Origin: a virus | Virus record (IMG/VR): IMGVR_UViG_3300046467_001114 | Coordinates: 1-35,581 of that record | Length of the DNA stretch: 35,581 nucleotides | Direction: 5' to 3' (one strand) | Shown here: positions 1 through 35,581 of the stretch, in pieces | Layout: each line of letters starts with the position of its first letter | Numbering within the stretch: position 1 is the first letter of the stretch | Made by a program: the position numbers and the translations under genes | The notes under the pieces: generated by a model | The model's database searches: none | Seen by the model: only the letters and a program-made list of their open reading frames with translations | What the model was told of the DNA's origin: nothing

Positions 1-37
1 TTCAGAAAAAAATTTTGACAATTTCTCTCAAGTGGGG

Positions 38-66
38 TTGACAAAGATGACGATGTACAGTATAAT
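38..66 (+). promoter_or_regulatory. Consensus sigma-70-type promoter P1
   Basis: The sequence shows TTGACA at 38-43 and TATAAT at 61-66, separated by exactly 17 bases, a perfect match to the bacterial housekeeping promoter. Transcription would start near 73 and leave a leader of about 58 bases before the gene at 131. A second TTGACA at 15-20 has no matching -10 box. The same perfect architecture recurs at 33437-33465, which argues against chance. Recognition by the host primary sigma factor is inferred. Confidence 0.85.
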
Positions 67-130
67 TACAGGTGAGTCGTCAAGAGATCTTTCACCAGAC
101 TTTTACTGTTAATATCGAAGAGTTCCTTTC

Positions 131-643
131 ATGTATGATCCAGAGCTAACTAATTACTTGACAATGATCGCGACGGTTGGTCTTGCGACCTTTTGGGCCG
201 TCTGCTTCATGTATGGTGTTGTCAGTGACAAGGTGAAGCCATTCGAATTCTCTGACAAATTTGAATTAGGCTATATTGACGACGATAAGGTGGTAGACGA
301 TAAGGTGGTAGTCGTCAGCGAGTCGCACCAATACCGCTACGCTCCACCACGGGCAAAAACCAAATTAAAGAAAAAGAAACGCAACAAGGTTAGATCTAGG
401 CCCAGCCCCAAGCCTGCTCCCAAGCCTGCTCCCAAGCCTGCTCCCAAGCCTGCTCCCAAGCCTGCTCCCAAGCCTGCTCCCAAGCCAGAGGTAGACGAGC
501 AGCTAATGCGAGATTGTTCAGACGCCTTGGTTGGCCTTGGAGAGGGAAAAAGAGAGGCTAAGCGAGTAAGTGCGGAGGTTCTCAAAAATCATCCAGAAAT
601 AAAAACAGTCCAAGAATTTATTAGAAGAGTACTCAAAAGATGA
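131..643 (+). CDS. Membrane-anchored protein with Pro-Lys-Pro-Ala linker and RuvA C-terminal-like domain
   Basis: This is a 170-aa protein of unknown function and the first gene after promoter P1. Residues about 10-31 are hydrophobic and probably form one membrane segment. A lysine/arginine-rich stretch (about 77-90) follows, then six perfect PKPA units. The C-terminal 45 residues contain DALVGLGEGKREAKR, which resembles the UBA-like C-terminal domain of RuvA, a helical protein-interaction module. The likely topology is a membrane anchor, an extended basic spacer and a small cytoplasmic binding domain. The spacer codons are identical between repeats, so the array probably expanded by slippage. 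The stop overlaps the next start (ATGA). The ribosome site is weak (GAAGAG). The function and the RuvA-like assignment are tentative. Confidence 0.72.
   Translation: MYDPELTNYLTMIATVGLATFWAVCFMYGVVSDKVKPFEFSDKFELGYIDDDKVVDDKVVVVSESHQYRYAPPRAKTKLKKKKRNKVRSRPSPKPAPKPAPKPAPKPAPKPAPKPAPKPEVDEQLMRDCSDALVGLGEGKREAKRVSAEVLKNHPEIKTVQEFIRRVLKR
407..487 (+). repeat. 12-bp tandem repeat coding for PKPA
   Basis: Six identical 12-base units (CCCAAGCCTGCT) run from 407 to 478, followed by a partial seventh unit to 487. They lie in frame inside the gene at 131-643. Identity at the third codon positions points to recent expansion by replication slippage, so copy number may vary between related phages. A shorter imperfect 15-base duplication encoding the DDKVV stretches lies upstream, near 280-310. 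Confidence 0.95.
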
Positions 644-1593
644 TGCTTCACAAGGGCAATATGGTTGAGAATTTTCAAACATGGTCACATCAAGGTGTGT
701 ATCACATCGCTTTCAATCACATGAAGAGACCATACAACATTCTAGATATGCACACTCTTGATGAATTGAATTACCTGCTTGATAGTATGATAGCGGCTAA
801 TAAACACAAGGGGCTGGTGCTTAGAAGTTCCAAGGGTTCATTTGTAGTCGGGGCAAATGTTAAGGATTTTGTTTCGGCACATGACGCTCCAGACGAGGGT
901 ATCGATAACATTCTAAAGAAAGGTCAGGATATCTTTAATAAGATAGAAGACCTTAAAATTCCAACCGTGGCTATTATGGGTGGAATAACTATGGGTGGAG
1001 GTCTGGAGTTGGCCCTAGCCTGTACGTCTAGAATCCTCATTAAGAATCCAGTACCAGAGGATACTGAGTATACAACCCATCAGTTAACCAAGTTGGCTTT
1101 GCCAGAGGTTAAGCTAGGCATCCTCCCCTCATGGGGTGGCACTACACGTCTGCCCCGTATCATTAGCCCAGTGAAAGCTATGGAGCTTATCTGTTCGGGA
1201 AGAAATGTTGGTGAGTCAGAGGCTCTTAAGATTGGTCTAGTGGACGAGATGACAGAAAGGCACAAAGCGGAAGATTGTGCGTATAATATAATAGACACAG
1301 TTGACCACAGAAGTATTCAGCTTTCCAAGTGTGTCCCTCCCGATGTATCCAGATTGAAGATGAAATTGGTTGGGATGTACATTAAGTGGGTCATTGGGCG
1401 AAAGCAAAAGAAAATGTTCGGGGATAAGAACAAGTATCCATCTCCATACAGAGCGTTAGACACTTTTAAAACCTGTCTTAGTTTGTCTAGACATAATGCT
1501 CAGACACTAGAGCGTGCCAATTTTATACAACTGGTTAAGACTGACGAATGTAAAGAGTTGGTGGGAAGGTTCCTTAGAGGGGAAAGAGAATGA
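640..1593 (+). CDS. Enoyl-CoA hydratase (crotonase), FadB/FadJ N-terminal type
   Basis: Enzymes of this family add water to trans-2-enoyl-CoA in fatty-acid and amino-acid degradation. The crotonase fold is clear: an oxyanion-hole loop with GGGLELALAC and a second segment with LPEVKLGILPSWGGTTRLPR. Both expected catalytic glutamates are present (E123 and E156). The C-terminal 100 residues match the linker helices found after the hydratase domain in the multifunctional FadB/FadJ alpha subunit. The 3-hydroxyacyl-CoA dehydrogenase domain that normally follows is absent, so this is a stand-alone 317-aa hydratase. The start at 640 overlaps the previous stop. An ATG at 661, preceded by AAGGG, is an equally good alternative. 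The protein ends coupled to the glycosyltransferase gene. Family is confident, substrate unknown. Confidence 0.88.
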   Translation: MMLHKGNMVENFQTWSHQGVYHIAFNHMKRPYNILDMHTLDELNYLLDSMIAANKHKGLVLRSSKGSFVVGANVKDFVSAHDAPDEGIDNILKKGQDIFNKIEDLKIPTVAIMGGITMGGGLELALACTSRILIKNPVPEDTEYTTHQLTKLALPEVKLGILPSWGGTTRLPRIISPVKAMELICSGRNVGESEALKIGLVDEMTERHKAEDCAYNIIDTVDHRSIQLSKCVPPDVSRLKMKLVGMYIKWVIGRKQKKMFGDKNKYPSPYRALDTFKTCLSLSRHNAQTLERANFIQLVKTDECKELVGRFLRGERE

Positions 1594-2636
1594 AATTAAA
1601 TTTGATGGCCCCCATTAACCAACTGGGATATGGCGTGGCTGGGCTAAATATACTGAAAGCATTGCAGGAACGGTGCGAAGTATCCTTATTCCCAATTGGA
1701 AACATTCAAGTAACAAGTCAGCAAGATGCTGACGCAGTACAGAATGCCTTAGACAAGGCCCAACGCTTTAGTGTTGACACACCTTGCATCAAACTTTGGC
1801 ATCAAAATCACATGGCAGAGTTCGTAGGAAAAGGCGAACATATTGGATTCCCCATTTTTGAATTAGACAAATTTAATGAAGTTGAATTGCACCACCTAAA
1901 GTCATGTGACAAGATTTTTGTGTGCTCAAGGTGGGCACAGTCTGTGGTATATGAACAGTTTGGCGTGACAGGTCACAAGGTAGAGGTTGTCCCTCTTGGC
2001 GTAGATACAGATATTTTCAGGCCCGTGAAGCCCGCACAAAAAGGAAAAACCATATTTTTCAACTGTGGGAAGTGGGAAGTCCGTAAAGGGCATGACATTC
2101 TCATAGAGGCGTTCAAAAGAGTGGCGGATACGCACAATGATGCGGAGTTGTGGATGATGTGCACGAATCCCTTCAACTCCCCAGAAGAAGAGGCCCAGTG
2201 GAACCAGCTTTACAATCACCCCCAAGTTAGGATTATTCCTAGAGCTAAGACACAGCAAGAAGTGTATAATACAATGAGTCAAGTAGATTGCGGCGTGTTT
2301 CCCTCTAGGGGAGAGGGGTGGAACCTTGAGCTATTGGAGCTAATGGCCTGCGGAAAGCACGTCATAGCCACAGATTATTCTGCACACACTGAGTTTTGCA
2401 CTGAAGCCAACTCTGAGTTAGTGACGATAATAGAAACAGAGCCAGCGTTTGACAGCAAGTGGTTCTTTGGCCAAGGAAATTGGGCCAAGATTGACGATGC
2501 TGTTGTTGATGCCCTACAAGCCAAGATGGAGGAGTTTGCAGAGGGCTACAAAGGGAAGATAAACGAGGCGGGCATAGAAACCGCCAAGCAATTCAGTTGG
2601 AAAAATACCTCAAATAAGATTCTGGAACATGTTTAA
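1590..2636 (+). CDS. Glycosyltransferase family 4 (GT-B fold)
   Basis: This 348-aa enzyme should transfer a sugar from a nucleotide-sugar donor to an unknown acceptor. The C-terminal GT-B half is recognisable from FFNCGKWEVRKGHDILIEA and from the donor-binding E-x7-E type motif in EGWNLELLELMACGKHVIAT. The length is typical of GT4 enzymes. The start codon overlaps the stop of the hydratase gene (ATGA), so the two are translationally coupled. Sugar-activating genes elsewhere in the window (12648, 21715, 30115, 32345) suggest a phage glycan pathway. Virion protein, host surface or DNA are all possible acceptors. No membrane segment or signal peptide is seen. Confidence 0.88.
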   Translation: MKLNLMAPINQLGYGVAGLNILKALQERCEVSLFPIGNIQVTSQQDADAVQNALDKAQRFSVDTPCIKLWHQNHMAEFVGKGEHIGFPIFELDKFNEVELHHLKSCDKIFVCSRWAQSVVYEQFGVTGHKVEVVPLGVDTDIFRPVKPAQKGKTIFFNCGKWEVRKGHDILIEAFKRVADTHNDAELWMMCTNPFNSPEEEAQWNQLYNHPQVRIIPRAKTQQEVYNTMSQVDCGVFPSRGEGWNLELLELMACGKHVIATDYSAHTEFCTEANSELVTIIETEPAFDSKWFFGQGNWAKIDDAVVDALQAKMEEFAEGYKGKINEAGIETAKQFSWKNTSNKILEHV

Positions 2637-3003
2637 TTTTTTCAAGAAAAAGCCAGACGAAACTGCAAACGTGGACCCGTCGTCACTTACGTATTATATC
2701 ACAGATGACGACGAAATCTTCTGTGATGTCAATCTAGTTGACTATAGTGACGAATCGCTCAAAAGCTTTGCCAAAATAATAGTTGGAATTTCGTCATTCA
2801 GATTTCAATTACAAACCATCGAGATGGTACACGGCGGGTTCCTAGAGGCTGACAAAACTAACGAATACGAAAAACTGCTACACTACATACTGCTTACGTC
2901 ACAGCAGGACCAGAAAGCCTTGGATGATGAAAACTTGGACAACCTTGATCAAAGACAGAAATCGGAGGAAGAGCCTTGCATTAAACCTTCAGACATGTTA
3001 TAG
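2629..3003 (+). CDS. Hypothetical protein with acidic C-terminus
   Basis: I do not recognise this 124-aa protein beyond its general resemblance to small phage proteins. It starts MFNFFKKKPDE, has a predicted mixed alpha/beta body around residues 20-95 (LTYYITDDDEIFCDVNL, then a helical stretch ending near LLHYILLT), and ends in a charged tail. There is no signal peptide or membrane helix. It overlaps the end of the glycosyltransferase gene by 8 bases and is followed after 7 bases by another small gene, so all belong to one transcription unit. Confidence 0.65.
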   Translation: MFNFFKKKPDETANVDPSSLTYYITDDDEIFCDVNLVDYSDESLKSFAKIIVGISSFRFQLQTIEMVHGGFLEADKTNEYEKLLHYILLTSQQDQKALDDENLDNLDQRQKSEEEPCIKPSDML

Positions 3004-3010
3004 AGAGGTT

Positions 3011-3457
3011 ATGATGAAAAAAACACAGAAAATAGGCTGGCAGAAATACGAAGACGTATTAGAAGCACGATTACAATCGCCATTGATGGGGCAGCTATAC
3101 AGGTCTCTTGCCAGCATGTTGGCACAAGACGCTGACCTTGGGGAAGAGGAATTTGAGCACTCCTTTGAAGAGCCAGACGAACCATCAATAGATAGTCCAG
3201 TCATGATGCACGTCGATCCAGACCTGTCTGTCGATATAGCACTAGTGGCTAATTTTGACTGCTGGGTGGGTCACGCAAACTTTAACCTCACAGAAGACAT
3301 AAAAAATGCGTTGAATACAATAGACGGGGTAGAAGTATTAAAAATTTGCAGCAGATACAGATTTTTTGTAGGAATAGGTAAAATGTTTGACTTCTCTGAA
3401 GTCAGAAGAAATATTGAAAAAGAACTTACTATTAACAAGGAACAAAACATTGAATGA
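3011..3457 (+). CDS. Hypothetical protein
   Basis: This is a 148-aa protein of unknown function. I place the start at 3011 (ATGATG) because GAGG lies just upstream; an earlier in-frame ATG at 2924 would overlap the previous gene by 80 bases and lacks a comparable site. The N-terminal part is helical and acidic, with many Asp and Glu around residues 40-65. The C-terminal half (FDCWVGHANFNLTEDIKNAL onward) looks like a compact alpha/beta domain with a VEVLKICSRYRFFVGIGK strand pattern. No catalytic motif is visible. The stop overlaps the next gene, which probably uses TTG. Confidence 0.62.
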   Translation: MMKKTQKIGWQKYEDVLEARLQSPLMGQLYRSLASMLAQDADLGEEEFEHSFEEPDEPSIDSPVMMHVDPDLSVDIALVANFDCWVGHANFNLTEDIKNALNTIDGVEVLKICSRYRFFVGIGKMFDFSEVRRNIEKELTINKEQNIE

Positions 3458-3938
3458 TAACCCAGAAATGTGCTTGGACCAAATGAAGCATAAACTGAAG
3501 GACAAGAACATCACCGGAGTGTGCAATAAGGCCGCGTCCACTTTTACGTCTACATTATCACGAGACGAAATCCAGACGTGTATTTTGAATGCTCTGTGGA
3601 AAGCGATGACGAGATACAAGGAGGACGGCAGGTGCAAATTTACCACTTACTTGTATAGGGGCGTAGTAATGGAGTGTCTTACCCAGCAAAAGTTTAATTT
3701 AAGCCACCGTTCGCCCCACCGCACCCATCACAACATTCCTGACCGCAAGGATCATTATGCACGTGTAGATCTTTTGGACGAGATTAACACTAGATGTGAA
3801 GATCCCGACTTGGTCTATGATAGGTTTTATAAGAATATGACCATCAAGGAAATGGCCAAACAAAGGGGGGTGTGCGGAGAGACGATTAGAATTAAACTGA
3901 AAAAAAATCTGAAAAAGCTCAGAAAGTTTATCGCATAA
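3450..3938 (+). CDS. RNA polymerase sigma-70-family-like factor
   Basis: This 162-aa protein has the two-part layout of a small alternative sigma factor. The region around residues 30-75 (DEIQTCILNALWKAMTRYK, then FTTYLYRGVVMECL) resembles sigma region 2, which binds core polymerase and the -10 element. The C-terminal 45 residues (MTIKEMAKQRGVCGETIRI followed by basic helices) form a helix-turn-helix like region 4, which reads the -35 element. It may redirect host RNA polymerase to phage genes. I choose TTG at 3450 because AAGG sits nine bases upstream and the longer ATG start at 3387 overlaps the previous gene by 71 bases. The assignment rests on pattern similarity, not strong motifs. Confidence 0.62.
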   Translation: MNDNPEMCLDQMKHKLKDKNITGVCNKAASTFTSTLSRDEIQTCILNALWKAMTRYKEDGRCKFTTYLYRGVVMECLTQQKFNLSHRSPHRTHHNIPDRKDHYARVDLLDEINTRCEDPDLVYDRFYKNMTIKEMAKQRGVCGETIRIKLKKNLKKLRKFIA

Positions 3939-4018
3939 GGTGTATACTAAGTTAGGATAATAGGATTTTTGTGGAGCCGGAACATTTCGATTACTTCATT
4001 TTTTTAAGGGAGATTATT

Positions 4019-4684
4019 ATGGCTACACAGGGAACAAGTACTGCTCAGACGGTAGCTTTGGGTTGGGTGGTTGGCAGTGGCGTCAACAATGGTGGAACAG
4101 CAATTGGCATTGGTAATACTGGTGTTACTCCACTTTCTAACGATCTTGCTATTATGACAATAGCAGACGATGTTGGTGGTGTTATTGGCTCCGTGGTTGC
4201 CGCAAACGATGGCACTGGAGCCGCCACGACTGATCGAGTGGGCGTGGGCAAGGCGGTGTCCGGTGGCACTCTTGCTTTTAACCCCAACGCTAGAGATAAG
4301 CGAGATGATCGGTCTGAGACTTGGGTCATGAAAAGTGTCACAACCAAGTTGAGCGACGTGGCTAACACAGCCCTGTTAGGGGGAACCATTGGTGATGGTA
4401 GATATGATAACATTCATGGCACCATTGCTGACAGGCTGATTGGCTCGAAAGCAGACGAAGCATTTGATGTGTTGGCTGTGCCTAGCACTCAAATAGTTCC
4501 GGGTAGAACCAAAGGTGCCAACGCTGGAGACGCATCTACTATGGTCAACCCCGCCGATGGCTCTGCTGCCGTGGCAACAGAAATTTTCCCAACACTCGCT
4601 GTTCCGGGCGAATTGACCTATCACTTTGGTGGACTTGGTAAGCCTACTACTGATGCATATAAGGCTAGAAACAGTGGCGAGTAA
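4019..4684 (+). CDS. Gly/Ala/Thr-rich protein, possible virion structural protein
   Basis: This is a 221-aa protein without a recognisable enzymatic motif. It is rich in small residues (Gly, Ala, Thr, Val), has few cysteines or aromatics, and consists of strand-like repeats such as GGTAIGIGNTGVTPL. This composition is common in phage capsid-decoration, fibre and other virion proteins. The start at 4019 has a good AAGGGAG site six bases upstream. The gene has its own 80-base leader and ends just before the strongest terminator in the window, as expected for an abundantly expressed product. The structural role is inferred from composition and context only. Confidence 0.6.
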   Translation: MATQGTSTAQTVALGWVVGSGVNNGGTAIGIGNTGVTPLSNDLAIMTIADDVGGVIGSVVAANDGTGAATTDRVGVGKAVSGGTLAFNPNARDKRDDRSETWVMKSVTTKLSDVANTALLGGTIGDGRYDNIHGTIADRLIGSKADEAFDVLAVPSTQIVPGRTKGANAGDASTMVNPADGSAAVATEIFPTLAVPGELTYHFGGLGKPTTDAYKARNSGE

Positions 4685-4712
4685 AACCTCGTAGTTACAT
4701 TACCTCGGCCTT

Positions 4713-4751
4713 AGCCCCTAAGCCTGCCCCGAGCGGGCTAGGGGCTTTTTT
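4713..4751 (+). terminator. Strong intrinsic terminator
   Basis: An outer stem AGCCCCTA/TAGGGGCT (4713-4720 with 4738-4745) continues, after a bulged A, into an inner GC-rich stem GCCTGC/GCGGGC with one T-G pair. A six-T run follows at 4746-4751. It sits 28 bases after the stop of the gene at 4019-4684 and would end that transcript. The next gene starts only 13 bases later with no promoter visible between, so some read-through probably feeds it. Confidence 0.93.
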
Positions 4752-4763
4752 GAGGGAGAGAAC

Positions 4764-5345
4764 ATGCAATGGCTATCACACGACACATTACTCTTCTCTT
4801 TTACATTAATTAGTGGTTTTACGGGACTGTTATTTTTTATCTGGCGACGTTTGGTGAGACCTACGCAGAAGTTCTTAGAAGAGCAGGAAGGTATTAAAGT
4901 CGCAGTAGAAACTATTAGGCAGGAGGTGGTAACAAATGGGGGCTTGTCAATCAAAGATGTTGTAAACTCCCTCAAGACAACGTGCGGAAGGATCGAAGAT
5001 AGGCAAGAGGTGCTAGATCAAAGATCGAAGGCATCCCTACACTATCACGATCATGCTTTGTTTGAAACTAACAGGGAAGGACACTTGATTTGGAATAACG
5101 ATAAATTTCAAAAGGCCGTAGGCGAGGGCCTTCAAATCATGGAGGGTTACGACTGGATTACCCTAATAGATGAGCCAGAGAGAGAAGCTTTTCTCAAAGA
5201 ATTTAGCTCCTGTTTATCTATGTCAAGAAGATTAGACATAGAAACCATATCTGCAAAAGGGGAATCAATAAAACTTGTGGGTTATCCGTACAAACTCACA
5301 GATAGTACTCACCTCGGATTTTTAATCCATTTATCTTTTCACTAA
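4764..5345 (+). CDS. Membrane-anchored PAS-domain protein
   Basis: This 193-aa protein begins with a single membrane helix (about residues 9-27) followed by the basic flank WRRLVRP. A charged, probably coiled segment (about 35-90) leads into a PAS-like sensor domain (about 92-190): FETNREGHLIWNNDKF, then a WITLI-DEPEREAF stretch typical of PAS helix-strand junctions. PAS domains bind small ligands or mediate dimerisation. There is no kinase or cyclase output domain. It lies first in a run of membrane genes and directly before a holin-like gene, so a role in lysis timing or membrane sensing is plausible but unproven. The ribosome site is GAGGGAGAG. Confidence 0.7.
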   Translation: MQWLSHDTLLFSFTLISGFTGLLFFIWRRLVRPTQKFLEEQEGIKVAVETIRQEVVTNGGLSIKDVVNSLKTTCGRIEDRQEVLDQRSKASLHYHDHALFETNREGHLIWNNDKFQKAVGEGLQIMEGYDWITLIDEPEREAFLKEFSSCLSMSRRLDIETISAKGESIKLVGYPYKLTDSTHLGFLIHLSFH

Positions 5346-5360
5346 TCAAAGGAGTTCAAC

Positions 5361-5588
5361 ATGGAAGATTCTAAACAATTTTCATTGAATATGACTGATG
5401 TTATGGGCCTGTTTAAAAACGCCGCCTTGGTTGGCCTTGCCGCTGGATTGACCTTTGTCGCTGGCGGCATTGGGGGGCTGGATTTTGGAAGTCTTGGCAT
5501 CCTCGTGGTTCCTATTGTTGCGGTGGCCTTGGATTCGGCCATTAAGTGGCTGAAAGATAACGCCAAGCCTGTCGATCCCCCCGTGTAA
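5361..5588 (+). CDS. Small two-helix membrane protein, holin-like
   Basis: This 75-aa protein has two hydrophobic segments (about residues 20-37 and 42-60) joined by a short GGLDFGSL turn, and a charged C-terminal tail (KWLKDNAKPVDPP). Size and topology fit a phage holin, the pore former that lets lytic enzymes reach the cell wall. The site AAAGGAG is strong, suggesting high expression. The next gene encodes a papain-like peptidase, matching a holin-plus-lytic-enzyme pair. Holins share little sequence, so a structural or superinfection-exclusion membrane protein remains possible. Confidence 0.62.
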   Translation: MEDSKQFSLNMTDVMGLFKNAALVGLAAGLTFVAGGIGGLDFGSLGILVVPIVAVALDSAIKWLKDNAKPVDPPV

Positions 5589-5598
5589 GGGAGTTGAC

Positions 5599-6528
5599 AT
5601 GAGAGTAGACTTCAGCACACCGAAGCATATCTTGAAGCTTTATCGAGACGGATTCGTCGGCAGCTTTTGCGACGAAGAGGATCTTGCTAAACTACTCGGA
5701 GAATTAAAAACTCCGGTCTTTGGTGCTACTGCTTATAGACTTTTTGGTAGTGGAGAGCGAAAGCTCTCCCTGCCATTTAAGTCTCTGCTCAGATTCGACA
5801 GCAGCTTTGGCCCATCTGAGAGGCAAACTACTGGAGACTGCGTGTCGCACTCTACGAGAAACGCAATAGATATCACAAGAGCTGTAGAAATAGATGTAAA
5901 AGGTGAATTTGAATCTTTCGACGCTCGTGGTGCCACAGAGGCGATTTATCAATCCAGAGGCCACAAGGGGCAAGGAATGTCGTGCTCCAAAGCGGCACGA
6001 TATGTAAACCAAAATGGTGGCATCTTACTCAGAAAAGACTATGGTAAGGTAGATCTTTCTGAATACGACTCTTCTTTAGGGGTCAGCCATAAGATTCCGA
6101 CTTCAGTTTATAAGACTGAAGCTAAAAAGCATCAGGTTAAAACCGTGTCTTTAATAACAACGGTAGAAGAAGCTAGAGATGCTTTAGCGAATGGCTACTC
6201 CATGTCTGTTTGTAGTGGATATGGTTTTTCTAGCCGACGTGATAAAAACGGGATCGCAAAAAAGTCGGGGGACTGGAGCCACGCCATGGCTTGGATAGGC
6301 TGCGATGATTCACATGAGATACACAGCGAAACACTATTCTTGCTACAGAATTCTTGGGGAAAATGGAATTCAGGCCCAAAGCGACACGGCCAGCCAGATG
6401 GCAGTTTTTGGATCAGAGAAAAAGACGCACGAGGAATGTTAAGTGGAAGGGGCTCTTGGGTATTCAGTGATGTAGATGGATTCCCCGCCAGAGAGCTTCC
6501 CGACTACGGTACATCTTCCTACCTATAG
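5599..6528 (+). CDS. Papain-like cysteine peptidase (C1-type fold)
   Basis: This 309-aa protein has the ordered catalytic residues of papain-like peptidases: an oxyanion Gln and nucleophile Cys in RQTTGDCVSHSTRNA (C81), a His in DWSHAMAWIGCDD (H228), and an Asn in LLQNSWGKWNSG (N251). It probably cleaves peptide bonds. No signal peptide is seen, so export would need a holin. The position 10 bases after a holin-like gene and before an exported thioredoxin-like gene suggests an endolysin or envelope-protein depolymerase. A virion maturation protease is the main alternative. The ribosome site GGGAG lies close to the ATG. Fold confident, role inferred. Confidence 0.82.
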   Translation: MRVDFSTPKHILKLYRDGFVGSFCDEEDLAKLLGELKTPVFGATAYRLFGSGERKLSLPFKSLLRFDSSFGPSERQTTGDCVSHSTRNAIDITRAVEIDVKGEFESFDARGATEAIYQSRGHKGQGMSCSKAARYVNQNGGILLRKDYGKVDLSEYDSSLGVSHKIPTSVYKTEAKKHQVKTVSLITTVEEARDALANGYSMSVCSGYGFSSRRDKNGIAKKSGDWSHAMAWIGCDDSHEIHSETLFLLQNSWGKWNSGPKRHGQPDGSFWIREKDARGMLSGRGSWVFSDVDGFPARELPDYGTSSYL

Positions 6529-6537
6529 GAGCATGTT

Positions 6538-7191
6538 ATGTTTATCAATAAATGGTTTTTAGCAGCCATTCTCATATTTACTCAATCAATTGTAGCTCAC
6601 GCGACAAATTATAGGCCGTACATTTCGACTACTTTAGCCAAGATCATTACAGCTAAAGAGGCGGTTCCAGATGACAAAGTAGAGCTATGCGATGGTTCTG
6701 GCTGGATCACTCATGGCGATGGGCATAGAACAAGATGCCCTGGGTGCAAAGCGTGCAAAGACAGGCGAGAAAAAACCTGTAAGTGCGATACTGATACCAC
6801 ATTTTGCGATTGCATCAATGTACACGGAAAATGCCACTGTGACCCGAAAGAGGTTGAACAAAAAGCCCCTGCCGATTTTGACGTGTCGCTCGGAGACGCT
6901 AAGTATCTTATATGTCACATGGGGGCTAAGGGGTGTTCCCCATGCCAAAAAATGATCAATGACGTGTGGAAAACAGACGAAATAATAGCTAAGATGAAGA
7001 AGACGAAGTCCAAACTCTTTATCGTGGATGCTAACGACAAGGAAACTAGAAAATATTTTGAGTTCTTCGACATAGACACTTACCCGACAATACTAATTAT
7101 CAAGCCCGACGACTTGAAAAACCCGATACAAAGAATTGAAGGGGAGAAAGACAAAGAACACATTCTAAGGTTACTTGATAAATTAGAGTGA
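6538..7191 (+). CDS. Exported cysteine-rich thioredoxin-like protein
   Basis: This 217-aa protein starts with a Sec-type signal peptide (about residues 1-22, ending near VAHA). Residues 51-101 hold a dense cysteine cluster, including CDGSG and CPGCKAC, reminiscent of DnaJ-type zinc-binding repeats. The C-terminal half is a thioredoxin fold with the active-site motif GCSPCQKM (C133, C136) and the cis-proline region DTYPTILII. It should act outside the cytoplasmic membrane in disulfide exchange or reduction, possibly on envelope proteins or the neighbouring lytic proteins. The gene begins 10 bases after the peptidase gene with AGGAG upstream. A fused zinc-type cluster in an exported phage thioredoxin is unusual. 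Confidence 0.82.
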   Translation: MFINKWFLAAILIFTQSIVAHATNYRPYISTTLAKIITAKEAVPDDKVELCDGSGWITHGDGHRTRCPGCKACKDRREKTCKCDTDTTFCDCINVHGKCHCDPKEVEQKAPADFDVSLGDAKYLICHMGAKGCSPCQKMINDVWKTDEIIAKMKKTKSKLFIVDANDKETRKYFEFFDIDTYPTILIIKPDDLKNPIQRIEGEKDKEHILRLLDKLE

Positions 7192-7195
7192 TGCA

Positions 7196-7291
7196 ATGTG
7201 CTATGATGTGATTACGGGGGGCCTGTGTTTGTTTTCCTTTATCTGTATCATGGCCCCCTTATGTCTCTACGTGTACCACAAAAAGCTTTAA
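7196..7291 (+). CDS. Putative 31-aa single-helix membrane peptide
   Basis: A short open frame fills the otherwise empty gap between two genes. It reads MCYDVITGG, a hydrophobic core of about 18 residues rich in Leu, Ile, Phe and Cys, then a basic HKKL end. This is the pattern of a one-pass membrane peptide with a cytoplasmic basic tail. The upstream ribosome site is weak. It sits in a run of membrane genes, which supports it. It is too short for homology to be judged by eye. Confidence 0.42.
   Translation: MCYDVITGGLCLFSFICIMAPLCLYVYHKKL
7217..7258 (+). repeat. Inverted repeat, possible RNA hairpin
   Basis: GGGGGCC at 7217-7223 can pair with GGCCCCC at 7252-7258, giving a 7-bp GC stem with a 28-base loop. 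No T-run follows, so it is not a classical terminator. It lies within the small open frame at 7196-7291 and upstream of the gene at 7301, where it could slow ribosomes or protect the message. Confidence 0.35.
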
Positions 7292-7300
7292 AGGAATATT

Positions 7301-7687
7301 ATGAAAGCCACCGAAAACAACTACCACCTTCTGGACGATGACGTACAGAGCATTGTAGATAGCGTCTTGACCAAGGTCTCAGATAGGAACGATAAGTTTT
7401 CCATAGATCCCATCACGATTATCGCAATAATCAATTGTGTTATTGGGGTGGTCAGGCTATTATATGTATGTCTCAATCGCAGCGATGCCACCCTACGTGG
7501 ATTACGCGATCCCAACTTCATACAAAGAATTTTGATCAAAAGACAAATCCGTAAACATGCGGACAAAGAACATGCGTTAGACATATATGATTCCATGAGA
7601 GAGCACGCTCATCAAATGGATGAAGACGACATTATGCGGCTGGTCAGCTTGTACGATTCTCAACAAATTTTTAAGGGACAAGAGTAA
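7301..7687 (+). CDS. Hypothetical membrane-associated protein
   Basis: I do not recognise this 128-aa protein. The N-terminal 45 residues are charged and helical, then a hydrophobic stretch (about 44-66, DPITIIAIINCVIGVVRLLY) could cross the membrane once. The rest is a basic then acidic helical tail (RQIRKHADKEHALDIYDSM). An AAAGG ribosome site lies upstream. The stop shares a base with the next start (TAATG), indicating coupled translation with the following membrane gene. Confidence 0.62.
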   Translation: MKATENNYHLLDDDVQSIVDSVLTKVSDRNDKFSIDPITIIAIINCVIGVVRLLYVCLNRSDATLRGLRDPNFIQRILIKRQIRKHADKEHALDIYDSMREHAHQMDEDDIMRLVSLYDSQQIFKGQE

Positions 7688-7971
7688 TGGAAATTTATCA
7701 GATGGTATTAGTCGGCATCGCTGGGTTGATAGGGCTGTCTATGGTATGGCCTAAGATGGCCGCTCTGGTTAAAAGTACCAACACGATCCCAACCCCAGAG
7801 GAAGATTTTATGCGAATTATCGCTGGCTGGAACGCATTTAAGGGACAGTGCGAAGAGGCTGGGCTAGATGATGTTTGCGAAAAATTATATGAAATATTCC
7901 CCATGTTAATTGATTCGGACAGGGCAGACCTTCCCGATCAAGATCAAGACGAGGAAGTAAACGATGAATGA
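7687..7971 (+). CDS. Small one-pass membrane protein
   Basis: This is a 94-aa protein of unknown function with an N-terminal hydrophobic helix (about residues 5-25, MVLVGIAGLIGLSMVWP) and a cytoplasmic-type acidic domain that ends in a run of Asp and Glu. It overlaps both neighbours (TAATG upstream, 8 bases downstream). The architecture, an N-terminal anchor plus a small helical domain, is shared with the next gene, suggesting interacting products. Confidence 0.6.
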   Translation: MEIYQMVLVGIAGLIGLSMVWPKMAALVKSTNTIPTPEEDFMRIIAGWNAFKGQCEEAGLDDVCEKLYEIFPMLIDSDRADLPDQDQDEEVNDE

Positions 7972-8437
7972 CTCTGTAAAGCTCGTTCTTATTGCCGTCC
8001 TGCTGCTAGGAGGGATGTGGGGCGAGAAGGCTGTTACGTTCATCAAAAAGAATGTGCCCGCAATAAGTGACAACACGGATAAAACAACTATCCCAGACCC
8101 AGATATTGCGTACCAAGCGTTGACTAAGCCATTACGCGAAATGGAGATTGACCCGAAAGACGCCTCTGAAATAAGGGACTTCTTCTGGCAATTGTCACAA
8201 ATTATACGCCATGAGCCAGAACTCATCAAGACCACTGAGCAATTTAGAAAATTCAACATGGTTGCGGGTAGCTTGAATTTTGCGGGGCTGGAAATGAAAG
8301 ACAAATATCCAGATCTTGGAGAAGCTATAGACAAAATCATCATGGACACGATTGGTAAAGAAGATGTGCCCTTAGATGACACAAAAAGAAAAAGTTTGTA
8401 CACAATTTTACACGCCATAGCATGGAGCATGAAGTGA
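7964..8437 (+). CDS. One-pass membrane protein with helical domain
   Basis: This 157-aa protein starts with a hydrophobic segment (about residues 6-20, VKLVLIAVLLLGGMWG), which may be an anchor or an uncleaved signal. The rest is a predicted helical domain (about 50-155) with alternating charged and hydrophobic residues, for example LREMEIDPKDASEIRDFFW. No catalytic motif is visible. It is the third adjacent gene with this layout and is coupled to the following gene through a GTGA overlap. Confidence 0.6.
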   Translation: MNDSVKLVLIAVLLLGGMWGEKAVTFIKKNVPAISDNTDKTTIPDPDIAYQALTKPLREMEIDPKDASEIRDFFWQLSQIIRHEPELIKTTEQFRKFNMVAGSLNFAGLEMKDKYPDLGEAIDKIIMDTIGKEDVPLDDTKRKSLYTILHAIAWSMK

Positions 8438-8640
8438 CTGACTTACAAAATGATGAACAAAGGTATGGTGGCCTCACAGACACGATCATCGCTGGGGTTT
8501 TGGGCCAACTGGGGCTGGATCAGTCGCACGTAGACAAGGCACGTGACATTTTAGACATGATTGAAACCATTCACGTGGATGGTGAAGAGGTCATTATGGT
8601 CCGTATCGGAAGCAATATTGAGATCAAGATAAAAAAATAA
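8434..8640 (+). CDS. Hypothetical 68-aa protein
   Basis: This is a short soluble protein of unknown function and the last gene before a terminator. I choose GTG at 8434 because GGAG lies six bases upstream and the codon overlaps the previous stop (GTGA). An in-frame ATG at 8422 lacks a ribosome site. The C-terminal half alternates hydrophobic and charged residues (EEVIMVRIGSNIEIKIKK), suggesting a beta-hairpin edge. Confidence 0.58.
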   Translation: MTDLQNDEQRYGGLTDTIIAGVLGQLGLDQSHVDKARDILDMIETIHVDGEEVIMVRIGSNIEIKIKK

Positions 8641-8650
8641 GGTTTTCCTT

Positions 8651-8686
8651 TCCCCCCGATTCGCCTTGCGTTTGGGGGATTTTATT
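8651..8686 (+). terminator. Intrinsic terminator
   Basis: TCCCCC at 8651-8656 pairs with GGGGGA at 8674-8679 across a 17-base loop that may form two further GC pairs, followed by TTTTATT. It lies 10 bases after the stop at 8640 and would end the envelope-cassette transcript before nrdA. Confidence 0.75.
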
Positions 8687-8687
8687 G

Positions 8688-8693
8688 TATAAT
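8688..8693 (+). promoter_or_regulatory. Possible -10 element upstream of nrdA
   Basis: A perfect TATAAT lies directly after the terminator and 56 bases before the nrdA start, where a new promoter is expected. The -35 region at the correct distance (TTGCGT near 8666-8671) matches poorly, so it may need an activator or a different sigma factor. Confidence 0.38.
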
Positions 8694-8749
8694 CACATAT
8701 GCCACCACGATACATCGAACACGAATAAAAATTGAATTGAAGGGAAGAA

Positions 8750-10975
8750 ATGCACGTTACCAAGCGGACTGGAGAGAAAGAAGAGTATGACGTAGAGAAA
8801 ATTCACAAAGTAGTGCAGTGGGCCACACAGGACATCAACGGCGTTTCTCTTTCAGACATAGAAATGAATGCGAACCTATCTCTTCATGATGGGATTTCGA
8901 CTTTACACATCCATCAGATTCTAGTCAAGTCGGCTAACGATTTGATTTCTACGTCTGCACCTAATTACCAATACGTGGCTGCACGCTTACTGAATATGCA
9001 GCTTCGTAAAGAAGTGTGGGGCAACTGCACGCCCACCAACTTTGTTACATTTCTAGAAAGAAGCGTTGACAACGGCATTTATGATTCCGACTTCTTATCA
9101 AAGTGGGACGAAGATGATCTAGTAGTCTTTCACAACTACCTAAACCATACCCGTGATGATTTGTTTACGTATGCTGGATTGCAACAACTAATTGATAAGT
9201 ACTTAGTAAAAAACAGAAGCACGGGGGCCATTTACGAAACCCCCCAATTCGCATACATGGCTATCGCTATGTGCCTTTTTGACGAGGTAGAAGCAGTCAA
9301 GGCGGCATACGATGACTACTCTACGTTCAAGATTAATCTACCGACACCAATCATGGCGGGCGTCAGAACGAACATTAAACAGTTCGCCTCGTGTGTGCTG
9401 GTTGATATAGATGACGATCTTGACAGCATCTTCTCTTCTCTACACGCTGTAGGGAAATACACAGCCAGACGTGCAGGCATCGGTCTAAACATTGGCCGTA
9501 TGCGTCCTATTAACTCACCAATCAGGGGCGGGGAAGTCATCCATACTGGTCTTATTCCCTACCTCAAAAATTTCGAGTCTGCTGTTAAATCTACCAGCCA
9601 AAATGGTCTGCGTGGAGGCTCTGCCACAGTGCATGTGCCCTTCTGGCACTATGAAATTGAAGATGTACTGGTTCTCAAAAATAATGCGGGGACAGACGAT
9701 AACAGGGTGAGAAAACTGGACTATTCTGTGCAGTTTTGCAGACTGTTCTATGAAAGACTAATTAAAAACGAAGACTTGACACTGTTCAGTCCACATGAAG
9801 CGACAGGTTTGTACGAAGCGTTTGGAGACAATGACGCATTTGAACGGCTGTATACAAAATACGAGAACGCGAGATCCTTACAGTTTAAAAGGAAGCTTCC
9901 GGCTCGCAAGCTAGCAGAAATTTTTGCTAGAGAGCGTTTGGAGACGGGTCGTATATATTCAATGAACATTGACACAGCTAACGAACATGGATCATGGGAT
10001 ATTCCTGTTTATATGTCTAATTTGTGCCAAGAGATTATTCACCCAACAGTGCCCATCAAGTCAATCGACGACCCAGAAGGGGAGATCGGTATTTGCATTC
10101 TTTCAGCATTAAACCTTCTAGAGTTAAACAGCGAAAAAGATATAGAGAACGCTTGCAAAACCATCGTGAGCACCCTAGAGGCTGTCATTGATTATCAATC
10201 CTACCCAGTTCTAGCTGGTGAGAACTTCACTAAAAATCGCAGATCTTTAGGTGTGGGCATTACCAATTTGGCTGGTCTCTTAGCTAAGAATAAGCTGAAA
10301 TATGGAGATGCCGAAGTACTAGAATTAGTTCATGAAACAATGGAGAAGATCCAGTGGAATCTACTAAACGCATCGTGTGATCTGGCCGAGCAAAAGGGTC
10401 CATGTGCGAAGTTTGGGGATACAAAATACGCCCAAGGCTTGCTGCCCATTGATTGGTACAAGAAAACGGTAGACGAACTTATCCAGCCAAAGTACAACAT
10501 GGACTGGGAAGGGCTTCGCGAAAGAATTAAGAAATTTGGGCTACGCCACTCTACTTTGTCCGCTATTATGCCTTGTGAATCTTCTAGTGTGATCCAAAAC
10601 AGCACTAACGGAATTGAACCCGTTAGAAGTCTGCTCTCATACAAGAAGGCCAAGAACGGAGTATTAAAACAGTTGGTACCAAATTACCACATGCGGAAAA
10701 ATTACTATACTTTAGCTTGGGAGATCACCGACAATAGGGCTATCATGAGTATGGCAGCAGTTATCCAGAAATTCGTGGACATGGGCATGAGTACAAACTT
10801 GTATTATAATTATGATCATTACGAAAACGGCACCATCCCGCTGAGCCAGCTCATCAAAGATCAAGTGTACGGGTATAAGTATGGGCTTAAAAACCTTTAT
10901 TACGCTAACACGCCAGATGGGGATGGTGATCTTGAAAAGGGGATGAATTGCGAATCAGGAGCTTGTGCTATATAA
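8750..10975 (+). CDS. nrdA: Ribonucleoside-diphosphate reductase class I, large (alpha) subunit
   Basis: This enzyme reduces ribonucleotides to deoxyribonucleotides for phage DNA synthesis. The 741-aa protein has an N-terminal ATP-cone region (about residues 1-90, VTKRTGEKEEYDVEKI) and the catalytic barrel. Visible active-site features are C215 (in SCVLVD), the thiyl-radical C426 in NLCQEI with its neighbouring Asn and Glu, and C449 in GEIGICILSALN. The C-terminal shuttle pair is in NCESGACAI (C734, C739). Length and motifs match the Escherichia coli class Ia enzyme. A good GAAGGGAAG site precedes the ATG. Its partner nrdB lies 3.6 kb downstream, separated by four metabolic or membrane genes instead of being adjacent. 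Confidence 0.97.
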   Translation: MHVTKRTGEKEEYDVEKIHKVVQWATQDINGVSLSDIEMNANLSLHDGISTLHIHQILVKSANDLISTSAPNYQYVAARLLNMQLRKEVWGNCTPTNFVTFLERSVDNGIYDSDFLSKWDEDDLVVFHNYLNHTRDDLFTYAGLQQLIDKYLVKNRSTGAIYETPQFAYMAIAMCLFDEVEAVKAAYDDYSTFKINLPTPIMAGVRTNIKQFASCVLVDIDDDLDSIFSSLHAVGKYTARRAGIGLNIGRMRPINSPIRGGEVIHTGLIPYLKNFESAVKSTSQNGLRGGSATVHVPFWHYEIEDVLVLKNNAGTDDNRVRKLDYSVQFCRLFYERLIKNEDLTLFSPHEATGLYEAFGDNDAFERLYTKYENARSLQFKRKLPARKLAEIFARERLETGRIYSMNIDTANEHGSWDIPVYMSNLCQEIIHPTVPIKSIDDPEGEIGICILSALNLLELNSEKDIENACKTIVSTLEAVIDYQSYPVLAGENFTKNRRSLGVGITNLAGLLAKNKLKYGDAEVLELVHETMEKIQWNLLNASCDLAEQKGPCAKFGDTKYAQGLLPIDWYKKTVDELIQPKYNMDWEGLRERIKKFGLRHSTLSAIMPCESSSVIQNSTNGIEPVRSLLSYKKAKNGVLKQLVPNYHMRKNYYTLAWEITDNRAIMSMAAVIQKFVDMGMSTNLYYNYDHYENGTIPLSQLIKDQVYGYKYGLKNLYYANTPDGDGDLEKGMNCESGACAI

Positions 10976-10987
10976 TAGGAGAGAAAA

Positions 10988-12487
10988 ATGTTTGAAGATT
11001 ACAAGGGAAAGAATTTTATAGACGGTATGTGGTGCGATTCTGGCAGTCTAGGGATTTCCAAGATCGACCCTTGTACGGGAGAAGAAATGGCACGGTTCCC
11101 GCAATCTACGGACTGTGAGGTTGCGGATGCGTGTCGGTTAGCTAGAGAAGCATTTGATGGTTGGAAAAATTTAAGCCGCGTCAACAGGGCAGAATATCTT
11201 CTTCGTGTATCCCAAATTCTTAAACGAGATCTAGAAATATTTGCCGTAGCTATCTCTAAAGAAACTGGAAAAAATTACAACGAATCCATAGCCGAAGTCA
11301 ACGAGGCACTGCATATGGCCCAGTATGCCTTCGGTTCTGGTAGAACCCCATTAGGAGAATGTCTTGCGTCCGAAATTCCTGAAAAAGACGCCTATATGCT
11401 GCGAAAGCCAAAGGGCGTTGTTGCTGTTATCAGTCCTTGGAACTTTCCTCTTGCCATTGGTGCTTTTTGGTGTGCTGCTCCTGCTCTCGTGGAGGGCAAC
11501 ACTGTTATTATTAAGCCCAGCGAAGACGCACCCCTCAGTACCGAATTAGCCATTATGGCTTACGAAGAGGCCGGTATTCCTCGGGGGGTTATTCAACTTC
11601 TTCATGGAGACGGTGAAGTGGGGGACATGCTGGCTAAAAACAATGAGGTAGATCATATTTGTTTCACAGGAAGTGCGGAAGTCGGTCAGCATATTAGAAG
11701 AGTCTGTGCAGATAGCTGGCATAAGACATGCTCTTGCGAAATGGGAAGCAAGTCAGCGGTTATTGTGTTCGATGACGCCAATTTCGACCTTGCTGTTTCC
11801 GCTAGCATAGCAAGTGCATTCAAGCTTTCTGGGCAACGATGCGTATCCGCAGGGAGACTAATTGTGCAAAGGGGAATATATGATAAGTTCGCAGAAAGCT
11901 TTGTTAGTTATGCCGCACAAATACATCCTGGTAATCCTTTTGTGAATGATGAACCAAACCCTTTAGTCTATATGGGGCCGCTGATTAATCAGCAAGGTTT
12001 CGATAAAGCACGCGGGTATAATGATATGGTATTCACTGATGATAAAGGCAGACACGTGGACGTTCTTTTAGCTGGCTGTCACTTGAAAGGACCGGGGTAT
12101 TTTCTAACTCCGACAGTCTATAAAGCAAAGTGGCGAGACGCCCCCTATTTAAAACAGGAGGTATTTGGTCCCCATGTTGCAATTATTCCTTTTGACACAA
12201 TTGACGACGCTATCCGTATCTATAATGATACTGATTATGGCTTGGCCGTGGGTGTTATCACAGAGGACTTTAAGAAAGCGAGACTGTGTCGTGACAACTG
12301 TGACTATGGCATGTGCTATTGGAATGGTGGCTCTATCGCTGCTGAGTCTCACATGGGGTTTGGAGGGGTGAAAAAGTCCGGTAACGGATTTCCCTCTGCC
12401 GCCAGAACAGTGAACGCAGTGACCCACGAGGTCGCTTGGACCGTCAACCATGACGACTCCCTCAGTTTCCCGCAGGGGATGAAATAA
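10988..12487 (+). CDS. NAD(P)-dependent aldehyde dehydrogenase
   Basis: The 499-aa protein belongs to the aldehyde dehydrogenase superfamily, which oxidises aldehydes to acids. Motifs in order are VAVISPWNFPLA (cofactor/substrate region), ICFTGSAEVG (Rossmann GxTxxxG type), a general-base Glu in CEMGSKSA (E251, where the usual motif is ELGGK), the nucleophile in SGQRCVSAGR (C285), and EVFGPHVAI near the end. The C-terminal GFGGVKKSGNG loop helps set substrate choice. The nearby saccharopine-dehydrogenase-like gene suggests aminoadipate semialdehyde as a substrate, but other semialdehydes are possible. It follows nrdA by 12 bases with an AGGAGAG site and overlaps the next small gene (TAATG). 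Confidence 0.92.
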   Translation: MFEDYKGKNFIDGMWCDSGSLGISKIDPCTGEEMARFPQSTDCEVADACRLAREAFDGWKNLSRVNRAEYLLRVSQILKRDLEIFAVAISKETGKNYNESIAEVNEALHMAQYAFGSGRTPLGECLASEIPEKDAYMLRKPKGVVAVISPWNFPLAIGAFWCAAPALVEGNTVIIKPSEDAPLSTELAIMAYEEAGIPRGVIQLLHGDGEVGDMLAKNNEVDHICFTGSAEVGQHIRRVCADSWHKTCSCEMGSKSAVIVFDDANFDLAVSASIASAFKLSGQRCVSAGRLIVQRGIYDKFAESFVSYAAQIHPGNPFVNDEPNPLVYMGPLINQQGFDKARGYNDMVFTDDKGRHVDVLLAGCHLKGPGYFLTPTVYKAKWRDAPYLKQEVFGPHVAIIPFDTIDDAIRIYNDTDYGLAVGVITEDFKKARLCRDNCDYGMCYWNGGSIAAESHMGFGGVKKSGNGFPSAARTVNAVTHEVAWTVNHDDSLSFPQGMK

Positions 12488-12648
12488 TGGGGATGTGGGC
12501 ATTGATTTTGGCTTTTGCTTTGTATCTGGTTGTGTCTTTAGATTTGTGTATCAAAAAAAACTACGCCCTGTCGCTAGTATTTTTATGTTATGCAATAACA
12601 AACCTAGCGTATATATGGGTGGGTGGCTACTGGAAAGGGCTTAAGTGA
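12487..12648 (+). CDS. 53-aa two-helix membrane protein
   Basis: This small frame exactly fills the space between the aldehyde dehydrogenase and the UDP-sugar dehydrogenase. It overlaps both (TAATG at its start, TGATG at its end), which strongly supports it as a gene. The product has two hydrophobic segments (about residues 3-20 and 26-46), separated by a short CIKKNYA turn and ending in YWKGLK. Its function is unknown. Confidence 0.6.
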   Translation: MGMWALILAFALYLVVSLDLCIKKNYALSLVFLCYAITNLAYIWVGGYWKGLK

Positions 12649-13475
12649 TGTACAACATCGGCATTGTAGGCAACGGTTTTGTAGGCTCAGCGGTAGCGTT
12701 TGGGTTTTCTAGCCGAACGGGGTGCAACGCCAAGATTAAGATCTATGACAAAGACAAATCGAAATCTTCACATGAGTTGTCAGATGTTATCAACGAGTCT
12801 GATTTTATTTTTGTTTCGGTTCCCACCCCAGCTAACGAGGATGGCTCTGTCAATACGGAAATAGTTGAAGATGTTTTCAACGAAATGAATGCCCTTAACT
12901 CAAGGAAAGACAACGTCTTCTTGTTAAGATCTACAGTAACCCCCGGCACCACAAGAAAAGTGCAGGCCGCTTGCCCAAAATTAAGGATAGTATTCAATCC
13001 CGAATTCTTGACTGAGAAGTCAGCTAAGTTTGATTTTATCAATCAGTCTAGATTCGTATTGGGTGGCCGAGAAAAAAAGCTGGACTACCATACGGGCAAG
13101 GTTGCAGGTTTGTTTAGACAGAGGTTTGGCGACAGTGTCCCCATTATAAGGACCGATTACGAAACTGCGGAGTTCACTAAATATATGAACAATTGTTACT
13201 TTGCTACCAAGATATCCTTTTTAAACGAGATGAACCAAATCGCTACCGAGTGTGGGGCTGATTGGGACGTGGCGGTGGATGGTTTTGCACGTGACGGCAG
13301 AGTTGGTCATTCTCACTTATCGGTGCCTGGGCCTGACGGCAAGTACGGTTTTGGTGGAAGCTGTTTCCCCAAAGATATTCAGGCTATGATAAGCTTTGCC
13401 AAGACATTGGGGGTCGATCCCAGCGTGCTAGAGGGTGCGTGGAGCAAGAACTTAAACGTCAGGAACTCAAAATGA
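12648..13475 (+). CDS. UDP-glucose/GDP-mannose dehydrogenase family protein, C-terminally short
   Basis: Members oxidise the C6 alcohol of a nucleotide sugar to a uronic acid. This 275-aa version has the N-terminal NAD-binding Rossmann domain (GIVGNGFVGSAVAFGF, then SVPTPANEDGS and RSTVTPGTT) and the central helical domain with catalytic Cys in GFGGSCFPKD (C239). Full enzymes are about 390-450 aa; the C-terminal UDP-binding domain is missing because the frame stops soon after the catalytic loop. The stop is coupled by ATGA to the next gene, so this looks like a stable short form, not a frameshift. Start is ATG 12648; an upstream GTG (12645) is less likely. Substrate unknown. Confidence 0.88.
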   Translation: MYNIGIVGNGFVGSAVAFGFSSRTGCNAKIKIYDKDKSKSSHELSDVINESDFIFVSVPTPANEDGSVNTEIVEDVFNEMNALNSRKDNVFLLRSTVTPGTTRKVQAACPKLRIVFNPEFLTEKSAKFDFINQSRFVLGGREKKLDYHTGKVAGLFRQRFGDSVPIIRTDYETAEFTKYMNNCYFATKISFLNEMNQIATECGADWDVAVDGFARDGRVGHSHLSVPGPDGKYGFGGSCFPKDIQAMISFAKTLGVDPSVLEGAWSKNLNVRNSK

Positions 13476-14584
13476 AAGTAGCGGTTGTCGGAGTAGGCAG
13501 GATGGGTGTGGCTACATCTTGGGCACTTGACAAACTGTCAACGTTAGCCCAATATGCCAACATAGATGAACTAACGCTGGCTGATGTTAATGCGGATAGC
13601 GTGAAGCGATGCTCCCAAAATATTTCATGCCCCACCCTAGAGGTGCAGTTCGCGACTCGGCATTTGGATCGTTGCGATACTTTTTTGAAAAACAACGACA
13701 TAGTTATATCCGCTCTGCCGTATCATCAAAATGAAAGTATTGCCAGATGTTGTATAGACAATCACATTCCCTATTGTGATTTAGGGGGACATGTAGAAAC
13801 TAGTAGCAACATTAACGAATATGCCTTACGGAAGGGGTCTGTGGTAATGACCGATCTGGGGCTAGCACCCGGCTGGGTCAACATATTAGCCGAGCATGGG
13901 TATCAATCGTATTGTGGAGACAACGAATATCGCTCAGTCCCCAACACTATGGAAATGATGGTTGGTGGCCTACCTGTCAAGCCCAACAACTATCTAAAGT
14001 ATAGCTGTACATGGTCAGGTGATGGGCTAGTCAATGAATATAAAGACCAGTGCGAGGTGCTAATTGATGGGCACAGCACGTTAGTCGATGGGATGTCTGG
14101 TTTAACCGAAATAGAAACTAGCCTCGGACCTATGGAAGCTTTTTACACCAGCGGGGGTACTTCTCATACCATCAAAACCATGCTGAGTAGGGGCGTCCAA
14201 AACTGTGGGTACAAAACGATTCGGTACTCGGGGCATTGTGATGCTTTACAATTTTTAATCAATGAATGCGAACTCACTAATGACGCCCTCGCAGCGATGT
14301 TACAAAATGCGTGCCCGCCAGCGGATGACTTAGTGATTATCAAGACTAGAGTGGGTGGTCACGAAGGTGTTGCTGACTGGACCGCAGAAAAAGTAATACA
14401 CTGTAACGACAAATTTTCGGCCATGCAAATGGCTACTGCTTTTCCGGTGGCGGCAGTGGCTACAATGATGGCAAACAAGGATCGAGACGAGCTAGGAACG
14501 GAGCCGTTGTCTTATCGGGACATTGCTCGCTCTTATGAAGAGTTTGAAGACAGCCTAGATTTTCTCTTTAGGGTAGTAAAATGA
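13472..14584 (+). CDS. Saccharopine dehydrogenase-like NAD(P)-dependent oxidoreductase
   Basis: The 370-aa protein has an N-terminal Rossmann domain (VAVVGVGRMGVATSWAL, residues 3-19) and a C-terminal saccharopine dehydrogenase-type domain. Features typical of the family are YCDLGGHVE, DLGLAPGWVNILAEHG, the VDGMSGLTEIE and TSGGTSHTIK region and TIRYSGHCDAL. Saccharopine dehydrogenase interconverts saccharopine with aminoadipate semialdehyde plus glutamate. Related enzymes make carboxynorspermidine or homospermidine, so specificity is open. The aldehyde dehydrogenase in the same cluster would act directly on aminoadipate semialdehyde. The start at 13472 overlaps the previous stop, and its own stop overlaps the nrdB start. 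Confidence 0.85.
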   Translation: MKVAVVGVGRMGVATSWALDKLSTLAQYANIDELTLADVNADSVKRCSQNISCPTLEVQFATRHLDRCDTFLKNNDIVISALPYHQNESIARCCIDNHIPYCDLGGHVETSSNINEYALRKGSVVMTDLGLAPGWVNILAEHGYQSYCGDNEYRSVPNTMEMMVGGLPVKPNNYLKYSCTWSGDGLVNEYKDQCEVLIDGHSTLVDGMSGLTEIETSLGPMEAFYTSGGTSHTIKTMLSRGVQNCGYKTIRYSGHCDALQFLINECELTNDALAAMLQNACPPADDLVIIKTRVGGHEGVADWTAEKVIHCNDKFSAMQMATAFPVAAVATMMANKDRDELGTEPLSYRDIARSYEEFEDSLDFLFRVVK

Positions 14585-15654
14585 AAACCATATTCAATAT
14601 GAAGAGTGTAGACCCAATGAATCAACCTCTGTTTTTAGGAAAAGACTTGGGTGTCCAAAGGTATGACATCATCAAGTATCCTGTTTTTAAAAATCTTGAC
14701 AACCGACAAATGATGAATTTCTGGCGTCCAGAAGAAATCGAACTCAAAAAAGATAGAGGCGATTTCAAAGAGATGTCTGATAACGAGCAGTTTATCTTTA
14801 CGTCCAACCTGAAATATCAAACCGTGCTTGATAGCGTGATTTGTCGTGGCGTCCCAACCCTATTGCAATATGTAACAAATACAGAACTAGAAGCCTGCAT
14901 GATGACTTGGCAGTTTTTTGAAAAAATCCACAGCCAGAGCTATTCGTATATTATTCAAAATGTGTATGCCGACACCAAAGAAGTGTTTGAGGGGATATAC
15001 GAAGACAAAGAGATCATGAAAAGAGCAAGCAGTGCCATTGAAGATTATAACAATTTGATGGGCATGGCTTGTGACACTACGAAATTAGCTGATCTAAAGA
15101 AACAAATTTATATGACACTCATCAGCATCAATATCCTTGAGGCTGTGAGATTTTACGTTAGCTTCGTATGCTCCTTTGCATTTGCCGAAAACAAAAAAAT
15201 GGCTGGCAATGCGGATATTATAAAGCTAATAAAGCGTGATGAAGCATTACACCTGTCTAATACCCAAGAAATGCTAAAGATTCTGCACCAAGAAGAAAGC
15301 GAAGGGTTTATCAAGACGGCAAAACAGTGTGAGACGGCAGCCGCCACGCTGTTCGACAGGGCTGCACAAGAGGAGAAAGAATGGGCGTCCTACCTGTTCA
15401 AGGATGGCTCTATTATTGGGTTAAACGAAACCGTACTGCATCAATATGTTGACTGGTTATGCATGTCTCGCAGAAAAGCTATTGGCCTTCCTTACGCCAC
15501 TACCGGCAAAAATCCGATAGCCGGATGGACTGAGCCATGGATGAATAGCGAGGCCGTGCAGGTTGCACCGCAAGAGCACGAAATCACCAGCTACAAAATT
15601 GGTGCTAGCACTAACGACTTGGAAGACGCAGACTTCGGAGACATAGAACTGTGA
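14581..15654 (+). CDS. nrdB: Ribonucleoside-diphosphate reductase class I, small (beta) subunit
   Basis: This 357-aa protein makes the diiron-tyrosyl radical used by NrdA. All expected residues can be seen: the Asp ligand in LKYQTVLDSV, Glu/His ligands and radical Tyr in FEKIHSQSYSYI, the Glu in INILEAVRFYVSF, and the Glu/His pair in KRDEALHLS. The acidic C-terminus (DLEDADFGDIEL) is the tail that docks onto NrdA. Presence of the tyrosine makes it class Ia/b-like, not a tyrosine-free type. It starts by ATGA overlap with the preceding oxidoreductase, with AGGG seven bases upstream. Its stop overlaps a GTG that opens a very small frame. Confidence 0.97.
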   Translation: MKTIFNMKSVDPMNQPLFLGKDLGVQRYDIIKYPVFKNLDNRQMMNFWRPEEIELKKDRGDFKEMSDNEQFIFTSNLKYQTVLDSVICRGVPTLLQYVTNTELEACMMTWQFFEKIHSQSYSYIIQNVYADTKEVFEGIYEDKEIMKRASSAIEDYNNLMGMACDTTKLADLKKQIYMTLISINILEAVRFYVSFVCSFAFAENKKMAGNADIIKLIKRDEALHLSNTQEMLKILHQEESEGFIKTAKQCETAAATLFDRAAQEEKEWASYLFKDGSIIGLNETVLHQYVDWLCMSRRKAIGLPYATTGKNPIAGWTEPWMNSEAVQVAPQEHEITSYKIGASTNDLEDADFGDIEL

Positions 15655-15743
15655 AGGACCGTAAGGGCAAGATGATAGATGGGATTTTTGTGAAGAAGGC
15701 AGACGAACAGCAACACACTTACCACAAAAAGGCATACCCATGA
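15651..15743 (+). CDS. Putative 30-aa peptide between nrdB and phoH
   Basis: A GTG at 15651 overlaps the nrdB stop (GTGA), and the frame ends at 15743 overlapping the phoH start (ATGA). It fills the gap exactly, which argues for translation. The peptide is hydrophilic and basic (KDRKGKMIDGIFVKKADEQQ) with no membrane segment. Its function is unknown. Alternatively the frame simply keeps ribosomes moving into phoH. Confidence 0.45.
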   Translation: MKDRKGKMIDGIFVKKADEQQHTYHKKAYP

Positions 15744-16405
15744 GAGAAAAATCATCGAGACGCCAAAATAAAACAAAGAACAAGATCATTACCCTAGAGG
15801 GCAAGACACCTAACCAAAAAGATTACATCAGAACCATTATAGACAAGGATGTCGTTTTTTGTTCTGGCCCCGCTGGGTCGGGCAAGTCATTTATTGCGTC
15901 AGGGGTTGCAGCAGAGCACTTGCACGCAGGCAAAATAGAGAAAATAATAGTCACCAGACCCTTGGTCTGTGCTGGAAAAGATTTGGGCTCTTTACCCGGT
16001 GAACTTTTTGAGAAAATAGCTCCCTATCAAGGACCAGTTCAGGAGAACTTGAAATATTTTTTAACCCAAGCTTTTTATGGGCTGTATGTTAACGGGGGTA
16101 AGATATGCTATGCACCGCTAGAAACTATGAGGGGTGCCACTTTTCATAACGCCTATATGCTGCTAGACGAAGCACAAAACTGCACCTTTGAGCAGATAAA
16201 AATGTTCATCACAAGAATGGGTCACAACTCTAAGGTACTAATCAATGGCGACATAGGCCAAACCGACCTGAAAAGTAAAAGCGGGTTGCAGGAATGTATC
16301 AACCGCTTGAGCGGTGTAGACGGCGTGGGCATTTGTAGACTAGCCTACTCTGACATACAGCGTAATGGTTTGCTGGGTAAAATTTTACAGGCCCTAGAGG
16401 CATAA
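15740..16405 (+). CDS. phoH: PhoH-like ATPase
   Basis: This 221-aa protein has the PhoH fold, an ATPase related to the helicase motor core. Walker A is FCSGPAGSGKSFIASG (about residues 36-50) and Walker B is AYMLLDEAQNC, followed by an MFITRMG segment and a DIGQTDL motif typical of PhoH. PhoH genes are very common in large phages. The protein is linked to RNA processing or phosphate stress, but its phage role is not settled. The gene follows nrdB through a tiny overlapping frame and lies upstream of recombination genes. Confidence 0.93.
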   Translation: MREKSSRRQNKTKNKIITLEGKTPNQKDYIRTIIDKDVVFCSGPAGSGKSFIASGVAAEHLHAGKIEKIIVTRPLVCAGKDLGSLPGELFEKIAPYQGPVQENLKYFLTQAFYGLYVNGGKICYAPLETMRGATFHNAYMLLDEAQNCTFEQIKMFITRMGHNSKVLINGDIGQTDLKSKSGLQECINRLSGVDGVGICRLAYSDIQRNGLLGKILQALEA

Positions 16406-16425
16406 TACGCAATGGAGGAGAAAAA

Positions 16426-16746
16426 ATGAAATACGTTGAAGAGCACATTCCAACCGAAGAGCAAGCAGAAATTCTTTTTAACAAGAACGCCAAACGCATA
16501 AATCCTGACACAAAAGAGCAAAGTTGCTCAAAAGTCGTTGTAAAAAACGACCGAGAGACCTATTATATAAGGGTGCATCAAGGGGTGCCTTACGACCCGT
16601 TACATTTATACGGGAAAAAAATCCAAGACCTAGAGACCAAGATGATGCAGGTCTCCAAAGACACGTTTGACTTTTACATGATGTACCTAAACACTAACAA
16701 TTCCATCTATATAACAAGAGCCAGAAGGGGACTATTCAATGACTAA
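16426..16746 (+). CDS. Hypothetical protein
   Basis: I do not recognise this 106-aa soluble protein. It is charged, with a likely helical N-terminus (EEQAEILFNKNAKRINPD), a central strand pair (KVVVKNDRETYYIRVHQG) and a helical C-terminal part ending IYITRARRGLFND. An excellent GGAGGAG ribosome site precedes the ATG. It overlaps the next gene by 8 bases. Position between phoH and the recombinase suggests a DNA metabolism accessory role, which is only inference. Confidence 0.62.
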   Translation: MKYVEEHIPTEEQAEILFNKNAKRINPDTKEQSCSKVVVKNDRETYYIRVHQGVPYDPLHLYGKKIQDLETKMMQVSKDTFDFYMMYLNTNNSIYITRARRGLFND

Positions 16747-17035
16747 AAAGGGACCACTCAGCAAATCAGAGAAATTTTACATCAAAAGCTTTTGTGAAGA
16801 ACATGATATACAAACTCTGTGCAAAGACTTAGACAGGGCACAGCCCATAGTGAAGAAGCATATTGAAAAGTGTAAGAAAAGCACGCACTCTCCAGCAGAT
16901 ATCAGCGAGCAGTTTGCTCGTAGCGGCGGCTCTACTGTTATGACCCCCAATGCATCAGAGATGGCAGATGGCATGAGGGGCAAATTTCCCGACCAAGGCG
17001 TTCGCGGTAAGCAATGTGTGACGAAAATTAAATGA
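16739..17035 (+). CDS. Hypothetical protein with helix-turn-helix-like N-terminus
   Basis: This 98-aa basic protein has an N-terminal region (LSKSEKFYIKSFCEEHD, then QTLCKDLDRAQPIVKKHIEK) whose helix spacing resembles a DNA-binding helix-turn-helix. The C-terminal half looks disordered (ARSGGSTVMTPNASEMADG). AAGGGG lies nine bases before the ATG, and both ends overlap neighbouring genes. A small DNA-binding regulator or scaffold is possible; no family is recognised. Confidence 0.58.
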   Translation: MTKKGPLSKSEKFYIKSFCEEHDIQTLCKDLDRAQPIVKKHIEKCKKSTHSPADISEQFARSGGSTVMTPNASEMADGMRGKFPDQGVRGKQCVTKIK

Positions 17036-17451
17036 ATAATGAAAAGTGGCTCAAGGCATACCGAACGAATAAAGATGCCATCTGGATAAAATGCAGACTT
17101 ACCAATGGTGAAGAACATTTTTATGCTCACCATGTGGGCTGGATGATCCTTAAGGATGTATGTCATGATAAGAATGTGTTTGTAGAAGAACTTTACCTAC
17201 AGTTTCGATCACATGAGGTGGAGGTAGATGTCAAGGATGCTGAGGCGATATATTTGATACGATCCGTGATGGGACAGATGGGTAACAAGACTCATCAATA
17301 TTATACAACGGGGAGGCTAAAAGGCGGTAAGATGCACAAGCAGATGTGGCTGATCCCTGAACTTATTGTTGAAAAGGAATTATGTGATGAACTCGACGAA
17401 TGCTTTGAGGAGGCTATCATCTACAATGAAAAAGCGAAAGAGAACCAATAA
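17032..17451 (+). CDS. Hypothetical protein
   Basis: This 139-aa protein is of unknown function. It begins with an aromatic-rich beta-like region (DAIWIKCRLTNGEEHFYAHH), continues with mixed strands and helices, and ends in an acidic helical tail (CDELDECFEEAIIYNEKAKE). No membrane helix or catalytic motif is apparent. It starts by ATGA overlap with the preceding gene and overlaps the next by 26 bases, all within the recombination and replication transcript. Confidence 0.58.
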   Translation: MNNEKWLKAYRTNKDAIWIKCRLTNGEEHFYAHHVGWMILKDVCHDKNVFVEELYLQFRSHEVEVDVKDAEAIYLIRSVMGQMGNKTHQYYTTGRLKGGKMHKQMWLIPELIVEKELCDELDECFEEAIIYNEKAKENQ

Positions 17452-17893
17452 GAGCAAATACAAGCACGAAAGCACTGGAGACCACTGTACGTGTGCTGCA
17501 TATGTCGCAGAAATAATGTGCAAGAATAAGGCAGAATACCAAAACCAAGGCTCTTTGCCATTTAAATTCTGGAATACTGAACCTTGGAAGCACACATTTC
17601 AATATCAGGTAACATTAGCCAATAAGATTCTTAGCGACAAGAGAATCAGCGAGCAAGCCCTAGTTAAAGCGATACATTCTAGAGAGTTTCAGCGAGCAAA
17701 TATTTTTTCATTGAAACACCCAAAAGCCATTGAGATAATAAAAAAGTACGACACGCTCTTAGCTCAAGACTCGGGGAAGTCGCAAGACTTAGAAGTAAAA
17801 AACAACGCAGTGTCTAGGAAAAAGACTTTTGGCAAGAGGACGCCATTAAATAAGCTCAGGAGCATGGATCTATATGCCGAAGAAGAAGAATAG
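17426..17893 (+). CDS. Hypothetical basic protein upstream of the recombinase
   Basis: This 155-aa protein is strongly basic at both ends (MKKRKRTNKSKYKHE and SRKKTFGKRTPLNKLRSMD). A central segment with GSLPFKFWNTEPWKHTFQYQ precedes a helical stretch. Two cysteines in HCTCAAYVAEIMC could bind metal but no full site is clear. I start it at 17426, 12 bases after GAGGAGG; an earlier ATG (17366) would lengthen the overlap to 86 bases. Its stop overlaps the RecA-like gene by 20 bases. Genes like this often sit beside recA in large phages; the function is unknown. Confidence 0.58.
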   Translation: MKKRKRTNKSKYKHESTGDHCTCAAYVAEIMCKNKAEYQNQGSLPFKFWNTEPWKHTFQYQVTLANKILSDKRISEQALVKAIHSREFQRANIFSLKHPKAIEIIKKYDTLLAQDSGKSQDLEVKNNAVSRKKTFGKRTPLNKLRSMDLYAEEEE

Positions 17894-18986
17894 AGTTACG
17901 TTTGAAGACGACATTGTAAGTAACCAGATAAATAGTAAATATGGGGACATCATCGAATCTGGCAGTAAGGTTTTAGCCAGCTTAGAGGAATTTAATGTAC
18001 TAGGCATCTCCCCAGCCTTGGATATTGCTCTTGGTGGTGGAATACGTGAGGGCAGTTGTGTAGTAATTACCGGCGACCCCAAGACAGGAAAAACCACCAC
18101 AGCACTTTATTTTGCAGCTAAAGCACAAAAGCTAGGGAAAAAGGTTTACTATTTTAACACTGAAGGCCGATTGACTAAAGAAAATTTTACAGGCATTAAA
18201 GGGCTCAATATTGATGAGATTAAAATTGTTCAGGCGACCGACAACCAGCCAATGGTATCAGCCGAGAAATTCTTAAACACCCTAGAGGCTCACGTCAAGG
18301 GCACACCGGATCTCGTTGCAATTGTAGACTCTACGTCGAACATGGTTCCGCAGGACGAGCTAGACGGAGAAATTCGCACTGGTGTTCGCAACGCCTTGCC
18401 TCGCCTATTGGCCATGTTCTTGAAGCGTATCAGTAACGACGTGTGTAGGACAAAAGCTATTTTGATTTTTGTTACCCACAACATTGCCAACACGGGGGGT
18501 AGTAGGTGGGCACCATCAAAGATGGCTGATTGCGGAAATATGCTCCAATTTCAGGCGGGAACAAATATGGTCATTACCCACAGGGGTAAGTGGGACGCGA
18601 CCACTGACAGCGGCAAAGATGTTGGTCAAGTTGCCAACTGGGTAATTAAAACTTCCGCCGCCGGAGGTATACCCAATGCTATCGCAACAAGCTGGATTAG
18701 GTACGGCATAGGTATCGATGAAGTACAGGAAATAGCACAGATAGCCAATGAGTTTGCCTTAATCAAGCGTAGTGGGGCGTGGTATACGCTCAGCACCGCC
18801 ATAGAGAATAAAGATGACCCAACCATAAAAAGCTGGCTCCTAGACAATGAGATTAACCCAGACTCGCAAGAAGACATAGAGAAAGCCTTTAAATATCAAG
18901 GCATGGAGAGGCTTACTACATTCTTGGAAAACAACGAAACGATCACTAATTTTGTATACGATCAGATTAAAGAAATTTTACTGTGA
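17874..18986 (+). CDS. RecA/UvsX-like recombinase
   Basis: The 370-aa protein should form filaments on single-stranded DNA and catalyse strand exchange in phage repair and replication. The RecA core is visible: LDIALGGGIREGSCVVITGD leads into the Walker A motif GDPKTGKTT (G67-T75), Walker B is in LVAIVDSTSN (D152), and the L1/L2 region lies around ARTGVRN-like and NTGGSRWAPSK segments. It is longer than minimal RecA at the C-terminus, where an acidic helical extension replaces the usual domain. It is followed through a GTGA overlap by a small nuclease, a common recombination pairing. Family confident; choice between RecA and UvsX subgroups not made. Confidence 0.88.
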   Translation: MPKKKNRVTFEDDIVSNQINSKYGDIIESGSKVLASLEEFNVLGISPALDIALGGGIREGSCVVITGDPKTGKTTTALYFAAKAQKLGKKVYYFNTEGRLTKENFTGIKGLNIDEIKIVQATDNQPMVSAEKFLNTLEAHVKGTPDLVAIVDSTSNMVPQDELDGEIRTGVRNALPRLLAMFLKRISNDVCRTKAILIFVTHNIANTGGSRWAPSKMADCGNMLQFQAGTNMVITHRGKWDATTDSGKDVGQVANWVIKTSAAGGIPNAIATSWIRYGIGIDEVQEIAQIANEFALIKRSGAWYTLSTAIENKDDPTIKSWLLDNEINPDSQEDIEKAFKYQGMERLTTFLENNETITNFVYDQIKEILL

Positions 18987-19402
18987 GGGTCGTAGGATTA
19001 AATGGCAGAGAATACCATCTTGACCTTAAGAAGTATATGAATAATAACAGGCAGAAAGTGTCGCAATACCACTCTCGTGCTGGTGAAATAATACGTGACG
19101 TTTTTCATGGCCACAACATTCTAGAAGAAGTGAAACTTCCTGGCTCTACGAATCCTGCAAAAAGATCCGTTTTGTACCTTGACTTTTTCATTCCGAGTGT
19201 TAAAATAGGCGTAGAAGTTCACGGCGAACAACATTATGAGTACATCCCATTTTTTCACAAAAGTAAAGCGGGCTTTTTACGCTCGCAAGCTAGAGATAGA
19301 GCCAAGGCAGAATGGTGCGAAGTCAATCAAATCGAACTTGTAGTATTAAAATACGACGCCGCCGGAGGTGATTGGAGGAAACAACTTGAAGGCCGCCAAT
19401 GA
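18983..19402 (+). CDS. Small PD-(D/E)XK-like endonuclease
   Basis: This 139-aa protein has a restriction-endonuclease-like core: a conserved Glu in the helix SRAGEIIRDVFHG, an acidic strand YLDFFIP, then GVEVHGEQHYEY with the Glu and a Gln/His in place of the usual Lys. A helix with RDRAKAEWCEVN and a final strand IELVVLKYD complete the fold, as in Vsr- and resolvase-like nucleases. Position directly after the recombinase suggests processing of recombination intermediates. GTG at 18983 overlaps the previous stop (GTGA). The exact substrate is unknown. Confidence 0.72.
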   Translation: MRVVGLNGREYHLDLKKYMNNNRQKVSQYHSRAGEIIRDVFHGHNILEEVKLPGSTNPAKRSVLYLDFFIPSVKIGVEVHGEQHYEYIPFFHKSKAGFLRSQARDRAKAEWCEVNQIELVVLKYDAAGGDWRKQLEGRQ

Positions 19403-19850
19403 GAGGTTAAAAGATTTTTTGGATGGCATAAATAACTATTTGTCATGTAAGAATTTATTGCCCACCGCGTTTCATCCCGAATTTGCAATAGCCGAGACGC
19501 TGTCTCTCGAACAGCTAGACAAACTGACACAAAGCGAATGCTTTAGTTATGCTTACATGCTTTACCAATATGCCGATCACGTCTCTTCCGAGAGGGCCAA
19601 GCAAGACACGGTCGTGCGTTGGTGTGAGGATAATTTAAACAAAGTCATCGCTGGTGAGATGGAAGACATGTCGCACGTTATAGCTAAGCACGAGATGAAG
19701 GTGGCCAACATTTTAAGGACTAACGATTTGGCCAACAACATTAATAATTGGAAAACTGTTGCAGAAAGCAGACTTGCAAGCTTAAGTAGTAGAGAATACA
19801 GTGTTAGAAGAAAGGCAGACTGTCTCATGGAGAAAGGTAAAAGAAAATGA
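19386..19850 (+). CDS. Hypothetical helical protein
   Basis: This 154-aa protein is predicted to be almost entirely helical (for example LSLEQLDKLTQSECFSYAYM) with a basic C-terminus (RRKADCLMEKGKRK). No catalytic motif is seen. I choose TTG at 19386 because GGAGGA lies six bases upstream; an in-frame GTG at 19368 sits directly against the GGAG. It overlaps both the nuclease gene (17 bases) and the zinc-ribbon gene (ATGA). A structural role in the replication or recombination complex is a guess from position. Confidence 0.6.
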   Translation: MKAANERLKDFLDGINNYLSCKNLLPTAFHPEFAIAETLSLEQLDKLTQSECFSYAYMLYQYADHVSSERAKQDTVVRWCEDNLNKVIAGEMEDMSHVIAKHEMKVANILRTNDLANNINNWKTVAESRLASLSSREYSVRRKADCLMEKGKRK

Positions 19851-20266
19851 GGTTTTTACACAAGTTTGAAGCATTTTTAGAAGGACTATCGAATGAACAG
19901 TTACAAAACTTGAATGAAGTAGCTGAGCAAATGATGCAAACTAGATCAGAATCTTCGTCAGATTCTACAGAAAAAGGTACGCACGGTGGCAACGGCAACG
20001 GCAATGTCGCTGAAGACTTCAAGGTAACACGAACTGAAAAAATTAACGATAACAGAAAGACTCCAGTGAAATTTAAAAAGAACGAGTGGGAAGATACCGG
20101 CGAATCTAGCGACGTGGAAACCCCTAATTTTGAAAAAACCCCCCGTAAGAGATCTAAGCCGAACAAGCGGCATGTGGAATGCCATGTTTGTGGAAGAGAA
20201 TTCTCTATCAATGAAAATCTTATCTATGGTGAGTTTCATAGGTGTAATCGCTGTACAGGAAAATAA
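19847..20266 (+). CDS. Protein with C-terminal zinc-ribbon
   Basis: This 139-aa protein has an N-terminal helical segment (LEGLSNEQLQNLNEVAEQMM), a long polar and probably disordered middle rich in Ser, Asn and Lys, and a C-terminal CxxC...CxxC module (ECHVCGREF and FHRCNRCTGK) that should bind one zinc. This suits nucleic-acid or protein contact. A stretch at 20107-20141 in the disordered part is nearly identical to DNA inside the cytidylyltransferase gene at 30434-30468, read there in another frame. It lies directly before the replicative helicase gene, so a loading or accessory role is plausible but unproven. Confidence 0.68.
   Translation: MRFLHKFEAFLEGLSNEQLQNLNEVAEQMMQTRSESSSDSTEKGTHGGNGNGNVAEDFKVTRTEKINDNRKTPVKFKKNEWEDTGESSDVETPNFEKTPRKRSKPNKRHVECHVCGREFSINENLIYGEFHRCNRCTGK
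20107..20141 (+). repeat. 35-bp dispersed repeat, copy A
   Basis: This segment matches 30434-30468 with only two mismatches in 35 bases; the last 26 bases (20116-20141, ending in TTTTGAAAAAACCC) are identical. Copy A encodes the disordered ETPNFEKTP stretch of the zinc-ribbon protein. The two copies are read in different frames, so shared protein function does not explain the identity. Confidence 0.9.
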
Positions 20267-20269
20267 CCA

Positions 20270-21715
20270 ATGAATCCGCAGCTATCAGACGTGGGTGCAG
20301 AACGTGCCGTACTAGCAGGTTTGTTCACCTATGGCTTGGAATCTTATGTAGAAATATCGGACCTGCTTGACCACAGCAGCTTTGGGCATCAAAACAATCA
20401 AGTAATCTACAAGTGTATTGAAAAAGTTCTACAGAATGAGGCTGAAGTTGATTTACCGGCTATTCTATCAGCAGCCGAACAACTCAATCTTGCTGAAACA
20501 GTAAACACTCGACAAGAGCTAGAGTACATTAACTCATTGATGGAGTTCCCCATCAAAAAAGACAATGTAGTCTATTTTGCTGCACAGATAAAAAAGTTTG
20601 AGTTTGCTAGAAAAATCAAAAGCCTAACGTCTAAAATATCTAGGGATATAGACTCTATTAATGGCGATGAGTCTATAGATGAGATAATAGGTCTTGTAGA
20701 AAATCCTATCATGGAATTTCTACGAGAAGACGATGTAGGTCATAAGCCAGAGCGTCTCGGAGAAGGCATAGAAGAGTATTTAGAGTTCCTAACAGAGAAT
20801 AAATGCGACCAGATTGGTGTCCCCACAGGGTTTCCCCGATATGATGCCTCCATCGGCGGCGGCTTACGCAGAAAATGTGTAGACCTAGTTTCCGCTCGCC
20901 CAAAAGTGGGCAAGAGTGTGTTCGCTGACAATGTAGCCCTTAACATTGCTGGCCAAGGTATCCCAGTTTTAATGCTGGATACCGAAATGTCTAAAGAAGA
21001 CCATTTAAATCGGATTATAGCTAACCTCAGCAGGGTGCCAATTAACGAGGTGGCCACTGGAAGTTTTACCGATGATGATGAACAGACAATAAGTGTAAAG
21101 GGGGCCATAGAACAGATCAAAAACATCCCTTACACATACATTAGTGTCGCTGGGGCTCCCTTTGAACAAATTGTGAATGCGATCAAAAGATGGATTATGC
21201 AAGAGGTGGGACAAGATGAATCTGGACGCACCAATGAGTGCGTTGTTATCTATGATTACCTTAAGTTAATGTCGTCCGCTTCTATTACTAACAACATACA
21301 AGAATATCAAGCTTTGGGGTTCCAGATCGCGTCATTGCACAATCTGTCAGTTAAATATGACTTCCCGTGCCTGTCTTTTGTTCAACTAAACAGAGACGGT
21401 ATTACACGCGAAACTACCGACACGGTTAGCGGTTCTGATAGATTAATATGGCTATGCACCTCGTTCTCTATCTTTAAGGTCAAATCTCCCGAGGAGCTAG
21501 CCGAAAATGGCCCAAATGCAGGCAACCGCAAGCTGGTTCCTGTTGTGTGCAGGCATGGCCCAGGGATGGAAGATGGGAATTATATTAACATGAGGATGCT
21601 TGGCGAACACGCATGTTTAACCGAGCTACGAACGAGAGATGAATTTCGTGTGGCTCCAGATTCTGACGGGGCAATAGAAGGCTCTGATCTACCATTTGAC
21701 TTGGAGAATGAGTAA
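20270..21715 (+). CDS. DnaB-type replicative helicase
   Basis: The 481-aa protein should unwind DNA at the phage replication fork as a hexamer. An N-terminal helical domain (DVGAERAVLAGLFTYG, residues 5-100) resembles that of DnaB. The RecA-like motor follows, with Walker A in VSARPKVGKSVFADN (about residues 205-219), LMLDTEMSKEDHLNRI, a Walker B region CVVIYDYLKLMS, and a VQLNRDG motif with a following RLIWLC segment. The acidic C-terminus is slightly extended. It follows the zinc-ribbon gene by 3 bases and overlaps the cupin gene (TAATG). Primase, polymerase and recombinase genes in the window complete a replisome. Confidence 0.93.
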   Translation: MNPQLSDVGAERAVLAGLFTYGLESYVEISDLLDHSSFGHQNNQVIYKCIEKVLQNEAEVDLPAILSAAEQLNLAETVNTRQELEYINSLMEFPIKKDNVVYFAAQIKKFEFARKIKSLTSKISRDIDSINGDESIDEIIGLVENPIMEFLREDDVGHKPERLGEGIEEYLEFLTENKCDQIGVPTGFPRYDASIGGGLRRKCVDLVSARPKVGKSVFADNVALNIAGQGIPVLMLDTEMSKEDHLNRIIANLSRVPINEVATGSFTDDDEQTISVKGAIEQIKNIPYTYISVAGAPFEQIVNAIKRWIMQEVGQDESGRTNECVVIYDYLKLMSSASITNNIQEYQALGFQIASLHNLSVKYDFPCLSFVQLNRDGITRETTDTVSGSDRLIWLCTSFSIFKVKSPEELAENGPNAGNRKLVPVVCRHGPGMEDGNYINMRMLGEHACLTELRTRDEFRVAPDSDGAIEGSDLPFDLENE

Positions 21716-22089
21716 TGCCGGTATTGAAGAAGATTCTACTAAGTAGGTTTGAAAAGCCTTGGGGGAAATATGAAGATATATACAGGGAAGACGGGATTGT
21801 GCTAAAAAAAATAACAGTCAATCCCAAGCAGCGTCTTTCGCTACAAACGCACCAGCAAAGAGCAGAATTTTGGGTGGTAGTGGACGGCGAGTGTCTATGC
21901 GAGCTTGGGTCAAGTATTCAGCGACTCAGGAAATGGGATACTATCCAAATTGAGATGGGTCAACTACATCGCTTAATCAACGACACAAACGAGCCATGTG
22001 ATGTCATAGAGCTTCAGTTTGGGTTCTGCACAGAGAGCGACATCGTAAGACACGAAGACGACTATTTAAGAACAGAGCCTCCGTTCTAA
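21715..22089 (+). CDS. Cupin, mannose-6-phosphate isomerase type II-like
   Basis: This 124-aa single-domain cupin matches the C-terminal isomerase domain of bifunctional ManC/AlgA-type proteins: FEKPWGKYEDIYR, then LKKITVNPKQRLSLQTHQQR with the metal-binding Gln/His, and GQLHRLIND with the second His. It would interconvert mannose-6-phosphate and fructose-6-phosphate, supplying a nucleotide-sugar route. The guanylyltransferase domain is absent. It starts by TAATG overlap with the helicase gene, with GGAG eight bases before. Other sugar-binding cupins are possible, but the motif order is characteristic. Confidence 0.82.
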   Translation: MPVLKKILLSRFEKPWGKYEDIYREDGIVLKKITVNPKQRLSLQTHQQRAEFWVVVDGECLCELGSSIQRLRKWDTIQIEMGQLHRLINDTNEPCDVIELQFGFCTESDIVRHEDDYLRTEPPF

Positions 22090-22098
22090 GGGTCAAAT

Positions 22099-23187
22099 AT
22101 GAATATTGATCACGAAGTTAAACTGGATTTTGATGATGTCTTACTCGTTCCACAGCGGTCACGAGCCGCTAGCCGAAAACAGGTGCAATTGAAACGAAAT
22201 TTTAAGTTTTACCACTCCGACAAAGAGTGGGGTGGTGTTCCTGTCATGGCTGCTAACATGGACACAACTGGAACATTTGCAATGGGCCGCAGTCTATCTC
22301 GACACAGCATGGTGACATGCATACATAAGCACTACTCCTTAGAGGAGTACCTCAAGGGCTTCGCACCCGCTACTGATCATGTCCTCTCTCCTGATCGTGT
22401 CTGGTACAGTCTAGGCATTAAAGACAGAGATCTACAAAAGCTAATCGATTTTGTGCACCAAGCAAACTTCGTCCCTAACATTTGTGTTGATGCTGCCAAT
22501 GGGTACACTGACAATTTTGTAGAATTTTGTTCCGAGGTGCGTCGTAAATTTAATCGCTTGGACTCGCAGCATTCCCCGATCATAATGGCCGGAAACGTCT
22601 GTAGCCCAGAGATGGTTCAAGAGCTTATCCTACACGGAGGGGTCGACATGGTAAAAATCGGTATCGGCCCCGGCTCGGCGTGCACAACAAGACTAAAAAC
22701 GGGATGCGGATATCCGCAGCTCTCCTGTATTTCTGAGTGTGCCTACGCCGCCCACGGGTTACGTGCAGACTCAGGCAGGCTGGGGCTAATTTGTGCTGAC
22801 GGTGGGTGCCGCTACCCCGGAGATGTGGCTAAAGCCTTTGCTGCTGGTGCCGACTTTGTGATGCTTGGAGGAATGCTCGCTGGATCAGATGAATGCGAAG
22901 GCGAATGGGAGTACCACGGAGACGGCAGCAAAGAAAATCTATGTTTCTATGGCATGTCTTCCCAAAAAGCCCAAGAAAAACATGGAGATGGACTTCTCGA
23001 TTACCGATCTAGTGAGGGTAGAGTGGTAAAAACTCCATATCGGGGGCCAGTGAACGATGTGATTCAAGACATTCTTGGCGGTGTTAGGAGTGCGTGTGCG
23101 TACACCGGTGCTATTTGTCTAAAGGACTTCTCTAAAACCGCAAGGTTTGTGAGAGTGAACAGAACCCATAACAATCAATCCGTGTAA
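22099..23187 (+). CDS. guaC: GMP reductase (IMPDH/GMPR family)
   Basis: The 362-aa protein fits GMP reductase, which converts GMP to IMP and ammonia using NADPH. Supporting motifs are DFDDVLLVPQRS near the start, VMAANMDTTGTFAMG, the catalytic-loop VKIGIGPGSACTTRLKTG with C195, and GLICADGGCRYPGDVAKA. The absence of a CBS-domain insert and the length near 350 aa favour GMP reductase over IMP dehydrogenase. It would let the phage redirect guanine nucleotides to inosine and adenine pools. A GGGTC ribosome site precedes ATG. Phage copies are rare in my experience, so the catalytic direction should be tested. Confidence 0.85.
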   Translation: MNIDHEVKLDFDDVLLVPQRSRAASRKQVQLKRNFKFYHSDKEWGGVPVMAANMDTTGTFAMGRSLSRHSMVTCIHKHYSLEEYLKGFAPATDHVLSPDRVWYSLGIKDRDLQKLIDFVHQANFVPNICVDAANGYTDNFVEFCSEVRRKFNRLDSQHSPIIMAGNVCSPEMVQELILHGGVDMVKIGIGPGSACTTRLKTGCGYPQLSCISECAYAAHGLRADSGRLGLICADGGCRYPGDVAKAFAAGADFVMLGGMLAGSDECEGEWEYHGDGSKENLCFYGMSSQKAQEKHGDGLLDYRSSEGRVVKTPYRGPVNDVIQDILGGVRSACAYTGAICLKDFSKTARFVRVNRTHNNQSV

Positions 23188-23212
23188 AATGTGTACACAA
23201 AGGTCTAACGCA

Positions 23213-25063
23213 ATGAACAAATCTTTTGCTGAAACTGCCATGGAGTTAAGCGGCAAAACCGCAGCAGAGTCTACCAGTATAGGAAAGGTAGACATGGCAG
23301 ACGATCAGGTAGAGGAGCTGTTTGATGATAAGCATCAAACCAAGAATAGTCCAGCCTACAAAGCTGTATGGAATCGAGAGTTTCCAACAAGAGAATTTTT
23401 TGAATTTGATTTTCACAGACCTAACTCTGCTATGCTGAATAACTGTCTTGATATTGTAAGACAGTTTAAGAGTGAAGATAGACTATATGACAACGGCAAG
23501 CTAAGCGGCGAATTAATTACAGCGTTAGCAGATGGTGGATATTTTGGCCTATTAGTTCCGCTACCAAATAAACCAGCATTATCATTCTCAGAGTTTTCAT
23601 CCTTCCTCACAGAGATGGCTAGGATTGAACCTAGTGTAGCTGGCATGTGTTCGATCCACGGCTGCATAGGATCAGTAGACCCTGTTAGAACATTTGGAAA
23701 TGAGCATCAAAAGGAAAAGTATTTACTGGGATTGTCTGACGGAACTTTTCTGTCTGCTTTTGCTTTAACCGAACCTTGTGCTGGATCAGACTTGACAGCG
23801 TTGCAGACATATGCTAAAATAGACGGTGACGATTATGTTCTAAACGGCACCAAGCTGTTCATTACAAATGTTCATTACGGCGGGCTTGTTTCTGTCGTAT
23901 GTCTTATAGAGGATAAGCCACAAGTATTACTAGTGGAGATACCTGATGGAGATACCGACACGTTCAACATTGGTCACTATAAAATCCACGCATTGGCTAG
24001 ATTAAATAATAACTCTTTAACCTTCACGAACCATCGCGTACCAAAGGAAAACCTAATCCGGTTGAACAAAGGAGACGGGTTAACAGTTGCCTATCACGGT
24101 CTGAACTTGGGCAGGATATCGTTATGTGCAAACGCCTCTGGTTGTATGAAGACTATGTTAGAATCCATGATACCTTGGGCGAGTTATAGGTCTACATATG
24201 GACAGCCAATTAAGAATAGGGAGTTAGTTCAGGAGCGAATAGCTAGACTTTCAGGTTACATCTTTTCATCTGATGCTCTTGTAGCTTGGTGTTCTGGGTT
24301 GATTGATAAAGGATATAGAGGAGAGTTGGAGTGTATTATAGCTAAGACTTTTGGGTCTGAATGCCAGAAGGAAGCTGCAATTGATCTGTGTATGAAAACA
24401 CATGGTGGAAGATCATTCTTGGGCGGTCATATTATTGGTGATAATATTCATGACATATTAGCCCCTCTCATTTACGAGGGTGAGGGAGACATGTTAAACA
24501 TGGCTTTCTTCAAGAGCTTAGTTAAGGAGCATGGTAAAACCTTTTTTGAGCCTGTCGGACAACTAATGTCTGACCTCGGAAAGAAAAGCCCATCACTTAT
24601 GGACATCGTTAGGAACCACAAGATGTTTATGCCGTATGCCAATTGGATGGTAAAGGAAATGTTCCTACCAAAGAGTGGCATCAGACCTATAGGATTTAAT
24701 GAAGCTTTAGTTAAGCACGCTGACTTTGCAATCAAGGGGCTACAAAAGTCTGGTCAGGAAATTAGTGGGCTTATGCGTAAGTATCAATTGGGACTAGCCG
24801 ATAAACAGTGCAGGATGTCTATATTGTCTAGGAAGATTCAGAATCTTACAGCCATGATGGCAACAGTGTGTTATGCTTTTGCTAAGGCTGACCCGCTAGC
24901 CGCATTCATCGCAGATGTTTCCTGTGAGAATCTAAGGAACAAGATTACGGGAAATCACCCAACCGATGCACAAATCAAAAAGAGCGTACAGGTAGGAAAA
25001 GCTATTGCAGGCCGTGGAGTTGAGGTAGAATATGACTCCATCCTTATGGGGTATGACCGGTAG
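23213..25063 (+). CDS. Acyl-CoA dehydrogenase with long C-terminal extension
   Basis: FAD enzymes of this family introduce the alpha-beta double bond into acyl-CoA. The 616-aa protein has the helical N-domain (about 60-170), the middle beta-domain with FALTEPCAGSDLTALQT and LNGTKLFITN, and the C-terminal helical domain with NLGRISLCANASG and the catalytic Glu in LIYEGEGDMLN (E422). Beyond it a further ~190 residues resemble the extra domain of very-long-chain and ACAD9-type dehydrogenases. I prefer ATG 23213, eight or nine bases after AAAGG, to ATG 23189. It sits between GMP reductase and primase genes. With the hydratase at 640 it gives two consecutive beta-oxidation steps. Confidence 0.92.
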   Translation: MNKSFAETAMELSGKTAAESTSIGKVDMADDQVEELFDDKHQTKNSPAYKAVWNREFPTREFFEFDFHRPNSAMLNNCLDIVRQFKSEDRLYDNGKLSGELITALADGGYFGLLVPLPNKPALSFSEFSSFLTEMARIEPSVAGMCSIHGCIGSVDPVRTFGNEHQKEKYLLGLSDGTFLSAFALTEPCAGSDLTALQTYAKIDGDDYVLNGTKLFITNVHYGGLVSVVCLIEDKPQVLLVEIPDGDTDTFNIGHYKIHALARLNNNSLTFTNHRVPKENLIRLNKGDGLTVAYHGLNLGRISLCANASGCMKTMLESMIPWASYRSTYGQPIKNRELVQERIARLSGYIFSSDALVAWCSGLIDKGYRGELECIIAKTFGSECQKEAAIDLCMKTHGGRSFLGGHIIGDNIHDILAPLIYEGEGDMLNMAFFKSLVKEHGKTFFEPVGQLMSDLGKKSPSLMDIVRNHKMFMPYANWMVKEMFLPKSGIRPIGFNEALVKHADFAIKGLQKSGQEISGLMRKYQLGLADKQCRMSILSRKIQNLTAMMATVCYAFAKADPLAAFIADVSCENLRNKITGNHPTDAQIKKSVQVGKAIAGRGVEVEYDSILMGYDR

Positions 25064-25065
25064 GC

Positions 25066-26097
25066 ATGAGAATAAAAACAGGCGAAAAATACATGCTAGA
25101 TCTTCATAAAGTCAAACAGATCATTTTTGATGATATCTCTACACTTTTGGACGATTTGGACTTGGAATATATGCAAGTTTCAGATAATATATTTATGCGT
25201 TGTCCCATACACGAGGGCAGCGATAACAAGCAGGGGGTATCAATATCATTAACTAGGCACACGTGGCGATGTTGGACTCGCGGCTGTCACGAGAATTATC
25301 ATACGGATATATTTGGCTTTGTAAAAGGCGTGCTAGATACAGAATCTTTTTCTGATGTTCTCAGGTATATTTGTCGTCTTTACGATGTAGATGGGGCCAA
25401 AACCAAGGAGGGTAACAAAGAACCCGTAAAAGATGAGTGTTTTAAACATCTGATGAGGGCCGTCCGCAGCAAGAGAAACATAGTATCTCCCGTAGAGTCC
25501 TCGACAGGCACTATTGAAACTTTGAGTACATCTCCGTACTTTGAGAGGAGAGGTTTTAAACGTAGCACACTAAGCCACTTTGGTGTTAAGGACTGCTCAG
25601 ATAACATGTCTCCAATGAGACATCGATCCATTATCCCGATCACTTTTAGTGGGGTTAGAGTGGGGCACATAGCAAGGTCTAGTAAACAATGGCTAACCCC
25701 AAAGTATTTGTTTTCCGAAGGTTTAAGAAAAACTGACTACTTATATAATTATGACGACGCTATCAGCATGGCCCAAGACAAAGCCTGCATGTTTCTAGTA
25801 GAGGGGCAGGGCGACGTATGGAGGCTATACGAAACAGGTGTGCACAATACGGTGGGTTTATTTGGCAAGGACATTTCTGGAACCCAAAAACTGCTATTAA
25901 TCAGAAGCGGGGTTACCACTCTGGTCGTTCTGACAGACAATGATCAGGCGGGGCGAGAGTCCAAGATCAAAATTAAAAGAGACATGGGCAGATTGTTTAA
26001 TTTGGTTTTTCCAAAGATGCACACTAAAGATCTGGGAGATATGTCCACCGAGCGAATCCAAGAACAAATCTTGTCAGACTTAAAAGGATGCTATTAA
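25066..26097 (+). CDS. DNA primase, DnaG-type (zinc finger plus TOPRIM)
   Basis: The 343-aa protein should make RNA primers for the phage fork. The N-terminal zinc-binding domain has C46-x2-H49 in RCPIHEG and C69-x4-C74 in CWTRGC. The TOPRIM catalytic domain shows E246 in FLVEGQGDVW and D291/D293 in VLTDNDQAGRES. It is shorter than cellular DnaG (about 580 aa) and lacks the usual helicase-binding C-terminal domain, as in many phages. The start is uncertain: ATG 25066 gives a basic N-terminus and ATG 25093 would remove nine residues. It overlaps the kinase gene by one base (TAATG). Confidence 0.9.
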   Translation: MRIKTGEKYMLDLHKVKQIIFDDISTLLDDLDLEYMQVSDNIFMRCPIHEGSDNKQGVSISLTRHTWRCWTRGCHENYHTDIFGFVKGVLDTESFSDVLRYICRLYDVDGAKTKEGNKEPVKDECFKHLMRAVRSKRNIVSPVESSTGTIETLSTSPYFERRGFKRSTLSHFGVKDCSDNMSPMRHRSIIPITFSGVRVGHIARSSKQWLTPKYLFSEGLRKTDYLYNYDDAISMAQDKACMFLVEGQGDVWRLYETGVHNTVGLFGKDISGTQKLLLIRSGVTTLVVLTDNDQAGRESKIKIKRDMGRLFNLVFPKMHTKDLGDMSTERIQEQILSDLKGCY

Positions 26098-26843
26098 TGA
26101 AAATTGTAGGAATTGCAGGAAAAAAACAAAGCGGAAAGAGCACCACTGCTAATATTCTGCATGGTATAGTTCTCAAAAAACAAAACCTAATTAAAGATTT
26201 CAACATTGGCAATGACGGCAAACTAATCATTTTGACAACAGACTCCCACGGGGAAGAGGGGTGGGGGGAGTTTGATATTGCAAGAAAAGATAGCGACTTC
26301 ACTGAGTACGCAGAGCATAATGTGTGGCCCTATATCAAGCTGTATAGCTTTGCGGACAACCTGAAGAGCATGTGCGTGGAATTCTTCGGACTTACACCCG
26401 CCCAAGTGTATGGTACGGATGAGCAAAAAAATACAGAAACACGCATACAATGGAAGGATATGCCATCTGTAGAAGATTCCCGCTGGATGATAAACGCCGG
26501 AGCCGCCAGAAGTGCTAACATGACAGCCAGAGAGTTTATGCAGTACTTTGGTACTAATGTGATGAGACAAATGTATGGACCCATTTGGGTAGGCCACACC
26601 ATCCACTCAATCTTAAGAGAACAAACCAAGCTAGCCATCGTCGCAGACGTAAGATTTCCAAATGAGGTGGATGCAATTACAGACGCAGGCGGCGTCGTGG
26701 TTAGGCTGACTAGGCGTACACGAAAAGACGAGCACCCCAGCGAAACAGCCCTTGATGATTACGACTTTACCCACCATGTTGACAACAAAGGCAGTGTAGA
26801 CGCTCTTGTGGATAGAGTGAAATCATTTTACCAAAAACTGTAG
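26097..26843 (+). CDS. Deoxynucleoside monophosphate kinase
   Basis: The 248-aa protein phosphorylates deoxynucleoside monophosphates during phage DNA synthesis. It has the P-loop GIAGKKQSGKSTTANIL at its N-terminus, a substrate-binding region (DNLKSMCVEFFGLTPAQVYG, ending the N-terminal half), and LAIVADVRFPNEVDAI with VVRLTRR, as in T4 gene-1-type kinases. I start it at 26097, which shares a base with the primase stop and has AAGGA eight bases upstream; an ATG at 26088 is also in frame. It completes a nucleotide route with ribonucleotide reductase and GMP reductase. Confidence 0.88.
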   Translation: MKIVGIAGKKQSGKSTTANILHGIVLKKQNLIKDFNIGNDGKLIILTTDSHGEEGWGEFDIARKDSDFTEYAEHNVWPYIKLYSFADNLKSMCVEFFGLTPAQVYGTDEQKNTETRIQWKDMPSVEDSRWMINAGAARSANMTAREFMQYFGTNVMRQMYGPIWVGHTIHSILREQTKLAIVADVRFPNEVDAITDAGGVVVRLTRRTRKDEHPSETALDDYDFTHHVDNKGSVDALVDRVKSFYQKL

Positions 26844-26851
26844 GGGAGATT

Positions 26852-27889
26852 ATGCTAATTACCTATGTGAGAAGTTCTAGCTACAATAATTATGACTCAT
26901 GTCAGATGCAATATTTTATCACGTATATTTTGGGGCATCAGTCAGACAGCGGCAAAAAGGCAGAGCTAGGAACCCTAGTCCACAAAGTCATGGAGGTGCT
27001 GGCGGGATTAAAAAAGTTCCAACAAGACAACAAAAGAAGAAAATATTTAGAGGTTATTGACGACGTGGTGGGTAAAGTACGCACCCATAAAGATAAACTA
27101 TTAACTGATGTGTTTGTAGAAGAATTGCTTGACCTAAGCTTTGACTCATACACCAAAAACTCAAAGCATACATGGCAACCTGCGGATAGAAGAAACGCAC
27201 TCAGGCTGACGATAAAGGCGATTACTTATAATGACGGAGCTTTTGATCCTAGATTTAGGAACATTGTCGATCCAGAGCCCCATTTTGATATTCCCATTGA
27301 AGAGGATTGGGCTAAATATAAACATACCACTCCAGAGGGCAAAGTCGTTGAGGGGCGGCTAGCCATAAAGGGTACTATTGACCTTGTGACTGAAGTAAAC
27401 GACGACACAATAGAAGTAATAGACTGGAAAACAGGCCAAAGAAAAGATTGGGCTACTGGGGAAGTAAAAACCTATGACAAACTCCTAGTAGATCCCCAGC
27501 TATTACTCTATAATTATGCTATTTCTAAATTGTACCCAGACTACAAACAGTCTATTATGACTATCTTTTATATCAAAGACGGTGGACCATTTAGTATGTG
27601 TTTTGATAAGAAAGACCAAGACAAGTTTTTATTGATGCTTAAAAATAGATTTGAAGAAATACAGCAGAACACAGACCCTCAAATTGTGCCATGGCGAGAT
27701 AATTACAGGCATCCAAACCACTTCAAATGCTCTAAGTGCTGCCATTTTTACAAGAATAATTGGCCCGACACAAACCAGAATATGTGTATATTTATACAGA
27801 AGCAGATGCAGGAACACGGATTGCAGGAAACAATTAACAAATGCACTAGGCCGGGATTTGACGTAGGCTTCTACGAAGCCCCGGGATAA
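26852..27889 (+). CDS. PD-(D/E)XK nuclease, Cas4/RecB-like with probable Fe-S cysteines
   Basis: The 345-aa protein has a RecB-family nuclease core: an N-terminal helix with GTLVHKVME, the acidic strand region GTIDLVTEV and IEVIDWKTGQR carrying D-x-K, then a YNYAI helix. A cysteine in SSYNNYDSCQM at the N-terminus and three in FKCSKCCHF and NMCIF near the C-terminus match the pattern of a 4Fe-4S staple in Cas4 and AddB nucleases. It is probably a DNA exonuclease in recombination or degradation of host DNA. GGGGAG precedes the ATG. No cas1 or cas2 is nearby, so no CRISPR role is suggested. Confidence 0.85.
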   Translation: MLITYVRSSSYNNYDSCQMQYFITYILGHQSDSGKKAELGTLVHKVMEVLAGLKKFQQDNKRRKYLEVIDDVVGKVRTHKDKLLTDVFVEELLDLSFDSYTKNSKHTWQPADRRNALRLTIKAITYNDGAFDPRFRNIVDPEPHFDIPIEEDWAKYKHTTPEGKVVEGRLAIKGTIDLVTEVNDDTIEVIDWKTGQRKDWATGEVKTYDKLLVDPQLLLYNYAISKLYPDYKQSIMTIFYIKDGGPFSMCFDKKDQDKFLLMLKNRFEEIQQNTDPQIVPWRDNYRHPNHFKCSKCCHFYKNNWPDTNQNMCIFIQKQMQEHGLQETINKCTRPGFDVGFYEAPG

Positions 27890-27891
27890 AC

Positions 27892-27900
27892 AAAGGAGGT
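27892..27900 (+). promoter_or_regulatory. Near-perfect Shine-Dalgarno site
   Basis: AAAGGAGGT lies five bases before the ATG at 27906, the strongest ribosome site in the window. It predicts high expression of the exported protease and perhaps of the adjoining DUF1501 gene, which has its own GGGAG site. Confidence 0.85.
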
Positions 27901-27905
27901 CGCTC

Positions 27906-28862
27906 ATGAGAGGTAATGTCACAAAGAGATTGTTTACGGGCGTCGTTTCGACGGCGTTGCTTTTGTCTAGTCTGTCTGTAGCCCACGCCAAAGACGTGGC
28001 ACAGCATCTTCAGGACATAAGCGTGACCATCAAGGCTGGATTTACTGAGGGGTCTGGCGTTCTGATCACTAGACAGCTAGTTGCAAAGACGGGGGATAAA
28101 GAGAAAATTAACGTAAACTTCGTTGTTACGTGTGCTCACGTGGTGGATGGCCTTCGATCTACACGGCAGATCATTGAAGGTGGCAGGCCCAAGACTATTG
28201 TGGAGTTCAAGGATGCCCAAATTGTCAAAGAGCTGGTAGAGAATGGAAGAAAAGTAGGCGAATTGAAAATGGACGCTAGGGTTATTATGTATTCTGACGC
28301 TGAAGAAGGCGAAGATTTAGCCGTTCTCATAGTACGAAAACGCGGCTTTGTAACTGCCAACACAGAATTCTATTTAGAGAACCAAGCGGTGGACATTGGC
28401 ACCGACCTCTTTCACGTGGGCTCGTTACTTGGCCAATCTGGGGCAAATTCTATGACGGCAGGAATAATGTCTCAAGTTGGCAGAGTTTTGGATCTGGGTT
28501 CTGGTGGAGGCGTTGTGTTCGACCAAACCACGGTCACGGCATTCCCCGGCTCTTCTGGCGGGGGCGTGTTTCTCACTGATGGCAAATACGTGGGGATGTT
28601 AGTTCGCGGGGCTGGCGAAACATTTAATCTGATTGTACCCGTGCGGCGTATGCAATCATGGGCTAAGGCCCGTGGTGCAGAATGGGTGCTCAACCCTAAA
28701 TCGCCAAGGCCATCATTAGAGGACATTGAAAAAATAGAGATCGAAAAGGAAACTACTCAGTCCAAAGGCACCAAAGTTACCGATGCCAAGTCGTTTCCCT
28801 ATATGATACGGATCGTTAAATCTACGGACAAGAAATCTGACCCATTTGAGAAAAGGGAGTAG
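27906..28862 (+). CDS. Exported trypsin-like serine protease (DegP/S1 fold)
   Basis: The 318-aa protein has a Sec signal peptide (about residues 1-28, basic start, LLLSSLSVAHAKD) and a chymotrypsin-fold protease domain. The triad is in VVTCAHVVDG (H78), GEDLAVLIV (D137) and FPGSSGGGVFL (S217). No PDZ domain follows, so it is not a full DegP. A charged C-terminal tail follows. It should act outside the cytoplasmic membrane, where it could degrade or process envelope proteins. It sits 2 bases before the Tat-exported DUF1501 gene; the two form an exported pair. Confidence 0.92.
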   Translation: MRGNVTKRLFTGVVSTALLLSSLSVAHAKDVAQHLQDISVTIKAGFTEGSGVLITRQLVAKTGDKEKINVNFVVTCAHVVDGLRSTRQIIEGGRPKTIVEFKDAQIVKELVENGRKVGELKMDARVIMYSDAEEGEDLAVLIVRKRGFVTANTEFYLENQAVDIGTDLFHVGSLLGQSGANSMTAGIMSQVGRVLDLGSGGGVVFDQTTVTAFPGSSGGGVFLTDGKYVGMLVRGAGETFNLIVPVRRMQSWAKARGAEWVLNPKSPRPSLEDIEKIEIEKETTQSKGTKVTDAKSFPYMIRIVKSTDKKSDPFEKRE

Positions 28863-28864
28863 TC

Positions 28865-30112
28865 ATGTTGAAGGTAAATTTTAATAGACGAGATTTTGTT
28901 AAGGTCGGTGCAATTGGTGGGGGGTTAAGCTATATCCCATTTTCAGATACGGCATTTGCTCAAGAGAAAATAGTATCTAAGAAGAAGTCCGTTGTTTGGC
29001 TCTGGTTGGGGGGCGGGCCTACTCAGTTCGAGACCTTCCACGCCCCCACAGAGGCCGTACCAGACCCGTACAGGCCCGTTACTGGCATAGTGCGACATCC
29101 TAACGGGCTGGCCTTTGGTGGCTTATTTGAGCAATTGATTCAGCGTGGGGAGCATCTAACTGCGGTGAACTCCTTCTCTCATGGGGACTCTTCTCACCGC
29201 CAAGCTACCCACTGGATGATGACGGGACATCGTAATCCCAAGCGTGAGAATACTGCTGATTCTGAGTTCCCGGGCCACGGGGCAATTGCTTCAGCAGTGT
29301 TTGGTTCCAATGATCCCGCTAATGGCATGCCAGCATATGTCAAGCAGGGAAAAATTGAGGGTGAGCAGCCAACATTTTTAGGAGGTGCCCACAAACCCTT
29401 TGACCCTTCTAACAAGGACAATTTGACTCCTCGCATTAAGATTTCCCGCTTTGCAGATCGAAAAGAGCTGTTGAGGTCGTTCGATCAAGGGCGGGTTTTT
29501 TCCAGCGAGGCCGATTCATTCGTCCGTATTGGTGATCAGGCGTACAATGTCATTCTGGGGAACGCCAAGGATGCATTTGATCTTGACAAAGAGAAGCCCG
29601 AGACTAGGGACAAATACGGTAAGGGTGGTATTGGTGATCAAATGCTGCTGGCCAGACGGCTGGCTCAGTTTGGCACTAAGTTCATCACCGTTCATTATGG
29701 CGGTTGGGACATGCATGGGAATATTGCCAACGCCCTTAAGGGCAAGGTTCCGCCTCTTGATAAGGCTATTTCTGCTTTTGTAGACGATATTTATGAGAGT
29801 GGACTATCTGAGGATGTATTGTTGGTGGTTACTGGCGAATTTGGCAGGACTCGTTTGAATGGTAATGCCGGTCGAGATCATTGGCCTTCCATTACACCCA
29901 TGCTCTTGTCTGGCGGAAACTATAGTCATGGCGGGGTCATTGGAAAATCAGATAAGGCATATTATCCTACTGAGTCTAAAGTCACCCCCATTGATTTGGC
30001 GGCCACATTGTTCGATCACTTTGGAATTGATCCCGAGATCCAAAAAATTGATCCAGCCGGTAGGCCGCGATACCTTCTTGATGGCGAAGGGAAACCTATT
30101 TTAACAGCATAA
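28865..30112 (+). CDS. DUF1501 family protein, Tat-exported
   Basis: The 415-aa protein begins with a twin-arginine signal (NRRDFVKVGAIGGGLSYIPF, cleavage near AFAQ) and continues as an alkaline-phosphatase/sulfatase-like fold of the DUF1501 family, recognised by WLWLGGGPTQFETF, HGDSSHRQATHWMMTGHR, VHYGGWDMHGN, TGEFGRTRLNGNAGRDHWP and TLFDHFGID. Such genes are abundant in Planctomycetes and not known to me in phages. Conserved His and Asp residues suggest metal binding, but no activity is established. Tat export implies folding with cofactor before transport. Codon choice seems to differ from the neighbours, hinting at acquisition from a host. The homology is clear, function unknown. Confidence 0.9.
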   Translation: MLKVNFNRRDFVKVGAIGGGLSYIPFSDTAFAQEKIVSKKKSVVWLWLGGGPTQFETFHAPTEAVPDPYRPVTGIVRHPNGLAFGGLFEQLIQRGEHLTAVNSFSHGDSSHRQATHWMMTGHRNPKRENTADSEFPGHGAIASAVFGSNDPANGMPAYVKQGKIEGEQPTFLGGAHKPFDPSNKDNLTPRIKISRFADRKELLRSFDQGRVFSSEADSFVRIGDQAYNVILGNAKDAFDLDKEKPETRDKYGKGGIGDQMLLARRLAQFGTKFITVHYGGWDMHGNIANALKGKVPPLDKAISAFVDDIYESGLSEDVLLVVTGEFGRTRLNGNAGRDHWPSITPMLLSGGNYSHGGVIGKSDKAYYPTESKVTPIDLAATLFDHFGIDPEIQKIDPAGRPRYLLDGEGKPILTA

Positions 30113-30114
30113 AA

Positions 30115-30621
30115 ATGGAGGATAGCTCTAAAACATGGTACGGCGTAGGTTTTATAGCTGGGTGTTTTGATTTGATTCACCCCGGGTATATTGCCGCTTT
30201 CAAAGAGGCAAGGTCTGTGTGTGGTTACCTTAAGGTAGGGTTGCATAACGACCCCTCTATAGAGAGGCCGGAAAAGGCCAAGCCGGTGTTGTCACTACGG
30301 GATAGAAAGGAAATCTTACAATCTATCATATATGTGGATGAAGTTATAACCTACGACACAGAAGAGGATTTATTATCTATACTCAAGTCAGAAATTCAAG
30401 TATTTAATTTTCTGAGCTTAGCGAAGTGGAGCTTAGCGAAGCGGAAACCCCTAATTTTGAAAAAACCCATCATCAACGTGAGGTTTTTAGGAGACGATTA
30501 TAAGGATAGAACAGACTACACGGGGTATGGGCTTGATATAGACATCCATTTCCTGCCAAGGGGCCACGGGTGGTCAGCGACCGACCTTCGCAAAAAAATA
30601 TGCAATTCGCACAAAACCTGA
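30115..30621 (+). CDS. Cytidylyltransferase-like nucleotidyltransferase with an internal insertion
   Basis: The 168-aa protein matches glycerol-3-phosphate cytidylyltransferase and RfaE-type enzymes, which activate small molecules with CTP or ATP. GCFDLIHPGYIAAFKEA is the nucleotide-binding loop, LSLRDRKEIL and VDEVITYDTEEDL are typical helices, and HGWSATDLRKKI the C-terminal motif. The usual HxGH reads HPGY, so the second catalytic His is a Tyr. Compared with the family, about 25 residues (around FNFLSLAKWSLAKRKPLI) are inserted before INVRFLGDDYKD, in frame. No convincing ribosome site precedes ATG 30115; a GGAGG lies just inside it. Confidence 0.78.
   Translation: MEDSSKTWYGVGFIAGCFDLIHPGYIAAFKEARSVCGYLKVGLHNDPSIERPEKAKPVLSLRDRKEILQSIIYVDEVITYDTEEDLLSILKSEIQVFNFLSLAKWSLAKRKPLILKKPIINVRFLGDDYKDRTDYTGYGLDIDIHFLPRGHGWSATDLRKKICNSHKT
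30414..30443 (+). repeat. Imperfect 15-bp tandem duplication
   Basis: GAGCTTAGCGAAGTG at 30414-30428 is followed directly by GAGCTTAGCGAAGCG at 30429-30443, with one mismatch. It forms the left part of the in-frame insertion in the cytidylyltransferase gene and overlaps the beginning of dispersed repeat copy B. It gives the SLAKWSLAK stretch of the protein. Confidence 0.9.
30434..30468 (+). repeat. 35-bp dispersed repeat, copy B
   Basis: Matches copy A (20107-20141) with two mismatches, and 30443-30468 is identical over 26 bases. Here the DNA is read in another frame, giving KRKPLILKKP inside the nucleotidyltransferase. Together with the preceding tandem duplication it makes up most of the inserted segment. 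Confidence 0.9.
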
Positions 30622-30658
30622 AGTTACAATCCTATTAAATGTTTTTGGAGACGAGAAA

Positions 30659-30946
30659 ATGAATACTCCGTGGGACGATGGTATAATTACTGAAGACGAG
30701 TTTACAATGATGCTTAAAGTTTCAGAACTTAAACGAATGTTTATGGAACTCCCAGAAGAAGAACAACACGAGATCCTTAAGAGGTCCGGTCCAGAAAAAT
30801 CTGAAATAGCTAAAACATTGGATAAGCTAGCGAAATATCTAAAATCATCGTGGTTCAGAGGTATAGCGTTAAGAAAAGCCGCAGAGTTTGGACTCAACGA
30901 AGAAGAAGCAGATCATTTCGCAAAAGTTTGGAAACATGGTTCTTAG
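30659..30946 (+). CDS. Hypothetical helical protein
   Basis: This 95-aa protein is unrecognised, predicted to be wholly helical and strongly charged (for example LKRMFMELPEEEQHEILKRS and AAEFGLNEEEADHFAKVWK). There is no membrane segment or motif. GGAG precedes the ATG by about nine bases. It lies between the nucleotidyltransferase and a cysteine-containing protein, with a gap of 37 bases upstream that holds no clear promoter. Confidence 0.6.
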   Translation: MNTPWDDGIITEDEFTMMLKVSELKRMFMELPEEEQHEILKRSGPEKSEIAKTLDKLAKYLKSSWFRGIALRKAAEFGLNEEEADHFAKVWKHGS

Positions 30947-30964
30947 ATAGAAGGAGTCCACATC

Positions 30965-31348
30965 ATGCCCATTCCATCTAAAAAAAATAATGAAGACCCC
31001 AAAAGCTTCTTGTCTCGCTGCTTGGGCGACGACACTATGAAGAGTGAATATCCAGATCAAAAACAAAGAACGGCCATTTGTATGAGCAAGGCTTGTGAGT
31101 ATGCAGATTACATAGAGACAGCAGATCTTCAGCTAAATTATGACACGACGGGAGACGAAAAGGCGGGCTATCCTCCGAACTGCAACGATGGGTATGTAGA
31201 AAAAGATGGTAAATGTGTCCCCAAAGAGGAGAAGAAATCTGAGGCCCGATCTTATCAATACCAAGACCCTAAAACTGGGGAGATTTACACCTATAGACAG
31301 CCGGGTATTTATAGGAAAAATGGCAGAGTCTTAATCCCCGTGAAGTGA
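30965..31348 (+). CDS. Hypothetical protein with small phage-type N-terminal domain
   Basis: This 127-aa protein begins with a roughly 40-residue module (MPIPSKKNNEDPKSFLSRC, then EYPDQKQRTAICMSKA) of a kind seen at the N-terminus of some phage head and protease proteins. The middle has a cysteine pair in PPNCNDGYVEKDGKCVPK, and the C-terminal end is Tyr-rich and basic (YQDPKTGEIYTYRQPG). AGGAG precedes the ATG. It might be a virion component, but this is only a resemblance. Confidence 0.6.
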   Translation: MPIPSKKNNEDPKSFLSRCLGDDTMKSEYPDQKQRTAICMSKACEYADYIETADLQLNYDTTGDEKAGYPPNCNDGYVEKDGKCVPKEEKKSEARSYQYQDPKTGEIYTYRQPGIYRKNGRVLIPVK

Positions 31349-31362
31349 CCTAGGCGGGAAAT

Positions 31363-32361
31363 ATGGACACGCCAACACCGGACCCCGCACAGTGCCACTG
31401 TACGCACCCTAGGGTTTGTCCCCTCTTTAAAAAGATGATGGATAAGGCCAGCTTGCATTGGTGTCAAAACGCTAGTGAGGCAGATAGGCAAGAGTACCAG
31501 AAAGCCCACAAGAGTCCAATAGCATTAACCCAAGAAGCACACCAATTTATTTGTAAGTATAGCGGCGACCATAAGGCAGATACTCCTAATGTGCAAATCG
31601 CTGTGTTGGGCCACAGTAAAAAGCAATTTGATACGATCAAAGATCGCCCATATCTTAAAAAGATCTATTTAGACGATCTTAACTTGGGCAAGTACCACAA
31701 AAGGTTTCAGTCAAACGCTTACGCTGAAAGCAGAGCCTTTTTGTGTGACGAGCTTTTTGATGTCGGTGCGGAATACGTTGGCACCGTCACTGCCTCTTGG
31801 AACATCAAGTATAAAGGGTTCAGCCCTATTGATGACTTCCATAATTGGCAGGCCAGCAAAGCTCTACTGCAATCACAAAGAGACGACGTAGTGCTGTGTG
31901 CAGATTTGGCTTTGCCCATTATATGGTTTGGAGATGATTCACACTTTTTTGTTTTAGATTATCTTGGCTTCTCTAGGCGACAAAGAACAAAAATTAACAG
32001 GGTGCTGTTCGGTGACTTAAAACTACGAATTAAAGAAGATGGCCCTCCCTCCCCATTGTCAAACCAACTTATATGCCACAAAAATTTGTACAACAGATAC
32101 ACTACGTTCCTCAGAGATAACGAGGTATTGGAAAGATTGGAGCGACTGTTTAGGAAGGGTGATATGGTTACCAAAAACTCATTGACAAACCAAAGACCCA
32201 TAGCATTTATTGTCGAGAGCATAACCATGCTTTGGTTTGGTATGCAAGAAAACATATTGTACATTCCAAATGAGATTAGACCCCCAGAATGGTACAAACC
32301 AACCAACGTAGGAGACAGGTTTACTTGGCACCAAAAGGGTAAACATGACAACAAAATATGA
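31363..32361 (+). CDS. Unassigned protein, possible glycosyltransferase partner of Glf
   Basis: The 332-aa protein is not confidently assigned. Its N-terminus carries a Cys-rich cluster (CHCTHPRVCPLF and HWC, within residues 11-35) that could hold metal. A segment AYAESRAFLCDELFDVG followed by YVGTVTASWNIKYK and a later aromatic-rich region resemble the fold pattern of some polysaccharide glycosyltransferases. The gene overlaps the UDP-galactopyranose mutase gene by 17 bases, so a galactofuranose transfer role is attractive. No signal peptide or membrane helix is seen. It may equally be an unrelated phage protein. Confidence 0.5.
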   Translation: MDTPTPDPAQCHCTHPRVCPLFKKMMDKASLHWCQNASEADRQEYQKAHKSPIALTQEAHQFICKYSGDHKADTPNVQIAVLGHSKKQFDTIKDRPYLKKIYLDDLNLGKYHKRFQSNAYAESRAFLCDELFDVGAEYVGTVTASWNIKYKGFSPIDDFHNWQASKALLQSQRDDVVLCADLALPIIWFGDDSHFFVLDYLGFSRRQRTKINRVLFGDLKLRIKEDGPPSPLSNQLICHKNLYNRYTTFLRDNEVLERLERLFRKGDMVTKNSLTNQRPIAFIVESITMLWFGMQENILYIPNEIRPPEWYKPTNVGDRFTWHQKGKHDNKI

Positions 32362-33448
32362 TTACCTAATAGTTGGGTGTGGATTATTTGGATCAGTCTT
32401 TGCTAGGCAGGCTACTGAAGCTGGCAAGAGCTGCCTCATAATAGATAAACGTAAACACGTGGGAGGTAATTGCTATACTGAGGAAAAAAATGGCATACAC
32501 GTTCACAAGTATGGTCCGCATATCTTCCACACAAACAACGAGCAGGTGTGGAACTTTATAAATCGATGGGCATCATTTAATAACTATGTACATCGGCCCA
32601 AGGTGAGTCACAAGGGCAACCTCTATTCCTTCCCCATAAACCTTTTCACGCTCCATCAGCTTTGGGGGGTAAACACACCTGAAGAAGCTGAGCGTAAGCT
32701 GGAAGAAGTTCGGGTGCCAATTGCTAACCCTGAAAATTTAGAAGAATGGATTCTCTCACGGGTCGGCACTGAGATATACGAAACATTCATTTACGGCTAC
32801 ACAAAGAAACAGTGGAACAAAGAACCAAGGGAATTGCCGTCGTCAATTATCAAAAGGCTACCAATCAGGCTTACGCATGACGATAATTATTTTAATGACA
32901 AGTATCAGGGGATACCAATAGGTGGGTATACTGCAATTTTCAACAAAATGCTAGAGGGCATACGGGTCGAGCTAGGTATAGACTATTTAACTGCTCGTGA
33001 CTACTGGGATAGTAAAGCAAAAAGAACCGTGTACACTGGGGCAATAGATGAATTCTTCGGGAATACACATGGGACACTAGAGTGGCGTAGCCTGATGTTC
33101 AAAGACGAATTCATCGAAAGCTGCGACTACCAAGGTAACGCTGTCATAAATTACACAGCAGAAAATGTACCATTTACCAGAATAGTTGAACATAAGCATT
33201 TTGATTACACCAACCAGTCAGACACAATAATTACCAAGGAGTATCCAGAAAACTGGACATCGGGCCAAGAGAAATTTTACCCAATTAACGACGAGAAAAA
33301 CAATCAGTTGTATTTAAAGTACAAAAAATTGATAGACAAATCCAAACATATCCTTGGTGGCAGGCTGGCAGATTATAAATATTACGACATGCATCAGGTA
33401 ATAGCCTCCTCGCTTCACCAATTTTCTAAAATTCACTTGACAAATTGA
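32345..33448 (+). CDS. glf: UDP-galactopyranose mutase
   Basis: The 367-aa flavoenzyme converts UDP-galactopyranose to UDP-galactofuranose, the donor for galactofuranose-containing glycans. The FAD-binding Rossmann motif is YDYLIVGCGLFGSVFARQA, followed by IIDKRKHVGGNCYTE, KYGPHIFHTNNEQVWNFI and FIYGYTKKQWNKEP, all signatures of this family. Length matches the bacterial enzyme. It overlaps the preceding gene, and an AAGGG site lies upstream of the ATG. The stop overlaps promoter P2. A phage would use it to build or disguise a surface glycan, or with a galactofuranosyltransferase to decorate its own particles. Confidence 0.95.
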   Translation: MTTKYDYLIVGCGLFGSVFARQATEAGKSCLIIDKRKHVGGNCYTEEKNGIHVHKYGPHIFHTNNEQVWNFINRWASFNNYVHRPKVSHKGNLYSFPINLFTLHQLWGVNTPEEAERKLEEVRVPIANPENLEEWILSRVGTEIYETFIYGYTKKQWNKEPRELPSSIIKRLPIRLTHDDNYFNDKYQGIPIGGYTAIFNKMLEGIRVELGIDYLTARDYWDSKAKRTVYTGAIDEFFGNTHGTLEWRSLMFKDEFIESCDYQGNAVINYTAENVPFTRIVEHKHFDYTNQSDTIITKEYPENWTSGQEKFYPINDEKNNQLYLKYKKLIDKSKHILGGRLADYKYYDMHQVIASSLHQFSKIHLTN

Positions 33449-33465
33449 CTTACTCTCGCTATAAT
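33437..33465 (+). promoter_or_regulatory. Consensus sigma-70-type promoter P2
   Basis: TTGACA at 33437-33442 and TATAAT at 33460-33465 are again separated by 17 bases, exactly as in P1. The -35 box lies inside the last codons of glf. Transcription would start near 33472 and give a leader of about 25 bases, containing GAAAGG, before the polymerase gene. Confidence 0.9.
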
Positions 33466-33496
33466 AGAGTACAAGTGACGCATTGAAAGGCTAAAG

Positions 33497-35125
33497 ATGA
33501 ATTGGTTTCCACTCTGTAATTACACGCACTATTCCCTACTTAAGGGATTCTCTAAGCCCGCTCAGCTTGCACAAAAGTGTGTAGACAACATGTACAGAGC
33601 GTGTGGCATAGCTGATTACAAGTCGCTGTCCGGTGCCGTGACCTTTTACCAGTCGTGCATCAAGCGTGATATTAAGCCTATCATTGGATGTTCCTTTGGT
33701 GGATTTTCTTTATTCGCTAAAAATAAGGATGGGTGGCTAGATCTCATTCAGATTGTGTCGTCTATGGACGAAAACAATACTATTAACGATACATTGTTAA
33801 TGCATGTAGCCGACAGGAAAAATTTAATTAGCATTGCTCAACATGAGTCCGACTCTCCCATCCATGGTGAAGATTTCTATCGCAAGTCGGAATCGTTCAT
33901 GGACATTTACTATGCCGACAGGGAAGATGCCCCGCTGCATCGCATTTTGTTGTGCTCTAGCATGAAGACCACTTTGCCCAAAATAAGCAAGCAAATAACC
34001 ACAGGGGAAGAAGTTGATAACCAGATTTTTTTTGAGTCTAATGACTTCTTCTTAAAAAACAAAACAGAAATATCGGAAGTCATCGTAGCAGATCCTCAGA
34101 TCAATAAATTTGATGACATATACGACAAGTGTGAAAACTACAACATCCTCAACAAGCCCATGCTACCCAAGTTCGCTACCCCCAAAGGCGTGAGTGAAAA
34201 TGAGCACCTCACAGAACTATGCAGGGAGGGATGGAGAACCAAGCTTAAGCCGAGCGGCAAAATAGACGGTGAGGCAGAGAGAGACAGGTATGCCGAAAGA
34301 ACCAAGAGAGAATTAGAAGTTATCTTCCAAGCCGATCTGTCTGGATATTTTTTGATTGTTCAGGACATCGTAGACTACGTGAACAGAGAGGGCTGGCTGT
34401 CTGGGCCGGGCCGAGGGTCTGCCGCAGGGAGCATTATTTCGTATTTGATTGGTGTCACCAAAATTGATCCTATTGAATTTGATTTACTCTTCGAGAGATT
34501 CTACAACAGCGGTAGGAATACAGAAGATTATATTTCATTGCCAGACATTGACATTGACGTGCCTGGAAACAAGCGAGACGAGATCATATATTACCTCAAA
34601 GAGGCTTACGGTCACGACAACGTAAGCCAGATGTTAACATTCGGAAGGCTTCAGGGCAGGAGTGCCATAAAGGAAGTGTTGCGTGTCAACAACGCCTGCG
34701 GGTTTAGCGAAATGAATGAAATCACTAAGGCCATTCCCAACGAGGCAGACATTTCCGATCAGCTACAAGAAATGGATGAAGAAGACAGATCCATTATCAG
34801 GTGGGCTCTGCTTAACAACTCAGATGAGCTGAGAGACTATTGTTTTATAAACGACAGGGGCCAGCTTGATGGTGATTATGCAGATTTCTTCGATCAAGCT
34901 ATCAAAATAGAGGGAACATTTAAAACCCAGGGCAAGCATGCCGCTGGTGTGGTAATATCTATTGACGAACTCAACAAGGTTTGCCCCATGGTGAATCAAA
35001 GAAGTGGGGGAGAAAAGATCGCGGGGTTAGAAATGGCCGACCTAGAAGCACTGGGTCACGTCAAATTTGATGTCTTGGGGATTAATCTCTTGGACAAAAT
35101 TATGAAAATAAAGGAGATCATATGA
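33497..35125 (+). CDS. dnaE: DNA polymerase III alpha, N-terminal part (PHP-like and palm domains)
   Basis: This 542-aa protein is the front half of a C-family replicative polymerase. Residues 1-220 form a PHP-like domain whose metal-binding histidines are mostly lost (NYTHYSLLKG replaces the usual HSxYS motif). The palm contains GPGRGSAAGS, PDIDIDVPGNKRDEI (D350, D352, D354) and HVKFDVLGINLLD (D525), so all catalytic Asp regions are present. The frame stops 17 residues after D525; a full alpha subunit continues for 500 or more residues (fingers, clamp binding). The missing half is presumably a separate gene beyond the next. The stop is coupled by ATGA to an exonuclease. Promoter P2 precedes it. 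Confidence 0.93.
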   Translation: MNWFPLCNYTHYSLLKGFSKPAQLAQKCVDNMYRACGIADYKSLSGAVTFYQSCIKRDIKPIIGCSFGGFSLFAKNKDGWLDLIQIVSSMDENNTINDTLLMHVADRKNLISIAQHESDSPIHGEDFYRKSESFMDIYYADREDAPLHRILLCSSMKTTLPKISKQITTGEEVDNQIFFESNDFFLKNKTEISEVIVADPQINKFDDIYDKCENYNILNKPMLPKFATPKGVSENEHLTELCREGWRTKLKPSGKIDGEAERDRYAERTKRELEVIFQADLSGYFLIVQDIVDYVNREGWLSGPGRGSAAGSIISYLIGVTKIDPIEFDLLFERFYNSGRNTEDYISLPDIDIDVPGNKRDEIIYYLKEAYGHDNVSQMLTFGRLQGRSAIKEVLRVNNACGFSEMNEITKAIPNEADISDQLQEMDEEDRSIIRWALLNNSDELRDYCFINDRGQLDGDYADFFDQAIKIEGTFKTQGKHAAGVVISIDELNKVCPMVNQRSGGEKIAGLEMADLEALGHVKFDVLGINLLDKIMKIKEII

Positions 35126-35581
35126 ACAGAGACATTATTATGTTTGACTTTGAAACCGGCGGTCGCAATCCGTTAAAATGTCAACCTACGCAGATTGCCG
35201 CCATTGCTTTGGATGGGAGGAACTTCAGATTAAAGGGTGAATTCAATAGCGAGATGAGACCCATTCTTGATGACAAGAAGGCAATTGAAGCCGGTCTTGA
35301 CCCAGTCGAAGATGAAGCACTGAGGATTACCCACAAGACTAGAGCGGCACTGGCTAGGGCACCTTTACCAAGGGGTGTCTGGAAAAAGTTTATCACCTTT
35401 GTTAATAAGTACAACTGGAAAAGCACACCCTATTTTGCACCCATTCCGGCTGGGTTTAATATCATTGGGTACGATATGAAAATTGTAGACAGGCTGTGCA
35501 AAGAATATGGGCCTTGGGATGAGAAAAGGGAGTGCCAAAAACTATTCCACCAAATTTATAAGATCGACGTAATGGACGATG
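35122..35581 (+). CDS. DEDD-type 3'-5' exonuclease, incomplete at window end
   Basis: The first 153 residues are visible, and no stop is reached. Motif I is IMFDFETGGRNPLKC (Asp and Glu metal ligands), motif II lies in GFNIIGYDMKIVDRL, and the spacing fits the DnaQ-like DEDD family. It should proofread for the polymerase, and its start overlaps the polymerase stop. AAGGAG is placed inside the end of the polymerase gene. The third motif lies outside the window. This gene replaces the proofreading function that the degenerate PHP domain appears to lack. Confidence 0.85.
   Translation, partial: MNRDIIMFDFETGGRNPLKCQPTQIAAIALDGRNFRLKGEFNSEMRPILDDKKAIEAGLDPVEDEALRITHKTRAALARAPLPRGVWKKFITFVNKYNWKSTPYFAPIPAGFNIIGYDMKIVDRLCKEYGPWDEKRECQKLFHQIYKIDVMDD

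What the first reader, a model, noticed from the sequence alone, without database searches (positions are those of the whole stretch)
33497..35581. Replicative polymerase split after the palm, with an exonuclease gene placed at the break
The alpha-subunit frame contains every catalytic aspartate region (350-354 and 525) but ends 17 residues after the last one, where the fingers should begin. The next gene is a DEDD exonuclease joined by an ATGA overlap, not the rest of alpha. A polymerase built from separate palm and fingers/clamp-binding proteins, with proofreading encoded between them, would be an unusual architecture. I infer that the second half lies downstream.
Basis: partly seen in the sequence, partly recalled or inferred. 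Interest (0 to 1): 0.75.

Follow-up and report, generated by a model that had tools for sequence, protein, structure and literature searches.

The report
Phage replicative DNA polymerase in two pieces
A large group of uncultured, mostly aquatic phages encodes its only replicative DNA polymerase as two separate proteins, cut between the catalytic palm and the fingers, with the proofreading exonuclease gene almost always lying between the two halves.

Summary
The window is an IMG/VR fragment ending inside the exonuclease gene. In an 85%-identical relative (L002) and in 147 non-redundant viral loci the order is PolN (PHP + palm), DEDDh exonuclease, PolC (fingers + HhH + OB). No locus of this clade has a fused polymerase. 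One deep-branching locus (L161) is split at the same place with other genes in the gap. The halves tile the DnaE profile (206-573 and 587-1050 of 1146). The catalytic aspartates are invariant and dN/dS is about 0.04, 0.02 and 0.04. Eleven 130-230 kb viral records carry this polymerase and no PolA or PolB, so it is very probably their replicase.

In 44 loci both junctions are tight or overlapping, leaving no room for an intron or intein, and Rfam finds none. The halves must therefore assemble non-covalently (inferred). The locus is rich in homing-type nucleases and true (split) inteins at other sites, which points to fission driven by mobile nucleases. Split C-family polymerases are known in other phages, with different breaks and gene order, so this is a new variant. 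That the exonuclease helps hold the halves together is possible but unproven.

The parts
33497..35125 (+). PolN: N-terminal half of a DnaE-type DNA polymerase III alpha subunit (decayed PHP, palm, thumb), 542 aa
   Evidence: Pfam PHP and DNA_pol3_alpha; PDB sequence and fold matches to DnaE; AlphaFold pLDDT 90.8
33497..34171 (+). PHP-like region, shortened by about 95 residues and with most metal ligands lost
   Evidence: Column comparison with deep relatives
34544..34558 (+). Catalytic motif DIDID (D350-D354); D350 and D352 align with E. coli 401 and 403
   Evidence: Alignment to E. coli alpha; invariant in 37 representatives
35069..35071 (+). Third catalytic aspartate D525, aligned with E. 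coli 555
35122..35125 (+). ATGA stop/start overlap between PolN and the exonuclease gene (translational coupling inferred)
   Evidence: Sequence
35122..35581 (+). 5' part of a DEDD-family exonuclease gene (153 aa; D9, E11, D118 by motif), cut off by the window end; complete homologue of 224 aa in L002 with the H....D motif
   Evidence: phrog_192 'DNA polymerase exonuclease subunit'; full-length RNase_T match in L002

Best explanation
This is a trans-encoded, two-piece C-family replicative polymerase. PolN supplies the (here decayed) PHP, the palm and the thumb with all metal-binding aspartates. PolC supplies fingers, HhH and OB domains. A DEDDh exonuclease is encoded in the same tight gene cluster. 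Mechanism: the proteins are made together by translational coupling, the two halves dock through the natural palm-fingers interface to rebuild one active site without covalent repair, and the exonuclease proofreads, probably bound to the core as epsilon is. Shown: the anatomy, its conservation, purifying selection on both halves, lack of a family A or B polymerase in large records, absence of intein or intron at the break. Inferred: non-covalent assembly, catalytic activity, exonuclease binding, and origin by fission of a one-piece DnaE through insertion of a mobile nuclease gene.
For: Census: 147 non-redundant loci with PolN/exo/PolC, 1 with PolN/PolC and no exo between, 0 fused, 24 cut off before PolC. 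The halves tile the DnaE profile with a 14-position gap; the break lies between E. coli residues ~571 and 589. PolN-exo overlap in 56 loci, exo-PolC overlap in 82, both junctions within 150 nt in 44. dN/dS medians 0.043, 0.020, 0.037. Distances of the three genes correlate at 0.89-0.91. Fingers domain in all 12 records, PolA and PolB in none of 11 viral records. Each half alone is predicted to fold well and matches DnaE structures. No Rfam intron. Mobile nucleases at both junctions.
Against: No biochemistry, and a prediction of the two-chain complex could not be run. All records are uncultured and the host is unknown. No bacterial sliding clamp was found, so the processivity partner is unknown, and the tau-binding end of alpha is not detected. 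No unsplit close sister was found, so the fission step is not directly observed.
Confidence: 0.86

Rival explanations
1. Assembly with an obligatory bridge: the two halves cannot form a stable polymerase alone, and the exonuclease encoded between them physically holds or times their assembly, so the core is an obligate heterotrimer.
For: The exonuclease lies at the break in 147 of 148 split loci, is the most constrained of the three genes (median dN/dS 0.020), and its distances follow those of PolN and PolC. The PHP proofreading site is lost in the window clade.
Against: L161 is split with no exonuclease in the gap. Gene order alone does not show binding. Other genes, including nucleases, also occupy the gaps.
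Confidence: 0.3
2. The halves are rejoined into one chain, by RNA splicing, protein trans-splicing or programmed frameshifting across the exonuclease.
For: True split inteins and inteins occur at other sites of this same polymerase, and cyanobacterial DnaE is a known trans-spliced case (from memory).
Against: Overlapping genes leave no room for an intron or intein halves in 44 loci; no Rfam intron; no intein motifs at the PolN end or PolC start; a frameshift would put the whole exonuclease into the chain.
Confidence: 0.04
3. PolN and PolC are decaying remnants, and the phage uses the host polymerase.
For: No other polymerase family is needed if the host enzyme is used; no clamp found.
Against: Invariant catalytic residues, dN/dS about 0.04 on both halves, and persistence down to ~35% identity.
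Confidence: 0.03
4. Sequencing or assembly artefact in a continuous dnaE.
For: The window is a metagenome contig that ends soon after the break.
Against: The same break in 148 non-redundant loci from many samples, with a whole gene in between.
Confidence: 0.005

Closest known systems
Bacterial DNA polymerase III alpha, DnaE type (PF07733/PF17657, NCBIfam PRK05673)
   Same: Same domains in the same order, same catalytic aspartates and fingers motifs
   Different: Two polypeptides here; break between E. coli residues ~571 and 589; no detected tau-binding C-terminus; shortened, decayed PHP in the window clade
Split minimal Pol III alpha of group 2.2 jumbo phages (Iyer et al. 2021, PMC7824862)
   Same: C-family catalytic subunit in two proteins proposed to reassemble
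   Different: There the parts are an N-terminal NTP-binding and a C-terminal Mg/template-binding protein, encoded by distant genes, without the other Pol III domains and next to a family B polymerase. Here most of alpha is present, in one gene cluster, cut after the last aspartate, with no PolB.
Split DnaE of Cellulophaga phage phi13:1/phiST and Bacillus phage Jayan
   Same: Two-gene C-family polymerase in cultured phages
   Different: Break at profile 342-351, before the catalytic DxD, no exonuclease between
Fractured genes with split inteins and a homing nuclease (Dassa et al. 2009, known here only through citations in PMC6892783 and PMC10448857)
   Same: Gene pieces separated by another gene; such elements occur in this same polymerase in L019, L062, L144
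   Different: No intein halves at the PolN|PolC break; the gene at the break is a replication exonuclease
Phage genes split by a homing nuclease that work as two peptides (ribonucleotide reductase case cited in PMC10448857; T4-type gp43A/gp43B, from memory)
   Same: Essential enzyme working as separate chains after a mobile nuclease insertion
   Different: Different enzyme families; here the split is fixed across a whole deep clade and the gap holds a functionally related exonuclease

Membership tests
C-family polymerase III alpha (DnaE) | Pol III alpha palm with three catalytic aspartates | tested here: met
   Pfam DNA_pol3_alpha 1-260 of 260; D350/D352/D525 align with 401/403/555; invariant in 37 representatives
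C-family polymerase III alpha (DnaE) | N-terminal PHP domain | tested here: met
   Pfam PHP, 50.8 bits; degenerate metal site in the window clade, complete in deep relatives
C-family polymerase III alpha (DnaE) | Fingers, HhH and OB domains | tested here: met
   In PolC of relatives: DNA_pol3_finger E = 6e-48, HHH_6 and OB below cut-off; fold match over the whole chain. The window itself ends before PolC.
C-family polymerase III alpha (DnaE) | One continuous polypeptide | tested here: not met
   148 split, 0 fused
C-family polymerase III alpha (DnaE) | C-terminal tau-binding domain and clamp-binding motif | tested here: inconclusive
   Profile match ends at 1050 of 1146; clamp motif not searched; no bacterial clamp found in 12 records
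DEDDh (epsilon/DnaQ-like) exonuclease | RNase_T fold with DEDDh motifs | tested here: met
   Complete homologue in L002: RNase_T 1-164 of 164, 38.1 bits; phrog_192 'DNA polymerase exonuclease subunit'. The window copy is cut off before H....D.
DEDDh (epsilon/DnaQ-like) exonuclease | Physical binding to alpha | not testable with these tools
   No complex prediction or assay available
Split-intein fractured gene | Intein halves at the break | tested here: not met
   PolN tail and PolC start carry none; genes overlap; true split inteins at other sites look clearly different
Group I/II intron | Intron RNA structure between the halves | tested here: not met
   Rfam: no match in six sources, nor an intron at relaxed threshold at the L002 break
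Group 2.2 jumbo-phage split Pol III | Break between NTP-binding and Mg-binding parts, distant genes, family B polymerase present | tested here: not met
   Break after the last aspartate, one gene cluster, no PolB in 11 viral records

The most novel reading that the evidence does not exclude
A clade-wide replisome core that is an obligate heterotrimer: the replicative polymerase exists only as separate palm and fingers subunits, and a dedicated proofreading exonuclease, encoded at the break, bridges or times their assembly. It would have evolved when a mobile nuclease split the gene and the exonuclease later took over the slot.
Probability: 0.3. Interest if true: 0.8.

Novelty: new variant of a known kind. 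Interest (0 to 1): 0.62.

Why it matters
A replicative polymerase working from separate palm and fingers chains would show that the two parts of the active site need no covalent link, even in an enzyme that must copy a 130-230 kb genome accurately. It offers a natural split-polymerase system. Because deep members keep an intact PHP site while the window clade has lost it, it also gives a direct way to test how proofreading passes from PHP to a DnaQ-type exonuclease. It further documents mobile nucleases reshaping an essential replication gene over deep time in widespread uncultured phages.

Tried and rejected
Sequencing error: rejected by 148 loci. Intron: no Rfam hit and no space. Split intein at this break: none, although true split inteins exist elsewhere in the gene. 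Exonuclease as the cause of the split: weakened by L161, but that is one genome. Host assignment through GTDB genomes: only two contigs binned as Lokiarchaeota (L160, L161) and ordinary bacterial DnaE came back, so the host stays unknown. T4-type clamp search: nothing rang in the controls either, so it says nothing. Cultured relatives: best phage records only about 30% identical. Literature: no description of this break found among the held papers; the library is open-access only.

Full report
Observation. The window is a 35,581-base IMG/VR virus record. Its last two genes are a 542-aa ORF at 33497-35125 and an exonuclease ORF starting at 35122, sharing ATGA. The first contains Pfam PHP and the complete DNA_pol3_alpha domain. 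Against E. coli alpha, D350, D352 and D525 align with residues 401, 403 and 555, and the protein stops 17 residues after D525, where E. coli alpha continues into the fingers.

The missing half. A scan of IMG/VR with PolN gave 63 loci, most covering residues 1-541/542. L002 (85% identical) continues past the window's end: exonuclease of 224 aa, a 160-aa gene, then a 519-aa protein with Pfam DNA_pol3_finger (E = 6e-48) and an OB-like end, then an SSB-like gene. In L030 the exonuclease is followed directly by the fingers protein. On the NCBIfam DnaE model PRK05673 the two proteins cover positions 206-573 and 587-1050 of 1146, so only a connector of about 14 positions is missing between them. In E. 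coli numbering the break lies between about 571 and 589.

Conservation. After four further scans of IMG/VR, reaching about 35% identity, and one of GTDB genomes, a census of loci made non-redundant on identical PolN ends gave 147 with PolN, exonuclease and PolC in that order, 1 with PolN and PolC but no exonuclease between, 0 fused, and 24 cut off before PolC. Many of the 147 are close relatives; those with complete halves reduce to 37 representatives at 72% PolN identity. Catalytic aspartates and key fingers residues are invariant. Median dN/dS for close pairs is 0.043 (PolN), 0.020 (exonuclease) and 0.037 (PolC). Pairwise distances of the three genes correlate at 0.89-0.91. Both halves are therefore real, constrained proteins that travel together.

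Replicase. Eleven virus records of 130-230 kb and the assembly holding L161 were searched. The fingers domain was found in all 12, once per genome except L144, where an intein breaks the match in two. PolA was found in none. PolB was found only in the 4.1-Mb assembly of L161, on contigs other than the L161 contig. No bacterial clamp was found. The T4-clamp search had no positive control and says nothing. Records may be incomplete, so absence is good but not absolute evidence.

How the pieces work together. In 44 loci both junctions are within 150 nt; PolN and exonuclease overlap in 56 loci, exonuclease and PolC in 82. There is no room for an intron. Rfam finds none in six sources or, at relaxed threshold, at the L002 break. 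No intein motifs flank the break. True inteins elsewhere in the same polymerase serve as positive controls: contiguous ones at RPG|C in L008 and L144, and split ones with a free-standing nuclease at FNK|S in L019, L062 and L144 and at GPGRG|S in L062. AlphaFold predicts each half alone with high confidence (pLDDT 90.8 and 92.7), and the best PDB matches are DnaE chains. The most likely mechanism is non-covalent assembly through the normal palm-fingers contact. This is inference: a complex could not be modelled here.

Origin. The gaps on both sides of the exonuclease are variable. Endonuclease VII-like genes occur only between exonuclease and PolC (15 loci). HNH-like genes and a conserved ORF of about 76 aa (34 loci) occur between PolN and exonuclease. 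A 160-aa gene occurs in both gaps and also elsewhere. The HNH call rests on sequence motifs seen by eye, as Pfam gave no HNH hit for those genes. In the tree, L161 branches first (exonuclease-bearing clade support 0.998). It is split at the same place, its gap holds a DUF4326 gene and another ORF, and the only RNase_T match in its assembly lies about 10 kb upstream on the same contig with a different architecture. It shares downstream glycosyltransferase genes with L002 at 33-44% identity, so it is the same virus lineage. The simplest history is that the break came first, by insertion of a mobile gene, and the exonuclease entered the gap later. This rests on one genome. Exchange at the PolN/exonuclease junction is also seen: L024 and L025 share 97% of PolN but only 86-87% of exonuclease and PolC.

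Proofreading. Most deep members keep all nine PHP metal ligands. The window clade has lost most of them and about 95 residues of the domain. The exonuclease is then the only evident proofreader. This fits, but does not prove, a tight exonuclease-polymerase core.

Comparison. Split C-family polymerases are known. Iyer et al. (PMC7824862) describe one in group 2.2 jumbo phages, divided into an NTP-binding and a Mg-binding part, encoded by distant genes, with a family B polymerase alongside. Cellulophaga phi13:1/phiST and Bacillus Jayan are cut before the aspartates, with no exonuclease between. None of the PHROG families matched starts at the fingers or ends at the palm end. The present arrangement differs in break point, gene order, completeness of alpha and role. 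I file it as a new variant of a known kind (split phage polymerase), not as a new enzyme family.

Limits. All evidence is sequence-based, the host is unknown, the window lacks PolC itself, and the literature search covered open-access papers only.

Noticed in passing
L144 10473-14109: PolC carries a contiguous HNH intein at RPG|C and a split intein at FNK|S with a free-standing Vsr-like nuclease between, so this alpha is spread over three genes.
   Followed up: partly
L062 748-3638: Split intein at GPGRG|S in PolN with a PD-(D/E)XK-like nuclease gene between the halves.
   Followed up: partly
L055 5350-5640: PolN is broken again by a ~290-nt insert just before SLPDIDID, the same place where Cellulophaga phiST and Bacillus Jayan DnaE are split; no intron family found.
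   Followed up: partly
L002 12297-12779; L004 11652-12152; L009 3921-4391: A 160-aa gene without a Pfam match sits in either gap of the polymerase cluster or elsewhere, behaving like a mobile gene; possibly a PD-(D/E)XK-type nuclease.
   Followed up: partly
L148 9896-10138 and other loci: Conserved ~76-80-aa ORF without a Pfam match right after PolN in 34 loci.
   Followed up: no
window 33497-34171: PHP decay: nine metal ligands complete in most deep relatives, mostly lost in the window clade together with ~95 residues.
   Followed up: yes
L160, L161: Two relatives lie in contigs binned as Lokiarchaeota; L160 PolN is 93% identical to an IMG/VR virus contig, so these are either misbinned viruses or archaeal viruses.
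   Followed up: partly
L024 and L025: PolN 97% identical but exonuclease and PolC 86-87%: genetic exchange at the PolN/exonuclease junction.
   Followed up: partly
window 27906-33448: Cargo next to the polymerase: trypsin-like protein, DUF1501 protein, cytidylyltransferase-like protein, UDP-galactopyranose mutase.
   Followed up: no
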